Source: Notamacropus eugenii (taxonomy: Eukaryota > Chordata > Mammalia > Diprotodontia > Macropodidae). Taken from it: a stretch of DNA of 64,000 nt. Position 1 is the first letter of the stretch. Every line of letters starts with the position of its first letter. The stretch covers positions 34,490,817 to 34,554,816 of the forward strand of contig NC_092875.1 of assembly GCF_028372415.1 (NCBI RefSeq), written 5' to 3'. The notes beneath the pieces were generated by a model. That model made no database searches, was not told the origin of the DNA, and saw nothing but the letters and a program-made list of their open reading frames with translations. Of the stretch, positions 1 to 64,000 are shown one piece after another. The translations under genes were made by a program, and so were the position numbers.

Positions 1-369
1 GATGTCCCCTAAAATCACTCAGCCACGGCTGATGAGAGGGATCCAGAGCTGAGTCTGGGGTCTGAGGGTCCAGGTGTGCTCACACACACATATTGATCTG
101 TGTAGACATGCTGTCTGGTGACCAACTCTGGCATCAAGGGACGTCTGGCTCTTGGAGAGCCTAGTAAACAGGTCAGATGACTTCCTGTTAGGCTAGACTT
201 GGGACAAGCCAGTGGCATTTGCCCATGCAAAGGTTCCAGGAAGGACCCTGGCTACTCAGTGGGGCTCCTTTATTGGATCAATGTCATCAAAAATCAAAGA
301 GCTTCATGATGGGAAAAGGCTGTTTAACAATGGCCGGGATGGAGGCATCCTTAGAACAGAGAAGGCCTT

Positions 370-760
370 CAGAGACTGTCGAGTCCAGCCCCCTCATTGT
401 ACAGCCGAGGAAATGGAGGTTCAGGGAGGCTAAGATTGATAACCGTACGATGGTGGTGGTGGTGATGACGATAACAGTAGTGTGATGGAATCATAGTGTC
501 ACCAACTAGTCCAGTCATCCTACTTTACAGAGGAGGGTCTAAGGAGGACAGATGGGACCATGTCAGATTACAGCTCAGCTCTAGAGCTGGAAGAGACCAA
601 AAGGTCTCCTCCAATCCCCTCATTCAAGGGATAGGGACCCTCAGGCCACGGAGGTAGAGTAAGTTTTCCCAGGTTACATGACACTGGAGCAGAATGCAAA
701 GTCCAAGAGAGGGCACTTCGAAAACATCTAGAGGGAATCAGGGGTACATCTGACTGTCTC
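370..760 (-). repeat. MIR-like SINE remnants, antisense
   Basis: Two diverged antisense pieces: CCCCCTCATTGTACAGCCGA...GGAAATGGAGG at about 380-445, and GAGCTGGAAGAGACC...CCTCATTCAAGGG...CCCAGGTTACATGACAC at about 575-690. They resemble the reversed MIR/CORE-SINE consensus. Confidence 0.5.
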
Positions 761-859
761 CCTCTCTCCTCTGGAGGGATTCAGCAGTCATTTTATTGAA
801 TTATATGCATTTTACACTGACTATAGAGAATCAAGAAAAAAGGGAAACGATGAAAAGAA

Positions 860-1095
860 TATAAAGACCTAGTTTTTGGCAAATCTTAGTACCGTCAGCT
901 ATGAGCTCCCATTCATTTTAATTCTTCCATGCAACATGACTAAGGTGAAAATGTATTTAGTAAGAATGTATGCTTGGACTCATATAAGAATGCATGTTGT
1001 CTCAGGGAAGAAGGGTGGAGGGAGGGAGAGAAAATCTAAGAGTTATGGAAGGGATTGTAGAAAACTGAAAACAAATTAATTAATAAAAAAAAAAC
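860..1095 (+). mobile_element. 5'-truncated L1 3' end
   Basis: It has the L1 3' UTR order seen elsewhere in this window: TGCAACATGACTAAGGTG, AAATGTATTTAGTAAG, GCATGTTGTCTCAGGGAAG, a GGAGGGAGGGAGAGA run and an A-rich tail AATTAATTAATAAAAAA. It is antisense to ACAD10. Confidence 0.7.
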
Positions 1096-1099
1096 CTCT

Positions 1100-2605
1100 C
1101 TGAGGATCAGTTTCTTCATGTGTAAAATAGTGATAATTAGACCCATGTGGCCTCCTTCACACAGTTATTGGAAAAGAATAAGGTCAAAGAGGTAAAAGTG
1201 TCATAGACTCTCAGGTGTCCAACATAGATAAATCATTTCTGCCCAGAAGGAAGGGAGAGGATATTGCAGGGAACTTTTATTGTTAAGGAATCTGATTATC
1301 TGGTGGACTTATCAGTAATTTATTAATTTTCATGTCTGCCTTCCACTTAGAATGTTCTGGCAAAAGTCTCACTGCCCTGAATGTTTGCACTGGCCTCCTG
1401 CCTGCCAGGTCCTCCCCAAATGATGTAACAAGCTCAGGTGCCTAAAAGGCCCCAGAGCCACATAGTTCTATCTCTTCTACAATATTGTGTCTTTCTGTAG
1501 ACCTACCCTTCCTGCCCAATAACAAGTTCTGACTCACCTTCTGAGAGGGGATGAGGCCCGGTTTCCATCTCTCCTTCCTCCCACAACCCAGTCTAAGCCT
1601 GACGCTCTCCATGGCCCCTTGCAGCCAGCTTCTCTCCTGATACTGTAGCAATCATCTCCTCAGCAAACCCAGGATTCTCTCCTCCTCTGCCCAGTCCAAC
1701 ACAGACCCTTCGCTAGCCTCTGACTCTCCTGACCAGCACTGGTCCTGGCTACGAGCTCCTCCCTTGGTTTCAGAGACATCCTGTTCTCCTCCTGCCTCTT
1801 CTGCTGCTCCCTTTCAGTCTCCATGGGCTTCTTATCCTATTCCTAGACCCTTAAGGCAGGAGTCCCAATGTCCTCAGCCATTTTTCCCCAAGACTTCAAC
1901 TGTCCTCCCTACACAGATGATGGCAAAGTTGCCTACAGAACACCTCCATCTGGATTTCCCACTGGTATCCCAAACTCGACATTTCCAAGCCTGAGTTTCT
2001 TATCTTTTCTCCCCCCCGCCCAGGGTCATTGTGAGGACCAGATGAGACAACATGTGTAAGTACTCTGCAAACACCACAACCCTGTCAGCTAAATGCTGGT
2101 ACTGTCTCCAGGTTCCAGATGAGGAAACTGAGGCTGGGATTAAGTAACTGGCCCAGGATCAAAGCAGAGGATATTATCCACAGACACTGCACAGAAATAT
2201 GTACATGCATGTGAACATGCTGGGGAAATGAATGCAAACACGGACACGTACACCAACCAATGTGGCAACAAGTCTAATTTTTCAGAGGGAGGAAACTGAC
2301 TTTTCCATTAGGCTGAAGCTAAGGCAACAAACTCTCAGCATCATTTCCTTTTCTCCCCACTATGCACATCTCATGCTTCCTTAGGAGGAAAGAGCCTGTT
2401 TTTCGAGTTGGGCTAGTGCATCAATTCTCTCAGAAATCCTGGCCCAGCCTGTTTCCCCCAGATGTCTAGGGGCTCTTCTAAGGGCACAGGGCCTGTCCCT
2501 GGATGGCCTGGCCAGCCTTCAGGTTTGAGGGACTGCCCTGAGATCTCTGCTAGTTCTACTGCTTCACACCCTCAGGGCAACTTTGTAGCTCTGCGGTCTG
2601 CTTAC
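1100..2605. other. ACAD10 intron 12 with MIR-like pieces, no exon found
   Basis: MIR-like plus-strand sequence lies at about 2020-2160 (GGGTCATTGTGAGGACCAGATGAG, then the reversed-looking GATGAGGAAACTGAGGC). The rest is unrecognised. I looked on the minus strand for the next ACAD10 exon, which starts the linker to the dehydrogenase domain, and did not find it. Confidence 0.5.
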
Positions 2606-2779
2606 CTTTGAGAGAACGTTTGTACACCCCTTGTAAGATGGCAGCTATTCGGAAGAAGGAGAAGGCCATGTAGAAATTCCAGTTTTCAGCTGCAGGGATC
2701 TCCATTTGATGGCAATACATTTTGAAATACTCCTCAGCAGTAGGGATTCCTAGCTGAGTAATATCCAGATCACTCAAAC
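2606..2779 (-). CDS. ACAD10: ACAD10 exon 12: end of kinase domain
   Basis: 174 nt, phase 1 in and out, acceptor TTTCTCAG and donor GTAAGCAG. It encodes [20 protein letters not shown], then [20 protein letters not shown] and VYKRSLKG. This is the C-terminal helical part of the APH domain. It is the last ACAD10 exon I can identify; the next would lie left of position 1. Confidence 0.95.
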
Positions 2780-5700
2780 CTGAGAAACAAGAAAGAAACA
2801 GTTTGTTACTCGACAGCCAATGTCATCACTCTCCCTTGAGATCCCTGTGAGGCGTCATGGAATTGTGGAGAGAAGTCAGGCAGACCTCAGTTCACAGCCT
2901 ACCTATATACTGCCTTCATCAAGTCTCTTAACCTCTCTCTGCCTCAGCTTCCTCAGCTGTAAAATGAGAGGGTTGGACTTGATGGTTTCCAAGGTCTTTT
3001 CCAGATCTAAATCTAGCCTCCCCTGATCCCATGATTCTCAGGTTTACTCATTGGAAATCTGCTTTGAAGTTCACTGGAGGAATTCACACATTATTCCAGT
3101 GGCCCCTCCTCCCTGAGGGAACTGGAGTCAAGCAGGAACTACTGTTCCACATTGGCTCCTACAGGTTCAACTAAATGAAAGTGGGCTGGGAAGGCCCAGT
3201 TTCTGAGTTCCCATCTACCTTGTGGTCAGTATTCAAGCGACAGGAAGATATGACCTCAGAAGAATCTTTTGCCTTGTCTATTTGTGAGAAACCTTGTTAA
3301 AATGGGGATTTCTAAAAGTGAGGGGAGGAAAATTTGTTACAAATGAATCAATTGGTCAGTCAATCCACGTTTATTAAGTGGTTACCATGTGCCAGGCACT
3401 GTGCTAAGTGTTATAGCTACAAAGGCAGAAGCAGAACAGTCCTTGCCCACCAGGAGCTTCTAGTCAGTCTACTGGGGACACAAATGGAAATTTCCACTCT
3501 CTTCCCCTAGGACTATAGATGGCTGAAAAGATATCTGGATATTTTAATTTATTATTATACTCACTATCTGGACATTAAATTAAAAGTGTGGAATTTTGTG
3601 TATTCCACACTTGCCCAACCAATGCCCCCCTCTTCCTTCCCAGTTGTGTTAAGTTGTTTTCCCACAGCCCTTCCTGCCAAAGCACTGTTCATTCCCCATC
3701 TCCTCCCAGAACCGAACCCCAGTGAGGCGCCTCCCTTCCCATGGCTATCTGTGGGGGAGGGTGGGCATTTTGATCCTCCTCCACAACAGCTCATACCTTT
3801 TATGATAGGGAAATCAGATGGCAAATAATGAGCCAGGCAATTGTAGGCAACATCGGAGAGAGGATCTCCTAATGTAGATAGCTCCCAGTCGAGGACAGCG
3901 AGCACCTCAGCCTTTTCTGGATCAAAGATCAGGTTGTCTAGCCTAAAGAAGCAACAGAAAGATTGAAGAAAAACATGAACACGACAAATATGTGGGAAGC
4001 ACCGGCCATGCACCAGGCCAATATTCCATGGGCTGCCCTATCTCAGACATTTCCAATAAACTATAAGGATTCTCAGGATTTTTAGAGCCAGAAGGGCCAG
4101 CTCTAAATTATTTGGATTATTTAAATTATTTACAAATTCTTTAGTTCAACTACTTCACTTTACAGATGGGTAAGTTCAGGTTCACAGAGGAGACAGCTTG
4201 TCCTGGATCTACTGAGTGAGTGGTAAGGTCATGTTCTAGCCTAGAGCTGTGAGAAACCATGGATATCATCTCCATTAAACCCACATCTTCATTTAGTGCC
4301 TGAAGCTCTGATGACCAGTCCACTGTTTTTCCTACTCAATTATGTTTAGAAACTACTACTAGAAGGCAGCACAGTACCATGGAAAAAGCATTGGCTCTAG
4401 AGTCCAGCCTCAATCCTGCTACCTGAATGACCTTGGGTAAGTCATTGAATCTCCCTGGGCATCAGCTTCCTCATTTGTAAGAGGAGGGGGTTGGACTGAT
4501 GGCTTCTGAGATCCCCTTCAGCTCAAGGCCTATGATCCTATGGCCTATGAAATGGCTACATCACTCCAGCCAATGAAATGAGCGGGCAAGGGGGCTGAAG
4601 GCTGTGGATTTTTGTGGAAGTTTTGAGTTTAATAATATGTATTGGATCTCTGTATTGTCAAATGATGGAGAGGTGAGTCTTGTCCAGACCAGCAGTTATG
4701 GGAAAATGAAGGCCATGGTATCATCAATTTCAGTCTTGATGCCCTGGTGAGTTTCAGACCCACTATAATGACAGTCTCCTAGTCTAGAGGCTTTGGGGTA
4801 AAGAGTAAATGAAAGAAGAAATTCAACCCCAGATGCCACACATGAGGACCAGACAAACCAAGCCCAGGATAAAAAATAAATATCTTTGTTTTTCCAGTCA
4901 GAGTCAACAGAGGATATCATTGAGGGCCCAATGCGCCAGCAGAGGACAATGGCACCCATATGCCCACTGCAGCCAAACCTTGACTGCTCCAAGAAAGTTG
5001 AGCCTACGAGCCTTAGAAGAAATTATTCCAGGAGGCCATGGGCCAAAACCCTCACAATAAGGATGGAGGGAGGGAATCGTACTTGATAAAGTAGGGAAGA
5101 GAAGACTGATTTCAAATGCATGCAAATTCTATCTTCAAAATACTATTTTTTTAAAAAAAACTTGCTCAACAAAATGCTTTTTCTCCATTCTCTAGGGCAG
5201 AGAAGGGTTAAAATAATTAGAAAGATTCTAGTTTGGCCTGGGTACAGATCACTCTGGCTTCCTAAGTGCTTATGTGAATGGAAAAACATTACAAATAATC
5301 AAAAATGTAATTAGTCGGTTCCAAAGCAAGACAGGTTCAAGCCAGAAGCACAGGTTGGATGCCAGGCCCTCCTGGCTCTGCTAGCAACTGACCACACATC
5401 AAAGGCCTGAGCAAGTCACTTTGGCTCTATATGGTTGGTTTCAATACTGCAAAAGGAGAACCTGGTCAATCACTAGCTGACCTTTGGGTCAAGTCTGGAG
5501 GTCTTCCCCTTCCTGCTTGGAGAGACTGACAGGGGGCTGTAACTGATCGAGAAAGCGTAACACCTTCTAACTACAAATCCAATCCAATCCACCAGTGAAA
5601 TCTGCCCCAGGGCACACAAACAGCCTTCAGCTAATCATGAAGCCTTCTCACTTTAAAATCTCTCCTGTTTTGTCATTGGTTTCTACCTGAAATCTCCATG

Positions 5701-8700
5701 CACCACTGTTGTCTTCTGTGCCTTGGGCAGGTGCTGTGGGAGCCATTCAATGAGCTGCTCCATGGCTGGGATCGTGCTGGTTTCTGTGGCTCGGTATTGC
5801 TTGGTCCAGGTTTGAACCTGGCGTTGAATATAGTCCCCTAAAACAAAGAAGTTTAGCATACAGGTGGGCTACACCAAAGACTTCAAAAGTCTTGAAAATT
5901 AATCCATGAAGGAGCTTGTAAATCTTATTTGAGAATGATCAGATGGACATAAATGAAGTTTTTCATCCAATCCCCCAGAAGATGGATCGATTACCTGGTA
6001 AAGACAACAAAAGCCTAAATGATGCCACCATCTTCCATTTACACACTTGTTTTGTACCTTTTCAAAGCATTTTTACGCATTTTATCTCATTTAATTCTCA
6101 TGGTATTTCTAGAATCATAAAATGATAAAATTCTAGGTCTGGGAAGTCAATTACTCCAGTCCCCTTGTTTTCCCCTATTGACGAGGAAAATAACTTCAAG
6201 GTCTTCTGTGATGGGGATGCCTCAGGGTGTTCCCAATCAGGCCAGAAAACCTGGTTCTGATGTCCAGTGAGGAATCAAACACATCAAGTGGGACTGAGGA
6301 ACAGGGGAATTCCCTGACTCTACATTTCCTTCCCCCTCCAACTCTTCATAACCAAAGGAGTGAGGTCTTCAAGCAATCTGGACAATCATTTGTTTCAGAT
6401 ACTGTGGAGGAGATTCTTGGTCAGGGATAAATTGGACTCTAGAGCTACTGAGATTCCACCTCTGAAATTCTGCGACTACATGAGCTTCGTGAACAGAGTA
6501 GGAAAGAAATGTTTGAGCTGAGCTGACAACTGACTGGTCCTGGTCTGTCCTCCAGAGTTGTAAGAACAATTATGGTCTCTTGGAACTCTTCAATGTACCA
6601 GTCAATCTCTGCTGGGAGGACCAGGCCAGCCTCTGACTCTATGGCTGACCTGCTGTCTCTGCCCTATACAAACGCTTTCTGTGACGAGACTTGGGACTAA
6701 CTGTCCAACTCCACCCCTGCCCAGCTGAAAATTTAATTAATGTCAAGACCAGCCCTCTTCCCAGACCCAGGCCTACCCTGATTCATGGCTCTGTCTGCCA
6801 CCTGCTTCAACCACAGCTCTCAGAAGCAGGTTTCTAGGCTGGAGCTCTGACATAATTAGACAAAATTCTCAGAAAGAAGTGAGAATGTCCAATTCAACTT
6901 GTTTGTTAAAAATGAAATATCAGTCAACTTTTTTATGCTCATCAATTTTAAAAAGTGCCTCTAGGAATGGCTGTGAGTCAGTAGAAATCATTTCTCTACA
7001 CTCCTATTATGGGGCTTGATGCCCAGACTTCACTGGGGCTTCTGAAACGATGAAGGTGAATGAATTCAGGACATTCAGTTACCATCACCCAAAAGAGACT
7101 GAACCATTAATCCCAGTTATATAATATCTCCCATTAACCTTTTGTTTTGGACTTTTTCCAAAACATTTTCACACAGTTTATCTCATTTAACTCTCATGAT
7201 GTTCCTAGAACCATAAAATGATAACGTTCTGGAGCTGGGAGATCAACCACTCCAGCCTCCTCATCGTACCTTATCGATGAAGAAAATGAGAGCAAGAGAC
7301 GGGCAGTGATTTGCCCAAGGTCACCTAGCCAGCTAGTGACTGTGCCGGGGTCCCTTGACTGCTGGCCATGGACTGATGAACTTCTGAGAAACAAGGCAGA
7401 TAGCACTAGTGATGTCTTACACAGGAGGACACTTAGCCATAGAGAAGTAGCTTTCCCAAGGTCCAACAGTGTTGATGGATTCCATGGCTTGTGTGTTTTT
7501 CACTACCTCCCACACTAAGGCAATGGAAACAAGAAGAGATCCATAGTCAGGAAGCCAGCTCTAACCTAATAGGATTGGGCTCACTAACCTTGGGGGCCTC
7601 TTGGGGATCCGATCTGTTGGGATCATTTCCCCTCATATCTGGTCTAGGTCTCCAATGATGTGGGTGAAAGGATCCCTGGTTTCTGTGCAGATGCTCAAAG
7701 TAACAAAGCACACCTGATACAGGACAGCCTAGGTTTCCCTCATAAAGGGTCTGCAGTAGTCCATGAACAGTTCATTCATCTCCCTTTACCAGAGGGCGCT
7801 GCCTACACCCCAAAACAATGGACCAAATCTGACAGCATTTTTCCTATTTTTGAGAGGTAGCAAGCCTAGGGTTCGAGTCAGAAAAGCCTGGGTCCAAAGC
7901 CCATCCCTAATACTCACTTGCTGTGTGCCCCTGCACAAATGAGCTTCAGGAGACAAAATCAAAGACCCTTCCCCTCCCCTAATCTTCTTTGGCCTTCACT
8001 GTTGAAGATGTAAAAGAAAACGAGAGAATGGGAAGTTTTATAATGTGTATGTGTATGAAGAGAATAAGAAGAGGAGTGATATAAAAGTGTTCCAGGGTGA
8101 AAAGAGCAACTAATGGGAACTCAACCTGAGAAGGGCAATCCCAAAGAATCCCAGAATCTCCAGGTGGAGGTTCTGCGGCCCAACCCGCACTGGAGCAAGA
8201 ATCCCCACTGCACCGTCCTCAACAAAGGTTCATCGAGGTTCTGCTTGAATACCACCAGTGACAGAGAGCTCACCACCTCTTGAGGCAGCCTCCCCCACCT
8301 TGGGACCTTGTGCATTATTCAGAAGTTTTTCCTGACATCAAGTCAAAAACTGCCCCTATGCACCCAAACCCAGGGCTTCCCAGTTCTTTCTCTTGGAACT
8401 AAGAAGAACAGGTCCACACCTCTTTTGGATGATGGCCCTCTACATATATTCCCCCCCTAAATCTTCTCTTCTTTAGCCTAAATACCCCTGATGTCTTTAG
8501 CAGAGTCTTATGTGGCTAATTTCATAGCCCTTCCCCAACCCGGCCATCGTCATCACTGTCATCACCATCCTCTGGATCCTCTGCATCATCATTGTGCCCC
8601 CAATATGGCATCCAGAACTGGACCCAATATCCCAGAGGTGTCTGAATAGGGCTCAGGTCAGACAGACAGCAAGCCTAACACTTCCCTCGTTCAGGACACT

Positions 8701-11016
8701 GTGGTTTTCTTAATGCAAACTAGGACACCATCAGCTTTTCAGTACACAGGAGGCACCTTTAAAATAGGGCTGAGAAGTAAAATTTGGTCACTCCACAAAT
8801 ATAAAAAAATTCGCTAGCAACAGCATTCACAAACAAAGGGACTCTAACTGCTTCCTTACCATGCTTCCCATAGTCTTCCAGGCCTGCTGCCTTGATGTCC
8901 ACGCTATGAAGCTGACACAGCACTTGGTTCATGGCGGAGTAGATGGCCTTCCTCTGGCTGGGCTCCATGCCTGGAAGTGAGACATCCTTGTAGATCTGCC
9001 CAGGGCAGTACTCCATCAAGTAGAATGGCGTGCCAATGATGCTGCAGGCACACAGACAAGACTCTTAGATGATCACTCTTGTTTTCTTATGTTCACAAAT
9101 GATCTCAATGTTAACAAAAGGGTCAGACCCACACATGGCTGGACATTCTTTCCCCTTCTGTGGGACACAAGACTATAGCAGCAGAGGTTTTCTCTCAAGC
9201 CTACCCTTTGTCCACATGAAGAAACCATCAAACAAGTTTCAAAGGTGATGGTCTGTGGCATGAATTACACTGCCCTTCCTCTGCACCCTCATGACAAGTC
9301 CCTAAGCTATCAGTGGGTCGCTTACCACAGAGCACTCTCAGATTATCTGCAAGGGAGCTTTAACCCTGTCCAGTTAATTATTAGAAAGAGTCACATGGAA
9401 AATTGCCTCAGAAACAGTAATAAACACTAAACTTAATTAATTAAACTTAGGAAAAGACAATTGCCCATGCAAGTTGTTTTCTACTCATGGAAAATAAAAC
9501 ATTTCCCTCCTATCTTGTTATACAATTCAAACATTTTTGAGTTCCTGAGAAGATGGCTACATGGCCTCCATTTCTCCTTTTTCATCTAAGTTTTCCTTAT
9601 CCTTAACTTAGCAAACTGCATGGGTGGGCCATCTTAGGGCCCTGCACCATCCCAGAAGCCTTGCTCTGAGTGGAAAAAAATCCCCAAATTACCTTGAATC
9701 CCCACAAAGGTCAAGAACTTTGGGGACAGGAACTCCAGCAGCACTGAGGGCTTTTATTATCCTATGGACACAAAAGAGGCAGGGTCACTGGTCCATCAGA
9801 GGGAGGCAAGTCCCAACTGAGCTGAGAATGTATGTTCTTAAAATTTGTCATTAACTTAACCAAGCACACATCCACAAAAAAGACAATCATATAACCACGC
9901 CAAAGAAGAAAAATGTCAGCTACGAATCCTTTAATGTGTGCCGTACACACATGCTTAACATGGCAGAATCAAAGGCACAACCAACGTATGTGTTCAGTGG
10001 CCACTTTTGAATACATCTGCATCTCTATGTCTCTGTCTCTCCCTCTCTCCCTTTATACCACTCTCTTTTTGTTTCCTTTTTCTCACTGTCTCCTCCTTTG
10101 CTTCTCTCTCTCTCTCACTTTTGTGTCTTTCTCCCTCTCTCCTCTTTCCTTCTTTTCCCCTTCCTTCTCACTTTCTCTCCTTTCTCCTCCTTCTCCTTTC
10201 ATTCTTTTTCTCTCTTTCCCCTCTCTTTTCCTCTCTCCTCTCTCATTCTCTTTTTCTGTCTTTCTCCCTCTCTCTTCCCTACACCCCATATTTTTGTGTG
10301 TTTCACACACACTGTTTGTCCTTTGTATCCGAAGAGGAACCTGACATGAGGAAGGTGACGCCATGACATGCAAGTGAATTGGATTTAAGTGAGGAAGCCA
10401 TATGGGACCAGTGGCCAGATATAGATCAGGTCATTATACTCAATGCTGAAATGGATCTGCCTTCTCCCAGATGAGAGTATTCCCTCCAATCCACCCAGGT
10501 CTGCTCATCCAGAGTGATGCTTGCCTGGGTTGTCCCCTAAGTTTGTCATAGGTTCACTTCACATTCTGGGGGTTTTTCCTGTGTTCTCCTAACACCCTGA
10601 GGACACCAGAGGAGCACAAGGGCTGTCCATTGGTCATCCCTCACTCTCATCATACAGCCAGTCTATCTTGTCTTCTGACTATATATATGACTGTTTCTTT
10701 TTCCTAATCCCTTATATATAATGTTGTACACTATTGCTGGGGCAGCTAGGTTGTGCAGTGGATAGAGCACCAGGCCTGGAGTGAGGAAGACCCGAGTTCA
10801 AATTTGAACTCATACACTTCGTAGCTATGTGACCCTGAGCAAGTCACTTAGCTCTGGTTACCTCAGTTTTCTCATCTGTCAGATGAGCTGGGGAAGGAAA
10901 TGGCCAACCACTCCAATTGAGTCATGAAGAGTCAGATATGACTGAAATGACAAAACTAAAATGTGGTGCAGCCTACTTGATATATATGTATGTCTGTATA
11001 CAAACCTATATGTATA

Positions 11017-11086
<70 letters not shown>

Positions 11087-14000
11087 TACATACACGTAGA
11101 GTTAAACTCTATGTCCTACTCTGATGCTCCATCATAGCAATGAGCTAGCTGTCCCCACGAGCTCAAAGGCCACATTGGTGGAGGGCATGCTGAGGCAGCT
11201 CTTAGCAAGATGTTTGGGGACAGGGCCTGTGCAGATGACCTTTATGTCCAAGGCCCAGAATCAACAGGTTCAAACAGGTTGACTGTAGAAAATGAATGTT
11301 TCAGCCCCAGAAATGTTTGAAGATCATCCTCCAGGTTACTGAGGGCTGTTGTAGGGAGAGGAGTCCTACAGATCACTGAAATACTGACATACAGGCTACC
11401 CTGCTTCTGCTGAGCATGTTCTGAATCTCTCCACAGAAGTCTTTCCACACACACTCCACACATCACTTCTTATTTCTATAACATCCTAGTGTATTACTAC
11501 ACCATAAGTTACTCAGCCTTTCTCTAACCATTGGACTTGTAAGGTGTTCCTAATTACCTCCTATTACAACTAAAGGATTTATGGACATTTCTCTACCAAG
11601 TGGTTTGTTTTTCCTTTTTAAGAAGCCTTTGGAGCACTGTCCTAGCTGGGTCCCTGGGTCAAGAGGCACATTTAGTTTGGGGGCTATTATCATTATACTG
11701 CTCTCCAAGAAGTCTGCCCCGTCTATGATCTCACCACAGATGTACGGTTGTACTTGCTTCCTTACATCTCTTCCAATATTGAATTTGATCATTTTCCCCT
11801 ACTTTTGTTAACACAATGAATGTAACATGGCACCTTGTCAGGCATCAGGACACGGTGGATGGAAAACTAGCCTTGGAGACAGGAATAATAATAGCTGTAG
11901 TAATGATAATAGCTAGTTTTTATGCAGCACTTTAAGGTTTGCAAAACCCTCTACAAAAATTAGCTCATTTTTTCCTCACAACAACCTGGGAGGCAGGCGC
12001 TGTTAGGATCCCTATCTTACAGGTGAGGAGATTGAGGCAGTGGGACAGTGACTTGCCCAGGGTCACATAGCTAGACAGTGTCTAAGGCTGGACTTCAGCT
12101 CAAGTCTCTAAGACTCTCAGCACAGCGTTCTGTGCACTCTGTGTCCCCTCTCCACCACCCAGTGGCCCCATTCTAGCTGCATAGCCATGACCAAGTTACT
12201 TTCCAATCAGTCAAAAGCATAGAGACTGATAAGTTGCTGATCTGGGTCACTAGAAGAAATTTTCACACCAGGAATCCCCCATACCAGAAAAATCAAAGCT
12301 ACTAGTACTAAGGTCTTCTTGATGAGCATCTTTTTGGGATGATCCTTAGGAAGTATGGGTACTATTTCTCTTTTACCCAGGAACCCTGAGGGTCTTCTCC
12401 TCCCAGTTCGATTTATTTTTTATTTTTTCTTTTCTTAAAAGGGGCCATCCCTTGAGTAACTACTCAAAAAGGCCTATTCATTGAATGGGTGTATCTCACT
12501 CAAAGTAAGAGCCTGATAAGACCTTAGCCTAAAATGGCCAAGGTCCCACATTCCATCCTGGGCCATCTGCTGTCATCCTGATGAATACCAGTCCATTGGA
12601 CCCAGATGGTTCTGGAAGAGAAAGTGAGGCTAGTGACCTTGCACAGCCCTCCCTCACTCAAATCAAAGTCAACTGCAAGTCATGTCATCATCTTGATGTC
12701 ATGGTCCTCTTCAGAACAAAGGACAAACACAACAACAAATATGAACAAAAGATATTGTTCATAGAGACTGAAAACTTCTGAAATAAGCAGAGAGGCATCC
12801 ATTGCTCATGACTGGGCTGCACCAATATAATAAAAATGAACATGCTTCCTAAATTTACATACAGATTGAGTATTATACTGATCAAAATACCAAAAGATAC
12901 TTTATAGAGGTAGATTTTTTTAATTATTTACTTGGAGAAACAAAAAATCTAGACTCTTAAGAGGAATAATGAAAAAAAGTAAGAAATAGGGGGAATAGTC
13001 AGTCAACAGCATCCATTAAACCATTTGCATCTAAAGGTGCAAACCTTTAGAGAGAAAAGGAAGGCAAAAACCGAGTCCCTGGACATAGAGAACTCCCTTT
13101 CTAATGGAGGAGACAACAGGTAAATAACTAGGTTCCTACAAGATCTACACCAGTGCCTCTTAAACTGTGCATTATGACCCCATATAGGGGGTTGAGAGTG
13201 GAAAAAGTTTAAGAAGCCCTGATCTACAAAATGAAAATGGAAGGAAACCTCATAGGGAAGACCCTAACAGCTAGGAAGGGGTTTGAGTGATTAGAGACTG
13301 ACTGGAAGTTGTAAGCCTGAGGGATCAGGAGGATGGTCCCTCCTCAATAACAGGACCATTGAGATCAGTTTGAGGGATAGAGGTTAGAGGGAGATAATGA
13401 GAACCCCCAAGAAAGTCAAAGACAAGAGAAACGACCAACAAATACCAAAATATTCACAGCCGTACCTTTTGTAGAAACAAAGAACTGGAAGCAAAGTAAG
13501 TGTCCATCAATTAAGGTACAAAGGAAAAAACTGACTTGAATGGAATGGAGTATTAATATATAGTAAGAAATAATGAATATGAGAAATTCAGAGCATCTTG
13601 GGGAGATTTTTATGAACTTAAATGGATTAAAATAAGCAGAACCAATACAACACAATGAGCACAGATGCAATGACTTCTGTAATGGAAATGAAAAGCTCGT
13701 TTCAGGGAAATCTGAGTAACTAAAAAAGCCAGGGAGTTCCCAAAGAAGAGATAAGGCAAGGCATCCCCTCTGTTCCAGCACTCTGAGGACTATGACAAAG
13801 GAATGTCTTCTACTACCAGAAGCACTCACTGCAAGAGATGTTTTTGTTTAATTGTCTTGTTTTGTTGTATACTTTGGAGGGGGAAGAGGGATTTTATGTA
13901 AAGGCAAAAGACATCAGGAAAAACACTTCTTAAGGAAAACTCGAATGATGGAAGAGGGCAGAAATGTTCTTCCTTATATAGTTGAGACAAACAATTATCC

Positions 14001-17000
14001 AAAATATTCAGACCACTCATCCAGTTAAGGGATTAGTCTATGCAACGATGCATGGATTCAGAGTCATGTTAGGCTGCAACATTTGAACACAAAGTTAAGA
14101 AAGAAGGTAAGCAAATGAGGAGGGCTAAAGAGCTGGAATCACAACAGTACTTCTCATTCTGGGCAGCCTTTCTCCTTTATGGAAGAACACTAGGCTTGGG
14201 CTGAGAAGGGAGTGCCAGAGAAGCGCTCCATCCAGAGAGGGCCTGGCTACCATCTTGGAGACACACTCTCATCCATGCTGCTCCCTTCATGAGAGGTCCA
14301 AATGGAGGCCCCTTTCATTGGGGCCTTTTCTTTCTCTTTCTCTAAATGAGCTCCTCATTTCTCATTGCCTGCACTGATGGAGGACTCCTTTGATGTTTCC
14401 ACCAAGCCCCTCTGCAGATCCCTTCCAGCCCATCCCTTCCTTTTTGGTTTTCTTCTGTATATCCTATTCCCAAATAGACTGGAAGCACCTTGAAGGCAGG
14501 AATTGACTTTGTTTTTGTACCTGTAGCTCCAGTGCTTGGTACAGAGGACATGCCTGATAAATCTTTATTGACAAAGCAAACTGTCTTGAAGTACATTGCC
14601 ACTATTCTACACAGGGTGTATTACAAGTCATACAGTCCAAGGTGGGTGAAGAAGAAAGGATGGCAGGAATTAAATAGGAGGTAAACAGATGGTCACAGCT
14701 AGTGCATGGATAATGGAACACTCCCCTCCCCCAGCTCTGCTGGAGAAGTCTAGCTACTCACAGACGACTGTGCCCTTACAGTAATGCTAACAGATGAAAC
14801 AGAAGGAATGAGATGCATAAATAACGTATGGCACCCTAAGTGATCGGAAATATCTCAAACATTTACCCTTGTATTTTGTTCAGTTTCTAAAGCATTTCTC
14901 TAGGATTCTAGCAGGGTGGCTGGGAGTATGCTGCCCTGAGGAATTACCTGAATTCCCTCTCCACGGCATGGGCAGAGGGAAGGAGTTTTCCTGGTGGCTT
15001 CTTCCTCAGGACCAAGTGGTGATTGGCCAACCGGATGGAATAAGTTGGATTGGACTGGCCATGGCTGAACTGCAGGACTTCCAACGGACCTGCAACCATA
15101 AAAGACAAAGGCAAAATTCAAAAGGGTGGTTGAAAAAAAGACAAAATATCCTTTCTCTCCAATTTTACCCCAGAAGAGACTATTTCCCACAGAGAAAAAA
15201 AAAAGGCATTTCTACATCCCACACTAGAAGGATGAAATCCCTACAGCACCCATTTAGGGTTGGTTAGGTAATAGAATAGGGGTGTAGCATACACCCAGAT
15301 CCCCTGAGATGGTGCCTCTCTATGAGTAGAGGCTGGAAGCTGTTTCTGGGAAATTGGAGATTGTGGACATTCTGTGTTGGCCAACCACGTGACTGGAAGC
15401 AGCCAGAATTGTTGGTGTGTGTAAAACTACCTGACTCAGGCTTTTGCTGCATTCACATCTGAGGAAAGAGGTGACTCCTTCATACTATGTATGATATGAG
15501 AGGGAAGGGCTTTAGGGCCCCCTCCCCATCCCACAATGTGCCTCAGTCTTTGTCCTTTCCTTCATTCTTTTCCATTCCGGGTGTAGAGAGTGGAGAATCT
15601 GCCCTGGGCCAGGTGCTTGAGCTATGGAGATCTAGGAGACCAGGAATCCAGACCAGGTATTGCAGCCAGCCCATCAGAAGCTAACAGGAAATCAGGGCTT
15701 TGGACGTAATGTTGGTGGGATTAAACTATATGCAGGAACTGAGCTAAGTAGTGAGCATAATTCTTCTCCCTCCTTGCTCCCCTCCACTCGGATACAGAGG
15801 TGGTGGTGGTAGGGATTGTGCCCTGGTGGTGATGGGCAAATGTTGAATGATTTTTCTTGCTACATCTTTGAAGTAAAAATCCCTTTGTAAAAACTACGAT
15901 GATGATAGGTAATTAAGTGGAACTAGAGTGCTAGTCAATGGGCCCCTAAAATGGGAGGGACAAACCCAATGGGGACTTGAGCTGAAGGCAGAGAAGAAGA
16001 GACCCCTCAACCTCTTCCTGATACTTGTGGGGACTCCAGGGAAACAGGATTGGCCCTTAGAGAGCAGGGCCAGAATCAAAACGGATTAGTGACCAGAGCC
16101 ATACTTAGAAGATCAGGCATCTGGGGCAGAAGCATGAAAGATACCCTAAAATCACCTTTAAAGGGAAACTGAATGAGAGAGCCAAGGAATGCCCAAGGTC
16201 TGGCCCCTCTGGACAAGAGTCCTGGACATTGAAGCTGGGAGGGAGCAAGGTAGGGCCTGGTTGGGAAGCTCACCTGGGATGTGGTTTCTCTGATGGAAGT
16301 AGGAGAGGCGGAGGACACCACTTGGTGGCCTTTGATTTTCATTAACTATTCTTGCTAACTGGGTGCTAAAGTCAGTTACTCAGACAGTTTTCAGACAAGG
16401 AAATCAAAGCTATTTATAGCCATATGAAAAAATGCTCTGATTTAGAGCTACTGATTAGAGGAATGCAAATTAAAGCAACTCTGAGGTACCACTTCCCAGT
16501 CATCAGATTAGCTAATAAGATGAAAAAAGGAAAACGATAGATCTTGGCGGGGATGTGGGAAAACTGGGACACTAATACACTGTTGGCAGAGTTGTAAACT
16601 GATGCAATTATTCTGGTGAGCAATTTGGAACTATGCCAAAAGGACTATCAAACTGTGTATACCCTTTGGTCCAGCAATATAGCTGCTAGGTCTATATCCT
16701 AAAGACATCAAAAAAGAGGGGGGAAGGACCTATTTGGACAAAAATATTTATAGCAGCTCTTTTTGTGGTGGATAAGAATTGGAAATGAAAAGGATGCCTG
16801 TCAGTTGGGAAATGGCTAAAGAAGCTGTGGTATATGACTGTGATGGAACATTATTGCACTATAAGAAATAACAAGAAGGATGACTTCAGAAAAATCTGGA
16901 CTTACCTGAACTGATGCAATGTAAAGTAAGCAGAACCAGGAGAATGTTGTATATAGTAACAGCAATATTGTAAGATGAAGAATTGTGAACAGATTAGCTG

Positions 17001-20000
17001 TTCTCATCAATACAATGATCCAAGACAATCCCAAAGAACTAATAATGAAGTACACTATCCACCTCCAGAGAAAGAACTGATACTGCCTAAATACAGACTG
17101 AAGTATGCCATTTTTCACTTTCTTCCTTTCATTCTTTTTTTATTTGAGTCTTTTTGTACAAAATTACTAATATGGAAATGTTTTACATGGTTATACATGT
17201 ATAATCTAAATTGATTGCTTTTGCTCTTGGGGTGGGGAGAAGGAAAGGAAGGAGAAAGGGAAAGAATTTGGAATTCAAAGCTTTTTAAAAAGTGTTAAAA
17301 AATTATTTTAACATGGAATTGAGGAAAAATGAAACATTATATTAAGAAAAAGAAAGAAAGAATGGGTTGGCCAAAAGAGGAGAAAAGTCAGTTGCTTCTT
17401 CTTGCTGAAGAACAACAGGTGTTGTCCACCCCTCCTAAGTTTCAGTGCCCTGGCCAATGCCACATTTGCCCTGCCCTAGTTATGGCCATGGCGAAGGGCA
17501 CTGTTTTGACACTTCCGTGATTTCTTTGATCATATTATAATTGTAGTATTGTATTACATCTCTCCTTGCTGCCCTTTTCCAAAGAAGGCAAGCTCATAGT
17601 TATATTCATCAGAAACAACCATTTCCCATATTGTTAAAAATAGAATGTTCTTGGCCTTCAGAAGAAAGAGTTGGTTTTTTTTACCCCATACCCTACCAAA
17701 CCACTTCTGACAAATGAGAGCCGAGAGGGGTAATTAAATAGTTTTGCTAATGGAGATAATGCCATTTCCCCTGTCAGTGAGTTAACCACAGTGACATCTT
17801 GGACCTAACTAGCAAACAGACTATGATCTGGTTTTTCCAGGCTGAAATCTGGACATTGGCCAGAAGGGCAGAGAATCAACAGAAACTCAGTGGTAAAGAA
17901 ATATAAGAAATGACTTCCCAAGGAACAAGGTAGGAAGCCAATGGTCTTTTCCAATGGTCCCAGGAACTCCGTCTGATTCATACATTCTTCCAGAATAGGA
18001 ATGCAAAAAATGAGAGGGAAGGTTTGTAGGATGCATAGGAAACTTGCTACAATTTGTAATCCTGCAAGGTTCAATTCACTTTCACAAAACAGACCATTAT
18101 TGTCCACATTAAAAATTCTTAAACTATAGACATACTTGGGGGTCTACCTGTCAAGACACCAGGAATTCTATGAATACAATTACAAAATATTTTTCACATA
18201 AAGAAAGACAGATCTAAAGAACTGGAGAAATATTAATTGCTCATGAGTAGGCTGTGCCTAATATAATTAAAATGACAACACTAGCTAAATTAATTTGCTA
18301 ATTCAATGCCAAACTACTTAAACCATCAAATAATTATTTTGAGCTAGAAAAATTAATCACAAAATTCATCTGGAGGAACAAAAGGTCAGGAATATCAAGA
18401 AAATAAATGAAAAAAAGGTGAAGTAAAGCAGTTTGGCAGATATGAAATTATTCTACAAAATGGTAATTATCAAAACAATCTGGTACTAGATGAAAAACAG
18501 AATGCTTGATTAATAAAATAAATTACACACACAATATACAGAAGCAAATGAACACAATAATTCAGTGTCTGATAAATCCAAAGATCCTATCTATTGGTAT
18601 AAGAACTCACTATTTAACAAAAACTGTTGGGAAAACTGGAAAAGCAATCTGGTAGAAACTAGGTATAGAGCAACAGCTCACAATATATGCCAAGATAAGC
18701 TCAAAATGGGTACATGATTTAGACATAAACGGTGATATAAGCAAATTAGGGCAGTATAGAAAAAAATTACCTATCAGATCTATGGCTAAGGAGAGTTCAT
18801 GAACCAACAAAAGACAGAGGTGCTCATGAAAAATAAAATGAATAATTTTGATTGCATTAAATTAAAAAGGCTTTGCACAAGCAAAACCAATGCAAACAAA
18901 ATTAGAAGGAAAGCAGGAAAGTGGGAGGAAAGTTTTAACAACAAATTTCCCTGATAAAAGTTTCATTTCTTGGCGGGGCAGAACTAAGATGGCAGAGTAG
19001 AAAGACAACCTGTAGAAGCTCTCCCCCAACAACCCATAAAAATACCGGTAAAAAATGACTCTAAACAAATTCTAGAGCAGCAGAAGTCACAAAATGACAG
19101 ACTGAAAATAATCTTTAGCCCAAGGCAGCCTGGAAAGCCCACAGGGAAGGTCTATCGGAGTGCAGCCCAGCCTTGGCCACACGATGTGGCAGGGACAGGA
19201 CTGGAGCAGGTTTCAGGGCACCACTGGCAGCAGCTGCAGTTCCCAGATCCCTCAACCCACAAATGCCAGAGACAGCTTCAAAGGTCAGTGAGAAAGCTCT
19301 TTCACCTAGGTGAGAAGGGAGCAGGGTCCTCCCCTAGCCCTGGTTCCAGGCATTCCAGAAGCAGCATCCATTTTTGGAGACCTCAGCCTAAAGACCCTGG
19401 GGGAATCGAGCAGCTGATCTGGATCTCAGCCCTGAGTGGCAGTCCTGGGGTGAGATGAAGCACTGGCTGGTGGAGCTGGTGGAGGCTCTGGAGAGGGAAT
19501 TCTACTCACAAACCAGAGTGTAGGCCAGGAGAGGAATAAACTCCTCTCCCTTGATTGTGCCACCTTGGAGGAACTGTGAACTTACAGGTCCCTAGGGTAT
19601 ACCCTTCTCTTGACAAAGGACTCAAAAGTCAAGTAACTAGCTGGGAAAATGCCCAAAAAAGGAAAAAAAATAAGACTATAGAAGGATACTTTCTTGGTGA
19701 ACAGGTATCTTCTTCCACTCTTTTGAAGGAAGAACAAGGCACACCAGCAGAGGAAGACATAAAAGTCAAGGTTATTCTGCATCCAAAACTTCCAAAATAA
19801 ATATGCAATGGTCTCAGGCCCTGGAAGAGCTCAGAAAGGATTTTGAAAATCAAGTAAGAGAGGGGGAGGAAAAATGGGGAAGAGAAATGAGAGCAATGCA
19901 AGAAAATATGAAAAGCGAGTCAACAGCTTGCTAAAGGAGACTCAAAAAATGCTGAAGAAAATAACACCTTTAAAAATAGACTAATTCAAATGGAAAAAGA

Positions 20001-23000
20001 GGCCCAAACAGCCCATGAGGAGAAGAATGCTTTCAAAAGCAGAATTAGCCAAATGGAAAAGGAGGTTCAAAAGCTCACTGAAGAAAACTGTTCTTTAAAA
20101 ATTAGAATGGAGCAAATGGAAGCTAAGACTTTATGAGAAACCAAGAAATTACAAAAGAAAGCCAAAAGAATAAAAAAATAGAAGACAATGTGAAATATCT
20201 CATTGGAAAAACAACTGAATAGAAAACAGATCTAGGAGAAACAATTTAAAAATTATGGGACTACCTGAAAGCCATGATCAAAAAAAGAGCCTAGACGTCA
20301 TCTTTCACGAAATTATCAAGGAAAACTGCCCTGATATTCTAGAACCAGAGGGTAAAATAAATACTGAAAGAATCCACCAATCACCCTCTGAAAGAGATCC
20401 GAAAAGAAAAACTCCTAGGAATATTGTAGCCAGACTCCAGAATTCCCAGCTCAAGGAGAAAATATTGCAAGCAGCCAGAAAGAAACAGTTCGAATATTGT
20501 GGAAATACAATCAGGATAACACAAAATCTAGCAGCTTCTATATTAAGGGATTGAAGGGCTTAGAATATGATATTCCAGAAATCAAAGGAACTAGGATTAA
20601 AATTAAGAATCACCTACCCAGCAAAATTGATTATAATACTTCAGGGGGAAAAAATAGTCATTCAATGAAATAAAGGACTTTCAAGCATTCTTGATGAAAA
20701 GACCTGAGCTGAATAGAAAATATGACTTTCAAACACAAGAATCAAGAGAATCATGAAACAGTAAACAAGAAAGAGAAATCATAAGGGACTTACTAAAGCT
20801 GAACTGTTTACATTCCTACATGGAAAGATAATATTTGTAACTTTTGAAACTTTTCTCAGTATTTGGGTAATTGGAGGGATTATATACATATAATATAGAC
20901 AGAGGGCACCAGGTGAGTTGAATAGGTAGGGATGATATTTAAAAAAACAAAATTAAGGGGTGAGAGAGGAATATATTGTGAAGAGAAAGGGAAAAATGGA
21001 ATGGGGCAAATTATCTCATAAAAGAGGCAAGAAAAAGCTTTTTCAATGGAGGGGAAACAGGGGGAAAAAGTGAAGCTCACTCTCATTACATTTGGCTTCA
21101 GGAGGGAATAATATGTACATTCAATTTGGTATGAAAATGTATCTTACACTACAGGAAAGTATAGGAGAAGGGAATAAATGGGCTATGGCGGGGATGATAG
21201 AAGGGAGGGCAAATGAGAGGAGGGAGTAATTGGAAGTAATCTCTTTAGGGGAGGGACAAGGTCTAAAGAGAGAATAGAATAAATAGGGGGCAGGATAGGA
21301 TGGAGGGAAATATAGTTAGTCTTTTACAACATGACTATTATGGAAGTCATTTGCAAAACTACACATATATAGCCTATACTGAATTGCTTGCCTTCTCAGT
21401 GGGGATGGGTGGGAAGGGAGGAAGGGAGAGAAGTTGGAATTCAAAGTATTAGAAACGAATGTTAAGAATTGTTTTTGCATGCAACTGGGAAATAAGAAAT
21501 ATAGATAATGGACTATAGAAATCTATCTTGCCCTACAAGAAAAGAGAGAAGATGGGGATAAGGGAAGGGAAGGGTGTGATAGAAGGGAGAGCAGATTAGG
21601 GTTAGGGGTAATCAGAATGCATGGTGTTTTCAGGTGAGGGAGGGGAGAGATGGGGAGAAAATTTGGAATTCAAAATCTCATAGAAATGAATGTTGAAAAC
21701 TAAAAATAAATAAATTTTTTTAAAAAAGTTTCATTTCTCAAATATGTAGAGAAGTGAGACAAATTTTTAAAAATGAGAGCCATTCCACAATTGATAAATG
21801 GCCAAAGTATACAAATAGGCAGTTTTCTGAAAAAATCAAAATTAGAGAAATGCAAATTAAAACAACTCTGAGGTACCAAATCACATTCCTCAGATTGAAT
21901 AACATGACAAAAGGAAAATGACAAATGTTGGAGGGAAAATGGAAAAATAAGGACAGTAATATATTGTTGGTGGAGTTGTGAACTAATCCAAGCATTCTGG
22001 AGAACAATTTGGAACCATGGCCAAAGGGCTATAAAACTTTAGATTCTTTGACCCAGACATATCACTACTAGGTTTGTATTCCAAAGAGATTAAAAATAAA
22101 TAAATAAATAAATGGAATGAATAAATATATAAAAGGCCAGAGAGAACTGAAAAACTCTGGGTGCAAAGTGAAGTATAATTTTCTCATTTTCTTTACTTTT
22201 ATTGCTTTTTTTCTAAACTCTGGCTAATGTAGAAATGTTTTGCATGATTTCACATGTATAACTGATAAGGGGGTAAAAGCAGGGATGAGAAGAAAGGAGA
22301 GAATTTGGAACTCCAAATTTGAAAAGAAAAGAATATTAAAAATAAATAATAAATGTTAACATTTAAAAAAGGAAGAGAACTCATATGTACAAAAATATTT
22401 TATAACATCTCATTTTCTGGTGTTAAAGAATTGGAAACTGAGGGGATGCCCATCACTTACATAATAGCTGAACAAGTTGTGGTATATGAATGTAATGGAA
22501 CACTATTGTGCTATAAGAAATGATGAGCAGGATAGTTTCACTTATATGAACTGATACAAAGTGAAAGGAGCAGAATCAGGACAACACTGTACACAGTAAC
22601 AGCAATGTTGGAATGATGATCAACTGGAGGTGGTGCCAAGGTGGCAGAGAAAAGGCAGGACTCACCTAAACTCTCCCAATGTTACTTTGAAAAAACTTTA
22701 AATAACACCTAAAAATTAATCATGGGGCAGCAGAACCAACAAAAAGATAGGATGAAACAAATTTCCAGTCCAAGACAACTTAGAAAGTCAACAGAAAAGG
22801 TCTATCACATAGGAGACAGAATAGAGTGCAGTCCAGTGCACACTTTAGCAGGATAGCAGCAAGCCTTGGGGGCAACTGAATTGGCAACAGCAACTTAAAG
22901 AGCTCTTGGCCCACAGTTGGCAAGGGGGTCAGAAAACTGGTCAGAAAAAGATTAGAGAGGTTCCTTTGCTGGCCCTGAGTGCAGGATCCAGTTGCTTTGC

Positions 23001-26000
23001 CCATACGTAGATTTGGATCACGGTTCTGGGGCATAGTCCCAGGGCAAGAAGAAGCACTAGCACACCGCAGCCTATAGCCACAGAGGAGTAGAGACCGTGG
23101 TCACAGTTGTAGGGTAGAAAAAAGTACTTATGGTTGCTCATAGACCAGAAGATAGGCCAGGAGAATGGTGACTACACCTTTCCTTTGATCACATCACCCT
23201 GGAAGAGCTGGAAACTTACAGGTGCCAGAATTAGCTCTGAAAATAGCAGAACAAAAAAACTAAAGCCTGGGACTGTACCTCTTCCACCCCTGGAACAGAG
23301 GCAATGTCAACATAAAGTCAAGGAATAGGCTGGAAAAATGATCAAACAACAATAACCAAAAAGGAACATGATCGTAGAAAGTTACTATGGTGACAGGAAA
23401 GATTCAAACAAATTCAGAAGAGAACAATAATGTCAAAATGTTTATAAGCAAAGCTTCAAAGAAAATTGTGAATTGGAGTCAGGCCCAAAAAGAATTTGTG
23501 AAAGAGATCAAAAAAGATTTTAAAGTTCAAAGAGAGGTAGAAAAAAATTAGGAAAAGAAATGAGAGTGGTGCAAGAGAATCACAAAAAAAAAAGTCAACA
23601 GCTTGGTAAAGGAAGCACAAAAAAGGGAAAAAGATGTTCAAAAGCTCATTGAAGAAAATTCCTTAAAAATTAGAATTGGGCAAGTGGAAGCTAATGACTC
23701 CATCAAACATCAACAAACAAAATCAAAAGAATGAGAAAACAGAAAATATGAAATCTCTGATTGGAAAAACAACTAACCTGGAAAATAGATAGTGGGAGAT
23801 AATTTGAGAATTCTTGGAAAGCCTGAAAGCCATGGTCAAAAAAAGGGCCTAGACATCACATTGCAAGAAAACATTAAAGAAAACTGCCCTGATATCCTAG
23901 AACCAGAGGATACAATCGAAATTGAAAGAATATACCAATTACCTCTCAAAATGAAAACTACCAGGAATATTATAGCCAAATTCCAGAGTTTCCAGGTCAA
24001 GGAGAAAATATTGCAAGCAGCCAGAAAAAAACAATTCAAATATCCTGGAACCACAGTTAGGATAATGCAGGATTTGGCAGCTTCTACATTAAAGGATCAG
24101 ACAACTTGGAATATGATATTCCAGAGGGGGAAAGATCTAGGATTACAACAAAGAATCACCCAAAGCTGAGTCTCAGGAGGAAAAATGGATATTTAATGAA
24201 AACAAAGGACTTTCAAGCATTCCTGATGAAAAGACCAGAGCTGAAAAAAAAAATTGACTTTCAAATACAAAACTACTATAAAAGGTAAACAGGAAAAAGA
24301 TATCATAAGGGATTCAATAAGGTTAAACTGTTTACATTCCTCTATGGGAAGAGGATACTTCTAACTCCTAAGCACTTTATCATTATTAGGGCAGTTAGAA
24401 GGAGTAGACCGAGGGCACAGGTATAAGTTGACTATGATAGGATAATAACAAAAAAAACAAAGTTAAGGGATGAGAAAAGTGATATAATGGGAGAAGGGGG
24501 AAGGGAGAGTTAGAATGGGGTAAATTATCTCACATAAAAGAGGCATGAAGGAGTTTTACAGTGGAGGAGAAGATGGGGGTGGGGGTGGTGGACAATGCTT
24601 GAACCTTACTCTCATTGAACTGGATGAAAGAGGGAATAACATACATTCAGTTGGGTATAAAAATCTTTCTTACCCTACAGGGGAGTATTATAGAAAGGAA
24701 GGGAACTGATAGAAGGGAAGATAAATTGGTGGAGGTGGTGATCAGAAAAAAACGCCTTTGAGAAGGAACAGGGTAAAAGGGGAGGAGGAGGGAGAAAGAG
24801 AGAGAGACAAAGAGAAAGAAAGGAGGGAGGAGAGAGAGAGAGAAGGATAAAGAGGAGAAAATCAGAAGGAGAGAAATACACAGTTAGCGATCATAACCAT
24901 GAATGTGAATGGGATGAACTCACCCATAAAATGGAAGCAGATAGCAGAGTGGATTAAAAACCAGAAGCTGACAATATGTTATCTATAAGAAATACGTTTC
25001 AAACAGAGAGACACACAGAGTAAAATTAAGTAGCTAGAGCAGAATCTATTATGCTTCAGCTAATATAGAAAAAGCAGGATAGCAATCATGACCTCAGACA
25101 AAGCAAAAGTAAAAATAGACCTAATTAAAAGAGATAAGCAAGAAAACTACATCTTGCTAAAAGGTACCATACTCAATCAAATAATCTCAATACTCAACAT
25201 AAGTGCACCAAATGGTATAGAATCAAATTCTTAAAGTAAAAATTAAATGAGTTACAGGAGGAAATAGTGAAACTATGCTAATGGGGGATCTCAATTTTCT
25301 CTTCTCAGAATCAGATAAATTTAATAAAAAAATAAATAAATAAGGCAGAACTTAAGGAGATGAAAATAATTTTAGAAAAGTCAGATATAATAGACCTCTG
25401 GAAAAAAAACTGAATGGAAACAGAAAGGAATATACCTTTTTTTCAGCAGTACATGGAACCCACCTAAACGTAAATTGACTATGTATTACTTCACAACCAG
25501 CTGCAGAAAAGCAGAATTATTAAATGCATCCTTTTCAGATCATGATGCAATAAAAATTATATTCAATAATGGACCATGGAAGGGTAGATTAAAAATTAAT
25601 TGGAAACTAATGATGATCAGCTGTGAGACTTATCTACTTCAATAAATACAACAATCCATGATAATTCCAAAGGACTCATGATGAAAAATGCTATCCATCT
25701 CCAGGGAGACAACTGATGAACAGTGAGTACAGATTGAAGGATAATTTTTTTACTTTATTTTTCCTGGTGTTTTTTTTTGTCTGTTTTCTTTTGCAACATG
25801 ACTAACATCAAAATATGTTTATGTGACCACAAGAATATTATGTATTGTATATCTTTTCTTCTCAATGGGTGGGGAAGGGAATAGAGGGAAGGAAAAAATT
25901 TGGAACTGAAATTTTTTTTAATTTAAAATTTTAAAAAATGTTTAAAATTCCCTAAGAATTCATGGGAATCAGACTTTCTATAAACAAAGTACCTGTCTCT

Positions 26001-29000
26001 CCTAAATAACTTTTTTTTTTTACTGACTCCTTTCGTTTTTATATCCCAGTCATTTCTGGATATATCTCCTCCTCTCTCCCTCTATAAACACACACATACA
26101 CACATAGCTTCATTCCACCTTTGAAGACAGAAAAACAATTAAGCAAAACCAACCAACTCAGAAAGAGCAATTGACAGGGTATGCAGCATCCTGCTCCCTC
26201 ATCCCCAATCTTCCTTCAAAAGGAGCAAGGGATGTTTCATCATCTTTTCAACTCAACAACCTTTAGACACATGCACTAATATTCACAACCTCTCAGAGCC
26301 ATGTCTGGAGACACAGGATTACAAAGGAGTTTGCTAACTCTCCCCTGAAAGAATGGAGAGCTTGCTTTTATCTGAGCCCCTAGGCCCACCACTGGCTTTT
26401 CCTATGCCTGTTATACTTCATTTGGCCTTTAAACCCCTAGACCAATGCCAGACACAAGATGAGAGATGGACCTGTTAAGAAAACAGGTCTTCAAACACAA
26501 TACTAGAATGTAAGATACCTGCTGCTTGACTTCCTAGAAGGTTTCTGAGGTATTTCTCTAGGGAATCTCTTGGAATTTCCATTGTCTTCCTCACAGGGCA
26601 GGTGTTTGGAACAGTCTTCAGCAAAGGAAAACCCAGGAAGGTTTCTAGCTCTTTTAAGGCATTTTCTGCATCAATGACCTGTGTTAAAAAAAAAAAAAAA
26701 GACTTTAGCATTTACCAACCATCAACCCTAACCCTGTTCCTGCCAGCCATTCTGTAAGTTCTAGATAATGGTTTTTTTTCGAAGGTAAAAGGCACACATT
26801 CAACTGAGGCAAAGGAACAGACAGACTTCCCACTTCCAATAAGCCTCTAATTGTACACAGTGGGTCCAGAAAAGACAACACTTCCTAGCACTGAGAGGTC
26901 ACAAAGGAGGATGCTTCTGATTTCTGCTCAGAGCGTCCCCTGTTGTGGCTGTCAGATGACAAAGCAAGGACTCATGGGTTTTCTTCTCAACACATCAGAG
27001 CTCAAAGGGGACATCAGGGGCCATCTAGTATGGCCCACACAAGACAAGGAACTCCCTACAGGGAGTGACCCAGCCTCTACAGGAAGAAGGGAACCCACTC
27101 TGTGGGCTCAGGCAACTGGTTCCATGTCTCAAAGGTGACGGAGATATCATGACTCAATTAGGCCCTTTGTGCTTTTTCCTTACTCCTTGTTCTACCCTCT
27201 GAGATAAAGCTGAATACATCAGATTCTTCCTCATGCAAGACTGGAGATGCAAGAGAGTTACCATGACCCCTCTGAGTCTCCTCTTCTCCAGAATAAGCAT
27301 CCCAAGGGCCTTCAAACAATTCTCATGTGTCATGGGCGCAAGGTCCCTCTGGACTTTGAATTCTCTGCAGCTACTCAATGTCTGTCCTAGAGTGTGATGC
27401 CCAGAACTAAACATGGCATACCCCAAAGTGGCACAAGCAGGGCAGAGGACAGCAGAAGGCATTCTCCTTTGTGACCACACATCACACTGCCGACCACCAA
27501 CCTCCAATCAAACCATCAGACTTTGTTCTGCCGTCTTGTGCCTCTTCCACTGGTCCTTGGGAAGCTGTGAGACTTAAAAGTGACTCTTCCTATGATTTTC
27601 TCAAATTACCCTCTAAGGGGGAGTGGGATTTGGAGTCAGCAAGACCAGAGTTCAAATCTTACCTCAAGACACTTATTTGCTGTTGTAACCCTGGGCTACC
27701 CCATAACCCTGTCTGCCTCGGTTTATAAAACAGGGGGAATACTAATTACCTCACAGGGTTGTCATAAGGCTCAAATGAGATATTTGTAAAGCCCTTAGCT
27801 AGTGCCTAGAACATAAGTAGGTGCTTAATAATGCTTGTTCCCTTCTCTTCGTCCCTTCCCTAGCTGCCTCTGAATGACTCACCTCACCTCTCATGCTTAG
27901 TTTCCTCATCTGTAAGATGGGGATAACACCAGCACTCACCTTACAGGGTTGTTGTGAGGCTCAAGTGAGAGAACATGTATAAAGTGCTTTGTAAACCTTA
28001 AAATGCCCTAGAAATGCCAGGTGCTGTTGTTATTTGCTATTATATAGTATATCCAATCATATATTATGCATCTAATTATATATAATATCATATTATATAT
28101 TATGAAATGCACAGAAGGTCTGCCCAGCACCTCTAACAGTACCTAGCACATACACAGTGGGTGTTTAATAAATGCTCATTGGCTGATTGATTCTATACCT
28201 TTATAGTGTGAATACCAAGCTGGGCAGCTGCTTTTAAATTATGTCCGAGGTCGTCAAGAAAGATGGATTCTGCAGGCTCCACCTGCAGCCGCTGCAAGCA
28301 TATTTTATAAATACGGGGGTCCGGCTTGCAGATCCCTTCAAGACAGGATTCAACAACCTAAAAGGGACATGGGAGACACAGATAAACATTCAGAAAACCA
28401 GCCATGTGGCTCTTCACCATGAAGATTAGCACATTTGCTGAAATGGAGACAATTTTTGTACAATGTGACAGACAAGGCCCGCTTAGGCTGAAGGATTTGG
28501 GAACACTGAGCTATACTCCTATGAAACCCCCAAGCTGAGCAGGGTTTCTTCCTAGCTAACAGCTCTCAATAACCCCTGTTATTAGGAGAAACCATCAGAA
28601 AGGAGACCCACGATGTGCCAGGGGCCCACTTTTGTCTCAAAAGGCCCCAAATGAATGACCTGTTCCATTGTGTTGCTTGCTAAGTGCTCTTGGAACTGTA
28701 GAATTATGGTGACAGGAAAGACACCCAGGGCCCAGAGGTACAGGCCTTGGAGACAAGGTTAGAAACCATAATTAGGGTTTCTCCCTCATAGTCTGCTGTG
28801 ATCCTGAGCTACTGGAGTGAACCTCATTAAGAGTCCCAGAGAAATGGTAGGGCAGAGTAACAAACAAGGTATAGGAGGTTTGGCCTTCCAATGCTCCACC
28901 TGCAGCAGAGAGAAGCACCGATTTCCCCCAAAATGCCTGCTGGGCATGCTGCCCCTCACCTGGTTTGCTTGAATGGGACCAAATGAAGTCTTCGGATGGC

Positions 29001-30400
29001 TCTGCACATCCAGAGTCACAGACTCAGACTCTAAGGCACAAAAGTTCTAACAAAGTTGGGTTTATGTTTTGTGATGCAACACAAAATATTTCCGAGTGAA
29101 TTCACGATCAAATTATTGGAGTGAGGCTTAAAAAAGCTTTATCCTATGTTGTGCTTTGGGTTTATAGTACAATAGTTTGGGTGGTTTTTTTTTGTTTTTA
29201 ATGGAACTATGGTGACAATCTGCAGCATCTCCCTAATATCTCCAGAATAAAACACAAACCCCTTTGTTAAGCTTTTAAGTCTTGACCAGGCCCCTTCTTC
29301 CCTTTCCAGCCTTGTCACATATCACCTTCCCTTCATGTACATATTCTACAGTTCAGCCACACTGGCTCACTTGTGGTTCTTGACATTCTCATCTCCACAC
29401 CTTTGCCCATGCTGGGTCTCAGCCAGGAATGCACACCCTCCTCACTTCCATGCCCTGGAAGCTCTGGCTTCCTTCAAAATTCAAACACTGGCTTCTACCT
29501 GAAGCCTTTCCTGCCCCCTCCTATTCCTACCAAGTGCTAGTGCTTTCGCTCTCAAACTCTGTGGTATCATCTACAGATCCTGTACATTCTAACATTATAA
29601 ACTATGTAGCAGGTACAACAGACACGTACTGGGCGTGTCTGTGGAGACTTTTATCTTTGTCACCTCATCAGTCAGCACGGTGCCCAGCACATAGTAGGCA
29701 CTTAACATATGCTCCTTGATTAATGGAGGAGCCTGAAACACTGAACCCTCTACGCTAAGAAGAAAAAGAAATGGTACATACACTATCACCCATCTAGCTG
29801 TGATGGGACCTCCAGCCTCATGCAGGGCTCTGGATGAAGTGTGATGTGGCCTTAGTCTCAGTGTTTCCCAGCATAATCCTTGGATGACCAATATTTGGGG
29901 ACCAGGTCTATGATTTCCATGGTATTGGGGACTTGAGATAAGGAAACTCCCTTTGCCCAGGCACTGCATCTTACAGCTTCAGGGCTCTTCCTGTGGCCCA
30001 ACAACAGTGACCTGCCCAGGATCACACAGAAAGCATGGGTCAAAAGTGGGACTTGATCCCAGGTCTTCCTGGCTGACTCTTGACTCTCTAGTCACTATGC
30101 TACACTGCCTCTAGGAAGATATGGAAAGTTTAGTTAATTTATAAACTATATTAAAATATATCCTCTTGGATGGGAATTATAACAGTGAAAAGGATGTAGT
30201 AAAGATGATTTGCCCTGAGATTTAACCCATCCCTACCCTATCCCCTCCTTTTCATCCTAAGCTCTCTAGGTTCTGATACTGACTTGAGAATTCAAGTATG
30301 GACAGAACCTTTGAAGGTACCAGGATAACAGTGCTCTATTTATTGCAGTTCTGGAAAACTGAACTTCTTCTCTTGGGGAATGTGGGAGCGTGAGTGAGTG

Positions 30401-30486
<86 letters not shown>

Positions 30487-33400
30487 TGTGTGTGTGTATG
30501 TATGTAGGGAGTGTCTACTAGAAAATGGACCTTATACAGCTACAGGAACCCCTAAAATCAAAACTCTGAGGCTCCCTTAGAATAGAGCAAACTCCCTGGA
30601 TGAGTGTTAGAACAACCGTAGTCCAGGTCCTGAGGACTAGCCCTTGCTAAGCAATGAAGTCAGGAGTCCTGGAGTCAGGAAGACATGAGTTCAAATTCAG
30701 CTCAGATGCTTAGTAGCTGCGTGACCCATAATTCAGTTAACATTGGTTCACCTTAGTTTCTTCAGCTGTAAAATGGGGATAATAATAGCACCTACCTCCC
30801 AGGATTGCTGTGCAGACTAAATGGGATAATATTTGTAAAGCAATTTGTAAACCTCATATCCCTTATTTAATTGCTATCATCATCATCACCACAAGTCATC
30901 CTGGAATGGCAGAACAACAGAACTAGCCTCTAAGAGCAGTATCTTAGGTGACCCGGTATTCACCTCTCTACCTGGTCATCTCAAACTCTGAATGAGCCAC
31001 ATCAGGAGAGCCGCCCCTTCTAAATATCACCACAAGTCAATAAGACCTCTCGTCAGGAATCTCCAGCTGCCTACTGGACATCTGGAACAGGATATCCCAC
31101 AGGAACCTTAAACACAACATGTCTAAAACTGAACCCATTATCTTTCCCTCAAACTCTCCCCATCTGCTACCTTCCTCATTATTGTAGAAAGCAATACCAT
31201 CCTCCCAGTCCCTTAGGCTCCCAACCTGGGAGTCATCCTGGACTCTTCACTATCACTCACTGCCCAAGCTGATGCCAAGGCATGTCCATTTAGCCTCTGC
31301 AGTCTCTCTCAAATACAGCCCCTTCTCACCTCTGACACAGTCCGCCCCCTAGTGCAGACCTTCACCACCTCACACCAAGACTATTGTAATTGCCTGCTGG
31401 GAGGTCTGCCTGCCTCAAATCTCTCCCCACTCCAATCCATTCTCCATTTAGCCACCACAATGATTTTCCTAAAATGCAGGTCTGACCACAACACACCCCT
31501 GCTCAATAAACTCCAGCTGCTCCCTATCATCTCCAAGAGCAAATAAAACATGCTCTGTTTGGCCTTCAAAGCCCTTCCTTACCTGTCTCCTACGATGCTT
31601 CCAGTCTTCACACCTTAACTCTCCAACCCATCCTCTTCCATACAGTGCCACCAGCCTCCTGGGCAAAAACACTTCATCTCCAAACTGGGACATCTTCCTG
31701 CCTGTCCTCATGCCTGGAATGCTCTCCCTCCTTGTCTCTGCCTCCTGGCTTCCTGCAAGTCTGACTGTCTACCCCTATTACACTATAAGCAACTTGAGAA
31801 CAAGGACTCATCTTGCCTCTCTTTGTACTTAGGCCAGTGCTGGGCACATAGTAGGTGCTTCATAAACACTTGCTGATGACCTGACAGATACTACTCAGAA
31901 GCTAACACCTTAAGTCGAGGTATTTCCCCTTCCCGGTGACACACTCCCTGAGACAGCCAGATCCAGCTGTGCTGCTCAGAGACAGCTGGGGCTTCCTGAG
32001 CGTCATAAATCAGTCCTTCACCCTGTGTACCTGTGTTTCTGGAGTGGCCTCCAGGTGGTTCTTGCCCATTATTTCTGACAACATAGACCCCTCCCTTCTT
32101 TGAAATCCTTCAATGTCTGCAGGTCTTGATTTGGCTTTTACTCAGGTCTTCTGACCCGACATTCATCAGTCCATAGTCAATAAACATGTATTGAGCACCT
32201 ACTATATGCTAAGGCACTGCACTACGCTCTTTCCATGGCACCTTGCACCAAGGACAATGGGACAGAAAGCAGGCCTTCTGGACAGAAGGGGGTTTGCTTC
32301 TACACTATTATTTGACTCTTTCAGGAATATGTGTCTATGCCTCACCAAGCTGTACGTTCACACGTTAGCTTTCTGCCTGCACTCCTCTTTTACTCTGGAA
32401 TCTCCCTTTCACCTGGTCCCTTTCTCTCCACTCACGCAGCCATGGCCCAAGCTCAGGCTTTTGCCCTCTCTTTCCTGGGTATTAGAATAGTCTCCTCCTC
32501 ACTAGACCCCCCTCTCCCAGGTTCTCACTTTTCCAATCCATCCTCCAACATGGCTGCCAAATAATCTTCCTACAGCAGAGTCTGACTCTGCCTCTCCCCC
32601 GTTACCTCCCTATAGCCTCTAGGTCAAAGCACCAACTGCTCAGCTTGGCATCTGAAGCCCCTCCTCAGCTGGCCCCTACCATTCTTCCAGAGAGATCCCA
32701 TCGCACTGGCCTCCACTTCCCAAGGACTGGTCTATCTGCTGCTTCCTGAACCTGGCATCTCATTTGCTACCTGTGTGTCTGGAAGGTAATCCCTCACTCT
32801 GTCTGTGGAATCCTTAGCCTCCCTAAGGCTTAGCTCACAAGTCACCTCCTAACTGAAGCCTTTTCCAATGGCCCAGGTCGCTCCTGCTTCTGTCTCCATG
32901 CCCCGGCTATAGCTAACAGTCACTTTCCTCTCCCCTCCACCTCATAGGCCCCTGTTTCCTTCAAAAGTCTTCAAGGGATAGACACCTTCTAGGGAAGCCT
33001 GTCCCAATCCCTGCCCCCACCCTGCTCTTCCCAGCCCTCCCCAGCTGACTTAGTATTCATGTAAGATATAGTGTAGTTCTGACTATGTCTGTACCTCCTA
33101 CCTCCCTGGAGAAAGGGGAAGCCCCTTGAGGGCAGGGCCTATTTCATTCCTTGTCATTGTAGCCCTAGCTCTCAGGGCTACCTGGCCCAAGGGAACAAGT
33201 GCTCAGTGAATGCTTATTGGCTAGCAATGAATGGATTCTATGGTGCTTAGTAGGGACTCATAACTATCTGTGCAATTGAATTCTATTCCTGACCCATTTT
33301 TCCAAAGCTTAAATAAAAGGCTTTGCAGAGAGAATAATCTTCTAGCAAAGAAGATGGACACTCAAGTGAGCAAAGTTGTGGCCAGCCTGAGTACTCTGGA

Positions 33401-36400
33401 AAGTGGTCACAGAATGGCAGAGGAATAGAGCTGGCCTTAAGAGAGAGAGAGTGGGACCAGGGCTCCCATCAGGGCTCCCATGAGGAAAGGGTGGGGGCTG
33501 CTGATGTGAAGGCCAGAGTGGAGCCTCTCACTACAGAGTTTCCAGAACTGAGGCCTCTCTAGCCACTCTCTGAGGTCCATGCTCAGTTATCAAACCCTCT
33601 AGTGTTTGACCTTGGGAAGAGTACATTGACTTTGTCAAGACTTTGCCTTGGCCGAGTTCCTCCGTCAGAAAGCACTGGCTCCATCCAAAGCCTGCCAGAA
33701 TGAGGTATCTCAGCTAGGGCTTTGAGAGAAGGGGGGAGGGGTCCAATTTCTACTCTATTTTTAATCCAGCTGCCTTACCACATCAAATTGTTTCCGGTCC
33801 AGGGGCAAAAAGCTCTCCCCACTGGGGAGATAGAAATTATTACTAAGAACTGCAGTCTTCAGGCCTCCTGCCCGGATTCGATTTATTGCTTCTGTCATCA
33901 CCGAAAACTGCTTCGCAGCTTGTCTACTGGTCAGCAGAGAAAAAAACGAGTCGACTGGAACCGGCGCCTTTATCTAAGAAATAATGAGATTAAAAAAAAC
34001 CTAGCAATCAGCAGCAGCAGCAGTAATGGCAAAAAACCTTCCCTAGTCCAGGAAAAGGCCCCTGATCATTATTACCTGGTGGCCATGGCGTAGGCCAATT
34101 ACAACTACCCAAGGGAATCATCCCCCTTAGAACTTTGCCTGAATTTTGCACTGCAGTTACTGTAAACTCCTATTTATTCTGAATGGCTGGGGGGAAAGAT
34201 ACTCAGTTTTACCAAATAATATAGGACAAGGGTGGGGAATCTGCAGCCTCAAGGCCACATGTCGCCTTGTAGGTCTTCGGATGTGGCCTTCTGACTGAGT
34301 CCAAATTTTACAGAACAAATCCTTTTATTAAGGGCCACATGTGGCCTCGAGGCGGCAGGTTCCCCACCCTCGGTATAGGAGTTCTTTTCCTACTACTATA
34401 TGACCAAGTTTCAAAAATTAGAAGACAACTGAAAACACTCCAGCTCAGATTTCCCTTCTGCTGACCCTGGGCCAGTCACAGCACCACTCAGTGCCCTGGG
34501 GGACTCTTTGAGACCCTAAGTCACAGAGAAGGCAAAATTCTGCCTTAAGCAGGGGGTTGCCCCACTGAGGGCTTCCTACACTAATACATTCACAGGTCTT
34601 ATCCAAAAAAATACATTCAACTCAGAAAATGCAGGGCTAATAAACAGCTACAGTGTAATTTTTCTGCTGTTCGTGATTATCATCACAGCCCAGATGCAGA
34701 CGGAGGAAGGCTGGAGCCGGGGCTAAGTCTGGGCTGCCGCAATCTGGAAGGAGCTTTATTTTTAAAATCCCTGCTGTCAGCTGCTTTCCTGCGCAGGTCT
34801 CTCCTTTCCATAAAAATTGTGTAAGGATTATAGAGAAGAAGGATCAGCTTGCTCGAGTTCTTTTGTTTGAATTCTGGGGATGGGAATTTACGGTGTCTGT
34901 GCCAAAAGGACCATCCCATGGAGGTTCTGATGTCAGGAGGCAATGGGGAAGGGTGGACAGAGTGTGGCTGTGGGAGCCTGATGAGACCCAAGTATGAATC
35001 CTATCTCTGACCCATACTACCTAGGTGACCTGGGGCAAGTCAAGTACTCTCCCTGAGCTGAAGTTTCTTCATCTGTAAAATGGGGATAAAAAAAGCTACC
35101 TCATAATGTTCTTGTGATGGAGACAGATAGAAAGATGAGCAGACAGATAAAGAGATAGAGATATAAAGAGATGGATGGATGGATGGATGGACAGATAGAC
35201 AGACAAATGAATGGACAGATGGATGGATGGATGGATAGATGACAGATGTGATTATATTTCTATATCTACATAATACTGATACTATACGTATATATGCACG
35301 TAATTATATGTATGTAATGTATATATGTATGTAATTATATCTATTATATCTAAATCTATCTAATGCTGACACTATACAGTCTAGTACTTGGCAAACCTTT
35401 GCATAGACTATGGGCAGGTCAGCTCTCAGGAGCTGAAGTACAGAGTATGATTGGTCCCCTCTGCACTGACACATTCCCTTACCAGACCAATGGAACAACT
35501 GAGGCTAGAAGGGAACAGGAGATGGGACAAAAGGAGTCCCAAAATGGAGCCATTTTCATCAAAGTCCTATGCAGGTAAAGGCTTGGATGTCTCTACCTGC
35601 AGCACTGTTGGTTCCCGTCAAAGAAACAGCCCTTCCTATCCCTGCCACACCCTGCAGCTCTGAGCGGTCCCCACATCTCAGGCCTTCTCTCCTCCCTTTC
35701 TACCCTCCCCCTCTCTCAGTAACCTCATCAGCTCCTACAGGTTTGATGATCATCTCTGTGCAGATGACTCCCAGACATCTACATCTGGGCCCTGAGCTTG
35801 CTGTCCTAAGCTTCTGTCCCATATCACCAGTTCCCTACAGCACATTCAAACTGGATGTCCCTGCATTCAAACTGTAGCCAAAGCTGAACTCATCATCTTG
35901 GCCCCTAGGCTCACTACTTCCTGTGTCCAAGGCAGCAGCAACATCCAGCCTCCCAGGCTCATTTCCAGCATTGTCCAGTCCTCCAGTCTGCTGCCATTAT
36001 CTCCACAATCTGTCTCTCACATCTGACCCTTTCTCTCCCCTAATTCAGGATCTCTTCACCTCTTGTTGAGATTCCTGAAACAGCCTCCAACTCAGACTCC
36101 CTGCCTCCAGTTCAACCTATGTGGTGCAGCCAGGCTGGTCTGACCATGGGGCTGCCCTCCTCAATCTAATCCAGGATCAAATGTAAATTCCTCTGTTTAG
36201 CTTTAAAAATCCTTTGTCACCTCACTCCAACTGATCTTTGCAGCCTCGTTGGGCAGTTACTCCCCTTCCCGCCATCTTTGATCCAGTCAAATAGGTCGCC
36301 CACAACAGTCACTCTCTTGTTTCCCCATCCCTCACACCTGGAGGGCCTTCCCTCCTTACCCCTGCCTCAGAGCCTAAGCACTGTCTTCTGCAAAAAGCCT

Positions 36401-39400
36401 TTCCATATCCCCCAACTGTTAGGGCCCAAATGTATGTGTGTGTGTGTGTATGTGTGTGGAGAGAGAGACAGAGAGAGAAGAGGATAGGGAAGGAGAGAGA
36501 GGGAAAAAAAGAGAGATAAAGGAGGGAGAGGAGAAAAGAGAGAAGGAAGGAAGGAGGGAGGGAGAGAGACAGAGGGAGGAAGGAGAGAGGAGAGATCTGT
36601 AGGGCTTCACTTTACCTTTATGCTGCACGTATTTATACGGGCTTGATCCCATTAGACTGTCAGCTCATTGTGAGAAGGGAGTATTCTGTTTTTTGAACCT
36701 GTATCCTGCTGCCTTAGCCACTCCATGTTGATAGATGAGTTGATTTGAACACATTTTGGTTCAACTAGCCATGCAGATAGGCCTTGGGCCTAAGGCCAAC
36801 AATTGCTAGTAGGTCGTCAGTAAAGAATATTTATTTTCATTTGCTTTTCATGTCTAAAGATGTACCCTACTCAAATCTTTCATTTTCCAGGTTAGTGAAA
36901 TCCAGAGAGGGAGTGACTTGCTCATGGTCACACAAGTAGTAAAAGGCAGAACTAGGATTTGAACTCAATTCCTCTGACTCCAGGTCCAGCAGCCATTCCA
37001 CGGCACCATACAAAATAGGAAACACACCAAAACTAGGTTTTCGAAGGAATGTTAGAGACCACCTAGTCCAGTGGATGATGCAGTGGGAGGTGCAGGGGAT
37101 TAGAGCGCTGGGTCTGGAGACAGAGAGACCTGAGTTCAAATCCAGGCTCCAAAGTTTTTCAGACCTGTGACCTTGGTCAAGTCACTTTAATTCTGTTTTC
37201 TCAACTGAAAAATAGGGATAATAATAGCCCCTGCTTCCCAGGGTTGTTGTGAGGGTCAATGAAGTAATATTTGTAACAGTGCCTGACACATAATAGACAC
37301 CATATAAATGTGTATTCCCCCTTCTTTTACAAAATGTGGCCCATGGACTGCTAGAGGTATTTCAGGAGGTCCATGGAGTCAAAACTGCTTTCATAATAAT
37401 ACTAAAAATATAATAATAATACTAAGACTATATTTTTATTTCAAATCAGCAAATATTGATAGATGTAACCTGCATAAACTCCCTCTTTTGGTGGAGGGTG
37501 TGGGGGTGTCTTCAATCATTTTTAAGAACATGAAGGGATCCTAAAACCAAAAAGTCTGAGTATCACTGATATCTTCTGACATCCTCATATTAAAGACGAG
37601 GAAACAGGACCCAAAAAGGTTAAGTTGTCACACTGGGAGTAAAAAGCAACAGAATTTGAACCCAGGTCCCCTAATTCCAATCCAACCCTCTACCATGCTA
37701 TGCTGTTTGCAAAGTTGGATCAAAGGCAGCTTAATGAGTGAGCATACCAGACCCCCATGAAAACAAGCACCAGGGGAAAATCTGCTCCCTTCACTCACCA
37801 TCTTGGAGCACTGTGTCCCAAACTCTTGTAAAAATTCCTCCACCATCATCTCTCCTCTCATGAATCTCATCCAGGGCCCCTTCTCTCCACCAGTGATGAG
37901 GGCCTTGAGGATTGTTCCAGAAGGGATACAATTCTGCACCTCCCAAGCTAGAGAAAGCAGAAAAGCCCCATGGGGCAACCACAGCCCAAAATGAGGATGT
38001 CTAGTTCCATGGTTCTATCTGAAACAGCGGCAGAGCAACTGGGGCCAGGAATCCCAGGGAAGCTGGGGTCAAACAAAGTCATTTGGTCCCATCCCTGCCT
38101 AGTGCCTGCTTCCCTTGAATGTGGAAGGAGATCATATAGGATCCTCCCAGATATGGTCAGGGATAAGACTGCTAAGTTCATAGACACCTGGGACACCAAG
38201 TGAGGAAACTGCAGACAGGGACAGTGATAGGCCCAGAGGACTCTCTTCGAGTGAGTCATTAGGCGAGCCCTAAGAACGGCCCTGAGCATCCCACTGGACT
38301 CCCTGATGCATGCCTGTCAGCCTCAGATCCTAGGAGCCTCCAGGAATACGCCTGTCTAAAACAGGGGTGAAGAACCTCTTCACTTAATCAACTTGACAAT
38401 AAACTTCTCTGGCAGATGGTAACTAAGTCCAGGACCTCTGCAAACCTGATGGTTGTGGGGACATTCTGCTCATGCCTCCTCAGTCTACTTGTTTCTAGTT
38501 ATATTATTTTCTGTAGCAGTTATAGGATTTCTAGCTAGAAGGGATCTTAGGGACCATCTTGTCCCACCCCTGGAGGTGGCTGGAGGGGAAGTAATTTGGC
38601 TAGGGTTGCATGAGCAAACCCAGACCCTCTGACTCCAAATCTCAAGCTTCTTCTCTACCTCTCTGTCTGTCTTTATGTCTGTTGGTTTGTCATTCTTTAG
38701 TTTCCTTCACCCCCAAACAGGAGGCCATGTGGAGCTGTGGAAAGAACACCAAGCTTGGCATCAGAGGACCTGGGTTTGAATCCAGACTCAGCCTGGGTGA
38801 CTGTGGGAAGGTTCTGTGACCTCTCGGGTCTCAGTTTCCAAAATGAGGAGGTTGCACTGGAGGGTCGCTGGGATCTATTCTTACTCAATGGTCCCATGAG
38901 TACTAACACCCCCTACTGCCTTTATGAGGGGAGATGGAGAATAAAGCAGACCAGATGCCCTCACCCCCTAAAAGTCAGATGCTCCCTTCAGAAGCACTGA
39001 GGCTACCCGCCCATTAAAGAACGAAGTGCCTACCCTGAGCTTCCCCAGAGAAGACTGCTCCTGAAGGGGTCTCCTTCTCCAGGAGTGTGTATGAGTGTGT
39101 GTGGGAGTATGTGTGAGGGTGTATATGTGTGTAAGTGTATTGTGCATGCAGATGTGTGCATGTGCATAAGTGTATATGTGCACGTGAGTGTATGTGTATA
39201 TGTATGTGAATGTGCATTGTGCATGTGTGTGCATGTGTGTGTGTGTGTATGCATGTGTGTGTGTTAGAGGGGGATCACTGGGGCTGGATAGCAGGAGCCT
39301 GTGCTGGGCACCCTCTGAACAGCGGCACACACTGCCGTGCTCATCCTGGCACCACTTTCCTCAAAGGCACCAGGTCTTTTACTGTTCTCTTCTGCCAGTC

Positions 39401-40119
39401 AGCCACTAGGGCAGAAATCCCTTGGAAGCCTCTTCACACAGGGACTGATGGCACCTCTATCTTTGTTTCAAAGCTGTTATGATCGCATTGAGAGAGGCGC
39501 TCTGCAGCAGTGGATGCAGGAATCCATCTGTTTATCAATGAGTGTTGGTTAAGTGCTTAGTACATGTGACGGGCACTGGGTGAGGAAGGCCACAGTTCAA
39601 GTACCCCTCTGACAAAGAATGGCTCAGGCTGTACCCCCCAAGTCACCGAGCCCAATGCCAGGCACATGGCAGGTGCTTCGTAAATGCACACGGACTTACT
39701 TCTCAGTGCACCAGACACCCCTTGGGGCTTTAAGCTACAGAAAAGTTATCTGTCTGTACAGGAGGAGAGAGTTTCTGCCTCACAAGCTCCCCATACCAAT
39801 GATATCACTGGTTTAGACTTAAAAAAAAAAACCAAGGAAAAACAGTCCTTAAAGGCAGTTTTCTTACAGCAAATACTCCGTTAAGTAGTGCTCCAATGCA
39901 GTCAGCTAGTGACATAGAGCACTGGGCCTGAGGTCAGGAAGACCTGAGTTCAAATCCAGTTTCAGACATTTACTAAGTTTGTGACCCTGGGCAAGTCTCT
40001 TAATCTCTGTCTGTCTCAGTTTCCTCATCTGTGAAATGGGGATGACAATGCTCTGAGATAATAATTGTAAAGCACTTAGCACAGTGTCTGGCATATGGTA
40101 GGAGCTATATAAATGTTAG

Positions 40120-40150
<31 letters not shown>

Positions 40151-40759
40151 CACTACTACCACTACTACTACTATTATTATCATTTTGAAGCAGGCCCTCA
40201 GGACTTTGGAGTCAATCACATAAAGCTAAAACATGTCCCTCTAGGATCCTAGCTCTCACAGCTAGGTGCATACTAGAGGGAATCTATTGCAACCTCCTCA
40301 TTTGTTGGATAGTAAAGAGGAGCCCAGCCAGGAGAGTGGACCTGCAGAAGGTTTGCACACAGGCAAGTGGCAGAGGATGGATCCCAACCCCCAGACCCTG
40401 CTCTCTTTCCTCTGCACCACTGTAGTGGACAGAGTACCAGCCCTGAAGGCAAGAGGATTGGAAGTCAAATGTGGACTCAGACGCCTCTATCACAAGAGAA
40501 TGGCTTTCTATTGGCTGGTACTCAACCTCATCCTCAGGGTCCTGGCAAGAGATATAACCTCATGGAGCTCACCTGCAGCCACTGAGGATGGAGAGGGAAT
40601 AAGCACCCCACCCATGTCAAATATCACAGCTTTGTAGGAGCCTCGTCCGGAGTGTTTCCATCGAGGTGGGGGCTGGGCCCGGATCTGGGTCAGCTTGGGT
40701 CGGGCAGATCTCCAGGCCCACAGGACGGGAGAGCATTGGAAAAGCCTTATGAAGCCCAT
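2606..40759 (-). CDS. ACAD10: ACAD10, 5' half (coding exons 2-12 joined; partial)
   Basis: Eleven minus-strand exons join in consistent phase: 40573-40759, 37799-37947, 33779-33973, 28199-28357, 26519-26678, 14948-15089, 9693-9761, 8860-9041, 5687-5837, 3797-3942 and 2606-2779. All have AG/GT borders and encode about 571 residues. Residues 1-47 are basic with no acidic residue, fitting a mitochondrial leader. The HAD domain follows: motif I nucleophile D48, motif II S156, motif III K188, motif IV D212-D213. The APH-type kinase domain has a glycine-rich [10 protein letters not shown] loop near 291-300, catalytic HGD at 461-463 with N468, and metal-binding D483 in DWE. From family knowledge, ACAD10 and ACAD11 join a kinase to an acyl-CoA dehydrogenase that together process 4-hydroxy fatty acyl-CoAs for beta-oxidation. 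The dehydrogenase half (the human protein is about 1059 residues) was looked for and not found in 1-2605. No internal stop or frameshift is seen, so the gene looks functional. Confidence 0.95.
2840..3035 (+). repeat. MIR-like SINE
   Basis: Order seen: GTCAGGCAGACCTCAGTTCA, CAAGTCTCTTAACCTCTCTC, TGCCTCAGCTTCCTCAGCTG, TAAAATGAGAGGGTTGGACT, TGATCCCATGATTC. It lies between ACAD10 exons 12 and 11. Confidence 0.75.
3340..3485 (+). repeat. Old interspersed repeat (ACTATGTGCCAGGCACTG type)
   Basis: It contains CGTTTATTAAGTGGTTACCA, TGTGCCAGGCACTGTGCTAA and CTTGCCCACCAGGAGCTTCT. The same sentence recurs in weaker form near 32175, 41465 and 61035, so it belongs to a dispersed family often found at SINE/LINE 3' ends. 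I cannot name it. Confidence 0.6.
3797..3942 (-). CDS. ACAD10: ACAD10 exon 11: catalytic loop end and DWE motif
   Basis: 146 nt, phase 2 in and phase 1 out, acceptor TTCTTTAG and donor GTATGAG. It encodes [20 protein letters not shown] and then [20 protein letters not shown]. Asn of LDN and Asp of DWE are the expected magnesium ligands. Conservation with human ACAD10 is high. Confidence 0.95.
4060..4545. repeat. Two MIR-like SINE remnants
   Basis: An antisense piece at about 4130-4260 (CTTTACAGATGGGTAAG...GTCCTGGATCTACTGAGTG) is followed by a sense piece at about 4365-4540 (GCAGCACAGTACCATGGAAA, GACCTTGGGTAAGTCATTGA, AGCTTCCTCATTTGTAAGAG, GGTTGGACTGATGGC). Confidence 0.65.
4560..5340. other. 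ACAD10 intron 10, unresolved segment
   Basis: No repeat, exon or RNA gene that I can recognise. Several short frames on both strands overlap at 4696-5125 without homology I can name. Confidence 0.4.
5340..5500 (+). repeat. MIR-like remnant
   Basis: Weak match: GGATGCCAGGCCCTCCTGGC, CCTGAGCAAGTCACTTTGGC and GCAAAAGGAGAACCTGG. Diverged. Confidence 0.4.
5687..5837 (-). CDS. ACAD10: ACAD10 exon 10: kinase catalytic loop, first part
   Basis: 151 nt, phase 1 in and phase 2 out, acceptor TTGTTTTAG and donor GTAGAAAC. It encodes [20 protein letters not shown], then [10 protein letters not shown], and ends TTVVHGDF. The last residues are the HGD of the kinase catalytic loop. The loop continues as RLDN in the next exon, so the active site is split by an intron. 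Confidence 0.94.
6045..6200. repeat. Member 1 of a paired intronic repeat
   Basis: Contains TTTATCTCATTTAATTCTCA, then TTCTAGAATCATAAAATGAT, then CAATTACTCCAGTCCCC. The same order with substitutions occurs at 7140-7290. The end resembles antisense MIR. Confidence 0.7.
7135..7370. repeat. Member 2 of a paired intronic repeat, ending in antisense MIR-like sequence
   Basis: Contains TTTATCTCATTTAACTCTCA, TTCCTAGAACCATAAAATGA and CAACCACTCCAGCCTCC, matching 6045-6200. It continues into GATGAAGAAAATGAGAGCAA and TTTGCCCAAGGTCACCTAGC, the reversed MIR core. Confidence 0.7.
7865..7990 (+). repeat. MIR-like remnant
   Basis: GGTTCGAGTCAGAAAAGCCT, GGGTCCAAAGCCCATCCC and TACTCACTTGCTGTGTGCCC follow the SINE order. 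Confidence 0.55.
8110..8745 (+). mobile_element. CR1/L3-like LINE 3' fragment
   Basis: About 640 bp resemble the CR1-clade 3' end: GAATCCCCACTGCACC, TTCTGCTTGAATACCACCAG, AGAGCTCACCACCTCTTGAG, GAAGTTTTTCCTGACATCAA, AGAACTGGACCCAATATCCC and GGTGTCTGAATAGGGCTCAG. A relative lies at 26.98-27.47 kb. No open frame remains. It is antisense to ACAD10. Confidence 0.7.
8860..9041 (-). CDS. ACAD10: ACAD10 exon 9: kinase hinge region
   Basis: 182 nt, phase 2 in and phase 1 out, acceptor GCCTGCAG and donor GTAAGG. It encodes [19 protein letters not shown] and continues to [17 protein letters not shown]. The GTPFYLMEY stretch is the inter-lobe hinge of APH-like kinases and is nearly identical to human ACAD10. 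Confidence 0.94.
9693..9761 (-). CDS. ACAD10: ACAD10 exon 8 (69 nt)
   Basis: A short exon, phase 2 in and out, after TGTCCATAG and before GTAATTTG. It encodes [20 protein letters not shown], matching human [20 protein letters not shown]. Its length is a multiple of three, so skipping it would keep the frame while removing part of the kinase N-lobe. Confidence 0.92.
10021..10290 (+). repeat. 270-bp polypyrimidine tract
   Basis: Almost only C and T on the plus strand, with a few interruptions, mixing CTCTCTCC, TTCC and TTTTTC blocks. Long frames within it (LSLSLS, FSFS) are low-complexity artefacts. It borders a SINE-like element at its right end. Confidence 0.9.
10313..10450 (-). repeat. Unnamed SINE-like family, copy 1 (reverse)
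   Basis: It reads GTTTGTCCTTTGTATCCGAA, GAGGAACCTGACATGAGGAA, then GCAAGTGAATTGGATTTAAG and GACCAGTGGCCAGATATAGA. This matches copy 4 at 46.1 kb and, reversed, copies 2 and 3. Confidence 0.75.
10738..10958 (+). repeat. MAR1-type tRNA-derived SINE, near full length
   Basis: Starts GGGGCAGCTAGGTTGTGCAG, with GTGGATAGAGCACCAGGCC (box A region) and GAGTTCAAATTTGAACTC (box B region). It continues CTGAGCAAGTCACTTAGCTC, then TTCTCATCTGTCAGATGAGC and GGAAATGGCCAACCACTCC, and ends GAGTCAGATATGACTGAAAT. This is the classic marsupial SINE layout. It is antisense to ACAD10. Confidence 0.9.
11025..11083. repeat. (TA)n microsatellite
   Basis: 59 bp of uninterrupted TA, preceded by a degenerate TA/TG stretch from 10979. 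It probably arose downstream of the SINE at 10738. Confidence 0.95.
11885..12150 (-). repeat. tRNA-derived / MIR-like SINE, antisense
   Basis: AGCACTTTAAGGTTTGCAAA, TTCCTCACAACAACCTGGGA, CTTACAGGTGAGGAGATTGA, ACTTGCCCAGGGTCACATAG, and a tRNA-like end with GCGTTCTGTGCACTC, in reversed SINE order. Confidence 0.8.
12440..12742 (+). repeat. Unnamed SINE-like family, copy 2 (forward, near complete)
   Basis: About 300 bp: GAATGGGTGTATCTCACTCA, AAGACCTTAGCCTAAAATGG, GGCCATCTGCTGTCATCCTG, AAGTGAGGCTAGTGACCTTG, CATCATCTTGATGTCATGGT, CTTCAGAACAAAGGACAAAC, ending in ACAACAACAAA. The same order is seen in copy 3 at 41.7 kb. Confidence 0.8.
12780..13000 (+). mobile_element. Diverged L1 ORF2 fragment (RT thumb region)
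   Basis: Reads GCATCCATTGCTCATGACTG, then CACCAATATAATAAAAATGA, matching the L1 segment that encodes [13 protein letters not shown], followed by a CTTGGAGAAACAAAAAATCT-like segment. Heavily decayed. Confidence 0.55.
13151..13221. repeat. 71-bp hAT MITE with 8-bp target duplication
   Basis: Left end CAGTGCCTCTTAAACTGTG and right end, reversed, CAGGGCTTCTTAAACTTTT form terminal inverted repeats of the Charlie type. The flanks ATCTACAC (13143-13150) and ATCTACAA (13222-13229) agree at 7 of 8 bases, as expected for hAT insertion. Confidence 0.85.
13400..13700 (+). mobile_element. Diverged L1 ORF2 C-terminal fragment
   Basis: ATATTCACAGCCGTACCTTT, TGTAGAAACAAAGAACTGGA, TGTCCATCAATTAAGG and GAATGGAGTATTAATATATA follow the L1 order for IFMAALFVVAKNWK and EYY. 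It comes from an older subfamily than the copies at 16-26 kb. Confidence 0.6.
13830..14940. other. ACAD10 intron 7, unresolved segment
   Basis: No certain feature. A CTGGAAGCACCTTGAAGGCA...GTACCTGTAGCTCCAGTGCT...GATAAATCTTTATTGAC segment at about 14470-14575 looks like an L2-type 3' end. Confidence 0.4.
14948..15089 (-). CDS. ACAD10: ACAD10 exon 7: kinase nucleotide-binding loop
   Basis: 142 nt, phase 1 in and phase 2 out, acceptor GGTTGCAG and donor GTAATTCC. It encodes [20 protein letters not shown], where FxxGxSNxTY is the glycine-rich loop of APH-family kinases. [10 protein letters not shown] follows, with the putative phosphate-binding basic residues, then the acidic helix HAVEREFR. Confidence 0.92.
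15095..16385. other. ACAD10 intron 6, proximal part, no recognised element
   Basis: Unique-looking sequence upstream of exon 7 on the minus strand. No repeat or exon that I can name. Confidence 0.4.
16390..17335 (+). mobile_element. L1 3' part (ORF2 C-terminus and 3' UTR)
   Basis: It begins in the segment GAGGAATGCAAATTAAAGCA, ACTCTGAGGTACCACTTCCC, and continues GGGATGTGGGAAAACTGGGA, TTTGGAACTATGCCAAAAGG and GCCTGTCAGTTGGGAAATGG. The 3' UTR ACCAGGAGAATGTTGTATAT to GGAATTCAAAGC follows, with an A/T-rich end. The frame is broken throughout. It is antisense to ACAD10. Confidence 0.85.
17345..18105. other. ACAD10 intron 6, unresolved segment
   Basis: Between two L1 pieces. I recognise nothing in it. 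Confidence 0.4.
18971..21723 (+). mobile_element. Full-length half-LINE (HAL1-type, ORF1-only L1), copy A
   Basis: 2753 bp between a perfect 15-bp duplication AAAAGTTTCATTTCT (18956-18970 and 21724-21738). The 5' end TGGCGGGGCAGAACTAAGAT, then GGCAGAGTAGAAAG, is L1 5' UTR-like. An ORF1 relative starts near 19650 (MPKKGKK) and holds the [13 protein letters not shown] signature (20248 region) and [18 protein letters not shown]. It is broken by stops and frame changes. No ORF2 follows. The 3' half is purine-rich and repeats an internal module twice, then ends in AAAAATAAATAAATTTTTTT. It is inserted into L1 ORF2 sequence. Confidence 0.9.
22091..22370 (+). mobile_element. Short 5'-truncated L1 3' end inserted in the host L1
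   Basis: After CCAAAGAGATTAAAAA the host L1 is interrupted by an AAATAAATAAATAAATGG stretch and an L1 3' UTR (TGCATGATTTCACATGTATA, GAATTTGGAACTCCAAATTT, A-rich end). The host resumes at GGAAGAGAACTCATATGTAC. Confidence 0.7.
22625..25604 (+). mobile_element. L1 copy with 5' UTR, ORF1 and the start of ORF2, ending inside the endonuclease domain
   Basis: It begins GGAGGTGGTGCCAAGGTGGC (L1 5' UTR), then an ORF1 relative with [12 protein letters not shown] (from 23801), [17 protein letters not shown] and [21 protein letters not shown] purine-rich inter-ORF spacer with a GGAGGGAGAAAGAGAGAG tract (24780-24870) follows. From 24890 the ORF2 endonuclease start is readable ([18 protein letters not shown]-like, ...KSDIIDLW...). 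It stops at ATTAATTGGAAACTA. The flanks AATGATGATCAACT (22611-22624) and AATGATGATCAGCT (25605-25618) look like a target duplication with one change. Confidence 0.8.
26100..26470. other. ACAD10 intron 6, distal end
   Basis: Next to exon 6 on its downstream side. No repeat that I can name apart from a short CACACATACACACAT run near 26090. Confidence 0.4.
26519..26678 (-). CDS. ACAD10: ACAD10 exon 6: HAD-to-kinase linker
   Basis: 160 nt, phase 0 in and phase 1 out. It starts [20 protein letters not shown] and continues [20 protein letters not shown], matching the segment that joins the HAD and kinase domains in human ACAD10. The acceptor AACACAG follows a run of 15 T (15 A at 26687-26701 on the plus strand). 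Confidence 0.92.
26985..27470 (+). mobile_element. CR1/L3-like LINE fragment
   Basis: GGGGACATCAGGGGCCATCT, then CTCTGAGTCTCCTCTTCTCC, AGAATAAGCATCCCAAGGGC, CCTTCAAACAATTCTCATGT and AGTGTGATGCCCAGAACTAA follow CR1-type 3' order, like 8110-8745. Confidence 0.7.
27610..28190 (+). repeat. Two SINE copies and an L2-type 3' tip
   Basis: A tRNA-derived/MIR-like SINE lies at 27610-27840 (TTTGGAGTCAGCAAGACCAG ... CACAGGGTTGTCATAAGGCT). A second partial one is at 27880-28025 (TTAGTTTCCTCATCTGTAAG ... AAAGTGCTTTGTAAACC). An L2-like end is at 28110-28190 (CCTAGCACATACACAGTGGG, TAATAAATGCTCATTGGCTG). An AT-rich TATATTAT patch lies between. Confidence 0.75.
28199..28357 (-). CDS. ACAD10: ACAD10 exon 5: HAD motifs III and IV
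   Basis: 159 nt, phase 0 to 0. It encodes [18 protein letters not shown], with the motif III lysine before PDP, then [19 protein letters not shown], with the motif IV acidic pair, and ends at GIHTIK. The donor GTATAG is weaker than the GTAAG/GTGAG donors of the other exons. Confidence 0.93.
28430..29190. other. ACAD10 intron 4, segment beside exon 5, unresolved
   Basis: No recognised repeat or second exon. Some short G/A-rich runs only. Confidence 0.4.
29200..29730 (+). mobile_element. L2 (LINE2) 3' end
   Basis: Order seen: TCCAGAATAAAACACAAACC, TCTTGACCAGGCCCCTTCTT, TTTGCCCATGCTGGGTCTCA, GAAGCCTTTCCTGCCCCCTC and GCCCAGCACATAGTAGGCAC. These follow the L2 3' consensus as remembered. It is antisense to ACAD10. 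Confidence 0.85.
29995..30115 (-). repeat. MIR-like SINE, antisense
   Basis: GTGACCTGCCCAGGATCACA, TGGGACTTGATCCCAGGTCT, then TAGTCACTATGCTACACTGC. Confidence 0.75.
30403..30507. repeat. (TG)n microsatellite
   Basis: About 75 bp of uninterrupted TG, then TATG interruptions to 30507. Valine-cysteine frames across it are artefacts. Confidence 0.95.
30655..30895 (+). repeat. tRNA-derived / MIR-like SINE
   Basis: TGGAGTCAGGAAGACATGAG, CAGCTGTAAAATGGGGATAA, CACCTACCTCCCAGGATTGC, TATTTGTAAAGCAATTTGTA, ending in an ATCATCATC run. Confidence 0.8.
30960..31890 (+). mobile_element. Long L2 (LINE2) 3' part, about 0.9 kb
   Basis: It runs from the L2 ORF2 C-terminal region (CTGCCTACTGGACATCTGGA, AACATGTCTAAAACTGAACC, GGGAGTCATCCTGGACTCTT, CAAGACTATTGTAATTGCCT, GGTCTGACCACAACACACCC) through to the 3' end (ATGCCTGGAATGCTCTCCCT, GGGCACATAGTAGGTGCTTC). 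The frame is decayed. It is antisense to ACAD10. Confidence 0.88.
31890..32385 (+). other. ACAD10 intron 4, mixed segment
   Basis: Mostly unrecognised. ATAAACATGTATTGAGCACC, TACTATATGCTAAGGCACTG at about 32178-32220 is the dispersed motif also seen at 3340 and 41460. Confidence 0.45.
32390..33235 (+). mobile_element. L2 (LINE2) 3' part
   Basis: ATCCTCCAACATGGCTGCCA, GTCTGACTCTGCCTCTCCCC, CATCTGAAGCCCCTCCTCAG, AGCTCACAAGTCACCTCCTA, CCTTGAGGGCAGGGCCTATT and AAGTGCTCAGTGAATGCTTA follow L2 order. It is antisense to ACAD10. Confidence 0.82.
33779..33973 (-). CDS. ACAD10: ACAD10 exon 4: HAD motif II
   Basis: 195 nt, phase 0 to 0, acceptor TTTCTTAG and donor GTAAGG. The product starts [16 protein letters not shown] and ends [10 protein letters not shown], matching human ACAD10 with few changes. 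It holds TAVLSNN, where the serine is HAD motif II. The reading frame is open across the exon with no indel. Confidence 0.93.
34227..34372. repeat. 146-bp palindromic hAT MITE with 8-bp target duplication
   Basis: The left end CAAGGGTGGGGAATCTGCAG and the right end, reversed, CGAGGGTGGGGAACCTGCCG are long terminal inverted repeats that extend into AGGCCACATGTSGCC. The flanks ATATAGGA (34219-34226) and GTATAGGA (34373-34380) agree at 7 of 8 bases. Too short to code for a transposase. Confidence 0.9.
34950..35110 (+). repeat. MIR-like SINE
   Basis: TGAGACCCAAGTATGAATCC, TGACCTGGGGCAAGTCAAGT, TTTCTTCATCTGTAAAATGG. The left part is diverged. Confidence 0.7.
35115..35250. repeat. (GGAT)n/(GATA)n microsatellite
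   Basis: Mixed GATA, GACA and GGAT tetramers, with two pure GGAT blocks near 35174-35190 and 35218-35235. It follows directly on the SINE tail. An AT-rich TATGTA stretch follows to 35360. Confidence 0.9.
35570..36720 (+). mobile_element. L2 (LINE2) 3' part, interrupted by simple repeats
   Basis: L2 order is seen: GATGATCATCTCTGTGCAGA, TGACTCCCAGACATCTACAT, GCTGAACTCATCATCTTGGC, CCTGAAACAGCCTCCAACTC, TGGAGGGCCTTCCCTCC. After a TG/GA-rich insert (36430-36600) it resumes with ATTAGACTGTCAGCTCATTG. It is antisense to ACAD10. Confidence 0.82.
36430..36600. repeat. TG plus purine-rich low-complexity tract
   Basis: A short TGTGTG run is followed by about 140 bp of almost pure A/G (GAGAGA, GGAAGG, GGGAGG blocks). 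It lies inside the L2 copy. Confidence 0.9.
36885..37335. repeat. Antisense MIR-like piece and sense tRNA-derived SINE
   Basis: 36885-37015 is antisense (GAGTGACTTGCTCATGGTCA, GGATTTGAACTCAATTCCTC). 37080-37325 is sense (GATTAGAGCGCTGGGTCTGG, CCTGAGTTCAAATCCAGGCT, TCCCAGGGTTGTTGTGAGGG, ATAATAGACACCATATAAAT). Confidence 0.8.
37335..37570. repeat. hAT-like non-autonomous DNA transposon remnant
   Basis: TGTGGCCCATGGACTGC with GGTATTTCAGGAGGTCCATG at the left and CATGAAGGGATCCTAAAACC, AAAAAGTCTGAGTATCACTG at the right resemble the 'ggtccatgg ... aagaacccctg' type of hAT MITE. Ends are not sharp. Confidence 0.45.
37799..37947 (-). CDS. ACAD10: ACAD10 exon 3: HAD cap region
   Basis: 149 nt, phase 1 in and phase 0 out, after TTTCTCTAG and before GTGAGTGA. 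It encodes [20 protein letters not shown] and then [20 protein letters not shown], nearly collinear with human ACAD10 residues after motif I. This is the helical cap inserted after the first HAD strand, as in the N-terminal domain of soluble epoxide hydrolase. Confidence 0.93.
38540..38900. repeat. Two MIR-like SINE pieces
   Basis: An antisense piece at 38540-38650 (AGGGATCTTAGGGACCATCT, CCTCTGACTCCAAATCTC) and a sense piece at 38725-38880 (GTGGAAAGAACACCAAGCTT, GACCTGGGTTTGAATCCAGA, GTCTCAGTTTCCAAAATGAG). Confidence 0.65.
39080..39272. repeat. Imperfect (TG)n tract
   Basis: About 190 bp of TGTG mixed with TATG and TGCA. Frames rich in Cys/Val/Met or His/Thr across it are artefacts. Confidence 0.92.
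39895..40182 (+). repeat. tRNA-derived SINE with (CTA)n tail
   Basis: AGTGACATAGAGCACTGGGC, CAGGAAGACCTGAGTTCAAA, GACCCTGGGCAAGTCTCTTA, TTTCCTCATCTGTGAAATGG, AGCACTTAGCACAGTGTCTG, followed by a CTA trinucleotide run (40120-40182) grown from the SINE tail. It lies between ACAD10 exons 3 and 2. Confidence 0.88.
40280..40560. repeat. Antisense MIR-like piece and partial tRNA-derived SINE beside exon 2
   Basis: 40285-40430 reads as reversed SINE (CCTCCTCATTTGTTGGATAG, CAAGTGGCAGAGGATGGATC). 40428-40500 has GTAGTGGACAGAGTACCAGC, a SINE start. The element comes within about 20 bp of the ACAD10 exon 2 donor. Confidence 0.55.
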
Positions 40760-40772
40760 GAGGAGACTGGAG
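40573..40772 (-). CDS. ACAD10: ACAD10 exon 2: start codon, leader and HAD motif I
   Basis: The ATG chosen at 40759 begins [16 protein letters not shown], which aligns with the start of human ACAD10 as remembered. A plausible acceptor (TTGAATAG) lies just upstream, so the exon would start at 40772. The exon carries [15 protein letters not shown], the HAD nucleophile motif. It ends GCTGCAG followed by GTGAGC in phase 1. The 47 residues before the nucleophile have many Arg/Lys and no Asp/Glu, as expected for mitochondrial import. Confidence 0.93.
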
Positions 40773-40869
40773 CTATTCAAGAGGGAAGAATGAGAGAAGC
40801 ATAGTTCAGCTGGTTTGGTTTGGCTGCTACCATGTTACTGAGAAGATGCAGGCTAGATGTAAGGTCTTC

Positions 40870-41330
40870 TCCCAGCAGTTACTCAGACCCTCCCCCCAAG
40901 TTCCAAGTGGTCAGAGGATCATCCCTCTGGAGCTAACAGAGCTCTTCCTCCCAGGCTCCACTCTCCCGGCTTTCTTCCAGATTCAGCCTGAATTCCATCA
41001 TCTGCAGGAAGCTTTCTCTTTCCAGCTGCCACTGCCTCCCTCTTCGGTCCATTCACCTTGCCTATATCCTGAGTGCCCTTTAAGGAGAGAGACTGCTTTC
41101 GCCTTTCTTAGACTTAACAGTACCTGGCACAGGCTTAATAAATGCTTGTGGACTGACTTTACTGACTCTTTGTGCCTCAATTTACTTCTTGTGAAATGGG
41201 GATAACAAGATCTAATTCTTACTTTTTCAGTTTACTTTGTATACAGTTTCTATTGACTCATCTATATTCTCTCAGTAGAATGTAAGGACAGGGACTGTCT
41301 CATTTTTGTCTTGAAATACAGAGGAGGCAG
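40870..41330 (+). mobile_element. L2-like 3' end fragments
   Basis: TTCCATCATCTGCAGGAAGC, ACAGTACCTGGCACAGGCTT, AATAAATGCTTGTGGACTGA, then a second tip at 41260-41330 (TCAGTAGAATGTAAGGACAG, GGACTGTCTCATTTTTGTCT). Confidence 0.65.
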
Positions 41331-41459
41331 AAAGGGAAAGAGAAATGAAAGGGAATGCATTATTTGATTCAAGAAAACTACATTGATCAATCAATAATAA
41401 TTAATAACAGCTATGTAAAATAGTTAATATACATTATCTCTATTATATATAATATAGGC

Positions 41460-41600
41460 TAGCTAACATTTATATAGTACCTACTATGTGTCAGGCACTG
41501 GGCTAAGTGCTACGGATATAGAAAGTGTCTGCCCTCAGGGAGTTTAGAGTCGATCACAGGTGACAACAAATAAGATAATAAAGCTATGTAAGTGTGTACA
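41460..41600 (+). repeat. Old repeat with CTATGTGTCAGGCACTG motif
   Basis: Related to 3340-3485: TAACATTTATATAGTACCTA, CTATGTGTCAGGCACTGGGC, TGTCTGCCCTCAGGGAGTTT. Confidence 0.55.
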
Positions 41601-41694
41601 AAACACATTTCACCTCTTCCTGTGCCTTGCATGCCCTCCCTTTGTTCTTCATTCTCACCAAAGACCCCTTGGTTCTTTCTAAGCCATTTACCCC

Positions 41695-41965
41695 TACTAC
41701 TTAAAGAAGCTTATTTATTGAATGAGTGTATCTCACTCAAAGTGAGAATGAAATAAGACCTTAGCCTGAAAGGGCAAGGGTCTCCCATTGCATCCTGGGC
41801 CATCTCTAGCCATCCTGATGAATATTAGGCCACTGGACCAAGATGGCTCAGGAGAAGAAAGTGGGGTTGGTGACCTTACACTGCCCTCCCTCACTCAAAT
41901 CAAGTCATATCATCATCTTGATGGCATGGTCCTCTTTGAGAATGAAGGACAAACACAATAAAAAT
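41695..41965 (+). repeat. Unnamed SINE-like family, copy 3 (forward)
   Basis: TATTGAATGAGTGTATCTCA, AAGACCTTAGCCTGAAAGGG, TGGGCCATCTCTAGCCATCC, GTGGGGTTGGTGACCTTACA, CATCATCTTGATGGCATGGT, AGAATGAAGGACAAACACAA. Collinear with copy 2 at 12.44 kb. Confidence 0.82.
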
Positions 41966-42251
41966 CCCTACCCTGGCTACGTTTTTCTCCCTCCCTCATC
42001 TTGACCCCTTCAATGAACTAGTCCAACTGGCCACCGTCTTCTCTTGAGTCCCTTATTCCCTCACTGAATGGGCGATCTTGTACTGCCAAGCCTCCTCTAT
42101 CTAGCACTCCCACTAGCCAATGTCTTCACTCCTACTCTTGTGTGCCAAAGGAAGCTGGACAAAATCCCAACACTATGCTGATGGGGTCTACTTCAAATGC
42201 ATGTAACATAATCACACTTGATCCCTCACTCCAGCAACACTTCCCTAACCA

Positions 42252-45010
42252 GAGTGGGAGGAGCCAAGATGGCAGAGTAGAAAGACACACATATGCTAGC
42301 TCCGAACCCACAGCCCATAAAATATCTGTAAAGAAGAACTCCCAACAAATTCTGGAGCAGCAGAAGCCACAGAACAACGGAGCGGACGAGATTTCTGTTC
42401 CAGAGAGACCTGAAAACCTGACGTGAAAGGTCCGTCACTCACTGGACCCAGAGCAGAGGCCAACCCTGCCTTGGCTGTGCAGCACCCAGAGGAGCCAATC
42501 CGAGCAGGCTTCAGGGACAGAATCTCCAGTGACCATGCAGGTTCCTCCACCCACAGGTGACAAGGGTCGGTGAGCGGGTCTCTTTGGCTGGTCGAGGGGA
42601 GTGGTGTGTCCCCATAACTTGGGCCCCCTCGGGAGGCAGCAGCAGGGGCAACAGCAGATAGGGGCTCCCAGAGCAGGCAGGAGCTCAGATCCATTGTTGA
42701 ATGTCTCTGCATAAACCCCCTGAGGGAACTAAGCCCCAAGTGGTGGCCCTGCCCCCACCTGAGCACCTGAACTTAATCTCACACTGAATAGCAGCCCCAC
42801 CCCCACCAAAAGGCCTGAGGCTGGGAAGCAGCATTTGAATCTCAGACCCCAAGCACTGGCTGGGAGGATCTGGAGGCCTGGTGGGTGTGGAAAGAAAATT
42901 CAGAAGTCAAGTCACTGGCTGGGAAAATGCCCAGAAAAGGGAAAAAAAATAAGACTATAGAAGGTTACTTTCTTGGTGAACAGATAATTCCTCCCTTCCT
43001 TTCTGATGAGGAAGAACAATGCTTACCATCAGGGAAAGACAAAGAAGTCAAGGCTTCTGTATCCCACACATCCAAAATAAATATACCATGGGCTCAGGCC
43101 ATGGAAGAGCTCAAAAAGGATTTTGAAAATCAAGTAAAAGAGGTGGAGGAAAAACTGGGAAGAGAAATGAGAGAGATGAAAGAAAAGCAGGTCCACACCT
43201 TGCTAAAGGAGACCCAAAAAAATGCTGAAGAAAATAACACCTTTAAAAATAGGCTAACTCAATTGGCAAAAGAGGTTCAAAAAGCCAATGAGGAGAAGAA
43301 TGCTTTCAAAAGCAGAATTAACCAAATGGAAAAGGAGGTTCAAAAGATCACTGAAGAAAATAGTTCTTTCAAAATTAGCATGGAACAGATGGAGGTTAAT
43401 GACTTTATGAGAAACCAAGAAATCACAAAACAAAACCAAAAGAATGAAAAAATGGAAGATAATGTGAAATATCTCATTGGAAAAACAACTGACCTGGAAA
43501 ACAGATCCAGGAGAGACAATTTAAAAATTATGGGACTACCTGAAAGCCAGGATCAAAAAAAGAGCCTAGACATCATCTTTCATGAAATTATCAAGGAAAA
43601 CTACCCTGAGATTCTAGAACCAGAGGGCAAAATAAGTACTCAAGGAATCCACAGAACACCGCCTGAAAGAGATCCAAAAAGAGAAACTCCTAGGAACACT
43701 GTGGCCACATTCCAGAGTTCCCAGGTCAAGGAGAAAATATTGCAAGCAGCTAGAAAGAAACAATTCAAGTACTGTGGAAATACAATCAGGATAACACAAG
43801 ATCTAGCAGCTTCTACATGAAGGGATTGAAGGGCGTGGAATATGATATTCCAGAAGTCAAAGGAACTAGGACTAAAACCAAGAATCACCTACCCAGCAAA
43901 ACTGGGTATAATACTTCAGGGGGAAAATTGGTCTTTCAATAAAATTGAGGACTTTCAAACATTCTTGATGAAAAGACCAGAGCTGAAAAGAAAATTTGAC
44001 TTTCAAACACAAAAATGAAGAGAAGCATGAAAAGGTAAACAGCAAAGGGAAGTCTTAAGGGACTTACTAAAGTTGAACTGTTTACATTCCTACATGGAAA
44101 GAAAATATTTGTAACTCTTGAAACTTTTCAGTATCTGGGTAGTGGGTGGGATTACACACACACGCACACACACACACACAGACAGAGAGCACAGAGTGAA
44201 TTGAATAGGATGGGATCATATCTTTAAAAAATGAAATTAAGGGGTGAAAGAGAAATACATCAGGAGGAGAAAGGGAGCAATGGAATGGGGCAAAGTAACT
44301 CTCATAAAAGAGGCAAGCAAAAGACTTTTTAGTGGAGGGAAAAAGAAGGGAGGTAAGAGAAAAACATGTTTACTCTCATCACATTCCACTAAAGGAAGGA
44401 ATAAAATGCACACTCATTTTGGTATGAAAACCTATCTTACAATACAGGAAAGTGGGGGAGAAGGGGATAAGCAGGCTGGGGGGGGAGGATGGAAGGGAGG
44501 GCAATGGGAGGAGGGAGCAATTTGAAGTCAACACTTTTGGGGAGGGACAGGATCAAAAGAGAGAATAGAAGCAACGGGGGGCAGGATAGGATGGAGGGAA
44601 ATATAGTTAGTCTTACACAACACGACTATTATGGAAGTCATTTGCAAAACTACACAGATATGGCCTATATTGAATTGCTTGCCTTCCAAAGGGAAAGGGT
44701 GGGGAGGGAGGGATGAGGAGAAGTTGGAACTCAAAGTTTTAGGAACAACTGTCGAGTACTATTCTTGCTACTAGAAAATAAGAAATACAGGTAAAGGGGT
44801 ATAGAAAGTTATCTGGCTCTACAGGACAAAAGAGAAGATGGGGACAAGAGAAGGGAGGGATGATGGAAGAGAGGGCAGATTGGTGATAGGGGCAATTAGA
44901 ATGCTCAGCATTTTGGCATGGGGGGAGGGGACAAATGGGGAGAAAATTTGGAACCCAAAATTTTGTGAAAATGAATGTTAAAAGTTAAATAAATTAATTA
45001 AAAAAAACAA
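42252..45010 (+). mobile_element. Full-length half-LINE (HAL1-type, ORF1-only L1), copy B
   Basis: 2759 bp between a perfect 16-bp duplication AACACTTCCCTAACCA (42236-42251 and 45011-45026). It starts GAGTGGGAGGAGCCAAGATG, then GCAGAGTAGAAAGACAC (L1 5' UTR-like). The ORF1 relative starts at 42927. No ORF2 follows. A purine-rich 3' half carries a (CA)n at 44156-44180 and two copies of an internal module, ending in TTAAATAAATTAATTAAAAA. It is younger-looking than copy A and inserted in an L2. Confidence 0.93.
42927..44018 (+). CDS. HAL1/L1 ORF1p-like reading frame with two in-frame stops
   Basis: L1 ORF1 protein is an RNA-binding trimeric chaperone of the retrotransposon particle. The frame starts [19 protein letters not shown] and has a long coiled coil (about residues 60-180, with heptads such as [20 protein letters not shown]). 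The RRM opens with [13 protein letters not shown], and the C-terminal domain has [20 protein letters not shown] and [17 protein letters not shown]. Two TGA codons (43818-43820 and 43827-43829) cut it at 297 residues. The frame then stays open through [20 protein letters not shown] and KRPELKRKFDFQTQK to a stop at 44016-44018, so the ancestral length was about 363. The homology to human L1 ORF1p is clear by eye. It is not a host gene. Confidence 0.85.
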
Positions 45011-46104
45011 AACACTTCCCTAACCAATTCATTATCCCACTCACAATGGCAGCTTTTCATCCCTTCTCCAACTTCCCATGGTTTCCCCTCCTTACTCCCT
45101 CTCCATTCAGAACCTTGCCTCTCACTGAAAAAATAGACCATTAGCAAAGAGCTCTCTCTTCTCCCCTACACCCCTAGTCATCTCATGCCCCTCAGACATC
45201 TTCCTTCAGTCTTTCTTCCTCTTCTCCTCTTCTGAAATCTCTGCAGAGGCTTCCAATCTCATCATTCAGCCCAATGTCTTACTGACCAAATAGACTGGCT
45301 TTGTCTCAATCGTCATACTTCTCGACCTCTCTTCAGTCTTTGACATGACTGTTCCTTCCCTTCTCCTTCTCCAGGTTTTTGGGACATCACTCTCTTCTGG
45401 TTTCCCTCCTGTCTATCTGACCACCCCCTTCTCCTTTAATGGTTCTTCATCCAAGTACCCTCCTAGACCATGGATGTCCTAGGAGGGTCTGAACTAGACC
45501 CTTTTCTTTTCTCCCTCTAGATTATCTCCCTCAGTGCTCTCATCAACCCATAGATTCACTCATAAGGTCTAATGCAAATTACTTTCACATGTTTATTCAG
45601 TCCTAGCTTCTCTCTTAACCTCCAGATTCAATTCTCCAACTGCCCATCAGACATCTTGAACCAAATGTCCTATAGACACCTTAAACTCATTCAAAACTGA
45701 ACTCATTATCTTTTCTCCAAAATCTTCCCCTCTTCCTGACTTCCCCGTTACTGTCAAGGGTACCATCCTCCTCCCAGTCACCCAGACTGGCAACCTAGGT
45801 GCCACCCCCAACAACTCATTCTCCCTCACCCCACCATATCCCCCATGTTGCCAAATTCTGTTCATTCTGACTTTTTTTTCTTTTAGCATCTCTGGCATAC
45901 TCCTGTCTCCCCTCTGATACTGTCATTACCCTGGTACATGCCCTCATCACCTCCCACATGGACTATTGCAATGGCTATTGAGTGATTTTCCTACCTCAAG
46001 TCTTTCCCCACTACTATCTATTTTCCACTCTGCTATCAAGTGTATCTGTTATAAGTAAAGAGCTGATCACATCAGCCTTTTCTGGTGGTTCCATATTGTT
46101 ATTT

Positions 46105-46300
46105 TTTTATCCTTCGTTTTTGAAGAGAACCATGACATCAGGGAGGTGATGCTAAGACTTGCAAGTGAATTGGATTTAAGCGAGTAAGGGCTGTGCAAAG
46201 GCACCCAGCCTCACTTTCTCCTCCAGCACTACCTAAGTCCAATGGCCAGATATAAATCAGGATGACTGGAGATGGCCCCCAGCTTCCATTTTCTCCAAAT
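46105..46300 (-). repeat. Unnamed SINE-like family, copy 4 (reverse)
   Basis: ATCCTTCGTTTTTGAAGAGA, ACCATGACATCAGGGAGGTG, GCAAGTGAATTGGATTTAAG, GGGCTGTGCAAAGGCACCCA, AATGGCCAGATATAAATCAG, AGATGGCCCCCAGCTTCC. Reverse of copies 2 and 3. Confidence 0.8.
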
Positions 46301-46799
46301 CAAAAGAAGGAAAATCCTGTTTTGTTTTCAAAGCTTTTCATAACCTGTCTTCCAGTCTACTTACACCTAGTGACCCCAGTATACTCTGGCATCCAATATG
46401 GTGGCTGGGTGAGTGGTGAGAAGAGGACATACACAAGAGAAAAGGACAAGCAATAGCAGGTGTCTGGATACGTGAGGTGAGACTGAGCAATCAAGGATGG
46501 CTCTGAGCCTGGGGACTGAAAGGAAGATGGTGGCCTTGGTAGTATGAGCAAAGTCTGGAAGAACAATGGGATGGTGGGGAAAGACAGAGAACCATCTGGG
46601 GCACATTGAGCTTGAGATGCCTATGAGACATCTGACTCACAAGGTAGCAATTAATAAAGGTTTGTTGATTCTGTCAAGGTTGGATTCATGAAGGGTCGAC
46701 TGCACTGGATTGACTTACTTTTATACACAAAGGGTGTTCTCTCCACCTAGCCCAGTCTATGATTCCTCCCCATTTTAGTGGGGGGAGTAAAGAAAAAAT

Positions 46800-47895
46800 T
46801 AATCCCATTTATTAGCCCTGTTTGACAGAAAAGGAAACTGAGGCTGGGAGAGAAGTGATGCCCCTAGTGTCACACAAGGATTGATCAGCCTTTCTATATG
46901 GCGCTAGGCTAGTCCCAGGTGGCCCATACCTAGCCTTCCAGGTCAGAAGAACCCACCTAACCTTCTAAAACTGAGAATTACCTCTGTGGCCAGATGAGAC
47001 AACAGAGGAAGCCTCTGCTATCCTGGCTTCTCCTACTAGAGGGACATTTCAACAAGACACTGGTAAAATTCTTCCTGCATAAAACATGCTGCAGCCATCT
47101 GATGCTTGATAGGACCGGAAGGCAGGAGAGCCTGAACCTGGCTCTGGCACCAACTGACTGTGGGACCTCGGGCAGGTCCCTTCTCTCTGAGCCAGTTTTA
47201 CCAGCTGCAAAATGAGATGGTGACTCAATGGCCCCCGAGTCCCTTCCAGCTCAGACATTCTTTGTTTATACCCTAGGCTTGTCAAGGGAGAGAGACAGCA
47301 AGAAGATATGGCAGAGTGCCTGGCCCACAGTGGTGCTTCATGTCTACTGAATAACTCATTGACTTTTTGACTGACTTTATAACTCCAGGGCCTCAGTTTT
47401 CTCAGCAGTCAAACAGGCACAACGACACCTGTAGTAGATTCCTTCTAGAATCACTGGGAGATCAAAGGAGGTGAAAACGATGTCAAGCACTTTGCAAACA
47501 CCTCAGTCAGTGCAATGTGCTGGGGACTGTTTCTGTGTCCTTTGTACATGCCAGGGCACAGAGTAGGCACTTAATAAGTGCTTGCTGCCTTGATTCAGGT
47601 GCCCCCCCCTCCAGGCAACTAGGCAGAATAATGTTGTCCAAAGGTTGCTAGACTTGAGGATACTGAGGCTTGGAGGGATAGGATTGGAATCCAAATCCAG
47701 GCCAGAGGCCCTCAGACACCCTACAATCTCAGGGGCAGGGCTCTAAGGCCCATCTGGTCCAACTCCCCCATTTTGCAGGTGAGGAAACTGAGGCCCAGGA
47801 AGGAGCCAGTGTTGCTTAGGATCATAGGAGGAGGAAGGGGCCGAGGTAGGATTTGAACCCAGATCCTAAGACTCAGAAACCAACGCTCTTTGTAC
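46800..47895. repeat. Several MIR-like SINE pieces upstream of the CpG island
   Basis: Antisense 46800-46880 (AGAAAAGGAAACTGAGGCTG). Sense 47105-47260 (TGTGGGACCTCGGGCAGGTC, CCAGCTGCAAAATGAGATGG). Sense about 47385-47590, ending in GGGCACAGAGTAGGCACTTA. Antisense 47745-47895 (CCATTTTGCAGGTGAGGAAA, TAGGATTTGAACCCAGATCC). Repeats stop about 40-50 bp before the GC-rich promoter begins. Confidence 0.65.
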
Positions 47896-48190
47896 TGGGC
47901 AGGCCACCTGAAGTCCTGGAAACTGACTAGTTTAGGGACAGGAGGAAAGCCCCCAGCATAAGCCCCGCCCCCAGAGCTCCGGCCCCGCCCCTCTCGTGTT
48001 CTAACCCCGCCCTCGCCAGTCGGGTCCCCTAACGCTTCTAACGGCGGCCCGTTGGCGCACGCCCCACGAGCTTCCCCCCACCCCCAAGCCCTCGAGAGGG
48101 AGGGAGGGAGGGGAGAGGAGGGGGACTTTTCAGGAGCTGGGGGAGGGGAGAGGGAGTGGAGGACAGAGCAGGGAGTGAGTGCGTGCTCAC

Positions 48191-48290
48191 CTTCTCCGAG
48201 CGTTCTGCTCACGTGACCGCCCCTCCCCTCCGCCCCGCCTCCGCTCCAGGCCCCGCCCCCTCACGTCACGTGGCTCTCCTCACGCCAGTG
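48191..48290 (-). other. ACAD10: Candidate non-coding exon 1 of ACAD10
   Basis: On the minus strand a strong donor (GAGAAG followed by GTGAGC) ends at 48191 inside the CpG island, upstream of exon 2. Human ACAD10 begins with a short non-coding exon facing BRAP, so this is the best donor candidate. The upstream limit is arbitrary because a transcription start cannot be read from the sequence. Confidence 0.35.
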
Positions 48291-48615
48291 ACAAGCGGAC
48301 GGCGGCCGGGAGGCGGAAGTGGCGGGCGTTCTCGGTCGCTCGTTTCCCGTCGGGCTTCGGAGGTGAAGCGAGCGCCCGAGGGAGCGCGGGGCCGGCCGTG
48401 TCAGCCGCGGCATCTGGGGCCCCGGCAGCCCGCCAGGCAGTCCGCCCGCCCGTGCGGCGGTGGCGGCGGCGGCCTTCCCTGACCAGTCCGGCGGCGAGCG
48501 CCTCTGCCCTTCCCCAACCGTCCGGGAAGGGGCCCGCATCGTCGCCCCCGACCCGGCCCGTCCCGTCCCCGCCTGGGCCCATCGAGGCCCGCGCCGGGCT
48601 GCGCCTGCCCGCCCT

Positions 48616-48700
48616 ATGAGTGTGTCACTGGTTGTGATCCGACTGGAGCTCGCGGACCACTCGCCCCTGCCCGCCGGCTTCGGCTTCAGCGCGGCCGCCG
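48616..48700 (+). CDS. BRAP: BRAP exon 1 (coding part)
   Basis: ATG at 48616 begins [20 protein letters not shown], which aligns with human BRAP from residue 1. The exon ends GCCGCCG before GTGAGTGC in phase 1. The frame stays open for at least 52 codons upstream, but without an in-frame ATG, so 48616 is the first usable AUG. Confidence 0.95.
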
Positions 48701-51700
48701 GTGAGTGCCCACTGCCCGGACCGGGAGCGGCGCCGCCGGGGCCCTGCCCTCCAGGGGGAGGGGGGCTGGTGGGGGAGGGGCTGCCCCCTCCCCAGCGTCT
48801 CGGGTGGGTCTCCCTGCCCCTCCCCCCCAAGCGCGTTCGCTCTAGGCTCCTCCCACAAACCTCCCCTCCTCCTCTCTCCTCCCCTCCCAAAGAGGACCTG
48901 CCCCAAGTGCTAGACCCCCTCCCTCTTCTGAGGCGCAGCGGCCGCTGTGTGACCCCCCCAAGACCTCCACAATGGGGGGTACAACACCCCAGCTGCCCAC
49001 TGGTCAGTAGTGCTTTCCAAGGGCGAGGAGCGCCCAGCCCCCCGCTGTGGGACGTTCACGTCGGGCTAGGCGTGGGGCCAGGTAGTAAACACTCAGGGCT
49101 CCTACGTGCCAGTCGCTGCGCTGGGGATGCCCCTGCCCTCCAGGAGCTCTCAGCTTTAAGGGAGGAGGCAGCGTGCAACAGGTGTATACAAAGCAAGCTC
49201 CAAGAGGGGCTGGGTGTGGGAGATCCCACGTAAAGTCCAAGAGAGATTTCCAAGGGGACTTCTGTCGTGAATGATGTAAGCCCTGCTCGCATCAAACTCC
49301 ATTGTAGAACCTCCTGAATGAGACCCGTAAGCCCAGAAGGTTGGCACAGAAAAACCGAGTGGAGGAAGGGTACTGGCGCTCTAGCCTGACATGCCTCTGA
49401 GAGGGCACCTTTAGTGCTTCTTTGTCAGTTCGGGTCCTTTGGACAGACTTGGCAAGTGTACGTTGAGAGGAACCGGGAAAAGAGCAGGATGGAATACATT
49501 TGGGAAATGCCAAGGTTCTTCTAAATGACCCCAAGTTGTTCCTTGAAACAAAGGCCACATGTTTGTAATACCAGTATTGTGCTGGTGTTATGGCCAAGAA
49601 TTGTGAATGGTAGTCTCCGACGGATTAGGGTAGGGGAGAGAGCCTTGGGTGTTTGTGAGCAGGCTGCAGCCTTTGACAAAGAAGGAATTAGGAACAACTG
49701 CAGTCATTTTTTAAAAAGATTCTGAAGATGGATAGTGTATGCTCCCCTGATGTTTTTGAAATGTCGAGTAGTCAAGAGGGGCCTCCAGTACTTTGGGAGA
49801 CCTCTTGCAGCCCACTTAGGGAAGGGTCTGAGTAGGAGTTGCACTCCTAGGCAGGGGCAAATTGTGATCGTCATCCCTTCAGTGTCTTCATTTCTGCAAC
49901 AAGGTAGCGTAAAATCACAGAAGGAACTTGGGCGAGGAGTCGGGTTCTGGTTCAGAGTTCTTTCCTTTCCCTGCTGAATGCCATGAGGGTAAGATTCTTA
50001 ATCTCTCTGAGCCTCAGTTGTCTTCATGTGAAATAAAGTTGTGTTACATGATATTGAAGGTCTCTTCCAATTCTTTGATTCTGTAATGGAGAATGGTAAC
50101 ACATATTGTACAGGATTATTTTGAGGATCAAGCGAGCTAATCTATATGATAGTGCTTTGAAAACTGTAACCACATTATTTTAGGACAGAATATTTTTATG
50201 GTGCTTAACATCACAAATTCAAACCTTGGCCTTAGTAATTAAAAAAAAAACTTTACAAATCTGTCAGTTGACATGTTAACTTGGGGCTCAATATAACTTC
50301 CTTCAGGACTCTCTTTGTGGCTGGTTTCTTCCAGTTCATGTCATTAAAACAGACCTACAGATGTTTATAGGTAATTAAATTCTCATCCCTTCCTCTTCTC
50401 CCTCTCCCGCTTTGTCCCAGGCTGGTAAAGAAAATGAAAAGGTAGTTTCCTGACTTCTCTAATAATATAGAAGCTACACAGTGACTGTGCTATTCCTCAG
50501 ATCTGCTTGTTTTTTTATTGGCGTGAGGAGGAGTTTGTTTTGCCATCTGGACAGTCACTATGAGACACTAATTAGTTATGTTTTACTTAGTTAGGGAGAT
50601 GTCTGATGAAGAAATCAAAGAAAAGACACTAGCTTCAGCTAAGGTCCATTTAGAAGGAAAGGCGCCAGTGGAGAAGGCAGCAATTATACACCAACATCTT
50701 GGCCGGCGAGAAATGACAGATATGATCATTGAAACCATAAAATCTAACCCAAGTAAGTTTTTGAAATGTCTTGAATCACTTATTAGATTGTTTTGTGCTT
50801 GTGGATGATTATTTCATGCCTGTTCAGTAAACCTATTATTTCAGTCTCTTAGATCGTAATTTAATGTTAATTCAAGTACTTTTTAAATGAATCCTAACAA
50901 ATTAGGTTTGCCTTTATTGACAGTAGTAGAGGAACTACCTCATAACTGAATCACAAATCAGTGGTCAGTCCAAATAAATCTGTTGTCCATTTCCATTGTG
51001 TTGCTGACATGCTTTGTTCAGAGGAATTGGATCAGTATAGAAACTCAAATGGCCAAAACTGGTAGATCTACTTTTCAAACATGTTAGCTTTGAGCATACG
51101 TATAAAATATCTGTTTACAAGCGTACCCTGATAAGTATAAAGTCCTTGGAAGTTATCAAAAGTGTTGATTTCATTTTTTGAGGGGCAAATAGAAATTACA
51201 TTTTGAAGTTAGGGTTCATTTTTTGCATACATATATTTGATTATTTGGGGAATTTGTTCAAATTGTAGTATGTTTTCTTTGCCAGATATGATCATTGAAA
51301 CCACAAAATCTAACTAAGGCATGTTTTCTGAAAGGCTGAAAAATCTTTTAGGAAGGATATATGTGATATTATTAAATTCTGGTTGGACCTATGTGAAATT
51401 AGAATCTTTGAGCATAATTAACCTCCTAATACAGTTTATAACCTTATAAAGTTTATCAAAACTTTTGATTTGTGAAAGATGAGAGGAAAACTAAAATGGA
51501 AGAAAGAAAGTCTTCAGAGGCATCATCGTCTCCTGAGAAAAGTAGACATGGAGATCACAGTAAAGAAATTGCTCCAGATTCTCCCTCTAAGCAACTTCCG
51601 GACCAGATTTCATTCTTCAGTGGAAACCCATCAGTCGAAATAGTTCATGGCATAATGCACCTCTACAAAACAAAGTAAGAAAAGCCTTCTTCCTTCTGAA

Positions 51701-54700
51701 TTGGACAAGTGCCAAAGAGTCTTTTTTCTCTCTGAGGCAGGCTTGGGGACCCGGTTTCTGGGCTGGTGGCCCTTGTGACCAGAAATGGAACTTCAGAGTG
51801 ATAACATTTCCTTAGTGCTGCCTCTGTGATAATTCGTTTTGTGGCACTAGAGTTGATCTGATGCTAAGATCTGATGTTTTTCTTTGTTAATAGAGAGTTT
51901 CTAGTAGTAGTATTAGTCTTCCTATAAAGTAATAGTTGGGCTAGATATTTGGAAGGGAGAGTATTATTAACATTGCTAATAGAATTCCACAGAGAATCCC
52001 TAATCTCATTTTAGGCAGTTTTAGCTTCTTACCTTATCAGACTTTATGCCAAAGCTGCTACAACAACTTAATTAACTGAGAAACATTTTGTCTACTTCTC
52101 CAAGTCCCTCCTCTGGTGCAGTAACTCACAAGCAGTGCAGTGAAGTGACCCAAAGGCAGGTTGCTTGAAAAAAAGGGGGAGGATAGGTAGGTAAGTTATT
52201 TAGAGCATCTACAAAGTGGATGATCAGCTCTTAATGACTGATAATTGGTTCCTGGCTTAGTAGCCTATTGAATGACATCTTGATGTTCTGGTGCCTGTCA
52301 GGACTCTACTGGGAGAAGAATGAAACTGCCAATTCTTCAGTGATAACTGTTTTGGTAAATCATTTTTAGAAATTGGTTCATGGCAGCTAAAGTTAATTTG
52401 TACCATTTCAAAGGTTAACTAAAATGTAGAATAGCTTGTTCTCTACTGCATTTGTTGTAGTTGGGGTAATAATTTCCATAATCTTCAAAACTGCAAAGGC
52501 ATTACGTGCATATTCTCATGCTTTTGAATGTGTTCTTACATTCAAAGCTCTGCTTTCCTCTTCCCGCTCCTTCTCCTCTCAGCTGGAGTTCTAGATGAAT
52601 CAGTGGTAGATGATTTTTTTAAGTGATGAATATTTTCCCAGTACAAATATGTAACTTGTTTTTTAACTAAAAAGATTAAAATTTTCTAGTGGGCAAAAGA
52701 TATGGAAGTCTTAAAACTTGTTAAACTGTACAAATAATTTGAAGTGATCATTTGCCCTTTGGGTGTGTATGTTCTCAATAAAGTAAGTAGTCAATTAGTG
52801 AGACATAGCCTTTTTTCTTTCTCTTAACTTGACCTTAAAATGGGCATTGTCTCATTTGTGTTGTCCAGACTCACCATGGCTACTCTATTCAAGACAATCT
52901 CATTGTTGTCTCTTTAGTAAGATGACCTCTTTAAAAGAAGATGTGCGTCGCAGCGCTATGCTGTGCGTCCTCACAGTCCCAGCTACAATGACCAGCCATG
53001 ACCTCATGAAGTTTGTGGCTCCTTTTAACGAAGTCATTGAACACATGAAAATAATCAGAGACTCTACTCCAAACCAGTATATGGTGCTGATAAAGTTCAG
53101 CGCACAGGTATGAGTTAAGATGCTAAAGATCTCTTCGTTGCACAAACTGTATTTGGAACTGTGTGACTCTTGATTCTAGCAGTATGGGATCAGAAACTTT
53201 TCAAATAAAATATTTAAAATACATATTTCTGGATATAACCTAGGATGTTGTTGTGAACTGAACTCCATTTACATAACCAATAATGTGAACACTATTGGAA
53301 TTCCTACTCTTTTTTTTTTTGCCATGTGGTGACTTATAGTCTAGTTTTCATTTAGTAATAATTTCAGTAGAATGAGTAATCCCTATCTTTTTTAGAATTG
53401 TAGTACTCTGTTTTTCTTTCCCTACACATGCAATTCTTTGCCTCCCCTGTAAAAGTGCTGAGGCACATCATTTTAAAGTTAGTTTTTAGATGTGAGAGAC
53501 CAGGTGTTGTTACCTCTTGAGATTACTAAACTTGCAAAATTGAGGTTAGGAATCACTGTCATAGGTAAATACTGAGAAGCTTGATAAAATGATATTTTTT
53601 TTCTCTACTTCTTAAAAGGATGATACTATTAGGCGAAAGAAGAAGGTCCAAAAATTCAGTTAATTGCTAGGTGTGGATCATATTGTTGGTTTGAAGAAAG
53701 AACTTAGAAAAACATTTAACATTTCAGATAATTTGAAAATTATAATGCCCTTTTTCATTGATGTGTTTTTCTTTTACCTGACATATTTTGTTTAAATTGG
53801 GCCAAAGTTTAAAATTGTCACAGTGATTCCTTCATCTTGCCAGTAAAAAATCCTCCCTAAATTTGCCCTAATTAAATGGAGTCCAGATTAGCTGGGTGGA
53901 AAAAGGTGTGTCTTCAGTGCTATTAGCCTTGGTCTCTGACAGATCACAAGAATTTGTGGGTGGGAGGACATAATTGTCACCACAGGTGTACAGACTTCCC
54001 ACCACCCTCCTTCTTAAAAGAATGCAAGACTGATACCAGCAGCAGCTGCAGCCGCACAGTGACCAGAAGGGAGCAGACTTGGAGAGGAAGGCGCTGTGTT
54101 TTCTACATGCTCTGCAACAGTGATGCCAAATGCTCATAGGCCACATACTGACTTAGGAAATCATAAATTGACTTTGTTGTATTTTTATTCATTTTGTTAA
54201 ACATTTCCCAGTTATAGTTCAGGTCGAAATTCAAGTCTGACACCTCTGCTCTTACAGCATCAGAAAGAGAAAACATCTTGTGAAGTCCACTTACACAGTG
54301 ATGCTGAGCGTATACATCCGTAGCACCTGTCCATATGAGACATACTTCACAAGTAGAAAAAAAAAACCATGGGTCTAAGCTAAGCATCTAAGAGCATTTA
54401 AATCAGTCACTTTCACTACATGTGCAAATTCCTTTAAAAATCATTGGGAAACTGCAAATTGAGCATATGGTGTCCTAAAACTCTTTTTAGATGATGTCTT
54501 GCACTTTCTGGAAGAAGTGGGATGAAGATGTAGGGAAAGGAAGAAAGCTACTGGTTTATACAAGATTTAGCTCCAGCTCTTTGTATATCTTAATGACTTT
54601 TGCTTGAACAATCATAGTGGCCATTTAACCATCAAATTATTTGACCTGGGACTGTCAGCACAGAAAACAGATTCTTTACTTTTACATTCATAAGATCAGT

Positions 54701-57700
54701 GTATTGACCAAATGGAGAAAAGATGTGAACGGGCTCAAAAAAGCACATTTCTAAAAGGATTATGGCTTATCTTTGAGACTACCAGGATCACCAAGTTTAT
54801 CCACTTGTTAATTTAATCTAGGCATTTTGCGATTCTTTTTACAAATTTTTCCAAGTAATTAAGTACCATTCTTTGTACATGAAGATGACTATTGATCCAC
54901 CATGACTGTGTTTTGAGTTGTTTTTCTAGAAGAGATGGTGGATTTGCTATTGTAGCAGACCATCCATCTAGTCCTTCTGCAACAAAGTGCTGATGTTTAT
55001 TGGCCAAGTTTAGGGATTAAGTCCAAGGTCAGGAACAAGTCATGTGGAGTTATTCTATGACCTTGGTATCACTAAGTCTGTATTCTCACCAAATGATATC
55101 TGACATTGCTAGAATGGGCATTACTCCAATATAATACCCCTCTAACCTCCAGTTTTTTTAATAGGCCCTTCCTAGAAGTGTTAGCAGTCCGCTCTTAGCA
55201 CCTGGTAAACCACTAGCACAGCATAAGTACAAATTTGTCTCATTTGTATCATTTCTTAAAAAGTGATGTGTATGGACTTATTTTTTCCCTTGGGCCATCT
55301 TTTAATTTCTTAAATTTTTTCCTTCAGTCTTTTATAATCAGTAGAGCTGCTCTGTACCTTTTCCAACCTCATGTGAAATTTTGTTTTCCTTGGCTTTATT
55401 CTGTAGACCATGTGAACAGGTGTGTTTACTAACATTTGCTGTGACCTTTGGGGAATTGAGTTTATAGGTGAAGAACTTATAATTCATTCGGGCTTGTGAA
55501 GGGAGTTCTAAATTTGTTTGCATTTTTGACAAAAGAAAGTGCATGATAGGGCAGAGTTTGGCAGCCTTTTTCAGCCTCAGAATGCTTAGAGCTCTCTAGA
55601 AGGCCTTTCGTTGGGAATTATATAGTAGGTCACCTGGACCTACTGGACTCTAGACCAAAAAGGAATTCTTTTAGTGTTCCCCAAAATAAACAGTATCATA
55701 TATCCTTGGTCATTTTATAAAAAGTGATAAATTGGGGGCAGCTAGATGGTGCAGTGGATAGAGCACCAGCCTTGAAGTTGGGAGGACCTGAGTTCAAATC
55801 CAGCCTCAGACACTCAACACTTCATAGCTGTGTGAACCTGGGCAAGTCACTTAATTCCAGTTGCCTAAAAAAAAAAAAAAAAAAAAAAGGTGATAGGCTA
55901 TATTTTTAATAGTAAGAGGTTCATTTAAGGGGATGCTGTATTCAAACAGCTGCCTTAGAGATGTGCAAGATTTATGCACAGTGTCCTTTGTGATGGAAAA
56001 GTTTTTTAAAAGGGTGTAGTGTTTCTGATTATTGAATGAAGCAGAGAAAATTCCATCTTGATTATTTCCTTATTTCATGCCCAATATCTTTTACCCTTTC
56101 TCTTTTCCTTGGATGACGAATTCTGGGCCTGAATGATATTAGAAAGACATGAGAAGGAGTGATATGAGGTGCGTTTGTGCCTCGTCTCAGCAGCAATCTG
56201 TGCCAGTTTGGCCAAGTATAATGGTTCAGAGGAGCTCTCACATGTGTCTGGTTACGTAGTGTGCTGTCCCTAATTTCTCCAGACAAGAATTAAGTTGTCT
56301 TAAGGTGCCTCTTTATAATTACACATTCCTCGAAAAGCTGTGTCTGTGAGAGAATGAAGGAGGCCCTTTTCTCCTTTGTAATATCGGTGTAATAGAGAAT
56401 TCTGCTTATTAACATCTTACAGAGTTGATTAAGAAGTACTTTGCCTATGAAGACATTTTTTTCTGGGGAGGAGGAATACCACCTTAAAACGTGAAGCTAA
56501 TAGTTGACAGTCCTCTAAATGCTTGGTTCACTTGATTACATTTAATAAACTTAATCAAGATAATTAAAATTAAATCTCCATCCTTTTTGGGCATTAAGAG
56601 CACTCTAAAAACTTCCTGGTCCTGTAAGATAAAGTACTGAGAGCTTTGGGATGAAGAACATTTCTTTGTTTCCCAAAGATAATGGGAATCTTTTTTCTGA
56701 ATCTGTGTAGGTTCTCTGTGGTGATAGATTCGTGTGATGTTTCCTTTTGCTACTAAGTACCATAACAAAGCAAACTACATAGGTTGGTAGAGCTGATGCA
56801 GACCTACTTCCTGTGTTTAGGTTTGTACCTTTTTCGAAATTTTGCTGATCCTACAACATGGAAGGTGATGAGACATCTAAATGAGTTCAGCTCTCTCAAC
56901 TGCTCCTAAAAGGCTATTTTTTTTTTTTAGTGAAGTCATCTGTTCTCTGTCTCCTAAGACCAGACCAAAAGGCAGTGTCTTACCCACACAAACATATTCC
57001 ATCTCACCATTTTAAAGGTGTGTGTGTTTAGGAAAGAAAACAGACTCTTAATCCTTGTAGCAGCTTTACTCTGTAGGAGCCAAAAAATTTGTGTCTTCCC
57101 TTCCCACTTGTCTTTAAATCCCTAGGAACCTTAGAGAATGACTTATTTTACAGTCAGTCTAAACTTGGGCCCCTTTAACTATCATATTGGATATTGGTCA
57201 TTCAGTTCTTTGAACCCTCAAGATGAGACCTTTATGTGACAGCCCTTTGGGGGCTATATTTTGCTTACTGAAAAGAAGGTGGGTTTTTTTTTCTTTATTT
57301 TATTCCACTTGCACTGATGCCTTTTTCCTCTGACATGACTGTTGACAGTTTTTAATAGAACTCATCTTAAGCGTCCATCGGTTCTGATTTGGTTCCAGGC
57401 TTTGCAAAAAGAGATTTGTTTTTCAGCTTCTATGAAAATGCTTATGGGGAGAGCAGGGGAGGAGGAATTATATCGAGAGGGGAGGAGGAATTATATCAAG
57501 AGGGGAAACTGTTTGTTTCCAGTTGAATATTAAAATCTGAATAGCTGTCAGCTTTCGGAGTTTAAATATTTCCTGCTACTTAAAGTAGAAAATGTCTGTG
57601 GCCCAGAGAACATTGTGAACAGGTGGGAACCTGAGAGGGGTTCAGATAGCCTGTGATGTGCCTCTCGATTGTCTGTTTTTAGTGAGTTAATTTTTCTAAA

Positions 57701-59395
57701 TAAAAGTATTGAAAATGTCTCTTTGGAGGTACACACATATTAAATGTAGAGAAAATGTCACTTCCTCTGTGTAATCTATTTTTTCTTTCCCTTTCTTATA
57801 TTAATAGGCTGATGCAGATAGTTTTTATATGGCATGCAATGGTCGACAGTTTAATTCAATAGAAGAAGATGTTTGCCAGTTGGTGTATGTAGAGAGGGCT
57901 GAAGTGGTGAAGTCGGAAGATGTAAGTTTGAAGGATTGTCCTGTTTTAAGATTTCTAGAAATGGACATAAGCAGTGAAATTTGATGAAAAAAGCATTCAG
58001 GAAACATGGGTCCAAAGCCTTGGGGAAAAGTCATCCTTTTTGAGCCCTGTTGTCATCATATATGAAATGGGAATGATACATTAACAGGGATATTGTGAGG
58101 AAAGATCATGTAAATATTAAATTGTTATAAATATAAGTTCATAATGGTAAAATAGTTTAGTTTACAAAAATATATCAACCATAACAAAAAATAACTATGT
58201 TAAGTCACTGTCAGTGCTAATCAAGTGAAGCTCTGACAGTTGAATTTGGGTTGGTTTTGGAATCAACAATAAATCCTCTTCCCATGCCTTCATAGCTAGT
58301 ATTTGCAGTTTTGAAAAGCACCTTGTAATCTCCCTGATCTGGTGCCTTCTGGCACAGTTCTTCACCCCAGTTGATTGTCACTTGAGTAGTTATCAGTTTA
58401 GTTGCATTACATTCTAGATTTACATTATTCCAAAATGTAGTACTTAATATTCTTTACCTTGCATTAGGCTTGATTGAGGTAAAATTATTTAGACTACTAC
58501 ATTGTTAGGTTGAGAATAAATTCTGAGCCTCAAGTTAGGCACTTTTGCTCTGAACAAAACGAACTTATTGGCCAGCTATGAAAAAAATGAATATTAAATT
58601 TTGAGGATCTTTCCAAAATGCTTCTGGAAATAGAAGATGATTTTCATCATGTACTATATTTATATTAAAAGTCCATGTAATGATTGTACCTATATAGTCT
58701 ATATCAAATTGCTTGGCACCTTTGGGAGGGGTGGGAGGTAAGGGAAAAAGTTTGGAACTCAAAATCTTATGAAAGTGAATGTCAAAAACTATCTTTACAT
58801 GTAATTGGAAAAAAATAAAATACTATTAAGGGTGAGGGGGTCTATGTAGTTGATGATTTTATTGGATTGTTACCAGCTAAATAACACAGAAGTGCCTGTG
58901 TATTTCTAGGGCTATTCAAACTTGGTAACTGTTACTGTAACATAAAAGATATTGGGAAAATGAGGAATATTGAGTTTAAAAAGTCAGTTTGCCTGTGAAC
59001 TTGCATCTGATAGTGCTACTTTTGATGGCTACTTTTTCTGAATAAATCAAGGTGTTATATATTTTGTTGTTGTTCCCAGACCCATGTCTTCATGGACTTT
59101 AGAAACAGGAGGTTGGTATGTTTTTGGTTGAAAACTCTCATAATGAATTTAAACTTCTAGTTAGTAGCAGTCTGTTCATTCTACTTTGACAGTTTATGAA
59201 CTCCTAACTTGTTGAAATGAAACGTGGTGGTTTCATTTATATCCAGGGTGCCAGCCTCCCAGTGATGGACCTGACAGAGCTCCCTAAATGCACAGTATGC
59301 TTAGAGAGGATGGATGAGTCTGTGAATGGAATACTTACTACATTATGCAACCATAGTTTTCATAGCCAGTGTTTACAACGCTGGGATGATACTAC
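48616..59395 (+). CDS. BRAP: BRAP (BRCA1-associated protein / IMP), 5' half, partial
   Basis: Six plus-strand exons join in phase: 48616-48700, 50591-50752, 51479-51674, 52918-53107, 57808-57921 and 59247-59395. They give about 298 residues of a protein that is about 592 long in human. The start [17 protein letters not shown] matches human BRAP. Residues about 148-243 form the RRM-like BRAP2 domain. The RING finger begins at C264-x2-C267 and continues with C283, H285, H288 and C291; the final CPVC pair is in an exon beyond the window. The UBP-type zinc finger and coiled coil are also outside. From family knowledge, BRAP is a cytoplasmic Ras-responsive E3 ligase that restrains MAPK signalling by sequestering the scaffold KSR1, and it binds nuclear localisation signals. 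No internal stop is seen in the joined exons. Confidence 0.95.
48701..50590 (+). other. BRAP intron 1
   Basis: The first 200 bp are still CpG-rich promoter sequence. Most of the rest shows no repeat I recognise. A MIR-like piece lies at about 49985-50170 (cctcag, then gattctgtaatg, then aggattattttgagg). No open frame here is convincing. Confidence 0.6.
50591..50752 (+). CDS. BRAP: BRAP exon 2
   Basis: 162 nt, phase 1 in and out, donor GTAAGT. It encodes [20 protein letters not shown] and then [20 protein letters not shown]. The acceptor was chosen by phase: after TTTTACTTAG (exon from 50591) the frame is kept, whereas the next AG four bases on (TTAG before GGAGATG) would break it. A further AG after 50575 would also be in frame and add eight codons before GAGATG, five more than the chosen site. 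Confidence 0.88.
51285..51314 (+). repeat. Copy of the 3' end of BRAP exon 2 inside intron 2
   Basis: Thirty bases (51285-51314) match exon 2 at 50719-50748 with one mismatch. In the exon frame the copy reads [10 protein letters not shown] and then TAA. It follows a pyrimidine run and CAG (TTTTCTTTGCCAG), so it looks like an acceptor, but no GT donor follows. It is an exon shadow, not a usable exon. Confidence 0.85.
51479..51674 (+). CDS. BRAP: BRAP exon 3
   Basis: 196 nt, phase 1 in and phase 2 out, acceptor TTGTGAAAG and donor GTAAGAAA. It encodes a polar Ser/Lys/Glu-rich stretch containing [17 protein letters not shown], then the conserved [20 protein letters not shown] ending HGIMHLYKT. 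The polar part differs from human, while the second half is nearly identical. Confidence 0.94.
51675..52917 (+). other. BRAP intron 3, no recognised element
   Basis: About 1.2 kb of AT-rich intron. I recognise no SINE, LINE or exon here. Confidence 0.5.
52918..53107 (+). CDS. BRAP: BRAP exon 4: RRM-like domain, first part
   Basis: 190 nt, phase 2 in and phase 0 out, acceptor GTCTCTTTAG and donor GTATGAG. It encodes [20 protein letters not shown] and then [20 protein letters not shown], ending [11 protein letters not shown]. This is the strand-helix-strand part of the BRAP2 RRM-like fold, almost identical to human. Confidence 0.95.
54118..54248 (+). repeat. hAT-type MITE remnant in BRAP intron 4
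   Basis: The ends are imperfect inverted repeats: CAGTGATGCCAAA at the left and, reversed, CAGAGGTGTCAGA at the right. The interior has AGGCCACATACTG and TTTTGTTAAACATTTCCCAG, features of a common non-autonomous hAT family in mammals. The flanking 8-mers agree at only about 5 of 8 positions, so the target duplication is weak. Confidence 0.5.
54480..55734 (+). other. BRAP intron 4, middle part, no recognised element
   Basis: AT-rich intronic sequence without a repeat or gene that I can recognise. The short open frames here are chance. Confidence 0.45.
55735..55889 (+). repeat. MAR1-type tRNA-derived SINE with long A tail
   Basis: It begins GGGGGCAGCTAGATGGTGCA, contains a pol III box A-like start (GTGGATAGAGCACC) and a box B-like GAGTTCAAATCC, and ends in an A run of over 20 bases. 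Related short flanks (aaaagtgata and aaaggtgata) suggest a target duplication. It is truncated relative to the copy at 10738. Confidence 0.85.
57455..57505 (+). repeat. 23-bp tandem duplication
   Basis: A 23-bp unit starting AGGGGAGGAGGAATTATATC occurs twice (57455-57477 and 57478-57500) with one difference. A further AGGGG begins a third copy. Confidence 0.85.
57808..57921 (+). CDS. BRAP: BRAP exon 5: RRM-like domain, second part
   Basis: 114 nt, phase 0 to 0, acceptor TATTAATAG and donor GTAAGTTT. It encodes [20 protein letters not shown] and then [18 protein letters not shown], closing the RRM-like domain. Confidence 0.95.
58640..58830 (+). mobile_element. 5'-truncated L1 3' end in BRAP intron 5
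   Basis: It shows the typical order of this L1 3' UTR: CTATATCAAATTGCTTG, a G-rich run, TTTGGAACTCAAAATCTTATG, GTCAAAAACTATCTTTACATG and an A-rich end (aaaaaaataaaatactatt). It lies sense to BRAP. Confidence 0.8.
59247..59395 (+). CDS. BRAP: BRAP exon 6: RING finger, first zinc ligands
   Basis: 149 nt, phase 0 in and phase 2 out, acceptor ATATCCAG and donor GTAAGTAT. It encodes [20 protein letters not shown] and then [20 protein letters not shown]. The C-x2-C, C-x-H and H-x2-C ligands are present. The exon ends in the threonine codon just before the last CPVC pair, so the RING is split by an intron that runs to the window end. Confidence 0.95.
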
Positions 59396-59399
59396 GTAA

Positions 59400-60235
59400 G
59401 TATACTGGCTTTTTTAAATTTTATTTTTAAGCTCTACCATTTTTTTATTCCTAAGAGGCATATCATGCATTGACAAGTCTCTTTAGAATAAAAAACAAAA
59501 AAGGTCTTGATCTTCTGTTCAGTTTTACAAATTGAGGTTGGTACTAAGCAGATTTCATTTTCTTCCCTTTTCCTTTCTTCTTCTGTCATTCCTTAGAATA
59601 ATCAACATTCTTGGACCAAACTCTCTTTAGCAGCATGGAATTTGGGTTCTGAGTCCTTTGGTGGAATTTGTTCAGTACATCATGAGTTATTCTTTTCTCT
59701 CATTCACCAGAAGCTTAATGATTAAATTTGAAGCTCTCATTTACATGATCTATGCCCTGGCCAAATCTTGTTCCATAATCATGCTTGCCATCTAACACTT
59801 TTGGCTTGTTATTCCAAATTTCTCATCAATGAAGCAGCAGCTGCCTGCCGTTTTAATCTGTTGTGAGTGTTAGGATTCACTGGCCAAAGGTCATGGTCAT
59901 TGCCAAGCGAAAGACATGTTTCAGGTTTCTTACTTATAATATTTCAGATGACTTAGCAGGTGGGATTGCCTTGAAGGACAAGTCAGCAACTTGCCAGTTG
60001 CCTGTGAAAACTACCGAGCAGCCTGTGATCAGGAGGCTTAGCTCTCTGCCTATATAGCAGCCGGACTATATCCTTGGCCTTCTGTAGTGTGGTCAGCTAC
60101 CTGGCGAAGAGTTCTGTGTCAACTCTGTGATAACTTCAGCTCGTCCATTGTCAAGTGTCACTGACTGGAAGGGATTATCTAGTCTTAACCCTCTCCTTTT
60201 ACAGATACAGAAATATGTACTCAGGAGGTGAAGGA
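59400..60235 (+). other. BRAP intron 6, first part, no recognised element
   Basis: Intronic sequence after RING exon 6. I see no repeat that I can name and no next exon. Confidence 0.45.
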
Positions 60236-60239
60236 ATTT

Positions 60240-60480
60240 AGAGACTGCTAGGGGGCGCCACAGTGCACAGAGCACCAGGCCCAGGGTCAGGAAGATCTAG
60301 TGGGTCCAAATGTGGTCTCAGATATTTGCTGGCTGTGTGATCCTGTAAAAGCCAAGTAACCAGTGCCTGTCTCAGTTCCCTCATCTGTAAAATGCAGATA
60401 CTAATAGCATATACCTCCCAGGGTTGTTCTGAGGGAAAAGAAAAGGTAATATTTGTAATACACTCTGCTGAGCACTGGCG
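60240..60480 (+). repeat. tRNA-derived / MIR-like SINE
   Basis: A diverged copy with GCACAGAGCACCAGGCC, AGGTCAGGAAG-like sequence, TCAGTTCCCTCATCTGTAAAA and CCTCCCAGGGTTGTT in the usual order. It lies sense to BRAP. Confidence 0.75.
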
Positions 60481-61029
60481 ACACAAATAGAAGCAAACCT
60501 GCCCTCAAAGGAAGGGAGGAGAAGGAGGGGAAGTTCAGAGAGCATTGAGGCTTTCTTTTTCCTAGTAACTTATGAAAAATTGTGAATCCACAGTAGAAGT
60601 AATAGAAAATATTTACACCCCCTTCACCCCCTGCCTGTGTCAAATAGATAGCATTCTTCCTGGTTGTTGCCATTTCATAATAGTTTTATTTACCGTCTTC
60701 GACTGAAGGCTTTGTTTTAGGTTCTTTTTCTTCATAACTTAGTGATATCACCCATAGACTTGTTTAATTCAGGTAATTTGGACATTTTAACCATAAATTC
60801 GCTTTCCATTGCTGTTTAACTTAAATGACAAAGTGTTTATAGCCAAGAGTTTGCATGAAAATCTTGGGTTTTTAAAAATGTTTAGATTTTTTGCTTGATC
60901 CACCCCCCAAAAAAAGTTGTGAATCTCAGACATTAGTGGTTGAAAACTGCATTGGAAGCTGATTCTGTATTTATAATGGGGCAAGCATGATCTACTTAAT
61001 ATTTACCTAGATAGAGGAGGGGAGGGACA

Positions 61030-61290
61030 AATATTAGTTAAGCACCTACTATGTGCTGGCCTCTGTGCTAAACTCTTTACAAATATCTCACTTGCTCCTC
61101 ACAACAATCCTTTGAGGTAGGTTCTATCATCTCCATTTTGCATTTGAGGAAATTGAGGCAAATCGATGTTAAGTCACTTGCCAGGAACATAGCCACTCAG
61201 TGTCTGAGACTGGATTGGTCTCTAGAAGTCTTCTTGACTCCTGGCTCAGTGCTCTATCTGCTGCTATACCTGGGTGCCTCGGATGATCTT
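61030..61290 (-). repeat. tRNA-derived / MIR-like SINE, antisense
   Basis: The reverse complement of the same SINE type: AAGCACCTACTATGTGCTGG, then CCTCACAACAATCC, TGAGGAAATTGAGGCA, CACTTGCCAGGAACATAGCC and a tRNA-like end CAGTGCTCTATCTGCTGC. Confidence 0.75.
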
Positions 61291-61299
61291 TGTACAGTA

Positions 61300-62110
61300 G
61301 CATGCCTTATGAATATCGGAAAGCACATCTATGGTGGTTTTTGTTATTTGGTAAAAGCTATGATAGGATGGTTCAGCTAACTAAGGTAGCCTTGAATGTG
61401 GAGATTGAAGCTGATTTCTTGTTTTTAATTTTTATTGGTATCTTCAGCTTTTACTTCATCTTCATTTCCAAATATATGCTTTCCCTTCCCGTCTAACAAA
61501 GAATTTTGTTAAAACAGTTCTGCAAAACTAACCACATAGTTCCCCACCTCTGCTATAGGAAGTATAACCCTGGGAAAAGCTTAAAAATTTAAGCCTTGAA
61601 ATGATCCACATGTATGCAATATAAAGACCAGCCTAAATATATTTGGAGAAGCTTATTATTAGGTTGGCCACCAGAGGATGAATTTATTTTGGCCCTAACT
61701 GTGCATGAAGTGTCATCTGCTGAGTCACTGTGAGGCTGCAGTCTATATCAGTGGGAGGGGATTCCCACCTGGGTGAAATCTGAGGTCTTAAACTAAAGGC
61801 TTTAGGAAGGAGATGGCTAGTAAAACACTCAAAGAATCAGTAACCTTAGATAGTAAACTTGATAAGTTATCTTAAATCCCTAATTCTGACTTGGTGACTT
61901 CTGACTGTTGGTCTTGAACTCTAGATAGAAAAATAGAAAACAGTTCGTAGTATGATCTAGGCTTCTCCCTCATTTCTCATCCATTGTCCTTTGCCTTTTT
62001 ACTCATAAAATTTTCATATCCATATCTTATATTTCTCATATTATATCCTTGGGATAAGTAATGTTCTTCACTTATAAATTTGCAAGTTGAGTGTTATCCT
62101 TTGTATTATA
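61300..62110 (+). other. BRAP intron 6, unresolved segment
   Basis: AT-rich intron with no feature that I can support. No exon matching the remaining BRAP protein is present between 59396 and the window end. Confidence 0.45.
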
Positions 62111-62119
62111 TTTTAAAAT

Positions 62120-62675
62120 TAATTTATCTGGGGAAAGGGAGGTACTACCTCACACCTATTAGATTGGCTAATAGGACAGGAAAAGAAAATAACAAATGTT
62201 GGAGGGGAAGTGAAAAAATTGAGGTCCAACCATTCTGGAGAGCAATTTAGAATTATGCCCAGAGGGCTATAAAACCGTGCATACCCTTTGATCCAGCAGT
62301 AGCACTAGTAGGTCTGTATCCCAAAAGAGGTTTAAAAAAAAAAAAAAAAGGAAAAGGACTTATATGTATAAAAATATTTATAGCAACCCTTTTCTAGTGG
62401 CAAAGAATTGGAAATTGAAGGGATGCCCATCAGTTGGGGAATGGCTGAACAAGTTGTGGCATATGATTGTGATTGAATACTATTGTGCTATAAAATATTG
62501 TGAGTGGGATGCTCTCAGAAAAACCTGGAAAGACTTACATGAATTGATGTAAAGCAAAATGAGTGAAACCAGGAGGGAAAGAACTTCTAGCTCAGTTTTA
62601 AAAACAAATGTTAAAAATTATTTTTACATGTAATTGGGGGAAAATAATATACTAAATAAATAATTTTTTTAAAAA
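62120..62675 (+). mobile_element. L1 ORF2 C-terminal / 3' fragment
   Basis: It contains the L1 ORF2 C-terminal signature in decayed form: TACCTCACACC...ATTAGATTGGCTAATA, then ATTCTGGAGAGCAATTTAGA, CTTTGATCCAGCAGTAG and GGATGCCCATCAGTTGGGGA. The frame around 62364-62552 reads ...VAKNWKLKGCPSVGEWLNKL. There are internal gaps (the 'gcattgttggtggagttg' segment and most of the 3' UTR are missing). It ends in an A/T-rich tail near 62675. Confidence 0.85.
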
Positions 62676-62680
62676 GAAGA

Positions 62681-64000
62681 AAAGGGGTACTAGAAATGTT
62701 AGCTATAGCAATTAGACAAGATAAAGAAATTGAAGGAATTAGAATAAGCAAAGAAGAAAGTAAGTTATCACTCTTTGCAGATGACATGATGATATACTTA
62801 GAAAATCTCAGGGATTCAAGTAAAAAACTACTTGAAATAATAAACAACTTTGGCAAAGCTGCAGGTTACAAAATAAACCCACACAAATCTTCTGCATTTC
62901 TGTGTATTGGTTAACAAAGCCCAAAAGCAAGAGATAGAAAGATAAATCCCATTTAAAGCTAGGGTAGATACTATAAAATATTTGGGAGTTTACCTGCCAA
63001 AACATACCCAGGGACTATATGAATACAACTACAAGACACTTTTCACACAAATAAAGTCAGAGGCCAAGCCAATATAATAAAAATGACAATTCTACCTAAA
63101 TTAATTTACTTATTTAGTGCCATACCAATTAAACTATCAGATAATTATTTTCTAGAGCTAGAAAAAATAGTATCAGAATTCATCTGGAAGAACAAAAGGT
63201 CCAGAATATCAAGGGGACTAGTGAAAAGAAATGCTAGGGAAGGTGACCTAGCACTACCAGATCTCAAATTGTATTATAAAGCAGCAATTATCAAAACCAC
63301 TTGATACTGGCGAAGAAATAGAAAGGTAGACAAGTGGAATAGGCTAGGTACTCAAGACACAGTAGACAATGAATATAGCAATCTACTGTTTGATAAACCC
63401 AAGGCCCCCTGCTTCTGGAATAAGAATTCACTGTTTGACAAAAATTGCTGGGAAAACTGGATAAAAGTGTGGCAGAAACTAGGCATAGACCAATGCCTGA
63501 CACTGTACACAAGAGCTGATCAAACCATTCTGGAGAGCAATTTGGAACTATGCCCAAAGGGCTGCAAAAATGTGCACACCCTTTGACCCAGCAATACTGC
63601 TTCTAGCACTGTATCCCCAAGAGATCATAAAAATGGGAAAGGGTCCCACATGTACAAAAATATTTATGGCAGCATTCTTTGTGGTGGCCAAAAACTGGAA
63701 ATCAAGGGAATGCCCATCAATTGGGGAATGGCTGCATAAATTATGGTATATGAATGTAATGGAATACTATTGTGCTGTAAGAAGTGATGAACAAGAAGAC
63801 TTCAGAGAGGCCTGGAAAGAATGATCTGATGCTGAGTGAAAGGAGCAGAACCAGGAGAACTTTGTGCACAGCAACTACTATAGTGTGCGAGAGTTTTTTG
63901 TGGTAGACTTGGAACTTCATTGCAATGCAGGGACTTAAAAAAAATTCCCAATTGTCTTCTAAGGCAAAATGCCTTCCACATTCAAAGAAAGAACTATGAA
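62681..64000 (+). mobile_element. L1 ORF2 fragment from the reverse transcriptase onward, with an internal deletion
   Basis: A 5'-truncated L1 starts in the RT domain. The frame from 62696 reads [20 protein letters not shown] and then [13 protein letters not shown], with the RT catalytic FADD. It continues [13 protein letters not shown], then from 63083 [18 protein letters not shown] and [18 protein letters not shown] stop (TTGA near 63300) breaks it. Near 63515-63522 the sequence jumps from the region after FWNKNSLFDKN to ILESNLELCPKGC, a loss of about 0.5 kb compared with the L1 at 18.1-22.1 kb. The last part encodes KIFMAAFFVVAKNWKSRECP and runs off the window. It is a dead copy, sense to BRAP. 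Confidence 0.9.

Follow-up and report, generated by a model that had tools for sequence, protein, structure and literature searches.

The half-L1 elements (HAL1s) of mammals were reportedly described by Smit in 1999 and by Bao and Jurka in 2010, as relayed by papers that cite them. They keep ORF1 and borrow ORF2p, and so bear on the worth of ORF1p in cis and on the origin of L1 parasites. The excerpted text of three later papers (PMC5753468, PMC5322556, PMC4859970) presents HAL1s as L1-derived elements that encode ORF1p only, carry a poly(A) tail, are flanked by target duplications, rely on the reverse transcriptase and endonuclease of full-length LINEs, and have originated independently several times in mammals. 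RepeatMasker tables for full-length L1 and HAL1, in species including opossum, wallaby and Tasmanian devil, belong to PMC5322556, in whose excerpts no count of marsupial HAL1s appears; in PMC13174262 there is no occurrence of HAL1, marsupial, opossum or koala.

Here we analyse a 64,000-nucleotide stretch of Notamacropus eugenii DNA (the window) in which two ORF2-less copies, A and B, occur beside an ORF2-bearing relative, copy C, an arrangement that places the joint left by the missing ORF2 near the ORF2 start and reveals a doubled 3′ unit. Judged from their sequence, A and B are very probably two insertions of a HAL1-type half-L1, that is, of a LINE-1 derivative without ORF2 that may later have gained a second spacer/3′ UTR unit (S2-T2).

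Results

Two copies with perfect target-site duplications

The copies and their flanks are as follows.
42252..45010, + strand, 2759 bp: copy B, a probable 5′-complete half-L1 of HAL1 type, delimited by its target-site duplications and by the A-B alignment
42236..42251, 16 bp: 5′ target-site duplication of B, AACACTTCCCTAACCA
45011..45026, 16 bp, perfect: 3′ target-site duplication of B, AACACTTCCCTAACCA
18971..21723, + strand, 2753 bp: copy A, a probable half-L1 of HAL1 type with the order ORF1-S1-T1-S2-T2, as in B
18956..18970, 15 bp: 5′ target-site duplication of A, AAAAGTTTCATTTCT
21724..21738, 15 bp, perfect: 3′ target-site duplication of A, AAAAGTTTCATTTCT

The coordinates given for both copies in a preliminary description of this DNA proved exact, as did its perfect duplications of 15 bp (A) and 16 bp (B), each of which is present on the + strand of the window solely at its own two places (for AACACTTCCCTAACCA, 42236 and 45011). 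When identical search boxes were placed at random 2000 times and scored for an exact repeat of at least 15 nt, nine placements yielded one; six of these were the same two duplications and three were one GT-type simple repeat. An A-rich tail and target-site duplications, both HAL1 features, are thus present in A and B, and the marks of target-primed reverse transcription that had been described are there. The target site of B is a poor match to TT/AAAA, which counts against a half-L1 inserted by this route.

The alignment of the two copies that the preliminary description had proposed was run and is colinear from ORF1 to the tail, across the ORF2 joint, with 83.8% identity over 2125 columns (A 652-2746, B 649-2748). 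By block, the two copies are 77% identical at element positions 1-123, 55% at 124-640, 89% in ORF1, 82% in S1, 84% in T1 and 78% in S2 and T2 taken together.

A related L1 and other L1 material in the window

Copy C supplies the comparison for much of what follows.
22627..25608, + strand: copy C, a tailless related L1 in which a 5′ end, an ORF1 and the spacer of A and B are followed by ~740 bp of ORF2
22612-22626 and 25609-25623: target duplication of C, 15 bp with one mismatch

Downstream of its spacer, C encodes L1 ORF2p endonuclease corresponding to chain residues 5 to 118 (the first ~115 codons), the frame matching PDB entries 2v0s (E 1.6e-22) and 1vyb (E 2.1e-22); a Pfam search of two short C peptides returned no endonuclease family. 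With its 5′ end kept and its sequence stopping in ORF2, C is a candidate tailless, 3′-truncated L1 insertion.

An older L1 harbours copy C in its 3′ end. One old L1 apparently occupies ~18100-18970, 21739-22626 and 25624-25950, split by A and C, and a third interruption, an L1 3′ fragment at ~22105-22365, can be made out by eye; such a nested stack is useful for relative dating. At 62120-63900 there are rearranged L1 ORF2 pieces, in which 62225-62575 and 63520-63857 are alike (73%) and flank another ORF2 stretch. An open frame at 59208-59399 contains a RING finger (zf-RING_2, E 1.6e-8) and is followed by GTAAGT; it is a putative exon of the BRAP gene.

ORF1 and the 5′ UTRs

The 5′ part of copy B comprises two features.
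42252..42926, + strand: 5′ UTR of B, with GGAGGAGCCAAGATGGC near its 5′ end
42927..44018, + strand: ORF1 of B, 363 codons and a final TGA (44016-44018), no frameshift

The ORF1 of B matches Pfam Transposase_22 (E 6.9e-13), the LINE-1 ORF1p structure 2yko in the PDB (E 9e-15) and, past its second internal stop, Pfam Tnp_22_dsRBD (E 2.4e-8). With A aligning to B, these domain matches bear out the ORF1 that had been described in both copies, and with it L1 ORF1 coding as a HAL1 feature. Internal TGAs interrupt the frame of B at 43818 and 43827, and the TGA of 43827 is also found in A; in both copies this codon lies just upstream of the C-terminal domain. A common TGA at one ORF1 codon counts against the half-L1 explanation, and it may have arisen in parallel, by CpG decay of an arginine codon in each copy, or go back to a truncation in their ancestor.

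In A, ORF1 (from 19649) is broken by seven frame-shifting gaps relative to B in one alignment, which has ten gaps in all, those uncounted being two neighbouring gaps that sum to three bases and one at the slice end. Changes between the two ORF1s number 47, 37 and 41 by codon position (p 0.55), without a third-position excess and without a signal of purifying selection. When C is used as the comparison, 51 changes are specific to B and 35 to A, of 902 sites; for two copies and an outgroup that is 25-26% diverged, this hints that part of the divergence of B may have arisen in a source whose ORF1 still functioned.

The preliminary description had assigned A and B a common 5′ start type, which holds over ~120 bp but not beyond, where the 5′ UTRs differ, and the two starts that it quoted were in swapped order, GGAGCCAAGATGGCAGAG belonging to B and GCAGAACTAAGATGGCAGAG to A. 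Presumably GGAGGAGCCAAGATGGC, near the 5′ end of B, resembles the start of human L1. Most of the 5′ UTR of A (16-622) can be aligned to its counterpart in C (z 39.6); for the 5′ UTR of B, the similarity to C is clear over the first ~200 bp (z 17.4) and weak beyond (z 4.1). L1-derived 5′ and 3′ sequences, a further HAL1 feature, are thus present, the likeness of the B 5′ UTR to C being clear only over that ~200 bp. The 55% identity of the 5′ UTRs over element positions 124-640, against 89% in ORF1, suggests that A and B may represent two subfamilies; differing 5′ UTRs also count against the half-L1 explanation.

A spacer joined to a 3′ UTR, and a doubled tail

The 3′ parts of the two copies were divided into the following blocks.
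44019..44610, + strand: S1 of B, L1 inter-ORF spacer by homology to the spacer of C
44589-44610, + strand: likely ORF2-start relic of B, GGATGGAGGGAAATATAGTTAG, at the end of S1; weak alone
44611..44790, + strand: T1 of B, L1 3′ UTR end, with AATAAG replacing the poly(A) signal
44791..45010, + strand: S2 and T2 of B, divided by eye at ~44930 and closing with AATAAA and an A-rich tail
21298..21319, + strand: likely ORF2-start relic of A, at the S1/T1 joint
21320..21504, + strand: T1 of A, L1 3′ UTR end, with AATAAG
21505..21723, + strand: S2, T2 and tail of A

The purine-rich 3′ half that A and B were described as sharing is present in both, and its origin can be corrected: by homology it is an L1 inter-ORF spacer joined to an L1 3′ UTR. 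Measured against 100 dinucleotide shuffles in each case, the purine-rich spacer of C matches S1 of A with z 63.4 (383 of 580 columns) and S1 of B with z 41.0 (372 of 594), and because this S1-like spacer runs into the ORF2 endonuclease frame in C, S1 is identified as the inter-ORF spacer. At the end of S1 in both copies, GGATGGAGGGAAATATAGTTAG opens the frame MEGNIVS at the place of the ORF2 start, a likely relic whose match alone was equalled by 28 of 200 shuffles for A and 15 of 200 for B. Against each of five L1 3′ UTR stretches, T1 of both copies scored above all shuffles, with z between 10.7 and 30.6 in A and between 4.9 and 14.9 in B. Under stricter BLAST scoring, T1 of B matched 58641-58825 weakly (E 3e-6), and B was without a match to the L1 at 16981-17345.

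By the same kind of comparison the 3′ half of A and B is doubled, the spacer/3′ UTR being followed by a shorter second spacer/3′ UTR unit. S2 resembles S1 (z 9.5 in A and 9.8 in B; BLAST E 3e-7 and 1e-5) and has no clear likeness to the C spacer (z 4.1 for A, 1.4 for B), and S2 of A finds S2 of B with none of 200 shuffles as good. T2 exceeded all shuffles in four of the five L1 3′ UTR stretches for each copy, with a best z of 13.1 for A and 12.2 for B; against the L1 3′ UTR at 62555-62680, neither T2 beat all shuffles. Within 400 bp 3′ of the L1 3′ ends in the window, S2 was found at none of five with the A query and none of five with the B query.

T1 ends in AATAAG in both copies and T2 in AATAAA, a signal that three of the five 3′ ends of L1s in the window have as well. 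Further AATAAA motifs lie upstream inside both copies, including S1 (e.g. A 2203 and 2308, B 2149). On a simple reading, the inner L1 end would have lost its poly(A) signal, and the downstream unit would now form the 3′ end.

Absence of ORF2

To look for ORF2, six L1 pieces of the window were translated in three frames each, giving 18 queries that together cover ORF2 partly. Against A and B these gave six matches, all unconvincing (E 0.10 to 0.95). The control was positive for five of the pieces, whose queries recovered other pieces (best E 4e-35), and the endonuclease piece of C, without a partner, found itself only. The sequence 3′ of ORF1 amounts to only ~1.0 kb in A or B, and is therefore too short for ORF2 in any case. 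Both results agree with the earlier report that neither copy has an ORF2, and the ORF2 with endonuclease and reverse transcriptase that characterises an autonomous L1 is lacking in A and B.

Discussion

Because A and B share one colinear structure without ORF2, the loss of ORF2 must have preceded both insertions. The opposite order, in which A and B were inserted as L1s and chance deletions then removed ORF2 from each, is extremely improbable. It does draw on the fact that C has the same spacer followed by ORF2, from which an ancestor with ORF2 follows, and a spacer running into ORF2 is what the preliminary description had named as evidence for chance deletions of L1. That arrangement is indeed seen in C, but all that it shows is descent from L1. 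An identical joint in two copies with different duplications rules out separate chance deletions: the S1/T1 joint, the extra S2-T2 and the AATAAG are common to A and B, the insertion sites are unrelated, and duplication of a single copy is opposed by the different flanks. Together with the colinear 83.8% identity, these points uphold the earlier view of a defined ORF2-less element as opposed to two decayed L1s.

A repeated mobilisation of one-off ORF2-less L1 RNAs, spliced for example in the manner of SpIREs and with no ongoing family behind them, is also improbable, if less extremely so. That spliced L1 RNAs can retrotranspose is documented in the excerpted account in PMC5860796, and the L1 3′ UTRs of the window have T-rich stretches ahead of the joint region; by eye, though, no clean donor/acceptor pair was seen at the joint among the few L1 copies in the window. 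The 5′ UTRs differ, yet the joint and S2-T2 are the same, which implies two or more sources with this structure. That the HAL1-type half-L1 constitutes a family is something we infer from two copies and a related L1, C, in one window.

The source of A and B may have been an L1 that lost ORF2 from about its first codons to the 3′ UTR, later gained a second short spacer/3′ UTR unit, and now ends at the poly(A) signal of that unit. By analogy with known L1 biology, its RNA would be transcribed from a 5′ UTR promoter and translated to ORF1p; after binding by ORF1p, an L1 would provide the ORF2p for target-primed reverse transcription.

How the tail arose can be read in two ways, neither of them more than tentative. 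Possibly the half-L1 lineage rebuilt its own 3′ end, with the inner change to AATAAG, a takeover by S2-T2, and one body combined with at least two 5′ UTRs; if true, the lineage would be a long-lived, modular parasite of L1. The S2-T2 tail might instead have been inherited from an L1 subfamily and not gained by the half-L1, a doubtful but arguable alternative given that S2 resembles S1, that T2 resembles L1 3′ UTRs and that the L1 3′ ends examined number five; S2 follows none of these.

Searches of further collections returned nothing, as expected of viral and prokaryotic material: an exact 24-mer from T1 matched nothing in viral_contigs or in genome_contigs, and none of the ORF1-relative pattern matches was confirmed in viral_contigs (0 of 5) or genome_contigs (0 of 65). 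A distant blastn search of 42927-44950 against a plasmid collection likewise, and as expected, gave no match. Among the literature matches listed, in their excerpted form, no description of the doubled 3′ end of A and B was found, which is weak evidence.

Among known systems, the SpIREs, as excerpted from PMC5860796, resemble A and B in being internally deleted L1 RNAs retrotransposed by the L1 machinery. They lose the 5′ UTR or 5′ UTR/ORF1, however, and are called retrotransposition-defective, whereas A and B lose ORF2 and their structure recurs. Closer to hand, copy C has the same ORF1 and inter-ORF spacer as A and B, and the L1 fragments of the window have a homologous 3′ UTR; C differs in running into ORF2, while A and B lack ORF2 and carry S2-T2. 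The closest likeness is to the HAL1s, which in the excerpted descriptions are, like A and B, L1-derived elements with ORF1 only, a poly(A) or A-rich tail and target duplications; compared with those descriptions, A and B differ in their doubled spacer/3′ UTR half and in having two 5′ UTRs on one 3′ body. In the defining features examined here at the sequence level, A and B agree with HAL1s; they exemplify a known class, and what is unusual in them is the doubled tail.
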